A stretch of DNA of 64,000 bases from Pseudomonas alcaliphila JAB1 (GTDB lineage: Bacteria > Pseudomonadota > Gammaproteobacteria > Pseudomonadales > Pseudomonadaceae), in assembly GCF_001941865.1 (NCBI RefSeq), contig NZ_CP016162.1, positions 186,001-250,000 on the forward strand. Direction: 5' to 3'. Positions 1-64,000 of this stretch are shown piece after piece (within the stretch, counting starts at the first letter, position 1; the number at the start of each line of letters is the position of its first letter). The position numbers were made by a program, and so were the translations under genes. The notes below the pieces were generated by a model that saw nothing but the letters and a program-made list of their open reading frames with translations, made no database searches and was not told the origin of the DNA.

Positions 1-305
1 CGATCCGGACTGATGTTGGAGAAGCCCCGGCGAATCGCCGAGATACCTCCGGAGTGCTTGAGGGTGTTCAGCAGCAGGATCGCGCCGAAGATGATCCACA
101 GGATCGAGGCCGTGAGAATCAGCCCCTGCAGGCTGGAGGCGATGACCCGGTTGAGGGACATGTCCCAGGCCAGCAGGCCGATCAGGGCGGTGAGGACGAA
201 CACCAGCGGCATCGCGTACTTGGCCGGCCAGCGAAAGCCGATCAGCAGTACCCCCGCCAGCACCAGCGGCACGAAGGCCAGGATGGACAGCAGCGTTTGA
301 CTCAT
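1..305 (-). CDS. lldP: L-lactate/glycolate permease, N-terminal part (runs off the window)
   Basis: The reverse-strand frame begins MSQTLLSILAFVPLVLAG and stays open to the window edge, giving about 101 residues of a protein that is normally around 550. The visible part is three hydrophobic stretches separated by short charged loops and includes the SLNRVIASSLQGLILTASI and WIIFGAILLLNTLKHSGG segments, which match the first helices of the LctP/LldP family of inner-membrane lactate and glycolate symporters. It lies downstream of glcB on the same strand, where a GlcA-type glycolate permease is usual in glc loci, so glycolate uptake is as likely as lactate. The start has a weak AGGAA-like ribosome site in the upstream GAAGGAACC. 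Family call is firm; substrate is inferred. Confidence 0.8.
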   Translation of the reverse strand, partial: MSQTLLSILAFVPLVLAGVLLIGFRWPAKYAMPLVFVLTALIGLLAWDMSLNRVIASSLQGLILTASILWIIFGAILLLNTLKHSGGISAIRRGFSNISPD

Positions 306-620
306 GGGTTGGTTCCTTCTTTTTCTTGTGAACCACAGTTTTCCGGGGCTACCCGGCGCCACGCATCTGGAAGGGCCGGGCGCCACGGCACCGACCTTTC
401 CGCGAGCCGCGACGGCAGGGATCCCCCATCGCCGCGCTCATGCTCGAAAGCCCCGACGGTCAGAAACCGTCAGGGCTTGCTACTGCTCCGTGGAGGCGTC
501 AAGAGCCATCCACGGTTGTTAACCTGCTTGTGTAGGAGCCCCGCCCCGGGGCGAAGCGCTTCGAGTCACCGCCGCCCAGCTTCGCGGCGGGGCGCCGCTC
601 CTACATGATCGGTGAGATGC
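306..620. other. Intergenic region between permease and glcB
   Basis: No credible gene is seen in this stretch of about 315 bases. It holds an extragenic palindrome next to glcB (532-604) and a GC-rich hairpin at 452-475 (arms CCGACGGT and ACCGTCAG). Read on the minus strand, the hairpin is followed by CTTTCG and may act as a weak terminator or attenuator between glcB and the permease. The last part before the permease is pyrimidine-rich and could hold its promoter, but no clear sigma-70 boxes stand out. Confidence 0.5.
532..604. repeat. Extragenic palindrome (GTAGGAGC family)
   Basis: Outer arms GTAGGAGCC...GGCGCTCCTAC frame two GC-rich inner hairpins. This is a typical pseudomonad REP/BIME, lying just past the glcB stop codon. 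Related copies with the same GTAGGAGC ends lie near 10.4 kb and 57.05 kb. Confidence 0.7.
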
Positions 621-2798
621 TCAGACCTCCTCTTTGAAGCGCAAACGCCAGGCATGCAGCAGCGGCTCGGTGTAGCCGGACGGCTGCTCGCGACCCTTGA
701 ACACCAGATCACTGGCAGCGCGGAAGGCGTGGGATTGCTCGAAGTTCGGTGCCATCGGGCGGTAGGCCGCATCGCCGGCATTCTGTCCGTCGACCACCTG
801 CGCCATGCGCTGCAGCGTCTCGCGTACCTGGGCCTCGCTGACCACGCCGTGGTGCAGCCAGTTGGCGATGTGCTGGGCGGAGATGCGCAGAGTGGCGCGG
901 TCTTCCATCAGGCCGACGTTGTGGATGTCCGGCACCTTGGAGCAGCCGACGCCCTGCTCGACCCAGCGCACCACGTAACCGAGGATGCCCTGGCAGTTGT
1001 TGTCCAGCTCCTGCTGGATATCGCTGGCGCTCCAGGGCCGTTCGGCGCTGACCGGTACGCTGAGCAGGTCATTCAGCAGGCTGTCGCGCTGACTGGCCAG
1101 GTCGATCAGCTCCAGCTCGCTCTGCACCGCCTGCACGTCGATCTTGTGGTAGTGCAGGGCGTGCAGCACGGCGGCGGTCGGCGACGGCACCCAGGCGGTG
1201 TTGGCGCCGGCCTTGGGGTGGCCGATCTTCTGTTCGAGCATGGCCGCCATCAGGTCCGGCATGGCCCACATGCCTTTGCCGATCTGCGCCTTGCCGCGTA
1301 GCCCGCAGGCCAGGCCGACCAGCACGTTGTTGCGCTCGTAGGCCTGGATCCAGGCGCTGGATTTCATGTCGCCCTTGCGCAGCATGGCGCCGGCTTCCAT
1401 GGCGGTGTGCATCTCGTCGCCGGTACGGTCGAGGAAGCCGGTGTTGATGAAGGCCACCCGCGCGCCGGCGGCCTCGATGCAGGCCTTGAGGTTGACGCTG
1501 GTGCGCCGCTCCTCGTCCATGATGCCCATCTTCAGGGTGTTGGCCGGCATGCCCAGCAGCTGTTCGACGCGACCGAACAGCTCGTTGGCGAAGGCCACTT
1601 CGAACGGGCCGTGCATCTTTGGTTTGACGATATAGACGCTGCCGGTGCGCGAGTTGCCACGGCGCTGCAGGTCGTGCAGGGCGATCAGGCTGGTGATCAC
1701 CGCATCGAGGATGCCCTCGGGAATCTCATGACCTTCGCCATCGATGATCGCCGGGTTGCTCATCAGGTGGCCGACGTTGCGCACGAACAGCAGTGAACGG
1801 CCGTGCAGGCTCAGTTCGCTGCCATCTGCAGCGGTGTAGGTGCGATCCGGGTTGAGGCGGCGGGTGATGCGCTTGCCGCCCTTGTCCAGCTCCTCGGCCA
1901 GGTCGCCTTTCATCAGGCCCAGCCAGTTGCGGTAGATCACCACCTTGTCGGCGGCGTCGACGGCGGCCACCGAGTCCTCGCAGTCCATGATGGTCGACAG
2001 CGCCGCTTCCATCAGCACGTCCTTCACGCCGGCGGCGTCGGTGCGGCCGATCGGGCTATTGGCGTCGATCTGAATCTCGAAGTGCAAACCGTTGTTTTTC
2101 AGCAGCACGGCGCTCGGCGTGGCGGCCTCGCCCTGAAAACCGATGAACTTCTCCGGCTGTGCCAGGGAGGTCTGCGCGCCGCTGCTCAGGGTCACCTGCA
2201 GCTGGCCGGCGACCACGGCATAGGCACTGGCGTCGGCGTGCGAGCCCTTGGCCAGCGGTGCGGCCTGGTCGAGGAAGGCGCGGGCGAAGGCGATCACCTT
2301 GGCGCCGCGTACTTCGTTGTAGCCCGGGCCCTTGCTCGCACCACCCTCTTCGCTGATCGCGTCGGTGCCGTACAGGGCGTCGTACAGCGAGCCCCAACGG
2401 GCGTTGGCAGCGTTGAGCGCGTAACGTGCATTCATTACCGGCACCACCAGTTGCGGGCCGGCCTGGGTGGCGATTTCGCTGTCGACGTTGGCGGTGGTCG
2501 CCTTGACCTTCTCCGGCTGCGGCAGCAGATAGCCGATGGCGCCGAGGAAGGCGCGGTAAGCGTTCATATCGCGGATCGGACCGGGGTTGGCGCGATGCCA
2601 GGCATCCAGCTCGGTCTGCAGACGGTCGCGCTCGGCCAGCAGGGCACGGTTGCGCGGTGCCAGGTCATGCACCAGCGCGTCAAAACCACCCCAGAAGGCT
2701 GCCGCCTCGATCCCGCTGCCGGGCAGCACTTCGCTTTCGATGAATTGCTTGAGCTCGGCGGCTACCTGCAGGCGCTGACATTGCACGCGTTCGGTCAT
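621..2798 (-). CDS. glcB: Malate synthase G
   Basis: A protein of 725 residues, the usual length of the G isoform of malate synthase, which condenses glyoxylate with acetyl-CoA to malate in the cytoplasm. Diagnostic stretches include [54 protein letters not shown] and WMQ-like residues around [19 protein letters not shown]. The metal-binding acidic residues of MDCEDS and MDEERR are intact. A start six codons upstream is possible, but AGGAGA lies correctly spaced before the MTERVQC start chosen here. The gene follows glcDEFG on the same strand, so glycolate oxidised by GlcDEF would be assimilated by this enzyme. Two extragenic palindromes separate it from glcG, which may uncouple their expression. 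The call is secure. Confidence 0.97.
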
Positions 2799-2819
2799 TT
2801 TCTGTTCTCCTGTCATTCG

Positions 2820-2928
2820 CTCCCCTCTCCCTTTGGGAGAGGGGCTGGGGGTGAGGGTTCCTGGCTGTGCGCCGGAAGGCCCTCATCCGGCACTTCGTGC
2901 CACCTTCTCCCGGAGGGAGAAGGGCATC
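2820..2928. repeat. CCCTCTCCC-type double extragenic palindrome
   Basis: Two hairpins in tandem: CCCCTCTCCC/GGGAGAGGGG at 2822-2844, and TTCTCCC/GGGAGAA near 2904-2920, with a GGCACTTCGTGCC hairpin between them. This repeat class is widespread in gamma-proteobacteria. It sits between glcG and glcB and may stabilise or terminate the glcDEFG message. Confidence 0.75.
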
Positions 2929-2950
2929 AGTTGGCGGCTACGCCGCATGT

Positions 2951-3349
2951 TTAAAGGGCCGCAATACCCGCCTTGGCCACCTGCGCATCCTGCTCGGCCT
3001 TGACCCCGGACACGCCCACGGCACCCACCACCTGGCCATCCACCAGCACCGGCACGCCACCCTCAAGCGAGGTAATCAGCGGCGCGCTGAGGAAGGCGTT
3101 GCGCCCGCCATTGACCATGTCCTCGTAACCCTTGGTTTCGCGGCGACCGATGGCGGCGCTGCGCGCTTTCTCGGTGGCGATATAGGCGCCGATGGGCGCG
3201 CAGCCGTCGAGGCGTTCCAGGGCCAGCGGGTGACCGCCGTCGTCGACCACGGCGATGGCCACAGCCCAGCCCTGTTGCTGCGCTTCGCTGCGGGCTGCCT
3301 GGAGGATCTGGGCAACTTCGTTCTGGCTGAGTACGGCTTTGTGTTGCAT
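2951..3349 (-). CDS. glcG: GlcG/HbpS-family heme-binding-like protein of the glycolate operon
   Basis: A 132-residue cytoplasmic protein of the GlcG/HbpS (DUF336) family. It shows AVAIAVVDDGGHPLALERLDG, the conserved ATEKARSAAIGRRET stretch and the GG(V)PVLVDGQVVGAVGVSG terminal motif. GlcG is co-transcribed with glycolate oxidase in many bacteria; its exact role is not settled, and relatives bind heme or stabilise enzymes. The start used here has GAGG six bases upstream, while the ATG four codons earlier has no ribosome site. It lies between glcF and glcB, separated from each by an extragenic palindrome. Family assignment is firm; function is known only by association. Confidence 0.9.
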   Translation of the reverse strand: MQHKAVLSQNEVAQILQAARSEAQQQGWAVAIAVVDDGGHPLALERLDGCAPIGAYIATEKARSAAIGRRETKGYEDMVNGGRNAFLSAPLITSLEGGVPVLVDGQVVGAVGVSGVKAEQDAQVAKAGIAAL

Positions 3350-3371
3350 GGCATACCTCATTCTTGGCTTT

Positions 3372-3413
3372 TCTCCCCTCGCCCATTTATGGGAGAGGGG
3401 TCGGGGGAGAGGG
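3372..3413. repeat. CCCTCTCCC-type extragenic palindrome
   Basis: A shorter copy of the repeat found between glcG and glcB (CTCCCCTCGCCC...GGGAGAGGGG followed by GGGGGAGAGGG). It fills the gap between the glcF stop and the glcG start. Confidence 0.7.
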
Positions 3414-3422
3414 TTCAGGCTT

Positions 3423-4640
3423 TCACGCCATGGCCTCTTCGACTATTTCGATCCAGTGCCTTACCGGCGTACGCCCGGCGCCGTCCAGATGGGTCTGGCA
3501 GCCGATGTTGGCGGTGACGATGGCGTCCGGTTTGCCGCTTTCCAGGGCATTGAGCTTGTTGTCGCGCAGCTGGCGTGACAGCGCCGGCTGGGTCAGCGAA
3601 TAGGTGCCGGCCGAGCCGCAGCACAGATGGCTGTCCGGCACGGCAGTCAGGCCGAAACCGAGGCGCGTCAGCACGCCTTCAACAGCGCCGCCGAGCTTCT
3701 GTGCATGCTGCAGGGTGCAGGGGCAATGGAAGGCCAGGCGCTGCTCGGCGCGTACCTGCAACTGCTCCAGTGGCTCACTTTGCAGCACCTCGACCAAATC
3801 CTTGGCCAGGGCGCTGATCCGCGCCGCCTTGGTCGCGTACGCCGGGTCGCTGGCGAGCAGGTGGCCATAGTCCTTGACGAAGGCGCCGCAGCCGCTGGCG
3901 GTCTGCACGATGGCTTCGGCGCCGGCCTCGATGGCCGGCCACCAGGCGTCGATGTTCTGCCGGGCGCGTTGCAATCCGGCTTCCTGGGCGTTGAGGTGAT
4001 AGTCCACGGCGCCGCAGCAGCCGGCCTCGCGGATTGGCGTGACACTGATGCCCAGACGATCCAGCACGCGCGCGGTGGCGGCGTTGGTGTTGGGCGACAG
4101 CCCCGGCTGCACGCAGCCTTCGAGCATCAACACGCGGCGCGCATGCTGCTGCGTCGGTCGCGGTTTGGCCGGGCGAATCTCGCGCGGCAGCTTGGCCTTG
4201 AGCGCGGCCGGCAGCAGAGGGCGCAGGGCCAGGCCAGTCTGGGTCAGCGTCTTGAACAGCGCCGGACGTGGCACCACGGCGCGCAGGCCCTGACGCAGCA
4301 GGCGTTCGTTCAGTGGCCGCGGCACCGCCTGCTCGACCACTTCGCGGCCGATATCCAGCAGATTGTGGTACTGCACGCCGGACGGGCAGGTGGTTTCGCA
4401 GTTGCGGCAGGTCAGGCAGCGATCCAGGTGCTGTTGGGTCTTGGCCGTGACTTCGTTGCCTTCGAGCATCTGCTTGATCAGGTAGATGCGCCCACGCGGG
4501 CCGTCCAGCTCGTCGCCGAGCAACTGATAGGTCGGGCAGGTGGCGTTGCAGAAGCCGCAATGCACGCAGGAGCGCAGGATGCGTTCGGCTTCCTCGGCGC
4601 GCGGCAGGCGTTTGGCCTGTTCACTCAAATTGGTCTGCAC
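3423..4640 (-). CDS. glcF: Glycolate oxidase iron-sulfur subunit
   Basis: A 405-residue subunit that carries electrons from the flavin subunits GlcD and GlcE to the membrane quinone pool. The N-terminal ferredoxin-like domain has two 4Fe-4S ligand sets, CVHCGFCNATCP at about residues 26-37 and CLTCRNCETTCP at about residues 75-86. Two CCG (cysteine-rich) domains follow, with EAGCCGAVDYHL and SHLCCGSAGTYSL. The start codon is GTG; GAGG lies eight bases before it, inside the end of glcE, whose stop is three bases upstream. That tight spacing implies translational coupling. All expected cysteines are present, and the length is that of the family. Confidence 0.97.
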   Translation of the reverse strand: MQTNLSEQAKRLPRAEEAERILRSCVHCGFCNATCPTYQLLGDELDGPRGRIYLIKQMLEGNEVTAKTQQHLDRCLTCRNCETTCPSGVQYHNLLDIGREVVEQAVPRPLNERLLRQGLRAVVPRPALFKTLTQTGLALRPLLPAALKAKLPREIRPAKPRPTQQHARRVLMLEGCVQPGLSPNTNAATARVLDRLGISVTPIREAGCCGAVDYHLNAQEAGLQRARQNIDAWWPAIEAGAEAIVQTASGCGAFVKDYGHLLASDPAYATKAARISALAKDLVEVLQSEPLEQLQVRAEQRLAFHCPCTLQHAQKLGGAVEGVLTRLGFGLTAVPDSHLCCGSAGTYSLTQPALSRQLRDNKLNALESGKPDAIVTANIGCQTHLDGAGRTPVRHWIEIVEEAMA

Positions 4641-4643
4641 GTC

Positions 4644-5699
4644 TTATACCTCGGCGTACATGCGGCCAGGGTTGAAAATACCCTGGGGGTCGAGCTGGTT
4701 CTTCAGCTGGCGCTGGTAGCGCAGCAGCGGTGCAGCCAGCGGCTGGAAAGGTTGCGCCTGGCCGGCAGCGAAGCAGGTGGCGTGGCCGCCGAGCTTGGCC
4801 GTTACGCGCTGGATCAGCTCGCCATCGGCGTCCGTCTTGAGCCAGCGCTGCGCGCCGCCCCAGTCGATCATCTGGCGGCCGGGCAGGTCGAGCAGACCAC
4901 TGTTGGCTGGCAGAGACAGACGCCACAGCGTGCCGCTGGCGCTGAAGAACGGTAGGCGCTGTTCGCGCAGTTCATGCCAGTAGCCGTTGTCGATCTCTTC
5001 GCCACCGAGGCGTTGGCGCGCGGCCTGAACCGAGCCTTCGCCACCCTCCAGGCGCAGGTGCAGCGCCGCGCCGTCGTGGCTGGCGGCGCTGATCGGCAGC
5101 GGCTGCTGGCCCCATTCGGCGAGCTTGTTCAGGGCATGCAGGGCGTCCACTTCCAGGCGCAGGCTGAGTACCTGACGCGGTTTGGGCAGCACCTTGATCG
5201 ACACCTCGGCGAGCAGGCCGAGGCAGCCGAAGCTACCGGCCATCAGGCGCGACAGGTCGTAGCCGGCGACGTTCTTCATCACCTCGCCGCCGAAGCGCAG
5301 CAGCTTGCCCTGGCCGGTGATAACACGGGTGCCGAGCACCTGGTCGCGCACCGAACCGGCCCAGGGCCGGCGCGGTCCGGACAGCCCGGTGGCGACCATG
5401 CCGCCCAATGTGGCGCCATCGCCCAGGTGCGGCGGCTCGCAGGGCAGCATCTGGTTGTTGGCTTCCAACGCTGCCTCGATCTCGCTGAGCGGCGTGCCGG
5501 CCCGGGCGGTGAGTACCAACTCGGTGGGGTCATAGCTGACGATGCCGCGATGCAGGCGGGTATCCAGCACTTCGCCCGTGGTGGCACGACCCAGGTGGGC
5601 CTTGCTGCCGCTGCCCTGGATGCGCAGCGGCGTGGCACTGTTCAGTGCGTGGTTGACTTGTTCCAGCAACGCGGCGCTGGCGTCGAAATCATGCGACAT
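4644..5699 (-). CDS. glcE: Glycolate oxidase FAD-binding subunit GlcE
   Basis: A 351-residue FAD-binding protein of the FAD_binding_4 (PCMH) fold and the second flavin subunit of the glycolate oxidase complex. Key stretches are VLTARAGTPLSEIEAALE, GDGATLGGMVATGLSGPRR and GGEVMKNVAGYDLSRLMAG, the last being a GlcE hallmark. An open frame runs further upstream into glcD, but the MSHDFD start is chosen because it overlaps the glcD stop in a TGATG arrangement typical of coupled subunit genes. It is shorter than GlcD because it lacks the long C-terminal FAD-oxidase domain, as expected. Confidence 0.96.
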   Translation of the reverse strand: MSHDFDASAALLEQVNHALNSATPLRIQGSGSKAHLGRATTGEVLDTRLHRGIVSYDPTELVLTARAGTPLSEIEAALEANNQMLPCEPPHLGDGATLGGMVATGLSGPRRPWAGSVRDQVLGTRVITGQGKLLRFGGEVMKNVAGYDLSRLMAGSFGCLGLLAEVSIKVLPKPRQVLSLRLEVDALHALNKLAEWGQQPLPISAASHDGAALHLRLEGGEGSVQAARQRLGGEEIDNGYWHELREQRLPFFSASGTLWRLSLPANSGLLDLPGRQMIDWGGAQRWLKTDADGELIQRVTAKLGGHATCFAAGQAQPFQPLAAPLLRYQRQLKNQLDPQGIFNPGRMYAEV

Positions 5700-7198
5700 C
5701 AGAAACGCTCCAGTTCCGGGAAGGGCAGTTGGCCGTGGTGCACATGCATGGCGCCGAACTCGGCGCAGCGGTGCAGGGTGGGGATGTTCTTGCCCGGATT
5801 GAGCAGGCCGCTCGGGTCGAACGCCGCCTTCACCGCATGGAACAGGGTGATCTCGTCGCTGTTGAACTGCGCGCACATCTGGTTGATCTTCTCGCGGCCC
5901 ACGCCGTGCTCGCCGGTGATGCTGCCGCCGACCTTGACGCAGAGTTCGAGGATCTTGCCGCCGATGGCCTCGGCGCGCTCCAGCTCGCCGGGTACGTTGG
6001 CATCGAAAAGAATCAGCGGGTGCATGTTGCCGTCGCCGGCATGGAACACATTGGCTACGCGCAGGCCGTACTCTTCGGACAGCTCGGCGATGCCGCGCAA
6101 AACGCCGGGTAGCTCACGGCGCGGGATAGTGCCGTCCATGCAGTAGTAGTCCGGCGAGATGCGCCCGACCGCGGGGAAGGCGTTCTTGCGCCCGGCCCAG
6201 AATTTCACTCGCTCGGCCTCGTCGCGGGCCAGGCGCACTTCGGTGGCGCCGGCCTTTTCCAGCACCTCGCGCACGCGCTCGCAGTCGTCGGCCACATCGG
6301 CTTCCACGCCGTCCAGCTCGCAGAGCAGGATGGCCTCGGCCTCCACCGGGTAGCCGGCGTGAATGAAGTCTTCGGCGGCGCGAATCGCCAGGTTGTCCAT
6401 CATCTCCAGGCCGCCGGGGATGATACCGGCAGCGATGATGTCACCCACGGCGCGACCGGCCTTTTCCACCGAATCGAAGGCCGCCAGCAGCACCTTGGCC
6501 ACCTGCGGCTTGGGCAGCAGCTTGACCGTCACCTCGGTGACGATGCCGAGCATGCCTTCGGAGCCGGTGAACAGCGCCAGCAGGTCGAAGCCGGGGGCGT
6601 CCAAGGCGTCGCTGCCGAGGGTCATGAATTCGCCTTCGACGGTGAGGATGTCCACCTTGAGCAGGTTGTGCACGGTCAGGCCGTACTTCAGGCAGTGCAC
6701 ACCACCGGCATTTTCGGCGACGTTGCCGCCGATGGAGCAGGCGATCTGCGAGGACGGGTCGGGGGCGTAATACAGGTCGAAGGGCGCGGCGGCCTGGGAG
6801 ATCGCCAGGTTACGCACGCCGGGCTGTACCCGGGCGAAGCGACCTTCGCGGTTGATCTCGAGAATCTGGTTGAAGCGCGCCATCACCAGCAGGATGCCCT
6901 TTTCCAGCGGCAGTGCGCCGCCGGACAGACCGGTACCGGCGCCGCGCGCCACCACCGGCACGCCACGGGCATGGCAGAGCTTGAGCAACTGCTGCACATG
7001 CTCGATGCGTTCGGGCAGCACTACCAGCATCGGGGTGGTGCGGTAGGCGGACAGGCCATCGCACTCATAAGGCTTGAGGTCTTCCTGGGTGTGCAGGATG
7101 TCGAGGTCGGGCAGGCACTGGCGCAACTCCGCCAGCAGGGCGGCCTTGTCGACCGTGGGTAGCGCGCCGTCGACACGCTCGTCATACAGAATGCTCAT
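5699..7198 (-). CDS. glcD: Glycolate oxidase FAD-linked catalytic subunit GlcD
   Basis: A 499-residue flavoprotein that oxidises glycolate (and often D-lactate) to glyoxylate, passing electrons to GlcF. The FAD_binding_4 domain has VARGAGTGLSGGALPLEKG near residues 86-104, PDPSSQIACSIGGNVAENAGG and FTGSEGMLGIVTEVTVKLLP. The C-terminal FAD-oxidase domain holds NVFHAGDGNMHPLILFD and GSITGEHGVGREK. The last motif carries the conserved histidine of this family. It is the first gene of the minus-strand glc operon and is divergent from glcC across about 240 bases that hold two GlcC-type palindromes. Confidence 0.97.
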   Translation of the reverse strand: MSILYDERVDGALPTVDKAALLAELRQCLPDLDILHTQEDLKPYECDGLSAYRTTPMLVVLPERIEHVQQLLKLCHARGVPVVARGAGTGLSGGALPLEKGILLVMARFNQILEINREGRFARVQPGVRNLAISQAAAPFDLYYAPDPSSQIACSIGGNVAENAGGVHCLKYGLTVHNLLKVDILTVEGEFMTLGSDALDAPGFDLLALFTGSEGMLGIVTEVTVKLLPKPQVAKVLLAAFDSVEKAGRAVGDIIAAGIIPGGLEMMDNLAIRAAEDFIHAGYPVEAEAILLCELDGVEADVADDCERVREVLEKAGATEVRLARDEAERVKFWAGRKNAFPAVGRISPDYYCMDGTIPRRELPGVLRGIAELSEEYGLRVANVFHAGDGNMHPLILFDANVPGELERAEAIGGKILELCVKVGGSITGEHGVGREKINQMCAQFNSDEITLFHAVKAAFDPSGLLNPGKNIPTLHRCAEFGAMHVHHGQLPFPELERF

Positions 7199-7298
7199 GG
7201 CAGGCTCAATCGTGGACGTTGTTGTTATTGGCGGTCATGCCGCGACCTTGGCTTGCATGTTTAGGCCGCCTGCATTTTTACGTCCATCCTCTTTGGTG

Positions 7299-7311
7299 CT
7301 GGTAGGACCAG
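7299..7311. promoter_or_regulatory. Putative GlcC/LldR operator 1
   Basis: CTGGT-AGG-ACCAG is a perfect palindrome with the TGGT-N3-ACCA core recognised by FadR-subfamily GntR regulators such as PdhR, LldR and GlcC. It lies roughly 100 bases before glcD and 139 bases before glcC. Confidence 0.65.
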
Positions 7312-7407
7312 TTTCTTTCGTCAGGCTTTCGCCCGGGATAGGTCTAAGGTCTTATTCCGCGTGGCTTGCATGCTGGCGTCCATCCGATCTAAGGTGGTCT
7401 TTAAAAA

Positions 7408-7420
7408 TTGGTACGACCAG
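7408..7420. promoter_or_regulatory. Putative GlcC/LldR operator 2
   Basis: TTGGT-ACG-ACCAG has the same TGGT-N3-ACCA core as the site 109 bases to its left. It sits 17 bases before the glcC start codon, a position suited to autorepression. Confidence 0.65.
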
Positions 7421-7437
7421 TTCTGCGGAGGTGGCGA

Positions 7438-8211
7438 ATGGACGGGCAACAAGGCGTCGCACGACGTCAGGTGAGTGACGTGGTGGCCGAGCGTATCGAG
7501 CGACTGATCGTCGATGGCGTACTCAAGGTGGGGCAGCCGTTGCCGTCGGAGCGGCGCCTGTGCGAAAAGCTGGGCATCTCCCGTTCGGCGCTGCGTGAAG
7601 GGCTGAAGGTCCTGCGTGGACGCGGCATCATCGACACCGCCCAGGGTCGCGATTCACGGGTGGCCAAGCTTAGTGGCGAGCGCGACGCCAGCCCGCTGAT
7701 GCATCTGTTCAACTCGCAGCCGCGCACCCTGTATGACCTGCTGGAAGTGCGCGGCCTGCTCGAAGGCGAGTCGGCACGTCTGGCGGCGCTGCGCGGTACC
7801 GAGGCGGATTTCGTCCTGCTGACCCGGCGTTACGAGGAAATGCTCGCCGCCCATGCCCAGGACAGCCCGGTCGACCCGCGCGAGCATGCGCGCCTCGACC
7901 ACGCCTTCCACCTGGCCATCTGCGAGGCTTCGCACAACCCGGTGCTGGTGCACACCCTGCAGTCGCTGACCGACCTGATGCTCAGCACCGTATTCGCCTC
8001 GGTGAACAACCTCTACCACCGCCCGGCGCAGAAGCGACAGATCGACCGCCAGCATTCACGGCTGTATCACGCGGTAATCGAACGCTTGCCGGAACAGGCG
8101 CAGCGCGCCGCTCGCGACCATATCAACAGCATTCGCGACAATCTGCAGGAGATCGAGCAGGAAGAGCAGCGCCTGGTGCGCGCCACCATGCGTTTGGAGG
8201 GCTGGGCGTAG
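7438..8211 (+). CDS. glcC: GntR/FadR-family regulator of the glycolate operon
   Basis: A 257-residue transcription regulator. The N-terminal winged helix covers residues 10-75 (GQPLPSERRLCEKLGISRSALREGLKVLRGRGII), followed by an FCD ligand-binding domain with the metal-site histidines in DHAFHLAICEASHN and REHINS-like C-terminal helices. The gene is divergent from glcDEFGB, as in other glc loci. A perfect GGAGGT ribosome site precedes the chosen ATG; the frame extends ten codons further but that start would leave the operator inside the gene. Both operator-like palindromes in the shared promoter fit its DNA-binding class. It could also respond to L-lactate (LldR type), but the neighbours favour glycolate or glyoxylate. 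Confidence 0.9.
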   Translation: MDGQQGVARRQVSDVVAERIERLIVDGVLKVGQPLPSERRLCEKLGISRSALREGLKVLRGRGIIDTAQGRDSRVAKLSGERDASPLMHLFNSQPRTLYDLLEVRGLLEGESARLAALRGTEADFVLLTRRYEEMLAAHAQDSPVDPREHARLDHAFHLAICEASHNPVLVHTLQSLTDLMLSTVFASVNNLYHRPAQKRQIDRQHSRLYHAVIERLPEQAQRAARDHINSIRDNLQEIEQEEQRLVRATMRLEGWA

Positions 8212-8260
8212 GGCGGGTGAAACCCGCCTGATGACGGTGGCGGGTTGCACCCGCCCTACG
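8207..8260. repeat. Extragenic palindrome (CGTAGGGCGGGT arms)
   Basis: CGTAGGGCGGGT at 8207-8218 pairs perfectly with ACCCGCCCTACG at 8249-8260, around an inner hairpin. The left arm overlaps the glcC stop codon, and the structure could also help to end the glcC message. Confidence 0.75.
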
Positions 8261-8771
8261 TGCCGACGCGTTGGTGCGCACGGCGCACCCACGCATCGAC
8301 GCTACCTGTGCAGGCTTGAGAAAAAGAATACAGGGAAAGCGCGATAAAGGCGGGATATATAGGAACGAAGGGGAAAATAGCGGGATGGGGTTTGTAACGG
8401 TGTTGCCGTAGGTGAAACGGCGGCGGCCGAGGATTACAGGCCGTCGCCTTGTGCTGGTCGCGGTCGAACTTCCTGTCCTGCGTTCTCTTGAGCAGCTTGT
8501 AGATCGCATTCTCTGTCATGTCGTACTCAACGGCCAGCGCGTGGTGGTTGCGGCCGTTGAACTTGCCCAGGATCTCCAGATCGCGCTGGGTGATCCGCCA
8601 GCGGAAGTCCTTCGGAAACGTCACGCAGGAACCGGCCTAGGTGTTCGACAGATGCTCGACCACTGCCGCGCCGGCCTACTCGGCGATCTTGGCCTCCACG
8701 CCGTGCTCCGCAATCACCGCCTTGACGTGGTCTTCGATATCGCTGAGTAGTTCGTGGCGCTTCTGCGCCAT
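8256..8771 (-). pseudogene. Mu-type Mor transcription activator, broken by two amber stops
   Basis: Read on the minus strand from ATG at 8771, the frame gives MAQKRHELLSDIEDHVKAVI, then TAG at codon 32 (8676-8678) and TAG at codon 45 (8637-8639). It then continues unbroken into FPKDFRWRITQRDLEILGKF and NHHALAVEYDMTENAIYKLL. The latter part matches the helix-turn-helix end of the Mor/C family, which turns on middle or late genes in Mu-like phages. The C-terminal tail after about codon 110 does not look like the family, and the frame closes only at 8256. Two nonsense codons in one frame make a dead gene much more likely than recoding. No other Mu genes are nearby, so this is a phage scar. Confidence 0.75.
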
Positions 8772-9186
8772 TGCTGTGGGCTTGTTGCTCAACGATGTGC
8801 TCGCCACGGGTTTTGACCTCAATGGCAACCCCGGCCAGCCGCTGTTCGTCTACGACCCCACCAGCACCATCGCACTGCTGCGTATCGAGCCGCTGGCCGC
8901 TGAACAGCTGGCGTTCTCATCGGCGGCGGGTGAGACCGGCAACAACGAGGTACTGCTCGATCTGCTCGGGCTGAAGAGCCAGACCATCACCTTGGGTGGC
9001 AGCCAGGTCACCCTCAACGACGCCTATGCCGGTCTGCTCGGTACGGTGGCCAGCGACAGTCGGCAGAACCAGGCTGACTTCAAGTCCGCCACCGCCGTGA
9101 CCCTGGACGAGGAGGTGGTCAATCTGATGACCTACCAGCAGACCTTCGCCCAGCGCGCCTCCATGCAGGCCAGTGCGCCGGTGTGA
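8772..9186 (+). pseudogene. Fragment of flagellar hook-associated protein FlgK-like C-terminus
   Basis: The plus-strand frame reads LLNDVLATGFDLNGNPGQPL and later EVLLDLLGLKSQTITLGG, ending VTLDEEVVNLMTYQQTFAQ and a short odd tail. The LDEEVVNLMTYQQ segment corresponds to the LDEEAANLIKYQQAY signature near the end of FlgK. The usual RDSVSGV-type linker before it is missing, and the last helix is replaced by QRASMQASAPV. Upstream, the frame runs into the antisense of the Mor remnant, so there is no native N-terminus. It is read as a decayed, truncated FlgK-type gene about a quarter of normal length. The family call is moderate; another flagellar axial protein is possible. The break point coincides with the Mor start codon. 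Confidence 0.5.
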
Positions 9187-9305
9187 GAGTCATGCGGGCC
9201 TGACGCTCATGTCGAGAACGCGAGCTGCGGATTTCGTCCCGTGGAGGTGGCGAGCCATTACACTCCATTGTCTTTCCGGTCCGTGGGACGGTGGTGTTAA
9301 AGTAC

Positions 9306-9317
9306 ATTGCGCGCAAA
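9306..9317. promoter_or_regulatory. Putative operator of the double-GntR regulator (own promoter)
   Basis: ATTGC-GC-GCAAA lies 86 bases before the regulator gene. It matches, with one changed end base, the perfect ATTGC-AC-GCAAT palindrome at 12119-12130 in the target promoter. Confidence 0.5.
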
Positions 9318-9402
9318 GTCACAAGATGGACTGCACGCATGCCCATGGAGCAGCAGGACGAATGCCCGTAACGCCGACAAGGTGACCAGTTCGAAAACAA
9401 TA

Positions 9403-10383
9403 ATGAAGAAGCACCTCAACGATCAACTATTCGAAATCATCGCAACGAGCATCCGTAAAGGTCGCCTCAAGTCGGGAACGTTGCTGCTTGAAGGGCTCCT
9501 GGCGGATCTGTTCGGGGTGAGCCGCTCGCCTGTGCGCCAGGCGCTGCTCAGCCTGCATCAGGCAGGTCTTGTCTGTACGTTCGAAGGCCGTGGTTATCTG
9601 GTGGGTGCGCAGCCCGGCAAGGTGCTGCGGCGCAAGCTCGAGGCCGCTGATTTCAAGCTGACGGATGAGCAGGCTCAAGCTCCGCGCAAGACTGAAACCT
9701 GGAAATCCGTATACGACCAGATCGAACGGGACTTGCTGCACCAGTCGCTGTTCGGTACCTATCGCATTAACGAGCTCGAACTCTCCCGCCATTACGCCAT
9801 CAGCCGCACGGTCTCCAGCCAGGTGCTCACGCGCCTTTCGCTGATGGGGTTGGTCGAGCGCGACGAGCGCTACCGTTGGCAGCTCGGGCAGTGGGACGAG
9901 GCGCGCTTGGCTGAGCTGTACGAAGTGCGTCGGCGCCTGGAGCCTTATGTGCTGATGCGGGCGGCAGAGTTCCTGCAGCCGGAGCAACTGGACGGTTATA
10001 TTGAACGTCTGCACCAGGCCATGGATCTCTACCCGGATATGGATAGCCACCAGTTCGATGACCTGGAAAGCGACCTGCACATCGAGACCCTGGGCCGCTG
10101 TCCCAACCGGCAGATGCTGCAGATATTGCGCCGTACTCACTCGCTGCTGCTGTCGGGCAAGCACATCCTGCTGGACAAGAGTTACTTCCCCGATGAGGAA
10201 CCCTTCTTCCGCGAGCACCTGAGCATCTTCGAGAACCTGCAGGCCGGTCGCCCTGACCTGGCGGCGCAGAGCATGGAGGAGCACCTGGTGATTGCCGAGC
10301 GCAAGATCAAGCAGCGCCTGGCGCAGTTCCGCGCGCAGAACGTGATTCAGGCCGTGGCCTATCTGGAGCGGATCGACGCGTAG
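9403..10383 (+). CDS. GntR-family regulator with two N-terminal winged helices and an FCD domain
   Basis: A 326-residue regulator, longer than the usual 230-250 of FCD-type GntR proteins. Residues about 3-75 form one GntR winged helix (DLFGVSRSPVRQALLSLHQ), and residues about 100-165 form a second (SRHYAISRTVSSQVLTRLSLMG). An FCD ligand domain follows, with LYEVRRRLEPYVLMRAAEF, DDLESDLHIE and FFREHLSIFENLQAGR. The ATG chosen has no strong ribosome site; GTG codons just upstream after AAGGTGA are alternatives. It is convergent with the UxaA-type dehydratase gene, from which a bidirectional terminator separates it. The likely targets are that gene and the divergent TRAP operon. Confidence 0.85.
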   Translation: MKKHLNDQLFEIIATSIRKGRLKSGTLLLEGLLADLFGVSRSPVRQALLSLHQAGLVCTFEGRGYLVGAQPGKVLRRKLEAADFKLTDEQAQAPRKTETWKSVYDQIERDLLHQSLFGTYRINELELSRHYAISRTVSSQVLTRLSLMGLVERDERYRWQLGQWDEARLAELYEVRRRLEPYVLMRAAEFLQPEQLDGYIERLHQAMDLYPDMDSHQFDDLESDLHIETLGRCPNRQMLQILRRTHSLLLSGKHILLDKSYFPDEEPFFREHLSIFENLQAGRPDLAAQSMEEHLVIAERKIKQRLAQFRAQNVIQAVAYLERIDA

Positions 10384-10391
10384 ACGCCGCT

Positions 10392-10445
10392 GTAGGAGCC
10401 CGCTTGCGGGCGATCAAGGTGCCGGCAGAGAAAGTGGGCTCCTAG
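10392..10445. repeat. Imperfect extragenic palindrome (GTAGGAGC family)
   Basis: GTAGGAGCCCGC near the left end pairs with GTGGGCTCCTA near the right, with a weaker internal hairpin. The ends match the copy at 532-604. Confidence 0.55.
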
Positions 10446-10475
10446 GGGGTGGCACATCACAGATGCACGTCAGTA

Positions 10476-10509
10476 ACGAAAACGGCCGGGTATCCCCGGC
10501 CGTTTTCGT
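10476..10509. terminator. Bidirectional rho-independent terminator
   Basis: Perfect 15-base arms (ACGAAAACGGCCGGG and CCCGGCCGTTTTCGT) around a TATC loop. The arms end in A and T runs on both sides. The hairpin lies between the convergent GntR and UxaA-type genes and can serve both. Confidence 0.85.
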
Positions 10510-10527
10510 ATCAGCAGAACCTGACGA

Positions 10528-12063
10528 TCAGGTCACCGCACCCACCTGCCACGGGACGAACTCGTTGTCGCCGTAGTTGTACAGCTCACTCTTGGACGGC
10601 TCGCCCGAGGCGATCTCGATGAGAATGTCGAAGATCTTCTGCCCGGCTTCGGCGATGCTCAACTCACCGTCGACGATGCCGCCGCAGTTGATGTCCATGT
10701 CCTCTTCCAGCTTGCGGAACATCTCGGTGTTGGTCGCCAGCTTGATGCACGGCGCCGGTTTGAAGCCGGACACCGAGCCGCGGCCTGTGGTGAAGCAGAT
10801 CATGTTGGCGCCGGAGGCGACCTGGCCGGTCACCGATACCGGGTCATAGCCGGGGCTGTCCATGAACACGAAGCCGCGTTCAGTGATCGGCTCACCCCAT
10901 TCGTATACGCCGTTGAGCGAGCTGGTGCCGCCCTTGGCGGCGGCACCGAGGGATTTTTCCAGGATGGTGGTGAGGCCGCCGGCCTTGTTGCCTGGCGAGG
11001 GGTTGTTGTTCAGCTCGGCGCCGTTGATGCGCGTGTACTCCTCCCACCAGGTCAGGCGGTCGAGCAGCTTCTGGCCGACTTCATGGCTGATCGCGCGGGC
11101 GATCAACAGGTGCTCGGCGCCGTAGATTTCCGGCGTTTCGCTGAGAATCGCGGTGCCACCGTGCTGGGCCAGCAGGTCGGCGGCGTAGCCCAGCGCCGGA
11201 TTAGCGGTGATGCCGGAATAGCCGTCGGAACCGCCGCACTGCATGCCGACCATGATGTGCTCGACGCTTTCCGAGGTGCGTTCCAGGCGGCCGATGGCGT
11301 CGAGCATCTCGGTCACCTGCTCGATGGCGCGGGCGATGCTGGCGCGGGTACCGCCGGCATTCTGGATGTTGAAGACGCGGAAGTTCGGGCCTTCGCTGAT
11401 GTTGTAGCGCTTCATCAGCGAGCTGATCTGGTTGGTCTCACAACCCAGGCCGATCACCAGCGCACCCGCGATATTCGGGTTGCAGGCGTAGCCCCAGATG
11501 CTGCGTTCGAGGAACTTGAAGCCTTCCGATTCGGTATTGATCGCACAGCCACTGCCATGGGTCAGCGCCACCACGCCGTCGATATTGTAGCGCTTGAGCA
11601 ACTCCGAGCCGTTGAAGTGCGCAGCCACAGCGCGTGACACGGTCGCCGAGCAGTTCACCGTGGACAGGATGCCGATGTAGTTGCGTGTGCCGACGCGGCC
11701 GTCCGGGCGGCGATAGCCCATGAAGCGGCGGCGCTGCTCCGGCGGCAGTACCGGGGTGCGCTCGATGGGCGGTGGTAGCTGGTTGTTGGCGTGGCTCTGC
11801 GGCATCGACACGTTGTGGGTGTGCACGTGGGCGCCGGCGGCGATGTCCTGGCTGGCGACGCCGATGACCTGGCCGTACTTGAGCACGGCTTCGCCACTGG
11901 CGATGGCGCGGCGGGCGATCTTGTGGCCGGCGGGAATGTCGTCCAGAGCGTCTAGGGCGAGGCTTTCGACATGGCTGCCGCGGGCCAGAGCACGGCGTGC
12001 GACGGCCACGGAATCTTGATCGCTGAGGATAACCACGGTCGGGGTATTCGTGATGAGTTGCAT
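10528..12063 (-). CDS. UxaA-family (altronate-type) sugar-acid dehydratase
   Basis: A 511-residue cytoplasmic dehydratase with the full UxaA layout. An N-terminal SAF domain (residues about 8-95: VAVARRALARG, IPAGHKIARRAIASGEAVLK, AAGAHVHTHNV) is followed by the UxaA/GarD catalytic domain, with VGTRNYIGILSTVNCSATV, HGSGCAINTESEG, VIGLGCETNQI, GMQCGGSDGYSGITANPALG, NPSPGNKAGGLTTILEKSLG and CFTTGRGSVSGFKPAPCIK. Family members remove water from altronate, galactarate or related aldonates to give 2-keto-3-deoxy acids. The substrate here is unknown; the divergent TRAP operon and the downstream hydrolase suggest a sugar acid cleaved to pyruvate plus a hydroxy acid. The Cys and Asn of the metal-binding motifs are intact. 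Confidence 0.88.
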   Translation of the reverse strand: MQLITNTPTVVILSDQDSVAVARRALARGSHVESLALDALDDIPAGHKIARRAIASGEAVLKYGQVIGVASQDIAAGAHVHTHNVSMPQSHANNQLPPPIERTPVLPPEQRRRFMGYRRPDGRVGTRNYIGILSTVNCSATVSRAVAAHFNGSELLKRYNIDGVVALTHGSGCAINTESEGFKFLERSIWGYACNPNIAGALVIGLGCETNQISSLMKRYNISEGPNFRVFNIQNAGGTRASIARAIEQVTEMLDAIGRLERTSESVEHIMVGMQCGGSDGYSGITANPALGYAADLLAQHGGTAILSETPEIYGAEHLLIARAISHEVGQKLLDRLTWWEEYTRINGAELNNNPSPGNKAGGLTTILEKSLGAAAKGGTSSLNGVYEWGEPITERGFVFMDSPGYDPVSVTGQVASGANMICFTTGRGSVSGFKPAPCIKLATNTEMFRKLEEDMDINCGGIVDGELSIAEAGQKIFDILIEIASGEPSKSELYNYGDNEFVPWQVGAVT

Positions 12064-12118
12064 GGCTCGTTCTCATTGTTGTTGTGATCGACTGCCGACG
12101 ATACTGGCAAAAATGAAC

Positions 12119-12130
12119 ATTGCACGCAAT
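12119..12130. promoter_or_regulatory. Putative operator of the double-GntR regulator (dehydratase/TRAP promoter)
   Basis: ATTGC-AC-GCAAT is a perfect inverted repeat, 56 bases before the dehydratase start and 162 bases before the TRAP small subunit. The same half-sites occur before the regulator gene, as expected for a local GntR regulon. Confidence 0.55.
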
Positions 12131-12291
12131 AAATTCTGGTGTTAGTGTCGGCGCTACACAGCTGCTAGCCAGCACACAAAAACAACAATTTGAGGCTTTC
12201 CCGATGGCTCATTCCCATCCTTCCGGGAGCGTTGGCTGCCAGCCGACACCCTGCCTGAGCGCTGTCATCGTCAGCTTGCTGGAGCGCCGTC

Positions 12292-12795
12292 ATGCATAAG
12301 CTCGTCGACGGTTATTTCACCCTGCTCAAGGTGCTGGCGATCATCTGCCTGGTGATCATGGTGGTGCTGGTATTCGGCAACGTCGTGCTGCGCTACGGCT
12401 TCAACGAAAGCATCCTCATTTCCGAAGAAATTTCGCGTTGGGCCTTTGTCTGGCTGACGTTCCTTGGCGCCGTGGTGCTGTTGCGCGAGCGTGGTCACAT
12501 GAGTGTGGACCTGGCGCTCCGGGCGCTGCCGAGCTGGGGTGAGCGCGGCTGCCTGATCCTTTCCCAATTGTTGATGCTGGCCTGTTCCGGGCTGTTCTTC
12601 TGGGGCAGTTGGCAGCAGATGGAAATCAACTGGAACGTGCCGTCTCCGGTCGCTGGCTGGTCGATGGGCCTGTTCTACGGCTCTGGTGTGTTCTTCGGCA
12701 TCTCGGCCTGCTTGATTCATCTCTACGAGATCGCCCGTCTCGCACTGGGCGGCGAAATACCTCGACCTGACCTCTCGGCCGAGCTGCATCAGTAG
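12292..12795 (+). CDS. TRAP transporter small membrane subunit (DctQ family)
   Basis: A 167-residue inner-membrane protein with four hydrophobic segments, about residues 12-32 (LLKVLAIICLVIMVVLVFGN), 48-66, 88-108 and 128-150. The SEEISRWAFVWLTFLGAVVLL stretch is the DctQ hallmark: an arginine-tryptophan pair followed by a gap and a conserved glycine. GGAG lies correctly before the ATG. It is the first gene of a TRAP set, with the large permease and the binding protein following on the same strand. The set drives sodium-coupled uptake of carboxylates or sugar acids. Confidence 0.93.
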   Translation: MHKLVDGYFTLLKVLAIICLVIMVVLVFGNVVLRYGFNESILISEEISRWAFVWLTFLGAVVLLRERGHMSVDLALRALPSWGERGCLILSQLLMLACSGLFFWGSWQQMEINWNVPSPVAGWSMGLFYGSGVFFGISACLIHLYEIARLALGGEIPRPDLSAELHQ

Positions 12796-12862
12796 CGCTT
12801 TCCAGTATTTCGTCCGGCCTGCCGCCGGCGCTCAATTTCATAATAAGAATCGGAGTGATGTG

Positions 12863-14143
12863 ATGGTCATCATCGCGATATTCGTACTGTCTCTGCTGGG
12901 CGCCATGGCCATTGGCGTACCCATCTCCTATGCGCTGATCCTCTGCGCGCTGGCCATGATGTATCACCTCGATCTGTTCGATGCGCAAATCGTCGCCCAG
13001 GGTCTGGTCAACGGTGCCGACAGCTTCCCGCTGATGGCTGTTCCGTTCTTCATGCTCGCGGGTGAGTTGATGAATGCTGGTGGTCTGTCCCAGCGTATCG
13101 TCAACATGGCCGTTGCCCTGGTTGGCCACATCAAAGGCGGGCTTGGCTATGTCACTATCCTGGCCGCCTGCGTGCTGGCGAGCCTGTCAGGCTCGGCTGC
13201 TGCGGATGCCGCTGCGCTGGCTGCGCTGCTGGTGCCGATGATGGTCAAGGTCGGTCACGACAAGGCGACCGCCGGTGGTCTTGTCGCTGCATCAGGCATC
13301 ATCGCTCCGGTTTTGCCGCCCTCGATTGGCCTGATTCTGTTCGGCGTGGCGGCCAACGTATCGATCACCAAACTGTTTCTCGCCGGTATCGCGCCCGGTC
13401 TGATGATGGGCGTGTCGTTGTGTATCGCCTGGGCCATCATCTCGCGCCGCGAGACGCTGATCACCCGCCCGCGAGCGCCGATGCGCGAGGTCGCCAAGGC
13501 GTTCTACGAAGGCGTCTGGGCGCTTCTGCTGCCAGTGATCATCCTCGTTGGTCTGCGCGCCGGGATCTTCACGCCCACGGAAGCGGGCGTGGTGGCAGCT
13601 GTCTATGCGCTGTTCGTTTCCTTGGTGATCTACCGTGAGCTGACCTGGAAAAGCATGTACCAGGTACTGATGTCTTCGGTGATGACCACGGCGATGGTGA
13701 TGTTCCTGGTCGCTTCGGCCATGGTCGCTGCCTGGATGATCACCGTGGCCGATTTGCCGAGTTCGGTGGTCGAGGTGCTGGAGCCGCTGATGGACAGCCC
13801 GCGTCTGCTGATGCTGCTGATCGTCGTCATCATCGTGCTGATCGGCATGGCCATGGACATGTCGCCGATCATCCTGATTCTGGCTCCTGTAATGATGCCG
13901 GTGGCAGTCGCGGCCGGTATCGATCCTATCTACTTCGGCGTGATTTTCGTCATGACCTGCGCCATCGGGCTGATCACTCCGCCCGTTGGGCTGGTGCTCA
14001 ACGTGGTGGCCGGTGTGGCGAAGATCGACTTCGTCGCCACCATCCGCGGTGTGTTGCCCTTCCTGCTCGCCGAACTGCTGGTGATCGGCCTGCTGGTGGC
14101 CTTCCCGCAACTGCTGCTGATACCCGCGCAGTGGCTCTACTGA
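12863..14143 (+). CDS. TRAP transporter large permease (DctM family)
   Basis: A 426-residue protein with about 12 hydrophobic segments. Conserved family stretches include GADSFPLMAVPFFMLAGELMN, ILAACVLASLSGSAAADAAA, SGIIAPVLPPSIGLILFGV, GIFTPTEAGVVAAVYALFV, MGMAMDMSPIILILAPVMMP-like DMSPIILILAPVM, and CAIGLITPPVGLVLNVVAG. An in-frame GTG lies one codon earlier, but GGAG spacing favours the ATG used. It pairs with the DctQ-type subunit upstream to form the membrane channel. Confidence 0.95.
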   Translation: MVIIAIFVLSLLGAMAIGVPISYALILCALAMMYHLDLFDAQIVAQGLVNGADSFPLMAVPFFMLAGELMNAGGLSQRIVNMAVALVGHIKGGLGYVTILAACVLASLSGSAAADAAALAALLVPMMVKVGHDKATAGGLVAASGIIAPVLPPSIGLILFGVAANVSITKLFLAGIAPGLMMGVSLCIAWAIISRRETLITRPRAPMREVAKAFYEGVWALLLPVIILVGLRAGIFTPTEAGVVAAVYALFVSLVIYRELTWKSMYQVLMSSVMTTAMVMFLVASAMVAAWMITVADLPSSVVEVLEPLMDSPRLLMLLIVVIIVLIGMAMDMSPIILILAPVMMPVAVAAGIDPIYFGVIFVMTCAIGLITPPVGLVLNVVAGVAKIDFVATIRGVLPFLLAELLVIGLLVAFPQLLLIPAQWLY

Positions 14144-14152
14144 TCGACAACA

Positions 14153-14184
14153 CCGCATTCGTCGTGTTCTGACGGCGAATGCGG
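14153..14184 (+). promoter_or_regulatory. Intercistronic hairpin between DctM and DctP genes
   Basis: CCGCATTCG pairs perfectly with CGAATGCGG 14 bases later, with no T run after it. Such hairpins between permease and binding-protein genes usually adjust relative mRNA stability rather than end transcription. Confidence 0.5.
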
Positions 14185-14246
14185 AGCGGGCTGTTTCGCC
14201 CATTTCCCCGCCATTGCTGGCGGTAATAACAACAAGAGGAAACCTT

Positions 14247-15269
14247 ATGAAATTCATCCCCAACGCCCTCGCCGCACTGCTCTGCTCTTCGGCCCTGCTG
14301 TTGTCTGCCGCCAGTCAGGCTGCAGAGGAGATCAACCGTCACAACTTCAAGGTCGCCTTTGTCATGGCCAAGGATCACCCGCACGGGCTGGGGGCGAACA
14401 AGTTCGCCGAGATCCTCAAGGAAAAGAGCGACGGCAAGATGAAGGTGATGGTGTTTGCCAGCGGCACCCTGGGTGGCGATGCGCAGGTGATTTCCTCGGT
14501 GCAGGGCGGTACCGTCGACATGACCCTGGTGACCCCCGGCCTGCTCACGGGCATCGAGAAGAGCTTCGGTCTGTACGGTATGCCGTTCCTCTTCAAGAAC
14601 TCTGCCGAAGTCGACGCGGTACTCGACAGCCCGGTCGGGCAGAGCCTGCTGACCAAGCTGGAGCCGCATGGCCTGGTCGGCCTGGGCTACTGGGATCACG
14701 GTTTCCGCCATGTCACCAACAGCAGGCGTCCGGTGCAGACAGTGGAAGACATCAAGGGCCTGAAGCTGCGCCTGATGCAGATTCCCTCCGCCATCGAGTC
14801 GTTCAGGGCCTTGGGCGCCAGCGTGGTGCCGCTGTCGTACACCGAGCTGTACACGGCGATGGAAACCCGTACCGTCGACGGCCAGGAAAACCCGCTGGCG
14901 GCCATCGAGACCTCGAAGTTCTATGAAGTGCAGAAGTACCTGTCGCTGACCGGCCACTTCTACGACCCGCTGGTCGTAATCTTCAGCAAGCGTACCTGGG
15001 ACAAGCTCAACGAAACCGAGCGTGAGCTGGTTCGCAGCGCGTCCCTGGAAGCCCAGGCTTACGAGCGCAAGGTATCCCGCGACATGGCGGTGAGCTCCCT
15101 TGAAGCACTGGCCAAGCATGGTATGCAGATCAACGAAGTCGCCCCGGCAGAAATCGAGCGCATGCGTGAAGTGGTGCGTCCGACCGTCGAGAAGCTGGTG
15201 GCCGAATATGGCCCAGAGCTGATGGCGGAAATGAATGCCGAGATCGCCAAGGTCCGCAACGCTCAGTAA
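14247..15269 (+). CDS. TRAP transporter periplasmic substrate-binding protein (DctP family)
   Basis: A 340-residue secreted receptor. The N-terminus MKFIPNALAALLCSSALLLS is a classic signal peptide with likely cleavage after ASQAA. The mature part shows the DctP fold: HNFKVAFVMAKDHPHGLGAN, VFASGTLGGDAQVISSVQGG, LYGMPFLFKNSAEVDAVLDS and the arginine-bearing LKLRLMQIPSAIESFRALGA that clamps the substrate carboxylate. The next helix, ELYTAMETRTVDGQENPLAA, is also typical. AGAGGAAA supplies the ribosome site. The substrate is a carboxylic acid; sugar acid is inferred from the enzymes that follow. Confidence 0.95.
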   Translation: MKFIPNALAALLCSSALLLSAASQAAEEINRHNFKVAFVMAKDHPHGLGANKFAEILKEKSDGKMKVMVFASGTLGGDAQVISSVQGGTVDMTLVTPGLLTGIEKSFGLYGMPFLFKNSAEVDAVLDSPVGQSLLTKLEPHGLVGLGYWDHGFRHVTNSRRPVQTVEDIKGLKLRLMQIPSAIESFRALGASVVPLSYTELYTAMETRTVDGQENPLAAIETSKFYEVQKYLSLTGHFYDPLVVIFSKRTWDKLNETERELVRSASLEAQAYERKVSRDMAVSSLEALAKHGMQINEVAPAEIERMREVVRPTVEKLVAEYGPELMAEMNAEIAKVRNAQ

Positions 15270-15334
15270 CCCTATACACCTGTGCTCGGCACAGCTGGTG
15301 CCGGGCACAGTCGCTACATGCAAGGTGGAGTCTC

Positions 15335-16252
15335 ATGACCGCTATCAATGTTGGGTTCATCGGCCTCGGGTTGATGGGCCACGCCATGGCCGCCAATATC
15401 CAGAACAAGGGCTTCAGCCTCGGAGTTACGGCGCACCGCAACCGTCAACCGGTCGAGGATCTGGTCAGCAAGGGCGCCCGCGAATACGCCAATGCCGCCG
15501 AGTTGACCCGTGCCGTCGACATGGTGTTGCTATGCCTGCCGGGTACGGCGCAGGTGAGCCAGATCCTGGTGGGCGAGACCGGTATTCTTGCCGGCCTGCG
15601 TCCGGGACAGATCGTCGTCGACTGCAGCACCGGTGACCCGAATCGCACCGCCGAGCTGGCAGCGCAGGTGGTGGCGCACGGCGGTCATTACCTCGATACG
15701 CCAGTCAATCGCACGCCCAAGGATGCCTTGGCCGGGCGCCTCAACGTGCTCGCCGGCGGTGATGCCGAGGTGCTCGACAAGGTGCGTCCGGTGCTCGAGT
15801 GCTTCTCCGAGACCATCCATCACCTCGGCCCGTTGGGCTCGGGCCACAAGGCCAAGGTAATCCACAACTTCATCTCTCAGGGCAACGCCACCATTCTCGC
15901 CGAGGCATTCTGCACGGCGGCGAAGAATGGCATCGACCTGGCCGCATTCGCCGAGATCTGCAGCATGAGCGGCGGCTACAGCCGCACCTTCGAGCGGATC
16001 ATCCCCTACGTCCTGCACGGTGACGACTCCGGGCAGCAGTTCGCCCTGGCCAACTGCGAGAAGGACATGCGCTATTACACCGAGCTGACCAAGCTGACGC
16101 CGACCACCGGCATTGTCTCCGATGCCGTGTACCAGACATTCATGCTGGCCAAGGTGCTCGGTCATGGCGACAAGTACGTCCCCCGTCTGTTCGACGTGCT
16201 GGGTGAAATCAACGGCGTGCGGGTCAGCGCTCGTCAGGAGGACAAGGTATGA
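15335..16252 (+). CDS. Beta-hydroxyacid dehydrogenase (3-hydroxyisobutyrate/tartronate-semialdehyde reductase family)
   Basis: A 305-residue NAD(P)-dependent enzyme. The N-terminal Rossmann domain has VGFIGLGLMGHAMAANIQNKG, followed by VDMVLLCLPGTAQVSQIL and the helical C-terminal domain. The catalytic lysine is in GSGHKAKVIHNFISQGNA. The usual substrate-binding DAPVSGG motif is changed to DTPVNRTPKDALAGRL, so the substrate differs from hydroxyisobutyrate or tartronate semialdehyde. It follows the TRAP genes and overlaps the next gene by four bases (ATGA), showing one operon. A role on the 2-keto-3-deoxy acid made by the UxaA-type enzyme is inferred, not shown. Confidence 0.88.
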   Translation: MTAINVGFIGLGLMGHAMAANIQNKGFSLGVTAHRNRQPVEDLVSKGAREYANAAELTRAVDMVLLCLPGTAQVSQILVGETGILAGLRPGQIVVDCSTGDPNRTAELAAQVVAHGGHYLDTPVNRTPKDALAGRLNVLAGGDAEVLDKVRPVLECFSETIHHLGPLGSGHKAKVIHNFISQGNATILAEAFCTAAKNGIDLAAFAEICSMSGGYSRTFERIIPYVLHGDDSGQQFALANCEKDMRYYTELTKLTPTTGIVSDAVYQTFMLAKVLGHGDKYVPRLFDVLGEINGVRVSARQEDKV

Positions 16253-17097
16253 AACTGCTGCGCTACGGCCCACCGGGCCAGGAAAAACCGGCACTGGTTG
16301 CCGCCGATGGCAGCCTGCGCGACCTGTCGGTGCATGTGCCCGATATCAGTCCGTGGGTGCTCGATCCCAAGGCGCTCGACGAACTGCGCCTGCTCGATCC
16401 AGCCAGCCTGCCGAAGGTCGAGGACGGCGTGCGCATCGGTACGCCTATCGCCAATATCGGCAAGCTGATTTGCGTCGGGCTGAACTATGCCGACCACGCC
16501 AAGGAATCCAACCTGCCGGTGCCCAGTGAACCGGTGCTGTTCATGAAGGCTACCAGCGCCATCTGTGGCCCCAACGACACCGTGATCATTCCGCGTGGCT
16601 CGGAAAAGACCGACTGGGAAGTGGAGCTGGGCATCGTCATCGGGCGCAAGGCGCAGTACGTCGAGCGTGAGCAGGCGCTGGAACATGTCGCCGGCTACTG
16701 CATCGTCAACGACGTGTCCGAGCGTGCCTATCAGCTCGAAAGGGGCGGCACATGGGACAAGGGCAAAGGCTGCGACACCTTCGCGCCCATCGGCCCCTGG
16801 TTGGTGACGCCTGACGAAATCGCCGACCTGCGCAATCTCGATATGCACCTGAGTGTGAACGGCGAGACCCGGCAGAACGGCAACACCCGCACGATGATCT
16901 TCTCCATCGACGAGATCGTCAGCTACATCAGCCAGTTCATGACGCTCAACCCGGGTGACGTGATCTGCACCGGCACGCCTCCGGGCGTGGGCGCGGGCAT
17001 GCAGCCGCCGCAGTTCCTCAAGCCCGGCGACCGCATGTGCCTGAGCATCAGTGGCCTGGGTGAGCAGCGCCAGAACGTGGTGGCCTGGCAGCGTTGA
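16249..17097 (+). CDS. FAH-family hydrolase, 2,4-diketo-3-deoxy-sugar-acid hydrolase type
   Basis: A 282-residue enzyme of the fumarylacetoacetate hydrolase family. It shows ICVGLNYADHAKESNLPVP, FMKATSAICGPNDTVIIPRG, TDWEVELGIVIG (metal ligands E-x-E), NDVSERAYQLERGGTWDKGK, CDTFAPIGPWLVTPDEI and CTGTPPGVGAGM. This set resembles the 2,4-diketo-3-deoxy-L-rhamnonate or L-fuconate hydrolases, which cleave to pyruvate plus L-lactate, more than catechol-pathway hydratases. A closely similar family, ureidoglycolate lyase, cannot be excluded. Its start lies in an ATGA overlap with the dehydrogenase upstream. An alpha-hydroxyacid oxidase gene follows and could use the released hydroxy acid. Confidence 0.85.
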   Translation: MKLLRYGPPGQEKPALVAADGSLRDLSVHVPDISPWVLDPKALDELRLLDPASLPKVEDGVRIGTPIANIGKLICVGLNYADHAKESNLPVPSEPVLFMKATSAICGPNDTVIIPRGSEKTDWEVELGIVIGRKAQYVEREQALEHVAGYCIVNDVSERAYQLERGGTWDKGKGCDTFAPIGPWLVTPDEIADLRNLDMHLSVNGETRQNGNTRTMIFSIDEIVSYISQFMTLNPGDVICTGTPPGVGAGMQPPQFLKPGDRMCLSISGLGEQRQNVVAWQR

Positions 17098-17147
17098 ACA
17101 TTGGGCGGCATCTGTCGCCCCGTACCTGAACGAGATGAGGTTTGAAT

Positions 17148-18353
17148 ATGAAACGACGCCTGTATCCAGGGCGCGATTTTCGCCGTGCGCAGAGTATTGA
17201 CGAGTTGCGCGAGATGGCTCGTCGCCGGTTGCCGAACTTTTCCTTCGAGTATGTCGAGGGCGGCGCCGACGATGAGGTGACGCTCAGGCGTAACCGCAGC
17301 GTATTCGAGGGCATCACCCTGCAGCCGCGCACACTGGTCGATGTTGGCCAGCGCGATCTGGGGTGTCATTTCTTCGAGCGTCCATCAAGCATGCCTTGTT
17401 TGATCGGCCCGACTGGTTTCAACGGCCTGCTGACCGATCGTGGTGATTGGCACCTGGCCCAGGCGGCCACCCGTGCCGGTATTCCCTTCGTGCTGAGCAA
17501 TGCTTCCACCGTCGCCATCGAAGAGATCGCTGCCATCGACGGGGTGCGTGCCTGGATGCAAATTTACCTATACCGCACCCGTCAGCACGTTGCCGATCTG
17601 GTGGCGCGATGCAAAGCGCTGGAACTGGAGGCCATAGTGGTCACCACCGACAGTGCGATCCTCGGCAATCGTGAGTGGGACCGGCGCAATTACAGCCGGC
17701 CGCTTAAGCTCGACCTGCGCAATACCTTGGACGTTGCGGCCCATCCTGGCTGGGTCTGGGATGTGCTGGTACCCCATGGCATGCCGCGCTTCAAGAACCT
17801 GGGCAATCTGTTGAAGCCAGGACAGGACTCGGTGAAAGGCGCGGCCAGTGCCATCGGCCAGGAACTGGACGCCACCCTGAGCTGGCAGGACATCGCCTGG
17901 TTGCGCGACCTGTGGCCCGGAAAACTCATCGTCAAGGGCCTGATGCATCCGGACGATGCGCCCCTGGCACTCAAGTACGGCGTCGATGGCGTGGTGCTGT
18001 CCAATCATGGCGGTCGCCAACTCGATGGCGCAGTGTCGGCCATGGAGGTGCTGCCCGGTATCGTGCGGCAGCTCAAGGGGCGCGTTAGCGTGTTCCTAGA
18101 TGGTGGTTTCCGCCGCGGCACGGACATTCTCAAGGCCCGTCTGTTGGGCGCCGATGGGGTGTTCCTGGGGCGTGCGGGTCTGTATGGCCTGGCCGCGGGC
18201 AAAGGCCCGGGGGCCAGCCACGCGATCGAGATCCTGCGTAGCGAGATGGATCGTTCCCTGGGGCTGCTGGGCTGCAGCAGCCTGGAGGAGCTGACACCCG
18301 ATCTGATCCACGATCCCGTCTGGCGCGGCTTGGCCGAAGCCATTCGTCGCTAG
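17148..18353 (+). CDS. FMN-dependent alpha-hydroxyacid oxidase/dehydrogenase (LldD/MdlB family)
   Basis: A 401-residue TIM-barrel flavoprotein of the L-lactate/mandelate dehydrogenase family. Conserved stretches are LPNFSFEYVEGGADDEVTLR, GPTGFNGLL, LSNASTVAIEEIA, WMQIYLYRTRQHV, VVTTDSAILGNREWD, LIVKGLMHPDDA, and VVLSNHGGRQLDGAVS with the catalytic histidine, then FLDGGFRRGTDILKARLLGA. It oxidises a 2-hydroxy acid to the 2-keto acid, probably feeding quinones. AGG lies seven bases before the ATG. As last gene of the TRAP operon it fits oxidation of the lactate- or glycolate-like product of the FAH-type hydrolase. Confidence 0.9.
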   Translation: MKRRLYPGRDFRRAQSIDELREMARRRLPNFSFEYVEGGADDEVTLRRNRSVFEGITLQPRTLVDVGQRDLGCHFFERPSSMPCLIGPTGFNGLLTDRGDWHLAQAATRAGIPFVLSNASTVAIEEIAAIDGVRAWMQIYLYRTRQHVADLVARCKALELEAIVVTTDSAILGNREWDRRNYSRPLKLDLRNTLDVAAHPGWVWDVLVPHGMPRFKNLGNLLKPGQDSVKGAASAIGQELDATLSWQDIAWLRDLWPGKLIVKGLMHPDDAPLALKYGVDGVVLSNHGGRQLDGAVSAMEVLPGIVRQLKGRVSVFLDGGFRRGTDILKARLLGADGVFLGRAGLYGLAAGKGPGASHAIEILRSEMDRSLGLLGCSSLEELTPDLIHDPVWRGLAEAIRR

Positions 18354-18361
18354 TTTTCCAA

Positions 18362-18401
18362 CTGCCTCGCACCCATCCACGAATCTGCAGGTGCGAGGCA
18401 G
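18362..18401 (+). terminator. Strong hairpin after the TRAP operon
   Basis: Perfect 12-base arms CTGCCTCGCACC and GGTGCGAGGCAG start nine bases after the oxidase stop. No T run follows directly, so this may be an mRNA-protecting hairpin, with termination completed by the repeat element just downstream. Confidence 0.55.
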
Positions 18402-18410
18402 CTTGTATGA

Positions 18411-18484
18411 CCTGCCATCCTTGGTAGCCACCCTTTCGGGGGCGTCGCCCACTACGTCGAAAATAGCTCCCGGCTATTTTTTAT
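18411..18484 (+). repeat. Dispersed CCTGCCATCC element with terminator-like end, copy 1
   Basis: Starts CCTGCCATCC-TTGG, holds CGTCGCCCACTACGTCG in the middle and ends AAATAGC-TCCCG-GCTATTTTTT, a hairpin with a T run. The same layout, with base-paired changes in the hairpin, occurs at 59470-59539. Confidence 0.6.
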
Positions 18485-18505
18485 TCCACTGACCTTCATG
18501 TTTTC

Positions 18506-18572
18506 GTAGCCCGGATGCAATCCGGGGCAAACCATTGCCCGACAAGCCACTCCCGGAGTGCATCCGGGCTAC
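18506..18572. repeat. Extragenic palindrome (GTAGCCCGGATGCA family)
   Basis: GTAGCCCGGATGCA at the left pairs perfectly with TGCATCCGGGCTAC at the right. Sister copies lie at 59602-59657, and a half copy lies near 56490. Confidence 0.75.
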
Positions 18573-18671
18573 GCATTAGGTGTCGATGCGCCGATTCAGC
18601 TTGCGTAGGAACGGTCGGACGGAGAACCGAATTCGCGGATAAATCCGCTGCTACAGGGGGCACAAGTCCAT

Positions 18672-18709
18672 AAAAAACGCCGCGACCCGGCAAGGGCATC
18701 GCGGCGTTT
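18672..18709 (-). terminator. Rho-independent terminator of the tct/dehydrogenase operon
   Basis: AAACGCCGCGA and TCGCGGCGTTT arms. On the minus strand the hairpin is followed by a run of T. It lies 20 bases after the dehydrogenase stop. Confidence 0.8.
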
Positions 18710-18728
18710 GTTTAACCGATCGGAGCAA

Positions 18729-19775
18729 TCAGAACGGCCAATCGCTGCCGGCCTCGCTGGCCGCGGTGCGCAACGCCGCCAGCACATCCTCCGGCAGCTC
18801 CAGCCCCTGCTCGAAGGCCTTGGCCCGGCGCGCGATACCGGCGTGGCCAGGCATACGCACCGGGCTCTGCGCCACGCGCGGGCGGCTTTCCAGACAGGCC
18901 GCGACGAAGTGATCCATCTCCGCTTTCAACTCCTCGACGCCGCCGAAGAAGGCCGGGTCGAAGGTCAGCACGGTGACGGCGGCGCCCCATTGCTTGACCC
19001 CGTCCTTGCGGCCGAAGCCGCCCAGGCCGGCGGTCAGCGCTTCCACCAGGGTGCCGAGGGCGAAGCCCTTGTGGCCGAACTCCAGGCTGCCCAGGGGCAG
19101 GATGGCGCCCGGCGGCGTGGCGAAGAAGGTCGCGGTGTCGCGCGTCGGCTGGCCGTCCTGGTCGATCAGCGCCGCATGTTCCAGCTGGCCGCCGGCCTGG
19201 TGGGTCTTGTTCACCAGGCCGTTGGTGATGGTCGACATGCTGACGTCGATGAGGATCGGCTTCTCCCCGGTGGGAATGCCGATGCCGAGCGGGTTCGGTG
19301 TGTACACCGGGTCCAGCCCGCCGTGCGGCGCCACCGAGGCCACGGCCGGGTCGGAGGTGAGCACCAGCGGGATCAGGTCCTGCTCGGTATAGCGTTGCAG
19401 GTAGGCGGCCAGGCAGGCGATATGGTGCGAGCGGCGAATGGTCGCCACACCGATACCGAAGGTGCGGGCGGCTTGGGCGGTGAAGTCCAGCGCCTGTTCC
19501 ACGCAGTAGGGGCCGAGTAGGTAGTCGGCGTCGTAGAGCACCGCCGCCGGGCTCTGGCGCACGACCTGCAGGCTGGCGGCCTGGCCCTTGGCGTGGCCGC
19601 TGCGCAGATCGCGCAGATAGCCCTGGGCCAGTTTCACGCCGTGGGTGTGGTGGCCGAGCAGGTCGCCTTCCACCAGCACCCGGCTGACCACGCTGGCCAC
19701 TTCCGGGCTGACGTCGGCGCCGAGGAACAGTCGCTCGACGAAGCGTTCGAGTTTTTGCGGGGCGATACGGCTCAT
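18729..19775 (-). CDS. Malate/L-lactate dehydrogenase family NAD(P) oxidoreductase (Ldh2 type)
   Basis: A 348-residue oxidoreductase of the sulfolactate/ureidoglycolate/malate dehydrogenase family, which has a non-Rossmann NAD fold. Typical stretches are LLGHHTHGVKLAQGYL, GVATIRRSHHIACLAAYLQ, VAPHGGLDPVYTPNPLGIGI and ILIDVSMSTITNGLVNKT. The open frame extends far upstream, but the MSRIAPQ start overlaps the tctA stop by four bases (ATGA), marking translational coupling. Members oxidise or reduce 2-hydroxy acids; the substrate is unknown. Since its gene is last in a tripartite tricarboxylate transporter operon, it probably handles the imported hydroxy acid first. Confidence 0.9.
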   Translation of the reverse strand: MSRIAPQKLERFVERLFLGADVSPEVASVVSRVLVEGDLLGHHTHGVKLAQGYLRDLRSGHAKGQAASLQVVRQSPAAVLYDADYLLGPYCVEQALDFTAQAARTFGIGVATIRRSHHIACLAAYLQRYTEQDLIPLVLTSDPAVASVAPHGGLDPVYTPNPLGIGIPTGEKPILIDVSMSTITNGLVNKTHQAGGQLEHAALIDQDGQPTRDTATFFATPPGAILPLGSLEFGHKGFALGTLVEALTAGLGGFGRKDGVKQWGAAVTVLTFDPAFFGGVEELKAEMDHFVAACLESRPRVAQSPVRMPGHAGIARRAKAFEQGLELPEDVLAALRTAASEAGSDWPF

Positions 19776-21307
19776 TCGATGGCTTCCTTGGTCGGGGGGA
19801 GGGCGCCGGGGTAGCGTGTGCGCCAGAGCTTGGCGAGCAACGGGAACAGGGCGATCAGCAGCACCAGCAGCGCCAGGCCGATGCTGATCGGCCGTTCGAC
19901 AAAGGCCAGCAGGTTGCCGTCGGCCTTGATCATCGAGGTCATGAAGTTGGTTTCCAGGATGTTGCCCAGCACCAGGCCGAGAATCGCCGGGGCGATGGGG
20001 AAGTCGGCGCTGGCGATCAGGTAGGCGACGACGCCGCAGATCAGCATGATCCACACATCGGTCAGGCTGTTGTTGATGGCGAAGGCGCCGACGATGCAGA
20101 AGCACAGGATGATCGGCATCAGCACTCGTGTCGGGGTCACGGCGAAGACATGGGCACTGCGGATCGCCAGGTAACCGATGGGAATCAGGATCAGGTTGGC
20201 GACGAAGAAGGCGGTGAACAGGCCGTAAGCCATGGCGCTGTTGTCCATGAAGATGGTCGGGCCGGGGTTCATGCCCTTCATGTACAGCACACCGATGACG
20301 ATGGCGGTGATCGAGTCGCCGGGGATACCGAAGACCAGCGCCGGCACCCAGGCGCCAGCGACGGCCGCATTGTTCGCCGAACCGGCGTCGACCAGCCCTT
20401 CGACGTGACCGGTACCGAATTTTTCCGGAGTCTTCGAGCGCTTCTTGCTGACGGCGTAGCAGATCCAGGCGGCGATGTCGGCGCCGGCACCTGGCAGCGC
20501 GCCGATGAACGCGCCCAGGCTGCTGCCACGGATCACGTTCTTCCAGTAGCGCTTGAGGTGCGTCGGTACCAGGCTGAACACGTCGCCATGTTGCGGTGCG
20601 ATGTCCTGGGCCGAGTCGTTGTCCTTGGCCTGATCCTTGTGCTGGCTGTAGAGCTTCATGACTTCGTACATGGCGAAGAAGCCGATCATCACCGGGATGA
20701 AGTTGATCCCGCCCATCAGATCCGGCACGTCGAAGGTGAAGCGTGGTGCGCCGGTGACCAGGTCCAGGCCGACGCTGGCCAGCAGCAGGCCGACCATCAG
20801 CGAGAGGAACCCCTTGATCGCCGAGCCGGTGGAGATGAACACCGCGCTGCCCAGGCCGAGTACGGCCAGCCAGAAGTATTCGAAGGAGCTGAAGTTCAGG
20901 GCGAATTCGGCCAGTGACGGCGCGATCATCACCAGCACCAGGGTGCCGGTCAGGCCTCCGATCACCGAGCAGGTGACGTTGAGACCCAGTGCTTCACGGG
21001 CCCGGCCCATGCGTCCGAGCGCGGCGGAGTCGGACACGTAGGCCGCTGACGCCGGTGTGCCGGGAATGTTCAGGTAGGTGCCGGGAATGTCGCCGGCGAA
21101 GATGGCCATGGCGGCTGTGGTGATGATCGCGGCGATGGCGGCGACCGGATCCATGGCAAAGGTGATCGGTACCAGCAGGGCGACGGCCATGGTCGCCGAC
21201 AGTCCTGGAATGGCGCCGACGAAGACGCCGAACAAAGCGGCGATCACGATCACCAGCAATGTCTGGAGGTTGAAGACGAGCAAGATGCCGTCGAGTAATT
21301 CGTTCAT
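19772..21307 (-). CDS. tctA: Tripartite tricarboxylate transporter large permease TctA
   Basis: A 511-residue inner-membrane protein with about 12 hydrophobic segments and the TctA hallmarks FGVFVGAIPGLSATMAVALL, DIPGTYLNIPGTPASAA, SLGAFIGALPGAGADIAAWI and FGIPGDSITAIVIGVLYMKG. The two internally related GxxPG motifs form the substrate site. Its stop overlaps the dehydrogenase gene and its start follows tctB by ten bases. Together with TctB and the TctC receptor it imports a di- or tricarboxylate or hydroxy acid using the ion gradient. Confidence 0.96.
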   Translation of the reverse strand: MNELLDGILLVFNLQTLLVIVIAALFGVFVGAIPGLSATMAVALLVPITFAMDPVAAIAAIITTAAMAIFAGDIPGTYLNIPGTPASAAYVSDSAALGRMGRAREALGLNVTCSVIGGLTGTLVLVMIAPSLAEFALNFSSFEYFWLAVLGLGSAVFISTGSAIKGFLSLMVGLLLASVGLDLVTGAPRFTFDVPDLMGGINFIPVMIGFFAMYEVMKLYSQHKDQAKDNDSAQDIAPQHGDVFSLVPTHLKRYWKNVIRGSSLGAFIGALPGAGADIAAWICYAVSKKRSKTPEKFGTGHVEGLVDAGSANNAAVAGAWVPALVFGIPGDSITAIVIGVLYMKGMNPGPTIFMDNSAMAYGLFTAFFVANLILIPIGYLAIRSAHVFAVTPTRVLMPIILCFCIVGAFAINNSLTDVWIMLICGVVAYLIASADFPIAPAILGLVLGNILETNFMTSMIKADGNLLAFVERPISIGLALLVLLIALFPLLAKLWRTRYPGALPPTKEAIE

Positions 21308-21317
21308 GCGTGGTTCC

Positions 21318-21770
21318 TCAGAAACCCAGAGGGCCGACGGGCAGGGGCACTTTCAGCAGGTGGCCGAAGGACAGGCTGATCACGGCGGCGGCAACCGTAC
21401 TGATGGCGATGGCCGGCAGTACCCGGACGCCGCGCTGGATCAGAAGCACCAGCATGATCAGCAGCATCATTGGCGCCGCGCCGAGGACTTCGCTGAGGTA
21501 GATGTAGGCCACGACCAGCACGCATGGCAGGATCACCGCGAAGCTGGGCAGGGGCAGGCGAGGTGTGCTGCGCTCAGGCCCATAGGTGCGCAGTTGGCGT
21601 ATGGCACTGATGCTCAGTAGCAGACCGCCAAGGGTCATGCCGATGGCGATCAGGGAAGGAAACAGATCGGCGCCATACTGCATGCCGGGCACTGCGGGAA
21701 ATTCACGGGCGAGCAGCCATACGGCTACGCCAAGGGCGATGAAAATCACGCCGAATACGAGGTCTTTCAT
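21318..21770 (-). CDS. tctB: Tripartite tricarboxylate transporter small subunit TctB
   Basis: A 150-residue membrane protein with four predicted helices: residues about 3-20 (LVFGVIFIALGVAVWLL), 38-58, 76-96 and 110-140. FPSLIAIGMTLGGLLLSI is typical of TctB. It is weakly conserved in sequence as usual for this subunit; the call rests on topology and on its place between tctC and tctA. Confidence 0.9.
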   Translation of the reverse strand: MKDLVFGVIFIALGVAVWLLAREFPAVPGMQYGADLFPSLIAIGMTLGGLLLSISAIRQLRTYGPERSTPRLPLPSFAVILPCVLVVAYIYLSEVLGAAPMMLLIMLVLLIQRGVRVLPAIAISTVAAAVISLSFGHLLKVPLPVGPLGF

Positions 21771-21801
21771 GGTGCGTTCTCAAACGACTGGATGAAAGCA
21801 A

Positions 21802-21823
21802 GCGACGCCCGAAGGGGCGTCGC
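21802..21823 (-). promoter_or_regulatory. Intercistronic hairpin between tctC and tctB
   Basis: GCGACGCCC and GGGCGTCGC form a perfect nine-base stem with a four-base loop, just past the tctC stop. On the minus strand no full T run follows. It probably keeps the receptor message more abundant than the membrane-subunit message. Confidence 0.6.
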
Positions 21824-21835
21824 GTTGGGCCGAAG

Positions 21836-22819
21836 TTACTTCTTCATGCCGATCTTTTCGATGATTCCGCCCATGTAGGCGTTGTTCTCGACGAGAAATT
21901 CCTTGAAGTCCGCACCTTTGTGCCATTCCACACCAAAGCCCTGGCGCTTCATGAAGTCCTGATAGAACTCGCTGTTGTAGGCCTTTTCCAGTGCATCTTC
22001 GAGTTTCGCGACCACGGCTGGGTCCATGCCCTTGGGCCCAGCCACACCGCGCCACTCACCCAGCGAGTAAGTGCTGCCGATGCTTTCCTTGATCGTCGGG
22101 ATATCCGGGAAGGCCGGGTTGCGCTCGGGGGAGAGAATCGCCAGGCCCTTGGCCTTGCCAGCTTCGATCATCGAGCGGGCTTCGGGTACCGAGGAGGGGA
22201 CGAGTTCGATGCTGCCAGCTGCCAGTTCGACCATGGCCGGTGCGGCGCCCTGGCTGGGAATCCAGGTGACCTTGTTGGGTTCGATACCACGATCCATCAG
22301 CAGACCAGCGAAGGCCACGTGCCAGATGCCGCCGAGGCCGGTACCGGAGGCCTTGAAGGTGCCCTTGGGTTGTTCGTCAATGGCTTTCAACAGCTCTTCG
22401 ACGTTGTTGTAGGGCGAGTCGGCGCTGACCTGTACGCCGGGGTAGTCATAGTTGGTCATGGCCAGGGGGGTGAAGTCTTCGTGAGTGATCTTGGTCAGAC
22501 CCTGCCAGTGCAGCATGTTCAGCTCACCGGTGACGAAGCCCAGGGTGTAGCCATCGGGCTTGGCACTGGCCATGACCGTGTGGCCCACCACGCTGCCGCC
22601 GCCGGGACGGTTGACCACGTTGATGGTGACGCCGAGTTCTTTCTCCAGTGCGGTGGCGATGCCACGTGCGGCAGAGTCGCTGCCGCCACCGGCGGCCCAA
22701 GGCACGATCAGTTGGATGGGCTTGTTCGGGTATTCAGCCATGGCTGCCACTGGGGCGCCCAGAAGGGAAAAGCCGAGGGCGAGGCTGAGCGGGCGAAGCA
22801 GAGTGCTTAGCTTGATCAT
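21836..22819 (-). CDS. tctC: Tripartite tricarboxylate transporter receptor (TctC/Bug family)
   Basis: A 327-residue periplasmic binding protein. The N-terminal MIKLSTLLRPLSLALGFSLL segment with AAMAEYP cleavage region is a signal peptide. The mature start YPNKPIQLIVPWAAGGGSDS is the Bug-family signature, whose P-x-P-W-A-A-G-G-x-x-D loop binds the carboxylate. KPDGYTLGFVTGELNML and ATALEKELGVTINVVNRPGG also fit. It is the first gene of the tctCBA-dehydrogenase operon. A LysR gene upstream on the same strand may regulate it. Confidence 0.95.
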   Translation of the reverse strand: MIKLSTLLRPLSLALGFSLLGAPVAAMAEYPNKPIQLIVPWAAGGGSDSAARGIATALEKELGVTINVVNRPGGGSVVGHTVMASAKPDGYTLGFVTGELNMLHWQGLTKITHEDFTPLAMTNYDYPGVQVSADSPYNNVEELLKAIDEQPKGTFKASGTGLGGIWHVAFAGLLMDRGIEPNKVTWIPSQGAAPAMVELAAGSIELVPSSVPEARSMIEAGKAKGLAILSPERNPAFPDIPTIKESIGSTYSLGEWRGVAGPKGMDPAVVAKLEDALEKAYNSEFYQDFMKRQGFGVEWHKGADFKEFLVENNAYMGGIIEKIGMKK

Positions 22820-22974
22820 GAAGGTTCACCTATTGAAGTTATTTTGAGTGAGGTGCAGCTAGGTTCCGCTTGAACGAGTCGGCCAGGCAGACGGCGCGGC
22901 GTGGAATCAAAGCCTGGCCGAAGCTAGGCAACTGTCGGGGAGGTGTCTAATGAGGCTTTTTCATCGAGTCATAA

Positions 22975-23931
22975 CTAGGGGTTATTCGCTGATGAATCAT
23001 CGCGGATGACGGTGCGCAGGGTGTCAATGAAGTCGCGGGCTGCGGAGGAAACGGGCTCGTCCTTGCGCAGCAGCACGCCATAAGCCAGCGGAGGGGGCGC
23101 CAGGCTCGTCTGGATTTGTTTCAAGCTGCCATCGAGCAGGTTCTGCCGTACCACCGCCTCTGGCAACAGTGCCAGGGTGTCGCTGTTGCAGAGCAACTTC
23201 AGAGTGGTCTGCACCGAGGTCGTTTCGATGCTGTTGGCCGGTGCGGTAACGCCAGCGTCGCTGAAGGCCTGCTCCAGTGATTGACGTAGCGGCGTGTTCA
23301 GTGGGTAGAGCACCCAGGGCCACTCGGTCAGTTGTGTCGGGCGGACTTGCTGCCGGCTGCACAGTGGATGCTCGGCGCGAGCGATGAGGATGAACGGCTC
23401 CTCGGCCAGCGCGGTGAAGTCAAAGCGCTGGCGCTGCGGGTGGTCGGTGAAGCGGCCGACCACCAAGTCCAACAGCTTGTGCTCCAGCAACTTGAGCAGG
23501 TGATCGCTGGTGTCTTCCTGTAACTCGATGGTCAGCAGCGGGCGCCGGCCTTTCAGGCGCAGCAGCGCTTCGGGCAGGGCATAGGCGGTGGCGGCGAAGA
23601 TCGCACCGACCTTGAGGTAGCCATGGCCACCCTGGCGCAGGCTTTCCAGGCGATAGCTGAAGCTCTGGCAGTCGTTCAGCGCGCGCTGTGCGTAGGCGAT
23701 CACCTCGGCGCCCAGCTCGGTGGGCGGCAATTCGCGGGTGAGGCGCTCGAACAGGGCAAAGCCGAACTGGTTCTCGATGTCGCGCAGCATCTTGCTCACG
23801 GCGGGCTGGCTCAGGCCCAACTGCTGAGCGCTGCTGTGCATGTTGCCGGTGCGCGCCAGGCTGTCGATCAGTGCCAGGTGACGAAAGCGCAGCCAGTTGT
23901 GCAGGGTCGGGAGATTGCCGGTTTGGCTCAT
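22975..23931 (-). CDS. LysR-family transcription regulator
   Basis: A 318-residue regulator. The helix-turn-helix spans residues about 14-72 (RFRHLALIDSLARTGNMHSS, LGLSQPAVSKMLRDIENQFG) and the effector-binding domain covers about 95-300. Its closest look is to the GbpR/CbhR-like branch that controls sugar-acid or aromatic genes. It lies between the minus-strand tct operon and a plus-strand FAH-family gene, so either could be its target; the divergent FAH gene (157 bases away) is the more usual arrangement. Only the family is certain. Confidence 0.92.
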   Translation of the reverse strand: MSQTGNLPTLHNWLRFRHLALIDSLARTGNMHSSAQQLGLSQPAVSKMLRDIENQFGFALFERLTRELPPTELGAEVIAYAQRALNDCQSFSYRLESLRQGGHGYLKVGAIFAATAYALPEALLRLKGRRPLLTIELQEDTSDHLLKLLEHKLLDLVVGRFTDHPQRQRFDFTALAEEPFILIARAEHPLCSRQQVRPTQLTEWPWVLYPLNTPLRQSLEQAFSDAGVTAPANSIETTSVQTTLKLLCNSDTLALLPEAVVRQNLLDGSLKQIQTSLAPPPLAYGVLLRKDEPVSSAARDFIDTLRTVIRDDSSANNP

Positions 23932-24087
23932 GGCGGGTGCTCGGGTAAGTCGATAACCGGATCATATCGCGTACTGACTAATAGTCATTGGTGGTTATTG
24001 CGAGCGCGGATATATGGTCGGTCGGCCTGATTGCCCCAGGCTGCCTTTTGCAGGCACTTCTACTCGCATAACAAGACGGACTCTGCC

Positions 24088-25269
24088 ATGCCTCATGCTC
24101 TCAGACTTTCGCCCAGCAACACCTTGCCGACCGATGGACTTCGCGGAACCCTTGTCGGCCGTGCCTGGCTACCCGGAGAGCACGCCGGCCCGGCACCGAT
24201 CCTGCTGCGTGAGGACGGTGTCTATGACCTGTCCACACTGGCGCCGACCCTGAGCGGGCTGTTCGAGCAGGAGGGTCTGCTGCCCAGGTTGCAGAGCCTT
24301 CGCGGTACGCCGTTGTGCAGTGTCGAGGCCTTGTTGGGCAACAGTGGTGCCGACTTCAATTCCGAGTTGCCGAGCCTGCTGGCGCCTGCCGACCTGCAGG
24401 TGCTCAAGGCGGCGGGCGTGACCTTTGCTTCGAGCATGATCGAGCGCGTGATCGAAGAGCGTGCCGGTGGTGATGCCAGCCTGGCCGAAGGCGTTCGGGC
24501 CAAGGTTCGCGATGTACTTGGCGAGGATTTCGCCAGCATCAAGCCAGGCTCGGAAAAGGCCCTGCAGGTCAAGGCGCTGCTGCAGGAGCAGGGCCTATGG
24601 TCGCAATACCTGGAAGTGGGCATCGGCCCGGATGCCGAGATTTTCACCAAGGCGCCTGTGCTGGCCGCCGTTGGTAGCGGCGCGGAGATCGGCATCCACC
24701 CAGGCTCGGTGTGGAATAACCCGGAGCCTGAGGTCGTGCTGGCCGTCAACAGTCGTGGCGAGGTACTGGGTGCGACGCTGGGCAATGACGTCAACCTGCG
24801 CGACTTCGAAGGCCGTAGCGCACTGCTGCTGAGCAAGGCCAAGGACAACAATGCGTCCTGCGCAATCGGCCCGTTCATCCGCCTGTTCGACGACACGTTC
24901 GACATCGACGATGTACGCAACACCGTGGTGCGCCTGCGGGTCGAGGGGGACGACGGTTATGTGTTGCAGGGCAGCAGCTCGATGGACAAGATCAGCCGCG
25001 ATCCGCTGGATCTGGTGGAGCAGGCGCTCAACCGCAATCACCAGTACCCGGATGGCTTCCTGTTGTTCCTCGGCACCCTGTTCGCCCCGACCGAAGACCG
25101 CGATGCCCCGGGCGCCGGCTTCACCCACAAGCTGGCGGATCGCGTGATCATCAGCAGCGAACAACTGGGTGCCCTGCACAACCGCGTCAACCACAGCGAC
25201 AAGGCCCCGGTCTGGCAGTTCGGTCTCAATGCCCTGATGAGCAGCCTGGCGGCGCGCGGCCTGCTCTAG
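24088..25269 (+). CDS. FAH-family 2-keto-3-deoxy-pentonate dehydratase (XylX-like)
   Basis: A 393-residue protein. An unusual N-terminal half (LRGTLVGRAWLPGEHAGPAP, REDGVYDLSTLAPTLSGLFE) precedes a FAH-type C-terminal domain with GPDAEIFTKAPVLAAVGSGA, PEPEVVLAVNSRGEVLGATL (E-x-E metal ligands in EPEV), GNDVNLRDFEGRSALLLSKA and NASCAIGPFIRLFD. Length and N-terminal pattern match XylX of Caulobacter, the 2-keto-3-deoxy-D-xylonate dehydratase of the Weimberg pathway. It makes alpha-ketoglutarate semialdehyde, which the dehydrogenase near 30 kb would oxidise. No xylonate dehydratase is in the window. An upstream frame exists but lacks the family motif; the ATG chosen has only a weak ribosome site. 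Confidence 0.78.
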   Translation: MPHALRLSPSNTLPTDGLRGTLVGRAWLPGEHAGPAPILLREDGVYDLSTLAPTLSGLFEQEGLLPRLQSLRGTPLCSVEALLGNSGADFNSELPSLLAPADLQVLKAAGVTFASSMIERVIEERAGGDASLAEGVRAKVRDVLGEDFASIKPGSEKALQVKALLQEQGLWSQYLEVGIGPDAEIFTKAPVLAAVGSGAEIGIHPGSVWNNPEPEVVLAVNSRGEVLGATLGNDVNLRDFEGRSALLLSKAKDNNASCAIGPFIRLFDDTFDIDDVRNTVVRLRVEGDDGYVLQGSSSMDKISRDPLDLVEQALNRNHQYPDGFLLFLGTLFAPTEDRDAPGAGFTHKLADRVIISSEQLGALHNRVNHSDKAPVWQFGLNALMSSLAARGLL

Positions 25270-25290
25270 CAGGCGTAAGGTCGGCTAGGC

Positions 25291-25452
25291 GTAGGGTGGG
25301 TTAGCCGCCTGCCACGCAGCTCAGTCGTTACACGACCACTGTGGCGGCGTAACCCTCCATAGGCGCTACGCGGCCTACAGTCTGGTGGGTTAGACGACGC
25401 GCCACGAGCGAGGCGGCTGTCGATTCGTCTTCTGCGTCGCTAACCCACCCTA
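25291..25452. repeat. Compound extragenic palindrome (GTAGGGTGGGTTAG family)
   Basis: GTAGGGTGGGTTAG at the left and CTAACCCACCCTA at the right bracket about 160 bases that contain further GGTGGGTTAG and GGCGGCGTAACCC copies. It fills the gap between two convergent genes. Confidence 0.65.
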
Positions 25453-25458
25453 TTGGCG

Positions 25459-26400
25459 TTACTGCAGTCTGTGCTCGTCCTGGGTCGGCGTGAGCTGCGC
25501 CATGAAAAGGCGACTGATCGAGGACAGGCTCACGCCGCGCCGGGTGATCAACTGATAAGGCTCGCTGCGGCTCTTCAGGCTCAGCGGCAGGATGCAGGTC
25601 ATGCCGAAGCCCGTGCAGAAGCGCGCCACGTCGGTCGATAGCAGGGCCACCAGGTCGAGATTCTTCTGCAGCAGCGACAGCGTGGTGAAAGCCGAGGTGG
25701 TCTCCAGCAGGTGCAAGGGAAAGCGCAGCCCTGCCTGCTGGAATTCGTGCTCCAGCGACAGCCTCATCGGCATGTTGGCTGAGTAGACGACCCAGCGGCT
25801 TTCGGCCAGGTCGGCCAGTTCCAGTTGCGCGCGGCCGGCTAGCGGATGATCACGGTTGGCGACCACGGCTAGGGTTTCGTCACGCACGTCGATGCAGTCG
25901 TATTGCTCCGGCTGGCGGCTGATGCTGGTGCGACAGATCGCCAAATCCAGACGGCCCTGGTCGAGCAGGCTGAGCAATCGCGCACTGGTGTCTTCGACGA
26001 TTTCCACCGACAGATCCGGGTGCGCTTCCAGCAGCCGGGTCAGCGCATCCGTCATGAATGGCACTGCGCCCATGATCACGCCGACCGACAGCCGTCCGCC
26101 GTGGCCCTGGAGAATACCCAGCATTTCCTCGCGCAGATGGGTCAGGTCGGTCTGGATCAGCTTGGCATAGCGAATTGCGCAATGCCCCAGCTCGTTGGCC
26201 TCCAGGCCGCGGTTGGTGCGTACGAAAAGCGGCGCGCCCAGCGTGGTCTCTATTTCCTGCAGGGCCTTGGTTGCTCCGGGTTGGCTGATCGAGACCAGTT
26301 CCGCGGCCTTGATCAACGAGCCCTGCTCGCCAAGGGCGATCAGCAGACGCAGTTGGCGGAAGCGCAGGCGGGAAAAAATGGAGGACACCGATGGCAGCAT
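25459..26400 (-). CDS. LysR-family regulator, GbpR-like, sister of the gene at 27.7 kb
   Basis: A 313-residue LysR protein with FSRLRFRQLRLLIALGEQGS and SISQPGATKALQEIETTLGA in the DNA-binding domain, and GQGHGG-like ILQGHGGRLSVGVIMGAVP at the start of the effector domain. It is divergent from the iron alcohol dehydrogenase gene, its likely target. It aligns along its whole length with the LysR on the far side of that dehydrogenase, so one probably arose by duplication. Related GbpR-type proteins respond to arabinose, galactose or their acids. Confidence 0.93.
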   Translation of the reverse strand: MLPSVSSIFSRLRFRQLRLLIALGEQGSLIKAAELVSISQPGATKALQEIETTLGAPLFVRTNRGLEANELGHCAIRYAKLIQTDLTHLREEMLGILQGHGGRLSVGVIMGAVPFMTDALTRLLEAHPDLSVEIVEDTSARLLSLLDQGRLDLAICRTSISRQPEQYDCIDVRDETLAVVANRDHPLAGRAQLELADLAESRWVVYSANMPMRLSLEHEFQQAGLRFPLHLLETTSAFTTLSLLQKNLDLVALLSTDVARFCTGFGMTCILPLSLKSRSEPYQLITRRGVSLSSISRLFMAQLTPTQDEHRLQ

Positions 26401-26561
26401 ATATAGCTTTCCCTTATAGCAGTATCAGCGCCTCTCATTAGTCAGGAGCGCTTCTATCTCATATTTTGCCTGGGCGGCAAGGCTATCTGTGAGAATGTCC
26501 GAGTGATCTTACTCGACGTTTTCCGCTGCCTGCTATTACAAAAACAAGCAGAGGCTCCCCC

Positions 26562-27701
26562 ATGGCACTGATCAACTACCTCACCCAAGTCCAGTTCGGT
26601 TATGACGCCCTCGGCCAGTTGGCCGCCGAGTGTCAGCGCATTGGTATCACCCGGCCCTTTATCGTCACCGATACGGGGGTGCGTGCCGCAGGTATCGTCG
26701 ACAAGGTGCTGGGGCAGCTGAGTGACCCGGCTGTCGCGGAAGTTTTCGACCAGACGCCGCCCAACCCGAACGAAGGCGTGGTGCGTGCTGCGGCTGCGCG
26801 TTATCGCGATGGCGGCTTCGACGGCATCATCGCGGTCGGTGGCGGTTCTTCCATCGACCTGGCCAAGGGCGTTGCCGTGTGCGGCACCCATGAAGGCCCA
26901 CTGAAACAGTTCGCCGTGATCGAAGGTGGCCTGACCCGCATCACCGCGGCCACTGCGCCGGTGATCGCCATCCCCACCACCGCCGGCACCGGCAGCGAAG
27001 TTGGTCGCGGCGCCATCCTGATTCTCGATGACGGGCGCAAGGTCGGCGTCATCTCGCCCTATCTGATTCCGCGCTCGGCCATCTGCGACCCCGAGCTGAC
27101 CCTCGGCCTGCCGGCGCAACTGACCGCTGCCACGGGCATGGACGCCATCGCCCACTGCCTGGAAACCTTCATGGCGCCGGCGTTCAACCCGCCAGCCGAC
27201 GGCATCGCGCTGGATGGCCTGTGGCGCGCCTGGCGACATATCGAACGCGCAACCCGTACGCCTGGTGACCGGGAAGCGCGGTTGAACATGATGAGTGCCT
27301 CGATGCAGGGCGCCCTGGCGTTCCAGAAGGGCCTGGGTTGCGTGCACAGCCTCAGTCACGCACTTGGCGGCATCAACCCAAGGTTGCACCACGGCACCCT
27401 CAACGCGGTATTCCTGCCTGCGGTTATTGCCTTCAACGCGCAGTCCGACTCGGTGCGCGACGAGCAGAAACTGCAACGCATCGCTCAGGCCATGGGGTTG
27501 GGTAGCGCGGAGGAAATCATCCCGGCGATCCGTGAGATGAACCGTCGTCTCGGCATGCCTTCGGGCCTGGCGGAAATGGGCGTGGACGAGTCGATGTTCC
27601 CGGCGATCATCGAAGGGGCGCTGGCCGACCATAGCCACAAGACCAACCCGCGGGTGGCGAGTGCCGAGGACTATGCCGAGTTGCTGCGCCAGTCCATGTG
27701 A
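26562..27701 (+). CDS. Iron-containing (group III) alcohol dehydrogenase
   Basis: A 379-residue Fe-dependent dehydrogenase. The NAD-binding GGGSSIDLAKGVAVCGT (about residues 94-110) and TTAGTGSEVGRGAILILDDG are standard. Metal ligands are seen in TGMDAIAHCLETFMAP (Asp and His), VHSLSHALGGINPRLHHGTL (two His). GAGG lies before the ATG. It stands alone between two divergent/convergent LysR genes. Substrate could be a sugar lactone precursor, an aldehyde or a 4-hydroxy acid; maleylacetate reductase-like and hydroxyacid-oxoacid transhydrogenase-like members also share these motifs. The context of pentonate enzymes suggests an aldose or short hydroxyaldehyde, but this is inferred. Confidence 0.9.
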   Translation: MALINYLTQVQFGYDALGQLAAECQRIGITRPFIVTDTGVRAAGIVDKVLGQLSDPAVAEVFDQTPPNPNEGVVRAAAARYRDGGFDGIIAVGGGSSIDLAKGVAVCGTHEGPLKQFAVIEGGLTRITAATAPVIAIPTTAGTGSEVGRGAILILDDGRKVGVISPYLIPRSAICDPELTLGLPAQLTAATGMDAIAHCLETFMAPAFNPPADGIALDGLWRAWRHIERATRTPGDREARLNMMSASMQGALAFQKGLGCVHSLSHALGGINPRLHHGTLNAVFLPAVIAFNAQSDSVRDEQKLQRIAQAMGLGSAEEIIPAIREMNRRLGMPSGLAEMGVDESMFPAIIEGALADHSHKTNPRVASAEDYAELLRQSM

Positions 27702-27709
27702 GTGGCGGC

Positions 27710-28654
27710 TTAGGCGCCTTCGTAGAGGGCGTCCTGCTCGCTGCGCAGGTGTTCCAGCAGCAGGCTCGCCAGCGGTGACAGGCTGCTGCCGCGACGGTGG
27801 ATGATCGAGCATGGCTCGTTGCGCGACTGCAGCTCCAGCGGCAGTCGACGCAGCAGGCCGAAGCCTTCGCTGGAGCAGGCGATGGAGTAGGGCATCACCG
27901 CCACCAGCTGTGGGTCTTCCTGCAGCAGGCTGAGCATGGTGAAGGTCGACGAGGTTTCCAGCGGGTAGCGGGGGAACTCCAGGCCAGCCTCGGCGAACTC
28001 GCGCTCCAGCACCGTGCGCATCGGCGTGCCGGTGGGGTACACCACCCAACTGCAGTCGCTCAGATCGGCCAGGCTCAGCGCGGGGTTGCCCTGTTGCGGA
28101 TGCTGCGGGGCGGCCACCAGTGCCAGGCGCTCGGCGTGCAGGCTCAGGCATTCGTAGGCGTCCGGATGCTGGCTGCCGCTGGTGCGGGCGATGGCCAGAT
28201 CCAGGCGGCCTTCATCGAGCAGCTTGAGCAGGCGCGGGCTGATGTCTTCGACGATCTGCACGGAAATGTCCGGCTGCGCCTGACGCAAGCCGGTCAGGGC
28301 GCGCAACACCAGCGGTACCGAGCCGGCGATGGTGCCTACGGCCAGGTGGCCGCCATGGCCCTGGAGGATGCCCTGCATCTCGTCATGCAGGTGCGCCAGG
28401 TCGTTGTGGATAAGGCGCGCGTAGCGGATCACGCAGCGGCCCATGTCGTTGGCCTGCAGGCCCTGCGCCGTGCGGATGAACAGCGGTGTACCGAAGGTCG
28501 TCTCGATCTCGTGCAGCGCCTTGGTCGCCCCCGGCTGGCTGATGGCGATGCGCTCGGCGGCACGGTGCAGCGTGCCCAGTTCGTCGAGGGCGATCAGCAA
28601 CCGCAACTGGCGGATGCGCAGGCGGGAAACGATGTGGGTCAGTGGCTGCAGCAT
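27710..28654 (-). CDS. LysR-family regulator, GbpR-like, divergent from araD1
   Basis: A 314-residue LysR protein: VSRLRIRQLRLLIALDELGT, AISQPGATKALHEIETTFGT, ILQGHGGHLAVGTIAGSVP, and DEGRLDLAIARTSG. It is divergent from the AraD1-type dehydratase gene across about 120 bases and convergent with the dehydrogenase gene, whose stop lies eight bases away. An AAGTTATCAC motif in the shared promoter recurs before the ketoglutarate-semialdehyde dehydrogenase gene, which suggests both are in its regulon. Confidence 0.93.
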   Translation of the reverse strand: MLQPLTHIVSRLRIRQLRLLIALDELGTLHRAAERIAISQPGATKALHEIETTFGTPLFIRTAQGLQANDMGRCVIRYARLIHNDLAHLHDEMQGILQGHGGHLAVGTIAGSVPLVLRALTGLRQAQPDISVQIVEDISPRLLKLLDEGRLDLAIARTSGSQHPDAYECLSLHAERLALVAAPQHPQQGNPALSLADLSDCSWVVYPTGTPMRTVLEREFAEAGLEFPRYPLETSSTFTMLSLLQEDPQLVAVMPYSIACSSEGFGLLRRLPLELQSRNEPCSIIHRRGSSLSPLASLLLEHLRSEQDALYEGA

Positions 28655-28666
28655 GGGGATGACGAA

Positions 28667-28676
28667 AAGTTATCAC
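28667..28676 (+). promoter_or_regulatory. Shared AAGTTATCAC motif, copy 1
   Basis: Lies between the LysR gene and araD1 and is followed by CTAATCAG. An identical ten-base copy is 121 bases before the ketoglutarate-semialdehyde dehydrogenase gene. It may be a half-site for the adjacent LysR protein. Confidence 0.4.
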
Positions 28677-28777
28677 CTAATCAGAAGCTTTCATTAGGCA
28701 GCACTGCGGGCAATTTTTAAAGTGCTGGCCAAGCAACGCTGCAATGGCGGCGGAACAAGAACAACAGGAGTAGCGCA

Positions 28778-29779
28778 ATGCGGTTGATTCAGTTTGAGAA
28801 CGAGCAGGGCCAGCGCCAGGTTGGCGTCGTCGGTGACGCGCGCATCAGCGTGGTCAAGGGCGTTGCCACTACCCGCGAGCTGGCGTTGCAGGCGATCCGC
28901 AACGACCATGGCCTGATCGCCGAGATCGAGCGCCTGGGTGTCGAGCAGGGCCCGCTCTACGCCGAACTGATCGAACAGAACCGCGTGCTGGCGCCGCTGG
29001 ATCACAGCGACCCGGCTCACTGCCTGGTATCCGGCACCGGCCTGACCCACCTGGGCAGCGCCTCCACCCGCGACAAGATGCACCAGCAGGTCGAGGCTCA
29101 GCAGGCCGAAGGCAAGCTCACCGACACCATGCAGATGTTCCAGTGGGGTATGGCCGGCGGTCGCCCGGCGGCTGGCAGCGAAGGCGCACAGCCGGAGTGG
29201 TTCTACAAGGGGGACGGCAGCATCGTGGTTCGCCCCGGTGAGGACTTCCCGGTACCCGACTTCGCCGAAGACTTCGGTGAAGAGCCGGAGCTGACCGGCC
29301 TCTACGTGATTGGCGACGATGGCCAGCCGTATCGCATCGGCTTCGCGCTGGGCAACGAGTTCTCCGACCACGTGGTCGAGCGCAAGAACTACCTCTACCT
29401 GGCTCACTCGAAGCTGCGCTTCTGCTCCTTCGGCCCGGAAATGCTGATCGGCGAGCTGCCGCGTCACCTGTCCGGTGTCAGCCGCATCCGCCGTGGCGAC
29501 CAGGTGCTGTGGGAGAAGGAGTTCCTTTCCGGTGAGGACAACATGTGCCACACCCTGGAAAACCTCGAATACCACCACTTCAAGTACCGCCAGTTCCTGC
29601 GTCCCGGTGATGTGCATGTGCACTTCTTCGGTACCGCCACCCTGTCGTTCGCTGACGGTATCAAGGCGCAGCCGGGCGATACCTTCGAGGTCAGCCTCGA
29701 TGCCTTGGGCGAGCCGCTGCGCAACGGTATCAGCGTGCATGCCCCTGCCGTGAAGGTCGGTGGTGTACGTCAGCTGTAA
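28778..29779 (+). CDS. araD1: 2-keto-3-deoxy-L-arabinonate dehydratase, AraD1/GguC type
   Basis: A 333-residue FAH-superfamily protein of the AraD1 (formerly GguC) group. Hallmarks are MRLIQFENEQGQRQVGVVGD at the start, CLVSGTGLTHLGSASTRDKM, MAGGRPAAGSEGAQPEWFYK, AEDFGEEPELTGLYVIGDDG (acidic metal ligands) and GNEFSDHVVERKNYLYLAHS, and the end HVHFFGTATLSFADGI. AraD1 removes water from L-2-keto-3-deoxyarabonate to give alpha-ketoglutarate semialdehyde. AGGAG lies eight bases before the ATG. The gene two doors down encodes the semialdehyde dehydrogenase, the next step. Assignment is good from full-length pattern. Confidence 0.9.
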   Translation: MRLIQFENEQGQRQVGVVGDARISVVKGVATTRELALQAIRNDHGLIAEIERLGVEQGPLYAELIEQNRVLAPLDHSDPAHCLVSGTGLTHLGSASTRDKMHQQVEAQQAEGKLTDTMQMFQWGMAGGRPAAGSEGAQPEWFYKGDGSIVVRPGEDFPVPDFAEDFGEEPELTGLYVIGDDGQPYRIGFALGNEFSDHVVERKNYLYLAHSKLRFCSFGPEMLIGELPRHLSGVSRIRRGDQVLWEKEFLSGEDNMCHTLENLEYHHFKYRQFLRPGDVHVHFFGTATLSFADGIKAQPGDTFEVSLDALGEPLRNGISVHAPAVKVGGVRQL

Positions 29780-29866
29780 GTATCTGCCAGGCCCGGCAGC
29801 ACTGCTGTCGTGTCGAAATTCCGCTCGGCGGATTCGGATTGCGCCCTCACAAGGGGACGAATGCCG

Positions 29867-29876
29867 AAGTTATCAC
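29867..29876 (+). promoter_or_regulatory. Shared AAGTTATCAC motif, copy 2
   Basis: The same ten bases as before araD1, here followed by TTATCATA, 121 bases before the next start codon. It supports co-regulation of the two genes. Confidence 0.4.
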
Positions 29877-29996
29877 TTATCATACGTCTGACAACTGCAT
29901 AGCCAGTTGCCAATCCCTAGCCCAAAAAGCTGGGGCCTCATTCATTTTCATTGTCCCTGGCGGCGACCCCGTCGCCCCACCTGACAGGAGAACGCC

Positions 29997-31580
29997 ATGC
30001 TGAGTCTGACTGGCCACAATTACATCGGCGGTGAGCGCCGCGCTGCCGGCACCGTCGTGCACAAGAGCCTCGACGCCAGCAGCGGTGAAGCGCTGCCCTA
30101 CACCTTCATCCAGGCCACAGCCGAAGAAGTCGACGCTGCTGCCCAGGCTGCCGCCGCCGCTTACCCGATTTACCGCAACCTGTCGGCCGAGCGCCGCGCC
30201 GAGTTCCTCGACGCCATCGCTGACGAGATCGATGCCCTTGGTGACGACTTCGTTGCTCTGGTCTGCCGCGAAACCGCACTGCCGGCTGGCCGCATCCAGG
30301 GCGAACGTGGTCGTACAAGTGGCCAGATGCGCCTGTTCGCCAAGGTGCTGCGTCGTGGTGACTTCTACGGCGCGCGCATCGACCGAGCTCTGCCGGATCG
30401 CCAGCCGCTGCCGCGTCCGGATCTGCGTCAGTACCAGATCGGCGTAGGCCCGATCGCCGTGTTCGGCGCCAGCAACTTCCCGCTGGCCTTCTCCACCGCT
30501 GGTGGCGATACCGCTTCGGCCCTGGCTGCCGGTTGCCCGGTGGTGTTCAAGGCGCACAGCGGCCACATGGCCACCGCCGAGTGCGTGGCTGACGCGATCA
30601 TCCGCGCCGCCGAGAAAACCGGCATGCCGAAAGGCGTGTTCAACATGATCTTCGGTTCCGGCGTCGGCGAAGCGCTGGTCAAGCATCCGGCCATCCAGGG
30701 CGTGGGCTTCACCGGTTCGCTGAAAGGCGGCCGTGCCCTGTGCGACCTGGCCGCTGCCCGTCCGCAGCCGATCCCGGTGTTCGCCGAGATGTCCAGCGTC
30801 AACCCGGTGATCGTTCTGCCGGGCGCCCTGAAAGCGCGTGGCGCCACCGTGGCCAAGGAGCTGGCTGGCTCCGTGGTGCTGGGTTGCGGTCAGTTCTGCA
30901 CCAACCCGGGCCTGGTCATCGGCATTCGCAGCGCCGAGTTCAGCGACTTCGTCGCCGACCTGGCCGATGCCATCGGCGCGCAGCCGGCACAGACCATGCT
31001 CAACGCCGGCACCCTGCGCAGCTACGCCAGTGGCGTGGCGCAGCTCAAAGGCCATGCCAAGGTCACTCACCTGGCGGGCAACGAGCAGGCCGGCAACCAG
31101 GCGCAACCGCAGCTGTTCAAGGCTGACGTGAGCATGCTGCTCGAGGGTGACCACCTGCTGCAGGAAGAAGTCTTCGGCCCGACCACCATCGTCGTCGAAG
31201 TGGCCGATCGTGACGAGCTGACCCGCGCGCTGCAGAGCATGCACGGCCAGCTGACCGCGACCCTGATCGCCGAGCGTGAAGACCTGAGCGCCTTCCGCGA
31301 CCTGCTGCCGCTGCTGGAAGTCAAAGTGGGCCGTGTGCTGCTTAATGGCTACCCGACTGGTGTGGAAGTCTGCGACTCCATGGTCCATGGCGGCCCGTAC
31401 CCGGCGACTTCCGACGCTCGCGGCACTTCGGTCGGCACCCTGGCGATCCACCGCTTTCTGCGTCCGGTGTGCTACCAGAACTACCCGGACGAAGTGCTGC
31501 CCGAGGCGCTGCAGAACGCCAACCCGCTGGGTATCCAGCGTCTGGTTGACGGTGTGCACACCCGTGATGCCCTGAGCTGA
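29997..31580 (+). CDS. 2,5-dioxovalerate (alpha-ketoglutarate semialdehyde) dehydrogenase
   Basis: A 527-residue NAD(P)-dependent aldehyde dehydrogenase. It is longer than standard members (about 480-500) and fits the KGSADH II/III group. Motifs: ETALPAGRIQGERGRTSGQM, FGASNFPLAFSTAGGDTASA, VGFTGSLKGGRALCDLAAAR (glycine-rich NAD loop), FAEMSSVNPVIVLPGAL (general-base Glu) and LGCGQFCTNPGLVIG with the catalytic cysteine near residue 301. It oxidises alpha-ketoglutarate semialdehyde to 2-oxoglutarate, the common end step for pentonates, hexarates and hydroxyproline. With araD1 upstream, pentonate use is favoured. AGGAG precedes the start. Confidence 0.92.
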   Translation: MLSLTGHNYIGGERRAAGTVVHKSLDASSGEALPYTFIQATAEEVDAAAQAAAAAYPIYRNLSAERRAEFLDAIADEIDALGDDFVALVCRETALPAGRIQGERGRTSGQMRLFAKVLRRGDFYGARIDRALPDRQPLPRPDLRQYQIGVGPIAVFGASNFPLAFSTAGGDTASALAAGCPVVFKAHSGHMATAECVADAIIRAAEKTGMPKGVFNMIFGSGVGEALVKHPAIQGVGFTGSLKGGRALCDLAAARPQPIPVFAEMSSVNPVIVLPGALKARGATVAKELAGSVVLGCGQFCTNPGLVIGIRSAEFSDFVADLADAIGAQPAQTMLNAGTLRSYASGVAQLKGHAKVTHLAGNEQAGNQAQPQLFKADVSMLLEGDHLLQEEVFGPTTIVVEVADRDELTRALQSMHGQLTATLIAEREDLSAFRDLLPLLEVKVGRVLLNGYPTGVEVCDSMVHGGPYPATSDARGTSVGTLAIHRFLRPVCYQNYPDEVLPEALQNANPLGIQRLVDGVHTRDALS

Positions 31581-31635
31581 GTCTTTCAGCCCGACCCCAC
31601 GATGCTGCGCCCATCCCGGCGCAGCGTTATCCCTC

Positions 31636-31660
31636 GCGGTGCTTTGGCACCGCTTTTTTT
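31636..31660 (+). terminator. Rho-independent terminator
   Basis: GCGGTGC-TTTG-GCACCGC followed by seven T. It lies between the semialdehyde dehydrogenase and porin genes, so the porin probably has partial read-through or its own promoter. Confidence 0.85.
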
Positions 31661-31685
31661 AACCTGTCGAAGACAACAACAAGAT

Positions 31686-32969
31686 ATGACACCTACTTTC
31701 TGCCGTACCCCACTGTTTGCCGCCTGTAGCATGGTCAGCGCCATCGCCGCTCTGCCTTTTGGCAGCGTCCACGCCGCAGGCTTCGTCGAAGATGCCAAGG
31801 TCACCCTCGGCCTGCGCAACTACTACTTCAACCGCAATTACCTCAATAACACCGATCCGCGAATTCAGGGCGAACTCCAGGGCCAGGCCGAAGGCTGGAC
31901 GCAGAGCTTCATTCTCGATGCCCGTTCCGGCTTCACCGAAGGCACCGTCGGTTTCGGCCTGGATGTGCTCGGCCTTTACAGCATCAAGCTGGATGGCAAC
32001 CGCGGCGCTGCCAACACCAACCTGATGCCGATTCACGACGACGGCCAGGCTGCTGACCAGTTCGGCCGTACCGCCGTGGCGGCGAAAGCCAAGATTTCCA
32101 AGACCGAACTGAAGGTCGGTGAGTGGTTCGCCGTGCTGCCGATCCTGCGTGCCGACGACGGTCGTTCCCTGCCGCAAACCTTCCAGGGCGCTCAGCTCAC
32201 CTCCAACGAAATAGATGGCCTGACCCTTTACGGCGGCCAGTTCTGGAAGAACAGCCAGCGTCACGATGCCAGCCGTGAAGACATGTCGTTCAACGGCGTA
32301 GCAGGCGATGACTTCAACTTCGGCGGCGGCGAATACCGCTTCAACGGCAACAACACCATGGTCGGCGTCTGGCACGCGCGCCTGGAAGACGTCTATCAGC
32401 AAAGCTACGTGCAGTTGACCCACAGCCAAGCGGTCGGTGACTGGGTACTGGGTGCCAACCTCGGCTATGTCACCGGCAAGGAAGAAGGCGCGGCCAAGGC
32501 CGGCAACCTGGACAACAAGGTCTATCAGGGCGCGCTCACTGCCAAGACCGGCAACAACAGCTTCATGGTCGCTTACCAGAAGCTCAGCGGTGATACCAAG
32601 TTCATGCGTATCGACGGCGCCAGCGGCGGCACTCTGGTCAACGACGGCTTCACCAACAGCTATGACAACCCGGAAGAACGCTCCTGGCAGATCCGCCACG
32701 ATTACAACTTCGCCGGCCTCGGCATTCCCGGCCTGACCCTGATGAACCGTTACGTCAGCGGTAGCAACATCGACGTCTACACCAATGGCGTGAAAACCCG
32801 CGAAAACGCCGAGGAATGGGGCCGCGAATCCGAGCTGGCCTACACCATTCAGGAAGGTACGCTGAAGAACCTGAGCATCCGCTGGCGCAACTCCGACGTG
32901 CGCCGTGATGCAGGCCAGGATCTGCACGAGAACCGTCTGATCATCAACTATCCGCTGTCGATTCTGTAA
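31686..32969 (+). CDS. OprD-family outer-membrane porin
   Basis: A 427-residue porin. The N-terminal MTPTFCRTPLFAACSMVSAI segment ends with VHAAGF, a signal-peptide cleavage region. The mature start GFVEDAKVTLGLRNYYFNR is the OprD signature, and many short amphipathic strands follow (GAFRTVAV-like, YGGQFWKNSQRHDASREDMS, SYVQLTHSQAVGDWVLGANL). It ends YPLSIL with alternating hydrophobic residues, lacking the usual terminal Phe. OprD porins pass amino acids, sugar acids or aromatic acids; here pentonates are likely. The start is set by the signal peptide; an upstream frame extension covers the terminator and is not used. Confidence 0.93.
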   Translation: MTPTFCRTPLFAACSMVSAIAALPFGSVHAAGFVEDAKVTLGLRNYYFNRNYLNNTDPRIQGELQGQAEGWTQSFILDARSGFTEGTVGFGLDVLGLYSIKLDGNRGAANTNLMPIHDDGQAADQFGRTAVAAKAKISKTELKVGEWFAVLPILRADDGRSLPQTFQGAQLTSNEIDGLTLYGGQFWKNSQRHDASREDMSFNGVAGDDFNFGGGEYRFNGNNTMVGVWHARLEDVYQQSYVQLTHSQAVGDWVLGANLGYVTGKEEGAAKAGNLDNKVYQGALTAKTGNNSFMVAYQKLSGDTKFMRIDGASGGTLVNDGFTNSYDNPEERSWQIRHDYNFAGLGIPGLTLMNRYVSGSNIDVYTNGVKTRENAEEWGRESELAYTIQEGTLKNLSIRWRNSDVRRDAGQDLHENRLIINYPLSIL

Positions 32970-32979
32970 GACGAGCGGC

Positions 32980-33003
32980 AGGGCGAGCAACCGCTCGCCC
33001 TGT
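32980..33003. terminator. Bidirectional terminator hairpin between convergent genes
   Basis: CAGGGCGAGC and GCTCGCCCTG form a perfect ten-base stem with an AACC loop, 11 bases past the porin stop. T-rich flanks are weak, so efficiency is uncertain. Confidence 0.6.
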
Positions 33004-33017
33004 GCTCATTCCCTCGT

Positions 33018-33788
33018 TCAACGCGCTGCCTGCGTCTTCTCCACCGCCTGGATGATCATCTTTGCCACATCGCCCGGGCGCGACTGCTGCGGCACGTGGC
33101 TGGCTGCGACCTCGGTGGTCTGTGCGCCGATCTTCTTGGCGAAGTCACGCTGCATCTCCGGCACGATCATGCGGTCGTCACTGGCGACGAGGTACCAGGA
33201 CGGCTTCTGTGTCCAGGCCGCGACGCTGGTGCGCTCATCGAAGGCGGCCGCGCGGATCGGGCCCTGGGTGGCCGTCATGATTGCCGTTTGCTCGGCTGGC
33301 AGATCCTGCGCGAAGTCGGTGGCCATGCCCTGCGGCGTCAGGTACAGAAAGCCATTCTTGTCGGCTGCGATCTGGCTCGAACCCGGCGCGGTGCGATAGC
33401 CACTGTAGAGCTCTCCACTGGACTGGCCCGCGTTCGGCGCGAAGGCGGCGACATAGACCAGGCCACGTACTTTCTCGTCGGCGCCGGCCTGGCTGATCAC
33501 CGTGCCGCCCCAGGAGTGGCCGACCAGTACCACGTCGCCTTCCTGATTGTTCAGCACGCGTTGGGTGGCGGCGACGTCGTCGGCCAGCGAGGTCAGCGGG
33601 TTTTGTACCACGGTGACCTGGATGCCTTTGTCCTGCAGCAGTGGCACGACCTTGGCCCAGTCAGAGCCGTCGGCGAAGGCGCCGTGGACGATCACCACCG
33701 ACGGCTTGGCATCGGCAGCCTGGCTGCTGGCGGCGAAGAAGGGGCTGGCGATGGCGAGTGTCAGGATAAGCGGCTTGGTATTGAACAT
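33018..33788 (-). CDS. Exported alpha/beta-hydrolase
   Basis: A 256-residue alpha/beta-hydrolase. The N-terminal MFNTKPLILTLAIASPFFAA with SSQAADA forms a signal peptide, so the protein is periplasmic or secreted. The fold begins SVVIVHGAFADGSDWAKVVP, the nucleophile elbow is VLVGHSWGGTVISQAG, the acid lies in VASDDRMIVPEM, and the histidine is in VAASHVPQQSRPGDVAKMI. This resembles the hydrolase group often annotated as esterase or MhpC-like, close to salicylate-binding-protein-type hydrolases. Substrate is not known. It is divergent from the LuxR/HD-domain regulator gene, with starts about 100 bases apart. Confidence 0.88.
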   Translation of the reverse strand: MFNTKPLILTLAIASPFFAASSQAADAKPSVVIVHGAFADGSDWAKVVPLLQDKGIQVTVVQNPLTSLADDVAATQRVLNNQEGDVVLVGHSWGGTVISQAGADEKVRGLVYVAAFAPNAGQSSGELYSGYRTAPGSSQIAADKNGFLYLTPQGMATDFAQDLPAEQTAIMTATQGPIRAAAFDERTSVAAWTQKPSWYLVASDDRMIVPEMQRDFAKKIGAQTTEVAASHVPQQSRPGDVAKMIIQAVEKTQAAR

Positions 33789-33889
33789 GATTGAATCTCC
33801 TGTGCTTGGGGGAGTTCAGTGTCGATAATGCGCCGGTGTCCCGGTATCGGTCGTTTATCCGAGGCCTGCAAATAAAGGAGAGCTGCAAG

Positions 33890-35314
33890 GTGAATGACGC
33901 CGTCGCGCTGGAAGACGTCATGCTGGCGCTGGCCATGGTCGGTGACCTGAGCATGGGCCAGCCCATCGACCAGTCGCGGCGTACCGCGCGCCTGGCGCAA
34001 TGGCTCGTACAGGCCGGTGGCGGTGATCAGGCGCAAATCGATGCAGCCCGGCAGGTGGCGCTGCTGCGCTGGTCCGGCTGTACCGCCAACGCCGACGGCT
34101 TCATGCGTCTGCTCGGTGACGACGTCGGCGGCCGCCGCGCCATGCTCGCGCAAACCCTCGATGCCGCCGGCCAACGTGCCATGTTGCGCACCACGCCGCT
34201 GGCCCAGGTGCATTGCGAGATCGCCGGCGATATCGCCCGCACTCTGGCGCTGGGTGTGGAGGTCGAGCGAGGTCTGCGCCATATCTTCGAGTGCTTCGAC
34301 GGCAGTGGCCGACCGCTGGGCCTGCGTCATCCCGATATTCCGCAGGTGGTTTACCACGTGGTGCTGGCTGGCGATCTGGAAATCCTCTCGCGCGCCCACG
34401 GCCTGGACGCGGCGCTGGAGTGGATCGGCGCGCAGGGTGATCGTCGTTATCCCGCTGAACTCGTCGGCCTGCTCAGCGGCCATGCAGCGGATTGGCTGCA
34501 AGCGCTGCGCACACCCGAGGGCGTGCAGCCTGCCAGCGGGCCGGAGGTTTCCCTGACCCTCGTGGGCGACGTGATCGATCTCAAACTGCCCTGGCTGGCC
34601 GGCTATTCACGCCAGGCCGCGAGCCTGGTGCGCGACGCTGCTCGGCTCTGGGGCTTGCCCGAAGATCGCCTCGACATGCTGGCCAAGGCCGCGCTGATCC
34701 ATGGCCTGGGCCGGGCGGCAGTGCCCAATCGAATCTGGAGTACGCCCGGCCCGCTGCTCGACGGTGATCTCGAAGCGGTGCGCCTGGTGCCCTACTGGAC
34801 GCACCGCGCCTGCAGCCAGATCGGTGGCCTGAGCGAAGCCGGGCAGCTGGCTGCGCACGCCTACGAACGCCTGGATGGCAGCGGCTATTTCCGCTCGCTG
34901 AGCGGCGACACGCTGAGCGCTGAACACCGCCTGCTGAGCGCCGCACTGGCCTGGCTCGCACTGCGCGGCGAACGCCCCTGGCGAGCGGCTCTCAGTGACG
35001 AGCAGGCCGCCCAAGTATTGCTGGATGAAGCCGAGCAGGGCCGCTTCGACCCGCGGGCCTGCCAGGCGGTGATCAGCGCTGCGCACGGCGAGCAGGCGCC
35101 GCTGGCCAGTAAACCCGGCAACGGCCTGCTCAGCGAACGCGAGACGCAGATTCTGCAGCGCATCAGCAGCGGGGCGAGTAACAAGGAAGTGGCGCGCGAC
35201 CTGGGCATCAGCCCGAGCACGGTGCGCACCCATGTCGAAAGCGTGTTCCGCAAGCTGCAGTGTTCGACGCGCGCGGCGGCAACCTTGAAGGCGCTGACGC
35301 TGGGAGTGATTTGA
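33890..35314 (+). CDS. LuxR-type regulator with degenerate HD-GYP domains
   Basis: A 474-residue protein from a GTG start preceded by AAAGGAGAG; a frame extending 33 codons earlier has no ribosome site. Residues about 10-200 look like a first HD-type helical domain (DLSMGQPIDQSRRTARLAQW). Residues about 230-380 look like a second domain of HD-GYP type, with MLAKAALIHGLGRAAVPNRI in place of the HD motif and AYERLDGSGYFRSLSGDTLS keeping the GYP-like loop. A LuxR helix-turn-helix ends the protein (LLSERETQILQRISSGASNK, LGISPSTVRTHVESVFRKLQ). The missing aspartate suggests no phosphodiesterase activity; it may sense a ligand. The divergent hydrolase gene is the likely target. Confidence 0.85.
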   Translation: MNDAVALEDVMLALAMVGDLSMGQPIDQSRRTARLAQWLVQAGGGDQAQIDAARQVALLRWSGCTANADGFMRLLGDDVGGRRAMLAQTLDAAGQRAMLRTTPLAQVHCEIAGDIARTLALGVEVERGLRHIFECFDGSGRPLGLRHPDIPQVVYHVVLAGDLEILSRAHGLDAALEWIGAQGDRRYPAELVGLLSGHAADWLQALRTPEGVQPASGPEVSLTLVGDVIDLKLPWLAGYSRQAASLVRDAARLWGLPEDRLDMLAKAALIHGLGRAAVPNRIWSTPGPLLDGDLEAVRLVPYWTHRACSQIGGLSEAGQLAAHAYERLDGSGYFRSLSGDTLSAEHRLLSAALAWLALRGERPWRAALSDEQAAQVLLDEAEQGRFDPRACQAVISAAHGEQAPLASKPGNGLLSERETQILQRISSGASNKEVARDLGISPSTVRTHVESVFRKLQCSTRAAATLKALTLGVI

Positions 35315-35469
35315 GAGCTGCATTGGTGTCTGGTGGCTGTCGTCTCGTCCAGAAATCCGACGGATTTAGCCTCTGGCCAACCGCATTTGGTTAACATGCG
35401 CCGTTTAGTTTTTGCCGCCGTGAGCTAGCTTGCTCCGGCTGCCAAGCGTTCAGACACGGAGCATCTGCA

Positions 35470-37869
35470 GTGAACCACGCGGTCCACAACAAACTGGTTT
35501 CTTTCATCTGGTCGATTGCCGACGACTGTCTGCGTGATGTGTATGTGCGTGGCAAGTATCGCGACGTTATCCTGCCCATGGTGGTGTTGCGCCGCCTGGA
35601 TGCCCTGCTGGAGCCGACCAAGCCCAAGGTGATGGAAGAGCTGGCCTTCCAGCGCAGCGCCATGAGCACTACCGAGCTGGACGATAGCGCCCTGCGCGCG
35701 GCATCAGGCTACGTGTTCTACAACATCAGCAACTGGACGCTGAGCCAGCTCTACAAGACCGCCACCAACAACCAGCAGATTCTCCAGGCTAACGTCGAGG
35801 AATACCTCGACGGCTTCAGCGACAACGTCAAGGACATCATCCGCCGCTTCAACCTCAAGGCCCAGGTGCGCCACATGGCCAGCAAGGACGTGCTGCTGGA
35901 CGTGCTGGAGAAGTTTACCTCGCCCTATATCAACCTCACCCCCGCAGACGCGGAAGACCCCAAGGGCAACCGCCTGTCAGCCCTGAGCAACCTGGGCATG
36001 GGCTACGTCTTCGAGGAGCTGATCCGCAAGTTCAACGAAGAGAACAACGAAGAGGCCGGCGAACACTTCACCCCGCGCGAAGTGATCGAACTGATGACTC
36101 ACCTGGTCTTCGACCCGATCAAGGATCGCCTGCCCAACGTCATGACCATCTACGACCCGGCCTGCGGCAGCGGCGGCATGCTCACCGAGTCGCAGAACTT
36201 CATCGAGGAGAAGTACCCCGCGCAGGGCACCACGCGCGATGTCCACCTGTACGGCAAGGAAATCAACGACGAGACCTATGCCATCTGCAAGTCGGACATG
36301 ATGATCAAGGGCAACAACCCGGCCAACATCCGCCCCGGTTCCACCCTGTCGGTGGACGAGTTTGCCGGCAGCCGTTTCGATTTCATGCTGTCCAACCCGC
36401 CTTACGGCAAGAGCTGGGCCAGCGAGCAGAAATTCATCAAGGACGGCGGCGATGTCATCGACCCGCGCTTCAAGGTCAGCCTCGCAGACTACTGGGGCAA
36501 CCTGGAGATGCAGGACGCCACCCCGCGCTCCAGCGACGGCCAACTGCTGTTCCTCATGGAAATGGTCAGCAAGATGAAGGCACCAGGCGACAGCGGCCTC
36601 GGCTCGCGCATCGCCTCGGTGCACAACGGCTCCAGCCTGTTCACCGGCGACGCTGGCGGCGGCGAGAGCAATATCCGCCGTTACCTGATCGAGAACGACC
36701 TGCTCGACGCCATCATCCAGTTGCCCAACAACCTGTTCTACAACACCGGCATCACCACCTACATCTGGCTGCTGTCGAGCAACAAACCGGCGCAGCGCCG
36801 GGGCAAGGTGCAACTGATCGACGCCAGCCTGCTCTACCGCAAGCTGCGCAAGAACCTCGGCAACAAGAACTGCGAGTTCGCCCCCGAGCATATCGAGCAG
36901 ATCACCCAGACCTACCTTGACCTCGCCAGCATCGACCGCCCGGCTGGCGGCGACGGCATTGCCGCGCAGGTGTTCGACAACCGCGATTTCGGCTACCACA
37001 AGGTCAGCATCGAGCGGCCAGACCGGCGCAAGGCGCAGTTCAGTGCCGAGCGCATCGAAACCCTGCGCTTCGACAAGGCTCTGCGCGAGCCCATGCAGTG
37101 GATCTACCAGCAGTGGGGCGAAGCGGTGTACCAGGACGACACCCTGGCCCAGCACGAGAAAGCCATTCTCGCCTGGTGCGAAGAGCAAGGCCTGGAGCTC
37201 AACACCAAGCACCGCAAGAAGCTGCTGAGCCTGGAAACCTGGGCCAAGCAATCGCTGCTGTTTACCGTAGCCAACTACCTGATGCAGGCCATCGGCCACG
37301 AGGAGTTCGACGACTTCAACCTGTTCGCCAAACTGGTGGACAAGGTGCTCAAGCAACTGGGCAAGGACGCCGGCATCAAGCTCGCCGCCAGCGAGCGCAA
37401 CCAGCTGCTCAATGCCGTGAGCTGGTACGACGAAAACGCCGCCAAGGTCATTCGCAAGGTGGAGAAGTTCGACCGCGCCGAACTGGCTGCGCTGCTCGGC
37501 CGCTTGGGCTGTAATGAAGTCGACCTACCGGATTTCGGTTACTACCCGAGCGACAAGGCTGGCGAATTTATCACCTACGAGCCCAACAGCGACCTGCGCG
37601 ACAGCGAAAGCATCCCCCTGGCCGATTCCATCCACCGCTTCTTCAAGGCCGAAGTGCAGCCCCATGTGGCAGAAGCCTGGATCAATCTGGAGTCGGTAAA
37701 GATCGGCTACGAGATCAGCTTCAATAAATACTTCTACAAGCATCAGCCACTGCGCAGCATGGAAGAGGTGGCGCGGGAGATCGTGGCGCTGGAGCAGCAG
37801 GCGGAAGGGTTGATTGCGGAGATTTTGGGGCTGGATGTCGCCGAACTGTCGGGTGCTAGTCATGGCTAA
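35470..37869 (+). CDS. hsdM: Type I restriction-modification DNA methyltransferase subunit HsdM
   Basis: A 799-residue N6-adenine methyltransferase from a GTG start (GGAG lies eight bases upstream). The N-terminal HsdM_N domain covers about residues 1-150 (HNKLVSFIWSIADDCLRDVY), and the N6_Mtase domain about 170-480. It has motif I YDPACGSGGML near residue 229 and the catalytic NPPYG near residue 309. The C-terminal extension of about 300 residues (YHKVSIERPDRR, LLSLETWAKQSLLF) is longer than the usual 500-residue HsdM and is seen in a subset of type I systems. It overlaps hsdS by eight bases. It methylates the target site and pairs with HsdS in the M2S1 core. Confidence 0.96.
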   Translation: MNHAVHNKLVSFIWSIADDCLRDVYVRGKYRDVILPMVVLRRLDALLEPTKPKVMEELAFQRSAMSTTELDDSALRAASGYVFYNISNWTLSQLYKTATNNQQILQANVEEYLDGFSDNVKDIIRRFNLKAQVRHMASKDVLLDVLEKFTSPYINLTPADAEDPKGNRLSALSNLGMGYVFEELIRKFNEENNEEAGEHFTPREVIELMTHLVFDPIKDRLPNVMTIYDPACGSGGMLTESQNFIEEKYPAQGTTRDVHLYGKEINDETYAICKSDMMIKGNNPANIRPGSTLSVDEFAGSRFDFMLSNPPYGKSWASEQKFIKDGGDVIDPRFKVSLADYWGNLEMQDATPRSSDGQLLFLMEMVSKMKAPGDSGLGSRIASVHNGSSLFTGDAGGGESNIRRYLIENDLLDAIIQLPNNLFYNTGITTYIWLLSSNKPAQRRGKVQLIDASLLYRKLRKNLGNKNCEFAPEHIEQITQTYLDLASIDRPAGGDGIAAQVFDNRDFGYHKVSIERPDRRKAQFSAERIETLRFDKALREPMQWIYQQWGEAVYQDDTLAQHEKAILAWCEEQGLELNTKHRKKLLSLETWAKQSLLFTVANYLMQAIGHEEFDDFNLFAKLVDKVLKQLGKDAGIKLAASERNQLLNAVSWYDENAAKVIRKVEKFDRAELAALLGRLGCNEVDLPDFGYYPSDKAGEFITYEPNSDLRDSESIPLADSIHRFFKAEVQPHVAEAWINLESVKIGYEISFNKYFYKHQPLRSMEEVAREIVALEQQAEGLIAEILGLDVAELSGASHG

Positions 37870-39211
37870 TGCATTAGTAGGGGATACCAAATACAGCACT
37901 TATAAATATTCTGGGCTGGAGTGGCTTGGCAGTATTCCAAGCCACTGGGAAGTCAAAGCGCTCAAGCATGGTGCCACCATTGTTTTAGGTAAGATGCTCT
38001 GTCCCGAAAACAAGGGCGGGTATTTTTTACGGCCATATTTGAAATCAAAGAATATTCAGTGGTTGAATGCAGAAACATCCTCCGTTGATGAGATGTGGTT
38101 CTCAAAGGGAGAGATGGAGCTGTATCGTTTAAAAAAGGCCGACCTAGTGCTAAGCGAGGGAGGCGAAGTAGGCAAGACGTGCTATTGGAATGAAGAGCTG
38201 CCTGAATGCTATATCCAAAATTCGGCCCATAGGGTACGTTTTTTTAAAGGCCATAACCCTAGGTATTTCTTATATCAATTTTTTTCGGCAGGAAACATTG
38301 GGTACTTCGATTCAATAGTCAACAGAGTAAGTATTGCGCATTTAACCCGAGAAAAATTAGCCAATACAAATTTCGCTTTTCCTACTGAACAGGAGCAGGC
38401 GGATATCGCCCATTTTCTTGATCAGCAGTCGGTTCAAATTGATGCAGTAATACAGATCAAAGAACGCCAAATTGAACTGCTGAAAGAACGCAAGCAGATA
38501 TTGATCCAGCAGGCCGTAACCCGTGGCCTTGATCCGCATGCACCTATGCGCGATTCCGGTATCGAATGGATTGGTGAGATTCCGGCGCATTGGCAGGCGC
38601 GACGATTCAAGTACCTTTTTTCACAGAGCCAGTTACCTGTGCGCTCTGGTGACGGCGTCGTTACCTCGTATCGTGATGGGCAGGTGACTCTGCGCTCCAA
38701 TCGCCGTCTGTCAGGTTATACGGAAGCGATTCTTGAGGGTGGCTATCAAGGTGTTCGTAAAGGCCAGTTGGTGTTGAACTCAATGGATGCCTTTGAAGGA
38801 GCCATTGGCGTTTCGGAGTCCGATGGTAAATGCACCCCGGAGTATGTCGTTTGTGACTCGCTCTCCGATGAGTACTTGCCCGAATATTTCGCCTATCTGC
38901 TCAGGGAAATGGCGCTGGCTCGTTATATCCAGGTGATCTGCAACGCGGTTCGCCAGCGAGCCGTCCGCATCCGTTTCAATAACCTGGCTTCCCGCTTTAT
39001 GGTGGTTCCGCCGATTGAAGAGCAGCGAGCTATCGTTGCGCACATCAAGGCCGAAGCGGAAAAGCAGGAGGCTGCCGTGGCGTTGCTGGAGCAGCAAATC
39101 ACCAAACTCAAGGAATACAAGGCCACCCTGATCAATAGTGCCGTGACCGGCAAGATCAAGGTGCCGGGTGTGGTGGAGCCAACCGAGATCGAGGAACGGG
39201 AGATCGCCTGA
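37862..39211 (+). CDS. hsdS: Type I restriction-modification specificity subunit HsdS
   Basis: A 449-residue DNA-recognition subunit with two target-recognition domains and two conserved helical spacers. TRD1 starts GLEWLGSIPSHWEVKALKHG and is followed by the coiled-coil EQEQADIAHFLDQQSVQIDA. TRD2 starts DSGIEWIGEIPAHWQARRFK and is followed by EEQRAIVAHIKAEAEKQEAA. The region of TRD1 is visibly AT-rich against its neighbours, a sign of recent exchange. Its start lies inside the end of hsdM and its stop overlaps the next gene in a TGATG arrangement, so the three genes are translationally linked. The recognition sequence cannot be predicted. Confidence 0.96.
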   Translation: MANALVGDTKYSTYKYSGLEWLGSIPSHWEVKALKHGATIVLGKMLCPENKGGYFLRPYLKSKNIQWLNAETSSVDEMWFSKGEMELYRLKKADLVLSEGGEVGKTCYWNEELPECYIQNSAHRVRFFKGHNPRYFLYQFFSAGNIGYFDSIVNRVSIAHLTREKLANTNFAFPTEQEQADIAHFLDQQSVQIDAVIQIKERQIELLKERKQILIQQAVTRGLDPHAPMRDSGIEWIGEIPAHWQARRFKYLFSQSQLPVRSGDGVVTSYRDGQVTLRSNRRLSGYTEAILEGGYQGVRKGQLVLNSMDAFEGAIGVSESDGKCTPEYVVCDSLSDEYLPEYFAYLLREMALARYIQVICNAVRQRAVRIRFNNLASRFMVVPPIEEQRAIVAHIKAEAEKQEAAVALLEQQITKLKEYKATLINSAVTGKIKVPGVVEPTEIEEREIA

Positions 39212-40680
39212 TGAGCGTTGAGCGCGACCTGAGCTATCTGCAATCGCTGTTGCGGGAGCTGTGCGCGCTGCCGCAGGAAACCGAGTGGGTGGAGTTCAAG
39301 CAGGATAACGACGATGTTCCGCTGATTGGCGAATACATCTCCGCCCTGGCCAATGCCGCCGCCCTGCTTGGCAAGGAGTACGGCTACCTGCTGTGGGGCA
39401 TCGACGATGCCAGCCATGCCGTGATCGGCACGGCCTTCAAGCCTTCCACCGCACGTCATAAGCAGCAGGAGCTGGAGAGCTGGTTGCTGCAGAAGACCAC
39501 GCCGAAGATTCACTTCCGCTTCTTCGAGTTCGTCTCCGCCGAGGGGCTGCCGGTGGTGATCCTGGAAGTCCAGGCGGCTCGCCATACGCCGGTGCAGTTC
39601 GATGGCGTCGAATATATTCGCGTCGGCTCCTACAAGAAGAAGCTGCGCGAGTTTCCGGAAAAGGAGCGGGCGCTCTGGCGCGTGTTCGACCGTGTGCCCT
39701 TCGAGCAGCAACTGGCCGTGCAGAACCTCGGCATCGACCAGGTGCTCAAGCTGCTCGATTATTCGGCCTACTTCGACCTCACCCACCAGCCCCTGCCGGA
39801 AGGCCGTGAGGCGATCCTCGCTGCGCTGGCGGCAGACCGCATGATCCAGCGCAGTGACAGTGGGCAATGGCATATCTGCAACCTGGGCGCGATCCTCTTC
39901 GCCAAGCGTCTGCAGGACTTCCCCGTGCTAGGACGCAAGGCCGTGCGGCTGATTCACTACAAGGGCAACGGCAAGCTGGAAACCCTGCGCGAGCTGACTG
40001 GCAACAAGGGCTATGCCCTGGGCTTCGAGGGCTTGATCGACATCCTGAAAACCCTGCTGCCGGCCAACGAGGAAATCGGCAAGGCGTTCCGCCAGGAAGT
40101 GCCGATGTATCCGGAGCTGGCCCTGCGTGAGCTGGTGGCCAACGCCATCATCCACCAGGACTTCAATCTGAGCGGCACCGGGCCGATGATCGAGTTGTTC
40201 GAGCGCCGCCTGGAAATCACCAACCCCGGCGTGCCGCTGGTCGACCCGCAGCGCTTTCTCGACAGCCCGCCGCGCAGTCGCAACGAGGGGCTGGCCTCCT
40301 TCATGCGCCGCATCGGCATCTGCGAGGAACGTGGCAGCGGCATCGACAAGGTGGTGGCGCAGACCGAGCTGTACCAGCTACCGGCGCCGATCTTCGAACA
40401 GACCGACGAGCACACCCGTGTGGTGCTGTTCGCCCATCAGGACTACCGCGACATGGGCCAGGAGGATCGTATTCGTGCCTGCTATCAGCACTGCTGCCTG
40501 AAGTACGTGAACCGCGAACCGATGAACAACACCTCGTTGCGTCAGCGCTTCCAAATCGACGAAGGCAATAGCGCCATGGTCAGCCGAATCATCAAGCAGA
40601 CCATCGAGGCGGGGTTGATCCGTTTGTATGATCCGGCTGCCAACCGCAAGGCTTATCGTTATGTGCCCTGCTGGGCCTGA
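39211..40680 (+). CDS. AlbA_2/Schlafen-type ATPase-like regulator within the hsd operon
   Basis: A 489-residue protein of the COG2865 group. Residues about 20-140 form an AlbA_2 (Schlafen-like) domain (TEWVEFKQDNDDVPLIGEYI, LANAAALLGKEYGYLLWGID, DGVEYIRVGSYKKKLREFPE). Residues about 290-400 form an HATPase_c_4 domain with LRELVANAIIHQDFNLSG near residue 307 and ICEERGSGIDKV near residue 373. The C-terminal 80 residues look like a winged helix (NNTSLRQRFQIDEGNSAMVS). Members are found near type I systems as accessory proteins, and roles in regulation or defence are proposed. The start overlaps the hsdS stop by one base. It may act at the repeats just downstream. Confidence 0.88.
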   Translation: MSVERDLSYLQSLLRELCALPQETEWVEFKQDNDDVPLIGEYISALANAAALLGKEYGYLLWGIDDASHAVIGTAFKPSTARHKQQELESWLLQKTTPKIHFRFFEFVSAEGLPVVILEVQAARHTPVQFDGVEYIRVGSYKKKLREFPEKERALWRVFDRVPFEQQLAVQNLGIDQVLKLLDYSAYFDLTHQPLPEGREAILAALAADRMIQRSDSGQWHICNLGAILFAKRLQDFPVLGRKAVRLIHYKGNGKLETLRELTGNKGYALGFEGLIDILKTLLPANEEIGKAFRQEVPMYPELALRELVANAIIHQDFNLSGTGPMIELFERRLEITNPGVPLVDPQRFLDSPPRSRNEGLASFMRRIGICEERGSGIDKVVAQTELYQLPAPIFEQTDEHTRVVLFAHQDYRDMGQEDRIRACYQHCCLKYVNREPMNNTSLRQRFQIDEGNSAMVSRIIKQTIEAGLIRLYDPAANRKAYRYVPCWA

Positions 40681-40755
40681 CCGATCTCATTTGACGGTCA
40701 TTTGACTGGCGCACTCTTGGCGGCAGGGAAATCAGGCCAAAGGCCCAGGTTTTAG

Positions 40756-40847
40756 GCGCTTGCCGGCATGCCGCTCATTTGCCGGCCATTTGACTGAATG
40801 TCTAGCGCTAGACGAATAAGCCGATTCGTTAGACATTCGGCAAGCGC
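40756..40847. repeat. Nested inverted repeat 1 before hsdR
   Basis: Three tiers share one centre: GCGCTTGCCG (40756-40765) with CGGCAAGCGC (40838-40847), GAATGTCTA (40796-40804) with TAGACATTC (40830-40838), and ACGAAT with ATTCGT around AAGCCG. Confidence 0.7.
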
Positions 40848-40918
40848 TCAGCCCGCTTCACTACTGGCTGCGATGCCAGGTAAATCAGTGGGTTAGTGGT
40901 GGTTCAGGTAGGTGATGG

Positions 40919-40960
40919 CAAATGTCTAAGCCCTTCCTGGCCAAATGGTTTAGACATTTG
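40919..40960. repeat. Inverted repeat 2 before hsdR
   Basis: CAAATGTCTAA (40919-40929) pairs perfectly with TTAGACATTTG (40950-40960). The half-site ATGTCTA is shared with the nested repeat 80 bases upstream. It lies 58 bases before the hsdR start. Confidence 0.75.
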
Positions 40961-41017
40961 TACCCCGCGCCGGGCGAGCCTGGCGCAGGCAAGAAGGACA
41001 GGCACAAGGAAGCTGGC

Positions 41018-44000
41018 ATGGTAAGCAAGACCAACGAACGGGCGCTGGAAGCCAGCATCGAGAAGTATCTGACGGGCACCTGCCTGGAAGAGTTGGCGGC
41101 TGTTCGCGAGGATGCCGCCGAGCAACCCTTCAGTGCCAACCATGGCTATCGCCTCGGGCGCGCCCAGGATTTCAATGCCCGCTACGCGGTCGATACCCGT
41201 GTGCTTTGGCAGTTTCTGCAGGACAGCCAGAGTGAAGCGCTGGATTGCCTCAAGCAGCGCTACAGCGATTGGGATTTGCGCATCCTGGAGCGTTTCGACC
41301 GCCTGGTGAGCAAGTACGGCGTGCTGCACCTGCTCAAGCGCGGCCTGGCCATCGACGATGTACACCTCGACCTGATGTACCCGGCGCCGCTGGCCAATAG
41401 CTCGCAACGAATCAAGCAGCAGTTCGCCGCCAATATCTTCAGCAGCACGCGCCAGGTGCGCTACTCCCTGAGCAATACGCTGGAAGAGCTGGATATGGTG
41501 CTCTTCATCAACGGCCTGCCCTTCGCCACCCTGGAACTGAAGAACCCCTGGACGGGACAGACAGCCCGCTATCACGGTCAGAGGCAGTACAAGCAGGAAC
41601 GTGACAGCAGCCAGCCGCTGCTGCAGTTTGGCCGCTGCCTGGTGCACATGACGGTGGATACCGACGAGGTCTATATGACCACCCGGCTGGCGGGCGCCGC
41701 GACCTTCTTCCTGCCGTTCAACAAGGGGCGCAACCACGGTGCCGGCAACCCACCGAACCCCGACGGGCATCGCAGCGCCTATCTGTGGCGGGAGATTTTC
41801 AGTCGCGAGAGCGTGGCCAACATCATTCAGCATTTCGTGCGTATGGATGGCAGTAGCAAGACACCGCTGGCCAAGCGCACGCTGTTCTTCCCGCGCTATC
41901 ACCAGCTCGATGTGGTGCGCCGCCTGGTGAAGCACGCCAGCGAGCAAGGTGTGGGGCAGCGTTATCTGATCCAGCATTCGGCGGGCTCGGGGAAGTCCAA
42001 CTCGATTACCTGGGCGGCTTATCAGTTGATCGAAACCTACCCGGCCTCACTGGCGGTTGCTGGCGCGCGGGCGTTGAGCGAGCCGTTGTTCGACTCGGTG
42101 ATCGTGGTGACTGACCGCCGCCTGCTGGACAAGCAGTTGCGCGAGAACATCCGCGAGTTCTCCGAGGTGAAGAACATCGTCGCACCGGCGCTGAAGTCCG
42201 CCGATCTCAAGCAGGCCTTGGAGCAGGGCAAGCGCATCATCATCACCACCATCCAGAAGTTCCCGGTGATCGTCGATGGCATCGACGACATGGCGGGCAA
42301 GCGCTTCGCCGTGATCATCGACGAGGCGCACAGCTCGCAGGATGGCAGCGCCCACGGAACGATGAACCGGGTGATGGGTGGCGCCGAGCTGGATGACACG
42401 CAGGAGAAGATCCTCAGCGCCATCAAGAAAAGCAAGATGCGTGGCAATGCCTCCTACTTCGCCTTCACCGCCACGCCTAAGAACAGCACGCTGGAGAAGT
42501 TCGGCGAGCGGCAGGCCGGTGGCCGCTTCGAGCCCTTCCACCTGTATTCGATGAAGCAGGCCATCGAGGAGGGCTTCATTCTCGACGTGTTGGCCAACTA
42601 CACGACCTATCGCAGCTATTACGAGATCAAGAAATCTATTCAGGACAACCCGCTGTTCGACAAGCTGAAGGCGCAAAAGAAGCTGCGTGCCTATGTCGAG
42701 CGCGACCAGCAGACCATCGATGCCAAGGCAGAGATCATGCTGGAGCACTTCATCGATCAGGTCGTCACGCCGAAGAAGCTCAAGGGCCAGGCCAAGGGCA
42801 TGGTCATCACCCAGAACATCGAGGCTGCCGTCCGTTACCACAAGGCCATCAGCCGCCTGCTGGCGGAGCGCGACAAGCCGTTCAAGGCGCTGATTGCTTT
42901 TTCCGGGGAGAAGCTGGTCGATGGTATTGAGTACAGCGAAGCGCAGATCAATGGCTTTCCCGAAGCCGATACGCGGGATCACTTCGATACCGAGCAATAC
43001 CGCCTGCTGGTGGTGGCCAACAAATACCTGACCGGCTTCGACCAGCCCAAGCTGTGTGCCATGTACGTGGACAAAAAGCTGCAGGACGTCCTAGCCGTAC
43101 AGGCGCTGTCGCGCCTCAATCGCTCGGCGCCCAAATGGGGTAAGAAAACCGAGGATCTGTTCGTGCTCGACTTCTTCAATGAAGTGGACGCCATCAAGCA
43201 ATCCTTCGATCCGTTCTACACCGCAACCAGCCTGTCGCGCGCGACGGACATCAACGTGTTGCACGAGCTCAAGGATCAGCTTGACGAGGTGGGTGTGTAT
43301 GAATGGCCCGAGGTGGAAGCGTTCGCCAGGCAATACTTCGACAATGTCGAGGCGGGCCAGCTAGGTGTGTTGATCGATGTAGCCGTCGAACGCTTCGATC
43401 ATGAGCTGGCGTTGGAGGAAGAGGCCAAGATCGACTTCAAGATCAAGGCCAAGCAGTTCGTGAAGATCTATGGCCAGATGGCTTCGATCATGCCCTATGA
43501 GATCGTTGCCTGGGAAAAGCTGTTCTGGTTCCTCAAGTTCCTGATCCCCAAGCTCAAGGTGCAGGACAAGGACGCCGATGAGATCGATGCCCTGCTCAAC
43601 TCTGTCGATTTGGCGTCCTACGGGCTGGAGCGGGTCAAGCTCAACCACCAGATCGTGCTGGATGAGGCGGATACCGAACTGGATCCGGCGAACCCTAACC
43701 CGCGTGGGATTCATGGTGGTGATGAGGACAAGGATCCGCTGGATGAGATCATCCACACCTTCAACGAGCGCTGGTTCCAGGGTTGGGGTGTGACCACCGA
43801 GGAAAAGCGGGTGAAATTTCTCAGCATCCTCAAGGGCATTCAGGAACACCCGGACTTCGAGGCCAAGTACCAGCAGAGCCATGACAACGACCACAAGAAT
43901 CTGGCGTTCGAGAAAATTTTCGATGAGGTGATGTTGATGCGTCGCCGCCAGGACTTGGAGCTGTATCGACTGGTGGCTAGCGATGCGGCCGTCCGGTCTA

Positions 44001-44035
44001 CGCTGCAACAAGGTTTGCGCGGGCTTTTGGGATAG
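41018..44035 (+). CDS. hsdR: Type I restriction enzyme motor/nuclease subunit HsdR
   Basis: A 1005-residue restriction subunit. The N-terminal nuclease domain has D159, E173 and K175 in [17 protein letters not shown], a full PD-(D/E)xK set. The SF2 helicase core has Walker [11 protein letters not shown] near residues 320-328, DEAH box [11 protein letters not shown] near residue 435, [13 protein letters not shown] and later [21 protein letters not shown] helical C-terminus binds HsdM/S. AAGGA lies seven bases before the ATG used. All catalytic residues are present, so the system looks active. Unlike hsdM and hsdS, the gene is separated by a large repeat-rich gap and so probably has its own promoter. 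Confidence 0.96.
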
Positions 44036-44044
44036 AGGGCGCAA

Positions 44045-44083
44045 ACAAAAAGGCCCCAAGTTTTCACTTGGGGCCTTTTGTTA
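44045..44083. terminator. Bidirectional terminator between hsdR and tRNA-Arg
   Basis: AAAAGGCCCCAAG and CTTGGGGCCTTTT form a 13-base stem with a short TTTTCA loop, with A and T runs on each side. It can end the hsdR message and the tRNA transcript coming from the other side. Confidence 0.88.
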
Positions 44084-44085
44084 TC

Positions 44086-44162
44086 TGGCGCACTCGGCGG
44101 GATTCGAACCCACGACCCCTGCCTTCGGAGGGCAGTACTCTATCCAGCTGAGCTACGAGTGC
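44086..44162 (-). tRNA. tRNA-Arg (anticodon CCG)
   Basis: On the minus strand a 77-base cloverleaf is seen: acceptor GCACTCG paired with CGAGTGC, encoded CCA end, D arm GCTCAGCTGGATAGAGC-like, anticodon stem CTGCC/GGCAG around CTCCGAA (anticodon CCG, reading CGG), and T loop GTTCGAATC. tRNA-Arg genes are common landing sites for mobile islands; the restriction island abuts its 3' end. Confidence 0.95.
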
Positions 44163-44509
44163 GTTGCGGGGCGCAATCATACGCATCTCGGCGGTTAGCG
44201 TCCATTCTGCATGAGTGTGCATTATTCAGAACGGACTTTACACTTTTGGGCCGCCTGAACCTTAGTTTCAGAAGTTTTTGCCATTATTTTATGGATTTTG
44301 CTTGGTCGCCTATTGCCCTTTACCCCTGCCGATCCTAGGATTCGTTTGAGATTTCAAACGGCGTGTTCGGTCATTCTGAACCCTCGCACGTTCAACGGCT
44401 CTGAATCCATTACCAGGTCCCGCACGGCTCCTTTTCGGCCTTGCGGGCTCTGCCCGTGACTCCAACGACTTACGCCGACGCCCGGGCGCCGGAACTGAAG
44501 GAGACTGCC
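44163..44509. other. Promoter region between tRNA-Arg and gabD
   Basis: No gene is seen in this 347-base stretch, which carries promoters of both divergent genes. A CGTTTGA-GATT-TCAAACG palindrome lies at 44343-44360. An open frame continues from 44441 into gabD, but the conserved protein starts only at the ATG preceded by AAGGAG. Confidence 0.5.
44343..44360. promoter_or_regulatory. Palindrome upstream of gabD
   Basis: CGTTTGA and TCAAACG are perfect arms around GATT, about 150 bases before gabD. The regulator is unknown; GABA-responsive control is a possibility. Confidence 0.4.
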
Positions 44510-45961
44510 ATGCAACTGAAAGACCCCCAGCTGCTGCGCCAACAGGCTTATATCGATGGCCAGTGGTTGGACGCCGACAGCGGTCAGACCATTGCCGTGA
44601 ACAACCCGGCGACCGGCGAGATCATCGGCCATGTTCCGAAAATGGGCCGTGCTGAAACCCGCCGCGCCATCGAGGCTGCCGAGAAGGCGCTGCCGGCCTG
44701 GCGTGCGCTGACTGCCAAGGAGCGTGCGAACAAGCTGCGTCGCTGGTTCGAGCTGCTGATGGAAAATCAGGACGACCTCGGTCGCCTGATGACCCTGGAG
44801 CAGGGCAAGCCGCTGGCCGAAGCCAAGGGCGAGATTGCCTACGCCGCCTCCTTTATCGAGTGGTTCGCCGAGGAAGCCAAGCGCGTCTACGGTGACGTGA
44901 TCCCCGGCCACCAGCCGGACAAGCGCCTGATCGTGATCAAGCAGCCGATCGGCGTCACCGCGGCCATCACCCCGTGGAACTTCCCTGCCGCGATGATCAC
45001 CCGCAAGGCAGGCCCAGCGCTGGCCGCTGGTTGCACCATGGTCATCAAGCCGGCCTCGCAAACCCCGTTCTCCGCCCTGGCCCTGCTCGAGCTGGCCGAG
45101 CGCGCCGGTATCCCCAAAGGTGTGCTGAGCGTGGTCACCGGTAGCGCTGGTGAAGTGGGTGGCGAGCTGACCAGCAACCCGGTCGTGCGCAAGCTGTCCT
45201 TCACTGGCTCGACCGAAATCGGCCGCCAACTGATGGCCGAATGCGCCCAGGACATCAAGAAGGTGTCGCTGGAGCTGGGCGGCAACGCGCCGTTCATCGT
45301 CTTCGATGACGCCGACCTGGACGCTGCCGTCGAAGGCGCGCTGATCTCCAAGTACCGCAACAACGGCCAGACCTGCGTCTGCGCCAACCGTATCTACGTG
45401 CAGGACGGTGTCTACGATGCCTTCGCCGAGAAGCTGATCGCGGCAGTGAGCAAGCTGAAGATCGGCAATGGTCTGGAAGATGGCACCACCACCGGTCCGC
45501 TGATCGACGAGAAGGCCGTGGCCAAGGTGCAGGAGCACATCGAGGACGCCGTGGGCAAAGGCGCCAAGCTGGCCCTGGGCGGCAAGCCGCACGCCCTGGG
45601 TGGCACCTTCTTTGAACCGACCATTCTGCTCGACGTACCGAAAACCGCCGCCGTTGCTAAAGAAGAGACCTTCGGCCCGCTGGCGCCGCTGTTCCGCTTC
45701 AAGGACGAGGCCGAAGTGGTCGCCATGGCCAACGATACAGAGTTCGGCCTGGCTTCCTACTTCTATGCCCGCGACCTGGGCCGCGTGTTCCGCGTGGCCG
45801 AAGCGCTGGAGTACGGCATGGTGGGTATCAACACCGGCCTGATCTCCAACGAAGTCGCGCCGTTCGGCGGCGTGAAGGCGTCCGGCCTGGGCCGTGAAGG
45901 CTCCAAGTACGGCATCGAGGACTACCTCGAGATCAAGTACATGTGCCTCGGTGGAATCTGA
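44510..45961 (+). CDS. gabD: Succinate-semialdehyde dehydrogenase (NADP+)
   Basis: A 483-residue aldehyde dehydrogenase, the exact GabD length. Catalytic cysteine C289 sits in NNGQTCVCANR, the base Glu in SLELGGNAPFIVFDDADLDA, and the NAD(P) loop in FTGSTEIGRQLMAEC. YGDVIPGHQPDKRLIVIKQP and MVGINTGLISNEVAPFGGVK are GabD hallmarks. It oxidises succinate semialdehyde, formed by GabT, to succinate. AAGGAG precedes the ATG. The gene precedes gabT with 157 bases between. Confidence 0.96.
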   Translation: MQLKDPQLLRQQAYIDGQWLDADSGQTIAVNNPATGEIIGHVPKMGRAETRRAIEAAEKALPAWRALTAKERANKLRRWFELLMENQDDLGRLMTLEQGKPLAEAKGEIAYAASFIEWFAEEAKRVYGDVIPGHQPDKRLIVIKQPIGVTAAITPWNFPAAMITRKAGPALAAGCTMVIKPASQTPFSALALLELAERAGIPKGVLSVVTGSAGEVGGELTSNPVVRKLSFTGSTEIGRQLMAECAQDIKKVSLELGGNAPFIVFDDADLDAAVEGALISKYRNNGQTCVCANRIYVQDGVYDAFAEKLIAAVSKLKIGNGLEDGTTTGPLIDEKAVAKVQEHIEDAVGKGAKLALGGKPHALGGTFFEPTILLDVPKTAAVAKEETFGPLAPLFRFKDEAEVVAMANDTEFGLASYFYARDLGRVFRVAEALEYGMVGINTGLISNEVAPFGGVKASGLGREGSKYGIEDYLEIKYMCLGGI

Positions 45962-46118
45962 TTCGGAAATCCGCTGATTTCCAAGGCGGGGCAAGGTGCG
46001 AAAGAGCGTGCGGCGCCCCGGTTGTAAGTCGTAACCCTATTGAGTCCCTCGCGGGCTCGGTTCAGTCGATCATCGCATGCTGAGCCGACCTCCCGCCGGG
46101 GATGACCATGAGGACACC

Positions 46119-47399
46119 ATGAGCAAGACCAACGAATCCCTGCTGCAACGCCGTGCCGCCGCTGTTCCGCGCGGTGTTGGCCAGATCCACCCGATCGTCG
46201 CCGAGCGCGCCGAGAACGCCACTGTGTGGGACGTCGAAGGCCGCGAGTACATCGACTTCGCCGGCGGTATCGCTGTGCTGAACACCGGCCACCTGCATCC
46301 GAAGGTGATCGCCGCTGTTCAGGAGCAACTGACCAAGCTGACCCACACCTGCTTCCAGGTGCTGGCGTACGAGCCCTACATCGAGCTCTGTGAGGAGATC
46401 GCCAAGCGCGTACCGGGCGACTTCGCCAAGAAAACCCTGCTGGTCACCTCCGGCTCCGAAGCCGTCGAGAACGCCGTGAAGATCGCCCGTGCCGCCACCG
46501 GCCGTGCTGGCGTTATCGCCTTCACCGGCGCCTACCACGGCCGCACCATGATGACCCTGTCGCTGACCGGCAAGGTCGTGCCGTACTCCGCCGGCATGGG
46601 CCTGATGCCTGCTGGCGTGTACCGCGCCCAGGCGCCTTGCCCGCTGCATGGCGTGAGTGAGGACGAGTCCATCGCCAGCATTGAGCGCGTGTTCAAGAAC
46701 GACGCACAGCCGCAGGACATTGCCGCGATCATCATCGAGCCGGTGCAGGGCGAGGGTGGTTTCTACGTCAACTCCCCAGCCTTCATGCAGCGCCTGCGTG
46801 CCCTGTGCGACCAGCACGGCATCCTGCTGATCGCTGACGAAGTACAGACCGGCGCAGGCCGTACCGGCACCTTCTTCGCCACCGAGCAACTGGGCGTAGT
46901 GCCCGACCTGACCACCTTCGCCAAGTCCGTTGGCGGTGGCTTCCCGATCTCCGGCGTGTGCGGCAAGGCCGAGATCATGGACAAGATCGCTCCCGGTGGC
47001 CTGGGCGGCACCTACGCCGGCAGCCCGATCGCCTGCGCTGCGGCCCTGGCCGTACTCAAGGTGTTCGACGAAGAGAAGCTGCTGGATCGCTCCAACGCCG
47101 TTGGCGAGAAGCTCAAGGCGGGCCTCAAGACCATCGCCGAGAAGCACAAGGTGATCGGTGATGTGCGCGGCCTGGGTTCGATGGTCGCCATCGAGCTGTT
47201 CGAAGGCGGTGACCACAGCAAGCCGGCTGCCGAACTGGTCGGCAAGATCGTTGCCCGCGCGCGCGACAAGGGCCTGATCCTGCTGTCGTGCGGTACCTAC
47301 TACAACGTCATCCGTTTCCTGATGCCCGTCACCATCCCTGACGCGCAATTGGAAAAAGGCATCGCCATCGTTGCCGAGTGCTTCGACGAACTGGCCTGA
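46119..47399 (+). CDS. gabT: 4-aminobutyrate aminotransferase
   Basis: A 426-residue class III PLP aminotransferase, the GabT length. The PLP lysine lies near residue 269 in TTFAKSVGGGFPISGVCGK, the aspartate in LLIADEVQTGAGRTGTFFA, and the family signature LPGGLGGTYAGSP-like in APGGLGGTYAGSPIACAAA. It converts GABA and 2-oxoglutarate to succinate semialdehyde and glutamate. AGGA precedes the chosen ATG. With gabD upstream, and puuB and pauC about 3-9 kb downstream, it completes putrescine use. Confidence 0.96.
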   Translation: MSKTNESLLQRRAAAVPRGVGQIHPIVAERAENATVWDVEGREYIDFAGGIAVLNTGHLHPKVIAAVQEQLTKLTHTCFQVLAYEPYIELCEEIAKRVPGDFAKKTLLVTSGSEAVENAVKIARAATGRAGVIAFTGAYHGRTMMTLSLTGKVVPYSAGMGLMPAGVYRAQAPCPLHGVSEDESIASIERVFKNDAQPQDIAAIIIEPVQGEGGFYVNSPAFMQRLRALCDQHGILLIADEVQTGAGRTGTFFATEQLGVVPDLTTFAKSVGGGFPISGVCGKAEIMDKIAPGGLGGTYAGSPIACAAALAVLKVFDEEKLLDRSNAVGEKLKAGLKTIAEKHKVIGDVRGLGSMVAIELFEGGDHSKPAAELVGKIVARARDKGLILLSCGTYYNVIRFLMPVTIPDAQLEKGIAIVAECFDELA

Positions 47400-47432
47400 G
47401 CCGTAAGTTGAGCACGCGCCTGCGTGCTCATC

Positions 47433-47462
47433 AAAAGACCCGCCTTGTGCGGGTCTTTTTTT
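47433..47462 (+). terminator. Rho-independent terminator of gabDT
   Basis: AAAAGACCCGC-CTTGT-GCGGGTCTTTTTT with a T run. A second hairpin (TGAGCACGC/GCGTGCTCA) stands just before it. Confidence 0.9.
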
Positions 47463-47488
47463 GCCTTGGATTCTCTATCTGGTTGACG

Positions 47489-47510
47489 AGGTAAAGTGAT
47501 CGTTTTACCT
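47489..47510. promoter_or_regulatory. Putative autoregulatory operator of the TetR gene
   Basis: AGGTAAA and TTTACCT arms sit symmetrically around a central GATC in a 22-base near-palindrome ending eight bases before the TetR ATG. Its size and place are typical of TetR operators. Confidence 0.6.
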
Positions 47511-47518
47511 TGGCCTAC

Positions 47519-48046
47519 ATGAATATAGATACCAAACTCATCTCAGCCGCCGAAAATCTGTTCGACTGTCACGGCTTCAGCGCAACCGGCATGGATCGAC
47601 TGGCCCAGGCCGCAGGGATGTCCAGCCGGACGTTGTACAAGCATGCCGGCAGCAAGAACGAGCTGATTGCCGCGGTGCTGATGACCCGTGGGCAGCGTTT
47701 CTTGCAGCGCCTTGAGGTCGACAGTGTCGAGGCGTTGTTCGATGCCTTGGCCGGCTGGATGAGTGAAGAGGGCGCGCGCGGTTGCCTGTTCCTGCGTGCC
47801 CAGGGCGAGCTCGGCAGCGCGGTATCGGAAGTCACCGAGGCGGTGCTCGCCTACAAGGCTCGATTCGCTGAGACGGTTGCACAGATTCTCACGCGTCAGC
47901 TCGGAGCGAACGCCAATGCCGAGCTGGTTGATCAGGTCGTCATCCTCATCGAGGGGGCGACGGCTGCAGCCAGCTACCGTGGCCTGGATGCCGTCGCCAG
48001 CGCACGCAAGGCCGCGAGCCTGCTGGTCGAGCGAGCGCGGCAATGA
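47519..48046 (+). CDS. TetR-family repressor
   Basis: A 175-residue regulator. The N-terminal helix-turn-helix covers residues 5-50 (ISAAENLFDCHGFSATGMDR, AAGMSSRTLYKHAGSKNELI), and the rest is the helical ligand domain. A TTG three codons earlier is possible, but it lies in the palindromic operator. The gene overlaps the MFS gene by four bases (ATGA), so it probably regulates that transporter. Confidence 0.9.
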   Translation: MNIDTKLISAAENLFDCHGFSATGMDRLAQAAGMSSRTLYKHAGSKNELIAAVLMTRGQRFLQRLEVDSVEALFDALAGWMSEEGARGCLFLRAQGELGSAVSEVTEAVLAYKARFAETVAQILTRQLGANANAELVDQVVILIEGATAAASYRGLDAVASARKAASLLVERARQ

Positions 48047-49212
48047 CCCGCGGCTTTTCTCTCGGTGCCACCGGCTTTGGACTGATCGCCATCTGCTATG
48101 GTTTTGCGCGTTTCGCGTTCGGCCTGTTCCTGCCACAGATCGAGGCTGACCTCGTGTTGCCGGATGCCGTTGGCGGCCTGATCGCCGGTGGCTCCTTTCT
48201 CGGCTACTGCCTAGCCATTGTCCTGGCCGCACAATTGACCGAGCGTATTGGCGCTCGTGCTGTTGCGCTGTGCGCGGCGCTGGTTGCCGCCTTGGGCATG
48301 CTGGGTATAGCGCTGGCACCCACGGCTGCTTGGCTGGCCGGTGCAGTGTTGCTAGCGGGGATGAGTACCGGCTTGGCTTCCCCACCCATGGCCGCAGCGG
48401 TGGCGGCAGTGGTAGAGCCGCGACGACAGGACGCCACCAATACCCTGATCAATGCCGGTACCAGTGCCGGAGTTATCCTCTGCGGCCCTGTCGCGCTGCT
48501 GCTCGGTGCTGAGTGGCGCCTGGCCTATGCCGTGTTCGCCTGCTCGGCCCTCGCTCTGGCGCTGTTTGCGTACTTCTGCGTACCTGATACCGCACGCTCG
48601 CAGGCGCCTGTCACCAGGGGCGGGCCGCGGTTCAGCATCACGCTGAAGCGCCTCGTCGTCGCTTCGTGACTGATGGGCGCGGCCAGCACGGCGCTGTGGT
48701 CGTTCGGCAGTCAGATCGTCGCGCAGCGCCTGAGTTGGGGGAGCGCGGGCTCTGGTCTGCTCTGGGTGGTGATCGGCGCTGCTGGCATCGCTGGCGCAGG
48801 TGCCGGCAGTCTGATCGCTCGGCTAGGCGTGGACTGGGCGAATCGACTGTGTCTTGGCGCATTGGCGGTCGCCATCGTCCTGGTCGGCATGGGCAACGTG
48901 CCCGCTTCGGCACTGCTCGGCGGTGCGTTGTTCGGCGCGGCCTATATCACCCTGAGTGGCATCTATCTGGTCTGGGGTGTGGCGGCGCTTCCCGAGCGAC
49001 CTGCGACCGGGCTCACCGTTGCCTTTCTCGGCATCGCCATCGGTCAGACGCTGGGGGCGCCAGTCTTCGGTTTGCTGGTGAGCAGGCTGAGCATGGATCA
49101 CGCCGTGTGCCTGTTCGCGCTGTTGGCACTGGCTGCCGGGGCGATGCGCTCGACCGTCGCCGAAACTGTGCGCTCAAGCCCTATCGGCTGTGCAGAAAAA
49201 GGCCCGCATTAG
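48043..49212 (+). pseudogene. MFS transporter (YbfB/YjiJ type) interrupted by one in-frame TGA
   Basis: The frame encodes a 12-helix major-facilitator transporter of about 389 residues: MTRGFSLGATGFGLIAICYG, FGLFLPQIEADLVLP, RIGARAVALCAALVAALGML, then GPRFSITLKRLVVAS. It is broken by TGA at 48667-48669, after codon 208, and continues in the same frame at once with LMGAASTALWSFGSQIVAQR to its natural end. No frameshift or missing segment is seen, so a single substitution (TGG or CGA to TGA) is enough. The product is probably two halves or none, unless the stop is read through. It overlaps the TetR gene and would be its target. Confidence 0.8.
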
Positions 49213-49217
49213 CGGGC
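49195..49217 (-). terminator. Terminator of the cupin gene
   Basis: GGCCCGC-ATTA-GCGGGCC hairpin. On the minus strand it is followed by a run of five T. It overlaps the last codons of the MFS gene on the other strand. Confidence 0.7.
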
Positions 49218-49285
49218 CAAAGGGTGACAAGCAACAACAGGATTCGGGGTGGCTGGAACCTGCCAGGCAGGTTCCAGTCAGGTGC

Positions 49286-49645
49286 TTACTTGGCTTCGAA
49301 GATCACGTAGACCTTGCGGCAGGCTTCGAGCACTTCCCAGGTGCCGGAAAAGCCGGCAGGAATCACGAAACGGTCGCCGGCGCGTACGGTCTTGGCGTTG
49401 CCGTCGGCGTCACGCAGCACGGACACGCCCTGGAGAATCTCGCAGTACTCGTGCTCGGTGTAGCTCACCGTCCACTGACCCGCGGCGCCTTCCCAGATGC
49501 CGGTGCTGAACTGGCCGCACGGGCTGCTGTAGTGGTTGCGCACGCTTTGCTCCGGATCGCCCTTGAGCACTTTTTCCGGCGCTGGGCGATAGTGTTCGGC
49601 GGCCGTGCCGGCCTGGGCGAAGTCGACGATCTGTTCGATGTTCAT
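49286..49645 (-). CDS. Cupin-domain protein (DUF861/cupin_3)
   Basis: A 119-residue single-domain cupin. Motif 1 region is FSTGIWEGAAGQWTVSYTEH followed by EYCEILQGVSVLRDADG, and motif 2 is VRAGDRFVIPAGFSGTWEVL. This group (COG3450) lacks some metal-binding histidines and its role is unknown; it often neighbours aldehyde dehydrogenases. The gene is divergent from pauC with about 250 bases between, so co-regulation in polyamine use is likely. Confidence 0.88.
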   Translation of the reverse strand: MNIEQIVDFAQAGTAAEHYRPAPEKVLKGDPEQSVRNHYSSPCGQFSTGIWEGAAGQWTVSYTEHEYCEILQGVSVLRDADGNAKTVRAGDRFVIPAGFSGTWEVLEACRKVYVIFEAK

Positions 49646-49720
49646 CTGGCTGTTCCATGGTTTCGGTGGCGGCAACCGCGCGACCAGAGGGCCTTTGCGG
49701 GAAAGTCGTGGCAGCAGTCT

Positions 49721-49740
49721 ATGTTTTAAAAAACGAACAT
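49721..49740. promoter_or_regulatory. AT-rich palindrome in the cupin/pauC promoter
   Basis: ATGTT and AACAT arms flank a TTTAAAAAACG core. The AACGAACAT end recalls PuuR-type operators. PauR (encoded at 60.9 kb) is a candidate binder; this is weak. Confidence 0.3.
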
Positions 49741-49898
49741 GACAAGGGCTTTTTCCGGTCCGTGTCAAAAATATTGAAAAGCCACAGCCCTCTGGTTTAG
49801 TGTGTCAGACAGGATTTGGCCAGCGATCTGGCCTTGCAGAATTATTGACAGTGCGCGCCCTCGCGGACGCCGCTTCCACCCATTGAGAGGATGCCGGA

Positions 49899-51392
49899 AT
49901 GACTAGCCTGACTCGTGCCGACTGGGAACAGCGTGCCAAGACCCTGACCATCGAAACCCGTGCGTTCGTACACGGTGAGTACCGCGCCGCCGAGTCTGGC
50001 GCTACCTTCGAATGCATCAGCCCGGTCGACGGCCGCCTGCTTGGCATGGTGGCCAGCTGTGACCAGGCTGACGCTGACGTGGCGGTCAAGGATGCCCGCG
50101 CCACCTTCGAATCCGGTGTGTGGTCGCGCATGGCCCCGGCCAAGCGCAAGAAGGTGATGATCCGCTTCGCCGAGCTGATCGAAGAGCATGGCCAGGAGCT
50201 GGCATTGCTGGAAACCCTCGACATGGGCAAGCCGATCAGCGACTCGCTGAGCATCGACGTCGGCAGCGCCGCCAACGCCATTCGTTGGAGCGGCGAGGCC
50301 ATCGACAAGATCTACGACGAAGTCGCCGCCACCGCCCATGACGAGCTGGGCCTGGTCACCCGCGAGCCGGTCGGTGTGGTCGCCGCCATCGTGCCGTGGA
50401 ACTTCCCGCTGCTGATGACCTGCTGGAAGCTTGGCCCGGCGCTGTCCACCGGTAACTCGATCATCCTCAAACCGTCCGAGAAGTCGCCGCTGACCGGTAT
50501 CCGCATCGCCCAGCTGGCCATCGAGGCCGGCATTCCGGCCGGGGTATTCAACGTGCTGCCGGGCTTCGGTCACACCGTGGGCAAGGCTTTGGCATTGCAT
50601 ATGGATGTCGACACCCTGGTGTTCACCGGCTCGACCAAGATCGCCAAGCAGCTGATGATCTACGCTGGCGAATCGAACATGAAACGCGTCTGGCTGGAAG
50701 CCGGCGGCAAGAGCCCGAACATCGTCTTCGCCGACGCGCCGGACCTGCAGGCCGCTGCCGAAGCGGCTGCCAGCGCCATTGCCTTCAACCAGGGCGAAGT
50801 CTGCACCGCCGGTTCGCGCCTGCTGGTGGAGAACTCCATCAAGGACACCTTCGTGCCCATGGTGGTCGAGGCGATCAAGGCCTGGAAACCGGGCAACCCG
50901 CTGGACCCGGCGACCAACGTCGGCGCGCTGGTCGATACCACGCAGATGAACAACGTGCTGAGCTACATCCAGGCCGGCCATGACGACGGCGCCAAGCTGG
51001 TGGCTGGCGGCAAGCGGGTGATGGAAGAGACCGGCGGTACCTACGTCGAGCCGACCATCTTCGATGGCGTGAACAACGCCATGCGCATCGCCAAGGAAGA
51101 GATCTTCGGCCCGGTGCTGTCGGTGATCGGTTTCGACGATCAGGACGAAGCCATCGCCATCGCCAACGACACCGTCTACGGCCTGGCCGCCGCGGTATGG
51201 ACCAGCAACCTGTCGCGCGCTCACCTGGTGGGCAAGGCGCTGCGTGCCGGCAGCGTGTGGATCAACCAGTACGACGGCGGCGACATGACTGCGCCGTTCG
51301 GTGGTTTCAAGCAGTCCGGTAACGGCCGCGACAAGTCGCTGCACGCGTTCGACAAGTACACCGAGCTGAAGTCCACCTGGATCAAACTGTAA
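49899..51392 (+). CDS. pauC: Gamma-glutamyl-gamma-aminobutyraldehyde dehydrogenase (PuuC/KauB type)
   Basis: A 497-residue aldehyde dehydrogenase matching the PuuC/KauB group in length and pattern: MTSLTRADWEQRAKTLTIET, AAIVPWNFPLLMTCWKLGPA, FTGSTKIAKQLMIYAGESN, VWLEAGGKSPNIVFADAP (base Glu) and AFNQGEVCTAGSRLLVENS with the catalytic cysteine near residue 302. It oxidises gamma-glutamyl-aminobutyraldehyde, the PuuB product, to gamma-glutamyl-GABA, and may take other aminoaldehydes. It is the P. aeruginosa PA5312 (kauB/pauC) counterpart by place. The next MFS gene is about 550 bases downstream. Confidence 0.92.
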   Translation: MTSLTRADWEQRAKTLTIETRAFVHGEYRAAESGATFECISPVDGRLLGMVASCDQADADVAVKDARATFESGVWSRMAPAKRKKVMIRFAELIEEHGQELALLETLDMGKPISDSLSIDVGSAANAIRWSGEAIDKIYDEVAATAHDELGLVTREPVGVVAAIVPWNFPLLMTCWKLGPALSTGNSIILKPSEKSPLTGIRIAQLAIEAGIPAGVFNVLPGFGHTVGKALALHMDVDTLVFTGSTKIAKQLMIYAGESNMKRVWLEAGGKSPNIVFADAPDLQAAAEAAASAIAFNQGEVCTAGSRLLVENSIKDTFVPMVVEAIKAWKPGNPLDPATNVGALVDTTQMNNVLSYIQAGHDDGAKLVAGGKRVMEETGGTYVEPTIFDGVNNAMRIAKEEIFGPVLSVIGFDDQDEAIAIANDTVYGLAAAVWTSNLSRAHLVGKALRAGSVWINQYDGGDMTAPFGGFKQSGNGRDKSLHAFDKYTELKSTWIKL

Positions 51393-51689
51393 CGATAGCG
51401 GGGCGATCTCCTGGTCGTCGGCCATACGGCGTTGCGTCCTCGCTTTCAATGCTCACGTACTGCAGTACGCTGCGCTTGAAAGCTCCGGGGCGCCTGATTC
51501 GCTGGCGCTCACCCTTCGGGCCAGCCTTCGGCTGTTACTCCCGTTGGTCGTTGGTTCTGGCCTTAGCCCAGAAGATCTTTTTCGGCGCTGAATTTGGCCG
51601 GAAATCTATTTTGAAGGAGAGTCTTCTGGCTCTCCTGAGGTCCGCCCTTCGGGGCCGGCTCCCTGTGAGCCACACCTGCGGCCGGGTTT

Positions 51690-51726
51690 CCTTAGGGAGG
51701 TCCGGCCGTTTTGTTTGGTTATGGAT
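51690..51726 (+). terminator. Terminator-like hairpin downstream of pauC
   Basis: CGGCCGG and CCGGCCG arms around a 16-base loop, then TTTTGTTTGG. It is about 300 bases past the pauC stop. Confidence 0.5.
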
Positions 51727-51778
51727 CAATACCGTATGAGATCCAGCCGTTGCCACCGAGCGTGCGATGGCCTGGATT

Positions 51779-51862
51779 CGTAGGGTGTGCCGCGCGCACC
51801 AGCCATTTCTCACCTTGAGCAGAGGTGGGTGGTAAGCCCAGGTGCGCACGGCGCACCCTACG
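51779..51862. repeat. Extragenic palindrome (CGTAGGGTGTGCCG family)
   Basis: Left end CGTAGGGTGTGCCG pairs with right end CGGCGCACCCTACG. A partial copy of the GGTGCGCACGGCGCACCC part is seen near 8274. Confidence 0.75.
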
Positions 51863-51939
51863 CCTTGCTCCAAGCCGCGCAGGCAACACAGGGTCGGAGC
51901 ATTTTTTGTTTCAGAGCCACGACATAAAGGAGTCTGGCA

Positions 51940-53088
51940 ATGCGTTGGGGCACCTATTTCGCCGTCTGCTCGGCGGTCATCAGCATCGGGTTAGCGCTGG
52001 GCGTGACCATGCCGCTGGTTTCGCTGCGCCTGGAAAGCTGGGGCTACGACTCCTTCGCCATTGGCGTGATGGCGGCGACTCCGGCTGTCGGCGTGCTGCT
52101 CGGCGCCTTGCTGGCCGGGCGTCTGGCGGCGCGCTTCGGCACCACCGTGCTGATGCAGCTGTGTCTGCTGCTAGGGGCGATATCGGTGGCGGGGCTGGCC
52201 CTGGTGCAGAACTACGCGGTCTGGGTGGGTCTGCGCCTGTTCATTGGCGTGGCCCTGACCGTGGTGTTCATCCTCGGCGAAAGCTGGATCAATCAACTGG
52301 CGGTGGAGAAGTGGCGTGGTCGCCTGGTGGCGTTGTACGGCACCGGTTATGCCCTCAGTCAGCTCAGTGGCCCGTTGCTGCTGACGGCGCTCGGTACGGC
52401 CACCGATGCCGGTTTCTGGACGGGCGTGTGCCTGTTGATCGGCGGTTCGCTGATTCTGCTCGGGCGCACCGGCGCACCCAAGGTGGATGCGCACAGCGCC
52501 TCGGGGCGTGGCCTGCTGGTGTTCTGCCGCAAGCTGCCGGCGATTGCCTGGGCGGTGATGTTGTTCGCTGCCTTCGAAGCGATGATGCTGACCCTGTTGC
52601 CGATCTACGGTCTGCGCCAGGGCTTCACCCAGGAGGTGGCGCTGTTCATGGTCAGCGTGGTGGTGGTGGGCGATGCGGTGCTGCAGCTGCCCATCGGTTG
52701 GCTGGCCGACCGCATGTCGCGGCAGTTGCTGTTCCGTGGTTGTGGCATCGTGCTGCTGGTGTCCAGCCTGGCGATTCCGCCGCTGTTGCATACGCCGGTG
52801 ATCTGGCCGGTGCTGGTGGCGTTCGGTGCCAGCGCGGGCGGTCTGTTCACTCTGTCACTGATCATGATCGGTGAGCGTTACCGCGACGACGAACTGGTGC
52901 GCGCCAATGCTCATGTCGCCCAGTTGTGGGGCCTGGGCTGCCTGATCGGGCCACTCACCACCGGCGCCGTCAGCCAGTGGTTGAGCGGCCATGCGCTGCC
53001 GCTGTTGATGGCCGCTGGCGCCTTCGTGTTCATCATCCTGGCGAGCAAGCGCGGGGCCTTCAGCGAGATGGAAGCGGCGCGTTCCTGA
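51940..53088 (+). CDS. MFS transporter
   Basis: A 382-residue inner-membrane transporter with 12 hydrophobic segments. The loop motif RLAARFGTTVLMQLCLLLG between segments 2 and 3 is the MFS signature, and the RLFIGVALTVVFILGESWIN stretch places it in the YfkL/UMF-like group. AAAGGAG lies eight bases before the ATG. The substrate is not known; the location between pauC and puuB genes matches the PA5311 MFS gene and suggests polyamines or related amines. It converges with the MocR-type gene, the stops being six bases apart. Confidence 0.92.
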   Translation: MRWGTYFAVCSAVISIGLALGVTMPLVSLRLESWGYDSFAIGVMAATPAVGVLLGALLAGRLAARFGTTVLMQLCLLLGAISVAGLALVQNYAVWVGLRLFIGVALTVVFILGESWINQLAVEKWRGRLVALYGTGYALSQLSGPLLLTALGTATDAGFWTGVCLLIGGSLILLGRTGAPKVDAHSASGRGLLVFCRKLPAIAWAVMLFAAFEAMMLTLLPIYGLRQGFTQEVALFMVSVVVVGDAVLQLPIGWLADRMSRQLLFRGCGIVLLVSSLAIPPLLHTPVIWPVLVAFGASAGGLFTLSLIMIGERYRDDELVRANAHVAQLWGLGCLIGPLTTGAVSQWLSGHALPLLMAAGAFVFIILASKRGAFSEMEAARS

Positions 53089-53094
53089 ACCGGC

Positions 53095-54549
53095 TCAGCG
53101 CCACTGCCCGAGATCCTGCGTGTGCTGCAGGTCGGCCTCTTCGATCAGTTCGGCGATGGTCGCGCCGATCTGCTTCACCGCCGCCTCGATGGTCGCGCTC
53201 GGCGGCTCGGCGTAGTTCAGGCGGATGCAGTTACGGTATTTGCCCGCCGCCGAGAAGATGCTGCCCGGCGCGATCTGGATCTTGTGCGGCAACAGCGCGC
53301 GATTGAGTTTCTGGCTGTCGAAGCCCTGAGGCATCTCCACCCAGAGCATGAAGCTGCCCTGCGGGCGGCTGACCCGGGTGCCGGCCGGGAAATAACGGCT
53401 GACCCAATCCACCATCAGGTCGCGACTGCGCAAGTACTGCGCACGCATGCGCCGCAGATGCGGTTCGTAGTGTCCGTCCTTGAGGAACTCGGCCAGGGCC
53501 AGCTGCGGTAGCTGCGCGGTGCTGCCGGTGCCCAGGTACTTCATGTGTACCACCTGCTCCAGATAGCGCCCTGGAGCGATCCAGCCGACGCGCAGGCCCG
53601 GTGCCAGGGTCTTGGAGAAGGAGCTGCAGAACAGTACACGGCCGTCCTCATCGAAGGACTTGATGCTGCGCGGGCGTGGGTAGCTGTAGGCGAGCTCGGC
53701 GTAGACGTCGTCCTCGATGATGGCCACGTCGAAGCGCTGCGCCAGGGCGACCAGGGCACGCTTGTTGGCGTCGGGCATGATGTAGCCAAGCGGGTTGTTG
53801 CAGTTGGGCGTGAGCTGGATGGCCTTGATCGGCCACTGCTCCAGGGCCATTTCCAGGGCGTCGAGGTTGATTCCGGTGAGCGGGTCGGTGGGCAGTTCCA
53901 GCGCCTTCATGCCGAAACCCTTGAGCGCCTGCATCACGCCGTGGAAGCTCGGCGAGTCGACCGCAACGATATCGCCGGGCTGGCAGATGGCGCGCACCGC
54001 CGCCGACAGCGCCTCGTGGCAACCGGTGGTGACCACCAGGTCTTCGGCTTCCAGCTGGCAGCCGGAGTCGAGCATCAGCCGGGCGATCTGTTCGCGCAGG
54101 CGAGCATCACCGCGAATGCCGCCGTAGGTGAGAACGTCCGGGTCCTGCCGACGCGCCTGGCGCGACAGGTTGCGCAGCAGCGGTTTCAGCGTCGGGCCGC
54201 TGATGTCCGGACGACCGCGGCCCAGCTGCAGCATGTCGTGCTGCGGTGAGCTGCTGATCAGCTCCAGCACGTGATCCCACTGCGAAACTTCCACCGGCCT
54301 CTGCGCCGCGCGGCTGATCTGCGGCAACGCGGGCATTTGTCGCCCCAGCGGTACGAAGTAGCCGGACTTCGGCCGCGGCGAGGCCAGACCCATGTCCTCC
54401 AGATGACGGTAGGCCTGCTGCACCGTGCTGAGGCTGACGCCGTGCTCCTGGCTGAGGCTGCGCACTGACGGCAGACGGTCGCCGGGACGGTACAGCCCCT
54501 GCTCGATGCGGGTGCCAAGCAACTCGGCCAGGTTCAGATAGAGCGTCAT
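53095..54549 (-). CDS. MocR-family GntR/aminotransferase-like regulator
   Basis: A 484-residue regulator. The N-terminal GntR winged helix (residues about 5-70: RPGDRLPSVRSLSQEHGVSL) is joined to a class I aminotransferase-like domain. The PLP lysine lies in CSSFSKTLAPGLRVGWIAPG, the Asp/Tyr pair in AIIEDDVYAELAYS, and NCNNPLGYIMPDANKRAL is also typical. Such proteins bind PLP and a ligand such as GABA or an amino acid and act on an adjacent gene. Here the divergent neighbour is the DUF1127 small gene; the converging MFS gene could be another. An ACTGATACCAGT palindrome lies in the shared promoter. Confidence 0.93.
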   Translation of the reverse strand: MTLYLNLAELLGTRIEQGLYRPGDRLPSVRSLSQEHGVSLSTVQQAYRHLEDMGLASPRPKSGYFVPLGRQMPALPQISRAAQRPVEVSQWDHVLELISSSPQHDMLQLGRGRPDISGPTLKPLLRNLSRQARRQDPDVLTYGGIRGDARLREQIARLMLDSGCQLEAEDLVVTTGCHEALSAAVRAICQPGDIVAVDSPSFHGVMQALKGFGMKALELPTDPLTGINLDALEMALEQWPIKAIQLTPNCNNPLGYIMPDANKRALVALAQRFDVAIIEDDVYAELAYSYPRPRSIKSFDEDGRVLFCSSFSKTLAPGLRVGWIAPGRYLEQVVHMKYLGTGSTAQLPQLALAEFLKDGHYEPHLRRMRAQYLRSRDLMVDWVSRYFPAGTRVSRPQGSFMLWVEMPQGFDSQKLNRALLPHKIQIAPGSIFSAAGKYRNCIRLNYAEPPSATIEAAVKQIGATIAELIEEADLQHTQDLGQWR

Positions 54550-54580
54550 GACAGTCGTCCGGTTCGTCCAGGGTGAATTA

Positions 54581-54592
54581 ACTGATACCAGT
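54581..54592. promoter_or_regulatory. Putative MocR operator
   Basis: ACTG-ATAC-CAGT is a perfect four-base-arm palindrome, 32 bases before the MocR gene. A related ACAGATCAG stretch adjoins it. Site assignment is tentative. Confidence 0.35.
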
Positions 54593-54732
54593 ACAGATCA
54601 GCGCGGAAATTCCCATTCAGGGGAAAATGTGCGGAATCTGTATGGAGTTAATAAGAGTTTTTTGAATCTGTCATGACTTTTCTTCTGACGGCATTCTGAT
54701 CTCCCATGACAGAAGACAACGGGAGAACAGCC

Positions 54733-54957
54733 ATGACCGGGGTCAGCAATACAGATTTCGTAGCGGTGGGTGAGGCCGTGCGGATTACGAGGCACAAGGG
54801 CGAGACTCGCTACTTCGGCCGCGACTGGCCGGCCTTCTGGCGGCGCCTGAACACTCGTCGCGTGCTGCTCAAGCTCAACGACCAGCAACTGCGCGACATC
54901 GGCCTCAGCCGCGCCCAGGCCGAGCGCGAGGCGAGCCTGCCGTTCTGGAAGCTGTAA
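54733..54957 (+). CDS. DUF1127 small protein
   Basis: A 74-residue basic protein. Its C-terminal 45 residues have the DUF1127 motif: WRRLNTRRVLLKLNDQQLRD, IGLSRAQAEREASLPFWKL. Such small arginine-rich proteins are widespread in alpha- and gamma-proteobacteria, and some bind RNA and affect phosphate or carbon turnover. The first ATG in the frame is nine codons earlier; the GGGAGA ribosome site favours the start used. It is divergent from the MocR gene, so it is probably under its control. Confidence 0.85.
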   Translation: MTGVSNTDFVAVGEAVRITRHKGETRYFGRDWPAFWRRLNTRRVLLKLNDQQLRDIGLSRAQAEREASLPFWKL

Positions 54958-55020
54958 GGGCAGCTTCGCTGCACGGTACGCCTGTAGGAGCGGCTTTAGC
55001 CGCGATTTTAGGGTGTATGC

Positions 55021-56334
55021 CTACAGCAACTCTTTCAGCCGATGCCAGGCCATCCCCAGTGCCAGCAGCGGCGAGCGCAGGTGCTTGCCGCCGGGGAAGG
55101 TCATGTGCGGCACCTGGGCGAACAGATCGAAGCCACGGCTTTCCTGGCCGGCGATGGCCTCGGCGAGCAGCTTGCCGGCCAGGTGCGTGGCATTGACGCC
55201 GTGGCCGGCATAAGCCTGGGCGTGGAACACGTTGGGCTGATCCTTGAGTCGGCCGATCTGCGGCAGGCGGTTGGCGCCGATGCCGATCATCCCGCCCCAT
55301 TGGTAGTCGATGCGCACATCGGCCAGTTGCGGGAACACCTTGAGCATCTTCGGCTTCATGTAGCCAGCGATATCGGCCGGATCACGCCCGGAATAGTGGC
55401 AGGCACCACCGAACAGCAGGCGGCGGTCGGCGGAGAGTCGGTAATAGTCGACTGTCACGCGCTGGTCGCACAGCGCCATATTCTGTGGAATCAGTTGCCG
55501 TGCCTGCTCTTCGGAGAGTTGTTCGGTGGCGATGATATAGCTGCCGGCCGGTAGCACCTTGCCGCTCAGGGTCGGGTTGAGGCCGTTGATGTAGGCATTA
55601 CAAGCCAGCACCAGATACTTGGCGCGCACCTGGCCATTGGCGGTGTGCACGCGCACCTCGTTGCCGTAGTCGATGCGTGTCACCGGCGAGTCTTCGAACA
55701 GCTGCACGCCGAGCGATTGGGCGGCAGCGGCTTCGCCGAGCGCCAGGTTGAGCGGGTGCAGGTGGCCCGAGCCCATGTCGATCATGGCACCGTGATAGTT
55801 GTCGGAGCCGACCACTTCGTGGATGCGCTCCTTCGGCACCATGCGCAGTTCGTGACGATAGCCGAGGCTTTCCAGCTCGGCCTTGTCTTCGGCGAAGCCT
55901 TCCATGTGCGCCGGCTTGTTGGCCAGGTCGCAGTAGCCCCAGGTCAGATCGCAATCGATCTGGTACTGGGCGACGCGTGCGCGCACGATCTCCACCGCCT
56001 CCAGGCCCATCAGCTTGAACTGACGCACGCCGTCCTTGCCGACCACCGATTCGAACTGTTCGACATCATGGCCAACGCCGCGAATCAGCTGCCCGCCGTT
56101 GCGCCCGCTGGCGCCCCAGCCGATCTTGCGCGCTTCCAGCAGCGCCACCGACAGGCCTTTCTGGGCCAGCTCGATGGCGGTGTTCAGGCCGCTGAAACCG
56201 CCACCGACGATGCACACGTCCACCTGCAGCTCACCGCCAAGGGGCGGGTAGGCCTGCTGGTGATTGACGCTGGCGGCGTAATAGGAAGCGGCATGCTGCG
56301 GGCTGTGGACGGGCTGGTGAACGCGGGCGTTCAT
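55021..56334 (-). CDS. puuB: Gamma-glutamylputrescine oxidase-type FAD oxidoreductase
   Basis: A 437-residue DAO-family flavoprotein. The FAD motif is VDVCIVGGGFSGLNTAIELA (about residues 38-57), then GWGASGRNGGQLIRGVGHDV, typical of PuuB; the end GRLKDQPNVFHAQAYAGHGV binds the flavin. It oxidises gamma-glutamylputrescine to the aldehyde used by PauC. The start is chosen at MNARVHQPVH; an upstream extension lacks sense. By order it corresponds to P. aeruginosa PA5309 (pauB4). Some relatives act on other N-substituted amines. Confidence 0.9.
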   Translation of the reverse strand: MNARVHQPVHSPQHAASYYAASVNHQQAYPPLGGELQVDVCIVGGGFSGLNTAIELAQKGLSVALLEARKIGWGASGRNGGQLIRGVGHDVEQFESVVGKDGVRQFKLMGLEAVEIVRARVAQYQIDCDLTWGYCDLANKPAHMEGFAEDKAELESLGYRHELRMVPKERIHEVVGSDNYHGAMIDMGSGHLHPLNLALGEAAAAQSLGVQLFEDSPVTRIDYGNEVRVHTANGQVRAKYLVLACNAYINGLNPTLSGKVLPAGSYIIATEQLSEEQARQLIPQNMALCDQRVTVDYYRLSADRRLLFGGACHYSGRDPADIAGYMKPKMLKVFPQLADVRIDYQWGGMIGIGANRLPQIGRLKDQPNVFHAQAYAGHGVNATHLAGKLLAEAIAGQESRGFDLFAQVPHMTFPGGKHLRSPLLALGMAWHRLKELL

Positions 56335-56560
56335 GTGCGAAATCCTGATTTTGTTGTGTGGAAAATTCAACGCAGCATAAGCGCGTGATCCGTCCGGCGC
56401 CAAGAGGCCAGCGGAAAAAAGCGGGATTTCCCGCTAGGTGTCGCGGGATCGCCAAGGTCGTGCGCATCACGCTCTCGCAGCAGTTCCCGGATTGCATCCG
56501 GGCTACGCCTGGTTTGCTGGGGCGCTGTAAACTGCCAACTTCGTATCAGGGCGCCCGAAC

Positions 56561-56914
56561 ATGAGCTGCACCGACCGCAAGATCGATCACCTGCGCCGCC
56601 AGATCCCGCGCTTCGACTGTGTGCCCGGTTGCCACGATTGTTGTGGGCCGGTCACGGCTTCGTCCGAGGAGCTGGCGCGCCTGCCGGTGAAAAGCGAGGC
56701 CGAACATGGCGCGGCGCTGGCCGAGTACAACTGCGTGCACCTGGGGCCCAATGGTTGCGAGGTGTACGACCAGCGCCCGCTGATCTGTCGCCTGTTCGGC
56801 ACCACACCGCGTCTGCCTTGCCCGCATGGGCGTGGGCCGGAACTGCCGATCGAGCCGGCGGTGGAGCGCCAGGTGCACCGTCTGATCGCCACCACTCGCC
56901 AGCGACTCGTTTAG
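56561..56914 (+). CDS. YkgJ-family cysteine-cluster protein
   Basis: A 117-residue protein with the CxxxxCxxCC pattern (FDCVPGCHDCCGPV) near residue 20 and a second set NCVHLGPNGCEVYDQRPLIC further on. This is the Zn- or Fe-S-binding CxxCxxCC domain of the YkgJ family, of unknown function. It is divergent from puuB by about 230 bases. A CCCGGATTGCATCCGGG half palindrome precedes it. Confidence 0.88.
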   Translation: MSCTDRKIDHLRRQIPRFDCVPGCHDCCGPVTASSEELARLPVKSEAEHGAALAEYNCVHLGPNGCEVYDQRPLICRLFGTTPRLPCPHGRGPELPIEPAVERQVHRLIATTRQRLV

Positions 56915-56923
56915 GCTGATGGC

Positions 56924-57034
56924 TCCCACGCTCTGCGTGGTAGCCCCCTGCAGTGGCGCTCCGCGCCACGACTTGCCGCGTGCAGCAGGCTGACGCAGAA
57001 CGTCGGGGGCTGCATGCCCACACAGAGCGTGGGA
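56924..57034. repeat. Extragenic palindrome (TCCCACGCTCTG family)
   Basis: TCCCACGCTCTG at 56924-56935 pairs perfectly with CAGAGCGTGGGA at 57023-57034. Between them lie GGGGGCTGCA/TGCAG-type inner repeats. It fills most of the gap between the YkgJ-type gene and dadR. Confidence 0.7.
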
Positions 57035-57049
57035 ACGATCAACCATCCC

Positions 57050-57113
57050 GTAGGAGCGAGCTCTGCTCGCGAACCAGGCCAGCAAAAGCTTCGCGAGCAG
57101 AGCTCGCTCCTAC
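57050..57113. repeat. Extragenic palindrome with 24-base perfect arms
   Basis: Arms start GTAGGAGCGAGCTCTGCTCG (57050-57073) and are fully mirrored at 57090-57113, around a 16-base loop. It ends four bases from the dadR stop and would form a very stable hairpin in the dadR transcript. Confidence 0.85.
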
Positions 57114-57117
57114 AGAT

Positions 57118-57606
57118 TCACTCCGGCACCGGCAGTGCCAGGCTCTCCTTCACCTCTTCCATGACGATATAGCTCTTCGACTCACGCACGTGCGGCAGCT
57201 TGAGCAGGATGTCGCCGAGCAGCTTGCGGTAGCTGGCCATCTCGTTGATGCGCGCCTTCACCAGGTAATCGAAGTCGCCGGACACCAGGTGGCATTCCAG
57301 TACATGCGGCAGCTTGAGCACGGCGCGGCGAAACTCCTCGAAGGTGTCGCCGGATTTGTAGTCCAGGCTGATCTCGACGAACACCAGCAGGTTGGCCTTG
57401 AGGTGCTGCGGATTGAGGCGGGCGTGGTAGCCCATGATGATGCCTTCGCGCTCCAGGCGGCGTACGCGCTCGGTGCAGGGCGTGGTCGACAGGCCCACGC
57501 GCTCGCCCAGTTCGGTGAAGCTGATGCGCCCGTCCTCCTGCAGGATACGGAGGATGTTGCGGTCGATCTTGTCCAGTTCACGACGGCTTTGATGCTGGGT
57601 TCTCAT
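57118..57606 (-). CDS. dadR: Lrp/AsnC-family regulator of the dad genes
   Basis: A 162-residue Lrp-type regulator. The helix-turn-helix is in ISFTELGERVGLSTTPCTER, and the RAM effector domain includes LECHLVSGDFDYLVKARI. It is divergent from dadA. Pseudomonad DadR senses L-alanine and turns on dadA and dadX, in line with this place. Other Lrp-type regulators of amino-acid use share the sequence pattern, so the link relies on synteny. Confidence 0.93.
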   Translation of the reverse strand: MRTQHQSRRELDKIDRNILRILQEDGRISFTELGERVGLSTTPCTERVRRLEREGIIMGYHARLNPQHLKANLLVFVEISLDYKSGDTFEEFRRAVLKLPHVLECHLVSGDFDYLVKARINEMASYRKLLGDILLKLPHVRESKSYIVMEEVKESLALPVPE

Positions 57607-57694
57607 GGGGAATCCGCCTCTGTAAAACGGCTTTTTGCCAAGAATTCTCGCCAAATATAGCTGTGTATATGGTGAAAAGCACTGCACGGCTCTT

Positions 57695-57706
57695 CCTATA
57701 CTGCGC
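57695..57706 (+). promoter_or_regulatory. Likely dadA promoter -10 region
   Basis: CCTATACTGC contains TATACT, about 60 bases before dadA and preceded by an AT-rich segment (TATAGCTGTGTATATGGTG) that suits Lrp binding. No clear -35 is seen. Confidence 0.35.
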
Positions 57707-57762
57707 CCATCGACAACAATGGCCTGTAACGCACGCGCCTTGAGCGCGGCGGGGAGAAAAAC

Positions 57763-59061
57763 ATGCGTGTTCTGGTTCTCGGCAGCGGTGTGATTGGTAC
57801 CGCCAGTGCTTACTACCTCGCCCGTCAGGGCTTCGAGGTGGTGGTGGTCGACCGTCAGAACGGCCCGGCGCTGGAAACCAGCTTCGCCAACGCTGGCCAG
57901 GTCTCTCCGGGCTACGCTTCGCCCTGGGCCGCCCCGGGCGTGCCGCTGAAGGCCATCAAGTGGCTGCTGCAGAAACACGCTCCGCTGGCGATCAAGGCCA
58001 CTGGTGACGTCGACCAGTACCTGTGGATGGCGCAGATGCTGCGCAACTGCACCGCCAGCCGCTATGCGATCAACAAGGAGCGCATGGTGCGTCTGTCCGA
58101 GTACAGCCGTGATTGCCTCGACGAGCTGCGTACCGAGACCGGCATCGCCTATGAAGGCCGCCAGCTCGGTACCACCCAGCTGTTCCGCACCCAGGCCCAG
58201 GTCGATGCCGCTGCCAAGGACATCGCCGTGCTGGAAGCCTCCGGCGTACCCTTCGAGCTGCTCGACCGCGATGGCATCGCTCGCGTCGAGCCGGCCTTGG
58301 CTGGTGTCAAACACAAGCTGGCCGGTGCCCTGCGCCTGCCCAACGACCAGACCGGCGACTGCCAGATGTTCACCACCAAGCTGGCGGACATGGCCAAGGC
58401 GCTCGGCGTCGAGTTCCGTTTCGGCCAGAACATCCAGCGCCTGGACGCCGTGGGCGACCGCATCAACGGCGTGTGGATCGACGGCAAGCTGGAAACCGCC
58501 GATCGCTACGTGCTCGCCCTCGGCAGCTACAGCCCGCAACTGCTCAAGCCGCTGGGCGTGCGTGCGCCGGTGTATCCACTCAAGGGTTATTCGTTGACCG
58601 TGCCTATCGTCAACGCCGACATGGCGCCGACCTCGACCATTCTCGACGAGACCTACAAGGTCGCCATCACCCGTTTCGATGGCCGCATCCGCGTCGGTGG
58701 CATGGCCGAGATCGCCGGTTTCGACCTGTCGCTCAACCCGCGTCGTCGCGAAACCCTGGAGATGATCACCGCCGACCTCTACCCGCAAGGCGGCGATCTG
58801 CAACGCGCCGATTTCTGGACCGGCCTGCGTCCGGCCACGCCCGACGGCACGCCGATCGTGGGTGGTACCGCCTACCGCAACCTGTTCCTCAACACTGGTC
58901 ACGGCACCCTGGGCTGGACCATGGCCTGCGGCTCCGGTCGCCTGCTCGCCGACCTGATGGCCAACAAGCGTCCGCAGATCAGCGCCGACGGCCTGGATAT
59001 CTCGCGTTACTCGCGCAAGGCGCGTGAAGTGCAAGCTGCACCGCAGCCGCTGCGCACCTGA
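57763..59061 (+). CDS. dadA: D-amino-acid dehydrogenase small subunit DadA
   Basis: A 432-residue flavoprotein. FAD motif [20 protein letters not shown] starts the protein, [20 protein letters not shown] is the DadA signature, and the end has [20 protein letters not shown] and [20 protein letters not shown]. It oxidises D-alanine and other D-amino acids to keto acids, feeding quinones at the membrane. The genes ridA and dadX follow on the same strand, as in P. aeruginosa. Confidence 0.96.
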
Positions 59062-59100
59062 TAGCCTTCGCGCTTTCGCAATCCAAGGAGCTTTAGCTTT

Positions 59101-59448
59101 ATGTCGATTCAGCGCCTGCATGTGGCCAAACGCTACAGCGAAGTGGTGATCCACAACGGCACGATTTACCTCGCCGGCCAGTTGGCCGATGACTTCGGCG
59201 GTGACATCCGCGAGCAGACCCGGCAGACCCTGGCCAACATCGACAAGATGCTGGCCGAGGGTGGCAGCGACAAGAGCAAGATCCTCTCGCTGACCATCTT
59301 CCTCAAGGACATGGCCGACTACGACGGCCTCAACGCCGAGTACGACGCCTGGGTCGCCGACGGCCATGCGCCGGCCCGCGCCTGCGTCGAGGCGAAGATG
59401 TACAAGCCCGAAGTGCTGGTGGAAATGTGTGTGGTGGCTGCCGTCTGA
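59101..59448 (+). CDS. RidA-family enamine/imine deaminase
   Basis: A 115-residue RidA (YjgF/YER057c/UK114) protein. It shows NGTIYLAGQLADDFGGDIRE, QTRQTLANIDKMLAEGGSDK, LSLTIFLKDMADYDGLNAEY and the conserved arginine in APARACVEAKMYKPEVLVEM. It hydrolyses reactive enamines/imines such as those released by DadA. AAGGAG precedes the start. It lies 39 bases after dadA and is probably co-transcribed. Confidence 0.93.
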   Translation: MSIQRLHVAKRYSEVVIHNGTIYLAGQLADDFGGDIREQTRQTLANIDKMLAEGGSDKSKILSLTIFLKDMADYDGLNAEYDAWVADGHAPARACVEAKMYKPEVLVEMCVVAAV

Positions 59449-59469
59449 GGCGGCCACAGCTTTTTGTTG

Positions 59470-59539
59470 CCTGCCATCCATGGCGGCAACCCTCCGGGCC
59501 GTCGCAAGCGACGTCAAAAAATTCTCCCGGAATTTTTTT
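59470..59539 (+). repeat. Dispersed CCTGCCATCC element with terminator-like end, copy 2
   Basis: Starts CCTGCCATCC-ATGG, has CGTCGCAAGCGACGTC in the middle and ends AAAAATTC-TCCCG-GAATTTTTTT. The hairpin arms differ from copy 1 (AGC/GCT there, TTC/GAA here) yet stay paired. Confidence 0.6.
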
Positions 59540-59551
59540 GTGTTGGCTTTT

Positions 59552-59580
59552 CACCCGGCTCCCCCGCCGGGTTTTTTTTG
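59552..59580 (+). terminator. Rho-independent terminator between ridA and dadX
   Basis: CCCGGC-TCCCCC-GCCGGG followed by eight T. It is very strong and lies inside what is otherwise read as the dadA-ridA-dadX operon. Confidence 0.9.
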
Positions 59581-59601
59581 AATGACGATTTGCCGGCATG
59601 T

Positions 59602-59657
59602 GGCCCGGATGCAATCCGGGAACCTGCGCCGGCATGGCCCCGGATTGCATCCGGGCT
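59602..59657. repeat. Extragenic palindrome (GCCCGGATGCAATCCGGG family)
   Basis: GGCCCGGATGCAATCCGGG on the left and CCCGGATTGCATCCGGGC on the right form a long stem. It is a sister of the copy at 18506-18572 and adjoins the ridA-dadX terminator. Confidence 0.75.
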
Positions 59658-59702
59658 ACGAAAAAACCGTCGCCTCAGCGAATGATTGAGAGATAAACGA
59701 CC

Positions 59703-60791
59703 ATGCGTCCCGCCCGTGCCCTGATCGACCTCGACGCTCTGCGTCACAACTACCGCCTGGCCCGCGAACTGAGTGGCGCCCGAGCTCTGGCCGTGGTCAA
59801 GGCCGATGCTTACGGACATGGCTCGGTGCGTTGCGCGCAGGCACTCGAAGCCGAGGCCGACGGCTTTGCCGTGGCCTGCATCGAAGAGGCGCTGGTACTG
59901 CGCGAAGCGGGCATTCGCGCGCCGATCCTGCTGCTCGAAGGCTTCTTCGAGGCTGATGAGCTGGTGCTGATCGACCGGCATGACCTGTGGTGCGTGATTC
60001 ATGCGCAGTGGCAGATCGAGGCCATCGAGCAGGCTCAGCTGAGCAAGCCGCTGACCGTGTGGCTCAAACTCGACAGCGGCATGCACCGTGTCGGCCTGCA
60101 TCCGGCCGAGTACCAGGTCGCCTATCGGCGCCTGCTGGCCAGCGGCAAGGTCAGCAAGATCGTGCTGATGAGCCACTTCGCCCGCGCCGACGAGCCCGAG
60201 TGTGAGCGCACGAGCGAACAGCTGGCAGTGTTCCAGCAGGCGCGCGAAGGGCTCAGCGCTGAGGTCAGCCTGCGCAATTCGCCTGCCGTGCTCGGCTGGC
60301 CACAGCTATTTGAAAAGACGGGGGCGAGCGACTGGGTGCGGCCCGGCATCATGCTGTACGGCGCCACGCCGTTCGAGCAGGCTCAGCAGCAGGCCGCGCG
60401 CCTGCAGCCGGTAATGACGCTGGAGTCGAAGGTCATCAGCGTGCGTGAGCTGCCGGCCGGCGAGCCGGTGGGGTATGGCGCGCGCTTCATCGCCGAGCGG
60501 CCGACCCGCGTCGGCGTGGTCGCCATGGGCTATGCCGACGGCTATCCGCGTCATGCACCGACCGGCACGCCGGTGATGGTGGACGGCCAGCCGGCCCGGC
60601 TGATCGGCCGCGTGTCGATGGACATGCTGACCGTGGACCTGACCGATCTGCCGCAGGCTGGCCTCGGCAGCCGTGTCGAACTATGGGGCAAGCAGGTGCT
60701 GGCCAGCGATGTGGCCATGGCTGCAGGCAGCATTCCCTATCAGATTTTCTGCAACCTGCGGCGGGTGCCGCTGCTCTATCTCGGGGGTTGA
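59703..60791 (+). CDS. dadX: Catabolic alanine racemase
   Basis: A 362-residue PLP racemase. K33 lies in [20 protein letters not shown], the catalytic Tyr in [20 protein letters not shown], and the end [16 protein letters not shown] is typical. It makes D-alanine for DadA from L-alanine. It is somewhat longer than the 356-357 of model DadX proteins. A terminator and an extragenic palindrome stand before it, so it probably has its own promoter or reduced read-through. Confidence 0.94.
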
Positions 60792-60894
60792 GCTCGCCGT
60801 GTAGGCGAAGGGTGAACGCAAGTGTTGTAAATTCCGAACGCTATGCCATGATACGGACACTTTTCCGTCTCTTATCCCAAGGGGGATTCCAGCA

Positions 60895-61443
60895 TTGGAC
60901 GTCGGCGTTCGACTGCAATCGATTCGTAAGCTCAAAGGCCTATCCCAGCGTGAACTCGCCAAGCGGGCGGGCGTCACCAACAGCACCATTTCCATGATCG
61001 AGAAGAACAGCGTTAGCCCCTCGATCAGTTCGCTGAAAAAGGTGCTCGGCGGCATTCCCATGTCGCTGGTGGAATTCTTCTCGCTCGACATGGAGCAGGA
61101 GAACCAGACCCAGGTGGTCTACCGTGCCGCCGAGCTGACTGATATCTGCAGTGGCGCCATCACCATGAAGCTGATCGGCAAGGCCCATCCGAGTCGCGCC
61201 ATTTCCTTTCTCGACGAGACCTATCCGGCGGGCACCGACACCGGTGACGAGATGTACGCCCACGAAGGCGAAGAGGCTGGCATGCTGGTCGAGGGCAAGC
61301 TGGAGCTGACCGTTGGCAACGAGGTGTTCATCCTCGAGCCAGGCGACAGCTATTATTTCGAAAGCAGCAAGCCGCATCGCTTCCGCAATCCGTTCGATGT
61401 ACCGGCGCGTTTGATCAGTGCCACGACGCCAGCGAACTTCTGA
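60895..61443 (+). CDS. pauR: XRE-cupin polyamine-responsive repressor (PuuR/PauR type)
   Basis: A 182-residue regulator. Residues about 3-60 form an XRE helix-turn-helix (VGVRLQSIRKLKGLSQRELA, AGVTNSTISMIEKNSVSPSI), and residues about 105-178 form a cupin ligand domain (GDEMYAHEGEEAGMLVEGKL, ILEPGDSYYFESSKPHRFRN). The start codon is TTG, preceded by GGGGG; the conserved protein begins here. By place it is the counterpart of P. aeruginosa PA5301 (PauR), the repressor of polyamine catabolism genes. Putrescine-type ligands would relieve repression of puuB- and pauC-type genes nearby. Confidence 0.88.
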   Translation: MDVGVRLQSIRKLKGLSQRELAKRAGVTNSTISMIEKNSVSPSISSLKKVLGGIPMSLVEFFSLDMEQENQTQVVYRAAELTDICSGAITMKLIGKAHPSRAISFLDETYPAGTDTGDEMYAHEGEEAGMLVEGKLELTVGNEVFILEPGDSYYFESSKPHRFRNPFDVPARLISATTPANF

Positions 61444-61556
61444 TCAATAACCCTGCGACAATATGGGTTGTTTCGGCCTGGCCTGCTTGCCGTTATACTG
61501 TCGCCCGCTCGCGAAACCGTGGCCGCGGGCGTGACTAGCCACGAAGAGGGTGTACC

Positions 61557-61979
61557 GTGAATCTGATGAAGAAAATGCTGGCAGTACCGGCTGCCGTATT
61601 GGCCCTGTGGGCAGTGACTGCTCAGGCCACGACCGATGAAGCTATCGCCGAGCGCCTCAAGCCTGTAGGCGAGGTGTGCATCATGGGCGAAGAGTGCAAG
61701 GGCGTCGAAACCGTCGCTGCATCCGCCGGGGGTGGTGCACGCACCACTGACGACATCATCGCCAAGTATTGCAGTGCCTGCCACGCCACCGGTGTGCTGG
61801 ACGCGCCGAAGATCGGCGACACCGCTGCCTGGAAAGAGCGTGCCGACCACCAGGGCGGTCTCGACGGCATCCTGGCCAAGGCCATCTCCGGCATCAACGC
61901 CATGCCGCCGAAAGGCACCTGCGCTGATTGCTCGGATGACGAGCTGCGCGAAGCGATCAAGAAGATGTCCGGTCTGTAA
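61557..61979 (+). CDS. cycB: Cytochrome c5 family protein
   Basis: A 140-residue monoheme cytochrome. The start MNLMKKMLAVPAAVLALWAV ends with VTAQATT, a signal peptide. The heme site is CSACH at about residues 72-76, the distal methionine is in INAMPPKGTC, and CADC forms the typical c5 C-terminal pair. It carries electrons in the periplasm. The frame starts with GTG; the ATG three codons on is nearly as likely. The matching gene in P. aeruginosa, PA5300, also follows the PauR gene. Confidence 0.93.
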   Translation: MNLMKKMLAVPAAVLALWAVTAQATTDEAIAERLKPVGEVCIMGEECKGVETVAASAGGGARTTDDIIAKYCSACHATGVLDAPKIGDTAAWKERADHQGGLDGILAKAISGINAMPPKGTCADCSDDELREAIKKMSGL

Positions 61980-61995
61980 GACCCGTCTCTTCCCT

Positions 61996-62022
61996 GAAAA
62001 ACCGCCCTCCGGGCGGTTTTTT
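61996..62022 (+). terminator. Rho-independent terminator after cycB
   Basis: AAAACCGCCC-TCC-GGGCGGTTTT followed by TT and CG. It lies 17 bases after the stop. Confidence 0.88.
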
Positions 62023-62104
62023 CGTTTCTGGTAGCGGCATGCAACCATGCCGGTGGCTATACAGTCCAAGCTGCATTCGTCATGGATGTCGCGAGGAGCG
62101 TCAG

Positions 62105-64000
62105 ATGCCGCACACCTGTACCCTCGAACAAGCCGTCGACCGCGTACTGAGCGAGATCGTCGGGCCGATTCATCTGGGTTTACCGCTCGGTCTGGGCAAG
62201 CCCAATCGCTGGGTCAACGCGCTGTATGCACGGGTGCGGGAGATGCCCGAGCGGCAACTGACCATCTACACCGCGCTGTGCCTGGCGCGTCCGCGTGCCG
62301 CTCAGGACTTGCAGCGGCGCTTTCTCGAACCTTTCGTCGACCGGGTCTACGGCGATTATCCCGAGCTGGATTTTCTCGCCGATCTGCACAGCGGCAAGCT
62401 GCCGAGCAACGTGCGCGTCGAGCAATTCTTCTTCCAGCCCGGCAGTCTGCTCGAATGCGAGCCGGCGCAGCAGGACTACATCAGCAGCAACTACAGCCAT
62501 GTCGCCCGTGACCTCAATGCCAAGGGCCTGAATCTGGTCGCCCAACTGGTCGCCGTCGACGCCGCGCAGCCCGAGCATTTCAGCCTGAGCTGCAACCCGG
62601 ACGTCACCCTCGATCTGCTGCCACTGCTGGACAAGCGCCGCGAGGCTGGCGAGACCGTGCTCAGCGTCGCCCAGATCCACAGTGATCTGCCCTACATGGC
62701 CGGCGATGCCCAGGTGCCGCGCGATACTTTCGATATCCATATCGGCGAGGACGAGCGCACCACGCTGTTTTCCACACCGAACATGCCGGTGACCCTACAG
62801 GATCATTGCATCGGCCTGTTCGCCAGCACCCTGGTGCGCGATGGCGGCACCCTGCAGATCGGCATTGGTGCGATGGGTGATGCCCTGGCGTCGGCGCTGA
62901 TGGCCAGGCAGGACGACAATGCCCGCTACCGCGCACTGTTACAGGCGCTGCGCGCTGATGAGTGGGCGGGGGTAATCGCCGCCAACGGCGGTGTCGAACC
63001 GCTCGATCATGGCCTCTATGGCTGCAGCGAAATGTTCGTCAACGGCTTGCTGGCATTGGCCGAGGCCGGTCTGCTGCGGCGTCGGGTCTACCCGGATCTA
63101 CGCCTGCAGCGTCTGGCCTGTAGTGGCGCGCTGGATGAAAAGGGCCGGCCACACAGCGTTCAGGCGCTGGTCGACGCGGGGCTGCCGACGAAGTTGCAGC
63201 CAAGCGATCTGGCCTGGCTGCGCGATAGCGGCTTGCTGCGTGGCGAAATCCGGCTGGAGAAGGGCGAGTTACACCTGCCTGACAATAGCCGAGTCGCGGC
63301 TGACCTGAGTGATCCTCAGGCGCAGGCTCACCTGCAGTCCTGCCTCGGCAGCGCACAGGGCGGCGTGGTGCTGCATGGCGGTTTCTTCCTCGGCCCGGAA
63401 AGCTTCTACCGGCGTCTGCGCGAGCTGGATGACAGCGAACGGCAGCGCCTTGCCATGACCGGCATCCGCTATATCAACGAGCTGTACGGTGAAGAGGAAC
63501 TCAAGCGTCTGCAGCGCCGTGATGCACGCTTCATCAATACGGCTTTCACCATGACCCTGCTCGGCGCAGGCGTGGCCGATCAACTGGAGGACGGTCGGGT
63601 GCTTAGCGGCGTAGGCGGGCAATACAATTTCGTCGCCCAGGCCCATGCGCTGGAGGATGCGCGCTCGATCCTGCTGCTGCGCAGCTGGCGCGAGTCAGGC
63701 GGTGAGGTGAATTCGAACATCGTCTGGGACTATGGTCACGCCACCATCCCGCGGCACTTGCGCGATATCGTGGTGACCGAATACGGCATCGCCGATCTAC
63801 GCGGCAAGACCGACGCGCAGGTGATCGAGGCGCTGCTCAAGATCAGCGATTCACGCTTCCAGAACGGGCTGATCGAGCAGGCCCAGCAGGCCGGCAAGCT
63901 GCCGGCGGATTTCCGGCTCGATGAGCGCTTTTGCAACAACCTGCCCGAACGCCTGCAGGCGCTGCGCACTGAGCATTCGTCGCTGTTCGCCGAATATCCG
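62105..64000 (+). CDS. Acetyl-CoA hydrolase/transferase family protein (3' end outside window)
   Basis: The frame is open from ATG to the window edge, 632 codons so far. It shows the CoA-transferase I fold of the AcH family: VGPIHLGLPLGLGKPNRWVN, RDGGTLQIGIGAMGDALASA and a C-terminal half with FNTAFTMTLLGAGVAD-like FINTAFTMTLLGAGVADQL, VLSGVGGQYNFVAQAHALED and DIVVTEYGIADLRGKTD. GAGGAG lies six bases before the ATG. Family members move CoA between carboxylates or hydrolyse acetyl-CoA. It is longer than the usual 430-550, as in a pseudomonad subset with an extended N-terminal half. Substrate is not determined. Confidence 0.9.
   Translation, partial: MPHTCTLEQAVDRVLSEIVGPIHLGLPLGLGKPNRWVNALYARVREMPERQLTIYTALCLARPRAAQDLQRRFLEPFVDRVYGDYPELDFLADLHSGKLPSNVRVEQFFFQPGSLLECEPAQQDYISSNYSHVARDLNAKGLNLVAQLVAVDAAQPEHFSLSCNPDVTLDLLPLLDKRREAGETVLSVAQIHSDLPYMAGDAQVPRDTFDIHIGEDERTTLFSTPNMPVTLQDHCIGLFASTLVRDGGTLQIGIGAMGDALASALMARQDDNARYRALLQALRADEWAGVIAANGGVEPLDHGLYGCSEMFVNGLLALAEAGLLRRRVYPDLRLQRLACSGALDEKGRPHSVQALVDAGLPTKLQPSDLAWLRDSGLLRGEIRLEKGELHLPDNSRVAADLSDPQAQAHLQSCLGSAQGGVVLHGGFFLGPESFYRRLRELDDSERQRLAMTGIRYINELYGEEELKRLQRRDARFINTAFTMTLLGAGVADQLEDGRVLSGVGGQYNFVAQAHALEDARSILLLRSWRESGGEVNSNIVWDYGHATIPRHLRDIVVTEYGIADLRGKTDAQVIEALLKISDSRFQNGLIEQAQQAGKLPADFRLDERFCNNLPERLQALRTEHSSLFAEYP

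Follow-up and report, generated by a model that had tools for sequence, protein, structure and literature searches.

In type II restriction-modification systems, a small regulator gene encodes the C protein, repeated operators lie before the nuclease gene, and the nuclease is timed to appear after the methyltransferase. C proteins are small Xre-type helix-turn-helix proteins with operators before their own gene. The lac, gal and ara repressors use operators that lie whole turns apart, and a bending protein aids some of their loops. Schlafen RNases such as SLFN11 and SLFN13 carry three acidic catalytic residues. One report on type I systems describes their transcription control as little known, assigns two promoters to EcoKI, and records a lag of one hour in hsdR transcription after subculture (PMC12707154). 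Proteins that combine Schlafen, HisK and wHTH domains occur next to BREX-type loci; they have been recorded from at least 1017 taxa and are interpreted as RNases (PMC12839542).

The window discussed here is a 64,000-nucleotide stretch of the genome of Pseudomonas alcaliphila JAB1 (5.34 Mb, a single contig), and it contains a type I hsd locus with the following features:

35470..37869, plus strand: hsdM, type I N6-adenine methyltransferase (N6_Mtase, HsdM_N; PADLOC MTase_I)
37862..39211, plus strand: hsdS, specificity subunit (Methylase_S; ATG start at 37862 read directly)
39211..40680, plus strand: AlbA_2 (Schlafen) + HATPase_c_4 + predicted C-terminal winged helix, the proposed regulator (PF04326, PF13749)
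40688..40706, plus strand: site A, tandem CATTTGAC pair with an 11-bp period, beginning 7 nt past the AlbA_2 stop
40776..40794, plus strand: site B, the other CATTTG(C/A)C pair, lying 88 bp beyond site A
40799..40814, no strand assigned: TGTCTA / TAGACG half-sites of the type-2 AlbA_2 kind
40830..40835, no strand assigned: TAGACA half-site
40883..40895, plus strand: IHF-like box AATCAGTGGGTTA, one mismatch to WATCAANNNNTTR, which we take to be the IHF consensus
40919..40960, no strand assigned: inverted repeat TGTCTA-N22-TAGACA with perfect 11-base arms CAAATGTCTAA/TTAGACATTTG (40919-40929 / 40950-40960)
41018..44035, plus strand: hsdR, restriction/translocase subunit (HSDR_N, SWI2_SNF2, ResIII; AAGGA precedes the ATG at 41018)

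The first three genes overlap, by 8 nt between hsdM and hsdS if the latter begins at the ATG at 37862 and by 1 nt between hsdS and AlbA_2, while hsdR stands apart, as the original prediction had described. A gap of 337 bases (40681-41017) separates the AlbA_2 stop codon (40678-40680) from the hsdR ATG at 41018. An alternative in-frame ATG for hsdR lies at 40922, within the second inverted repeat, and by direct reading the ribosome-binding sequence is better at 41018. Among the best 80 of 581 HsdR relatives, the closest are from Pseudomonas. On the minus strand, a gene for tRNA-Arg (ccg) at 44086-44162 begins 50 bp past the hsdR stop, and the hsd locus may be an island inserted at this gene.

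The locus resembles the C-protein systems in having a proposed regulator gene tied to a restriction-modification locus and repeated putative operators before the nuclease gene. However, the system is type I, the protein is an AlbA_2-HATPase (Schlafen-ATPase) with a predicted winged helix rather than a small Xre-type protein, and the sites are phased direct repeats that lie past the stop codon of that protein's own gene. Like the operators of the lac, gal and ara looping repressors, the putative operators of the window are spaced in whole turns, but here they are tandem 11-bp direct repeats and the gene for the proposed regulator immediately precedes the proposed loop. BrxR and CapW, as presented in the available portions of their reports, are transcription regulators encoded with defence loci, as is proposed for the AlbA_2 protein, but they are WYL regulators with a different sensor domain (PMC9122589, PMC9122588). 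The Schlafen-HisK-wHTH proteins of BREX and BREX-related systems apparently share the domain order of the window protein, namely Schlafen, a minimal histidine-kinase ATPase and wHTH, and the accessible text describes them as RNase effectors, with no cognate DNA sites in that text (PMC12839542). A literature search, which extended to few subscription papers and not to bioRxiv, found no description of the sites reported here.

The repeats in the gap are as predicted. CATTTG(A/C)C is found at 40688, 40699, 40776 and 40787, in two pairs with 11-bp spacing within each, and a genome-wide search with TTTGAYNGNCATTTGAY at up to one mismatch returned these two pairs and one 1-mismatch site elsewhere. 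The pair-to-pair repeat exceeds that in 200 dinucleotide shuffles (p=0.005). The two predicted inverted repeats of ATGTCTA/TAGACAT, one a nested set spanning 40796-40848 and the other with the perfect 11-base arms, are the only places in the 5.34 Mb genome that match ATGTCTA-N5..30-TAGACAT, and the reversed control pattern gave 0 matches. A sigma-70 promoter scan of the gap gave no promoter-like site, and a plasmid search with the gap DNA as query gave a single partial match to 18% of the query.

In the alignment that the original prediction proposed as a check, the half-sites are better kept than the remaining gap in five of six relatives; the sixth, L084, is 95% identical over the entire gap, and its half-sites and remainder do not differ significantly. 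Taken separately, the type-2 half-sites are conserved above the remaining gap in L003, L005, L006 and L004 (p 0.0009-0.03), and show no significant excess in L085 or L084. The HsdS of the window is only 37-42% identical over aligned parts to those of L003, L005 and L006, yet the CATTTGAC and TAGACA sites are unchanged.

Comparison of loci indicates that the repeats are part of a recurring architecture tied to the upstream AlbA_2–HATPase–winged-helix gene and not to hsdR. Among the best 80 of 581 HsdR relatives, 4 of which have less than 200 nt upstream, TTGAY-N6-TTGAY was sought in the 450 nt before hsdR and found in 7 of the 9 loci that have an orthologous AlbA_2 gene vs 3 of the 66 that lack one (Fisher p=2e-6). 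When 260 nt are considered the counts are 3/9 and 3/66 (p=0.02), because the pair sits near the AlbA_2 end in longer gaps. Repeats of the same plan follow AlbA_2 homologues of other genomes, plasmids and phages, across phyla, whatever gene is downstream. In L086 the HsdR encoded downstream is distant (34% identity over 402 residues), in L121 and L099 the downstream genes are hsdS and a methyltransferase, and in L120 the system is not type I, with a PLD-helicase beside a DUF1156 gene.

To the eye, remains of an AlbA_2 3′ end directly precede the repeat in two of the three TTGAY loci without AlbA_2, L017 and L020. The AlbA_2 gene appears deleted or broken, with the 3′ repeat array kept wholly or partly, in these two loci (about 4700-5000) as well as in L034 (about 4090-5000) and L004 (about 4550-5000). 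In the last of these, from P. parafulva, the AlbA_2-like remnant is a short N-terminal fragment and site bases are altered, again by eye.

Statistics were taken over 57 non-redundant AlbA_2 loci. From 69 AlbA_2 matches, L034, whose match ends at residue 208, and 9 duplicates (of the loci of the window, G112 and G043) were subtracted and the window added, giving 60; near-duplicates L084 and L138 and the short L110 were then removed. A direct repeat with copies 40-200 nt apart (sites A and B), sought within 260 nt past the AlbA_2 stop, was found in 32 loci at p<=0.005 and in 37 at p<=0.05. The corresponding counts in control regions, from which those shorter than 200 nt or containing N were skipped, are 2/60 and 7/60 upstream of hsdR without AlbA_2, 1/54 and 2/54 at +400 to +660 downstream of AlbA_2, and 0/57 and 3/57 in the last 260 nt of the gene. 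The remaining 20 of the 57 loci have p>0.05, and six of these (L107, L111, L112, L143, L145, L147) have no site by eye; L143, L145 and L147 are distant AlbA_2 homologues.

Self-similarity at a lag of 11 in the first 60 nt past the AlbA_2 stop is seen in 28 of the 57 loci vs 0.3 in shuffles, and other lags from 5 to 30 are seen in 0-4 loci. Among the best 80 of 581 HsdR relatives, the 60 nt downstream of hsdR stops show lag 11 in 0 of 79 cases, and where this AlbA_2 is absent the 260 nt before hsdR show it in 5 of 66, with lag 10 equally in 5; three of those five lag-11 loci are the TTGAY loci L017, L020 and L048. Site A starts 0-31 nt past the AlbA_2 stop in the 34 loci where it can be placed, and within 400 nt upstream of AlbA_2 no such site was found in the 31 loci tested.

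The distance between sites A and B is likewise regular. For this analysis, L101 and L137, which contain long tandem duplications, were left out of the 37 loci with p<=0.05, and L131 and L105, whose best repeat lies elsewhere than site A, were retained (n=35). The distances are 64, 66 (four loci), 71, 76 (two), 77, 78, 79, 87 (four), 88 (three), 89 (two), 98 (two), 99 (six), 100 (two), 110 (two), 126, 132 and 147 bp. They cluster near multiples of 11 bp (66, 77, 88, 99, 110), with R=0.748 at a period of 11.0 bp (Rayleigh p about 3e-9) and a best period of 11.25. Clustering of the proteins at 90, 75 and 65% identity leaves 30, 22 and 12 loci with simulated p of 0.0002, 0.0002 and 0.005; at 55% identity the phasing is not significant (n=4, p 0.72). 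Spacing in helical-repeat steps, as expected of a looping array, is thus found across the 35 loci, and in vivo DNA loops are compatible with steps near 11 bp. In the family with single-copy sites of the GTG..GCAAA kind, the distance is 66 in L106, L142 and L144 but 126 in L134. L135, of the TTATTTCAT kind, has 66 as well. The stretches that separate the sites show no similarity at lag 11, so a decayed 11-bp tandem array was rejected as the cause of phasing.

The two kinds of repeat in the gap go with different AlbA_2 families. In a second (type-2) AlbA_2 family, found with Halomonas L009 as query, the 3′ end of the gene itself carries tandem TAGACA in L009, L092, L148 and L149. Tandem lags of 10-11 at p<=0.02 occur in 7 of 13 type-2 loci, namely these four and L150, L151 and L155, whose units are other than TAGACA; L152, L153, L154 and L158 have no tandem lag, and L156 and L157 a weak lag of 12. 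Because the ATGTCTA/TAGACAT elements of the window match the sites of this second family, the gap reads, on sequence comparison, as a mosaic in which a type-1 gene and type-1 sites are followed by type-2 sites closer to hsdR, and Halomonas has the mirror image of this combination of gene and sites. The original prediction had inferred that a regulator binds in the gap, and named the AlbA_2/winged-helix protein and host factors for a binding test. A DNA-binding regulator, and specifically the AlbA_2/winged-helix protein, gains support from the conservation of half-sites and from the recurrence of repeats after AlbA_2 across phyla; a single regulator for both kinds of repeat does not survive, in that CATTTGAC goes with the AlbA_2 type encoded here and TAGACA with the other family. 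The genome has no type-2 AlbA_2 gene at E<=1e-80 even though it keeps the TAGACA sites. These may be relics of a type-2 AlbA_2 gene that was once present, or some other protein may still use them. Across seven Pseudomonas genomes, TAGACA pairs gave 7 matches, 3 of them in hsd loci, vs 45 for the reversed pattern.

Both domains of the AlbA_2 protein score above curated cut-offs (PF04326, 68.6 bits against 25.3; PF13749, 75.9 bits against 26). AlphaFold predicts a C-terminal winged helix at residues 417-486 (block pLDDT 79-89), with helices 417-433, 440-447 and 451-466 and strands 470-472 and 484-486, in a model whose overall pTM is low (0.41) and whose residues 338-409 are poorly predicted. MarR-type matches are weak (E above 0.07). 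The protein is predicted to fit a winged-helix regulator fold, with putative DNA binding.

Site sequence tracks residues 436-489 of the protein. Over 35 loci (the 37 with p<=0.05 without L131 and L105), the Mantel correlation of site similarity with protein identity is 0.62 for the AlbA_2 domain, 0.64 for the middle, 0.63 for the HATPase, 0.68 for the C-terminus and 0.70, the highest of the five regions, for the recognition helix and wing. With the three other regions controlled for, the C-terminus keeps a partial correlation of 0.34; with the C-terminus controlled for, the values are 0.25 for AlbA_2 and 0.20 for HATPase. Pairs of loci are not independent, and all of these values are descriptive. 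A short PRAGY wing accompanies CTTGATCGGGTTTTGAT sites, and a TRY(A/V)(R/K)Y wing accompanies GTG..GCAAA sites.

The IHF-like box is a further recurrent element. Exact WATCAANNNNTTR occurs in the first 160 nt past the AlbA_2 stop in 10 of 57 loci vs 0.7 expected, and with up to one mismatch in 30 vs 13 expected. In 8 of the 10 the exact box begins between both copies of the locus's best repeat, the exceptions being L105 and L119; in L102, L109 and L146, with the box between copies, the best repeat itself is not significant. The window has no such box between sites A and B; in Pseudomonas loci it sits between TAGACA elements, and by reading it is exact in L085 and L005. IHF would presumably bind there.

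The reading we prefer, to which we give a probability of roughly 0.6, is that the AlbA_2 protein binds the phased operators and loops the DNA over the hsdR promoter region; its binding, the looping and the direction of control are what we infer from sequence. The gap would be an operator array for the regulator encoded just upstream, the C-terminal winged helix of which would bind the 11-bp direct repeats. Protein at A and at B would meet on one face of the DNA and close a loop with the help of IHF, and this loop would cover hsdR's own promoter region and separate expression of restriction from that of hsdM-hsdS-AlbA_2. ATP binding or phage sensing via the HATPase and Schlafen domains would open it. 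Against this reading stand the negative promoter scan, the position of the window's IHF-like box outside the A-B interval, the loci without the repeat or without a recognised restriction gene, the lag-11 matches before hsdR in loci lacking this AlbA_2, the loss of significant phasing at 55% identity, and the retention of TAGACA sites in a genome with no type-2 gene at E<=1e-80. The safest statement is that the sites would be cognate DNA sites of AlbA_2 first, because 15 of the 35 repeat loci have no recognised restriction gene directly downstream; control of hsdR in the window is a best guess, made because of the position of the sites. The proposed purpose of delaying the nuclease until the DNA is methylated finds no support here; the scan gave no promoter-like site in the gap, and similar sites occur without a recognised downstream restriction gene.

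These counts refer to genes directly downstream on the same strand, several of them called from ORF positions or record annotation instead of a Pfam scan. In 20 of the 35 loci the gene that follows has to do with restriction, modification or a related function; counted here are a fragment in L116 and, in L122 and L123, a gene whose only match is to a repeat domain but which is flanked by a DNA methyltransferase gene and a GIY-YIG gene. In the 15 loci without a recognised restriction or modification gene is counted L106, which was scanned in the wrong frame. L126 has a DHH-family gene, L104 an AAA ATPase, L139 and L140 transposase genes, and L097 hsdM-hsdS upstream and, about 600 nt downstream, a gene for a DUF1016/PDDEXK nuclease; none was found in the stretch examined, mostly by ORF positions, for L100, L101, L103, L128, L129, L130, L132, L137 and L141.

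The presence of the sites behind AlbA_2, whether or not a restriction gene is recognised nearby, would also fit a docking platform rather than an hsdR operator, from which a parked Schlafen-type RNase/ATPase is released on infection, the nearness of hsdR being secondary. E23 and E28 are invariant across 35 aligned sequences, a fold search matches the protein to the N-domains of SLFN11/13/14, and the available part of PMC12839542 treats the Schlafen-HisK-wHTH proteins beside BREX as backup RNases. However, the third acidic position, 66, is D in the window but N in L012, L022, P0014 and P0028, and in the 20 loci above AlbA_2 is followed, on the same strand, by a gene related to restriction or modification; we regard docking as unlikely. 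The mobility of AlbA_2 cassettes through recombination or element-end sequences at the repeats is suggested by the apparent swapping of type-1 and type-2 genes and sites between Pseudomonas and Halomonas and by the tRNA-Arg gene after hsdR, but the sites are on one side of AlbA_2 only, with none up to 400 nt upstream in 31 loci, which makes this account very improbable.

AlbA_2/Schlafen domains can bind RNA, and the start of the sites 0-31 nt past a stop codon in 34 loci would suit a 3′ UTR or leader element that is bound by AlbA_2 or folds as a riboregulator. Against this, the IHF box and the spacing of 66-110 bp in steps near 11 bp speak for DNA, and we give an RNA element very little credence. 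Identity with an RNA family was rejected, as the single Rfam match (E 0.44) is far below cut-off and outside the gap. Recognition sites of the system's own enzymes, the methylation of which would gate hsdR, might be imagined from the downstream nuclease gene and the bipartite look of the pairs. This is scarcely plausible, since the repeat is found behind AlbA_2 in a setting other than type I as well, and self-methylation sites were rejected because HsdS diverges while the sites stay the same.

If the looping reading is right, many hsd loci and defence loci related to them gain a proposed regulator, binding site and looping geometry. A Schlafen-type protein that is a common neighbour, and that is at present regarded as an RNase effector, acquires a role at the level of DNA, and a protein-to-site code becomes readable and open to testing. 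More tentatively, and with some doubt, AlbA_2-HATPase-winged-helix proteins might form a broad class of switches that loop DNA at anti-phage loci and have cognate phased sites just behind their own gene. A single protein would then combine an ATP sensor with a Schlafen RNase-like domain and would control a DNA nuclease, and gene swapping would leave operator mosaics such as that of the window.

One AlbA_2 relative was found in viral contigs and four in phage records, two of which were examined. The homologue of Burkholderia phage Musica (L146) shares the CTTGATCGGGTTTTGAT site, and its IHF-like box is exact. A Hymenobacter plasmid (L141) has a very different repeated site, CCAATAAGGG(T/C)C, after the stop of a distant AlbA_2 homologue that adjoins an N-6 DNA methylase. 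In L101, site and spacer are tandemly tripled as a 56-bp unit in the 203 nt after the AlbA_2 stop. L085 and L003 have a third CATTTGAC about 75 bp beyond site B (compared with 40776-40814 of the window), and it looks as if the window has lost about 80 bp between two CATTTGAC repeats.
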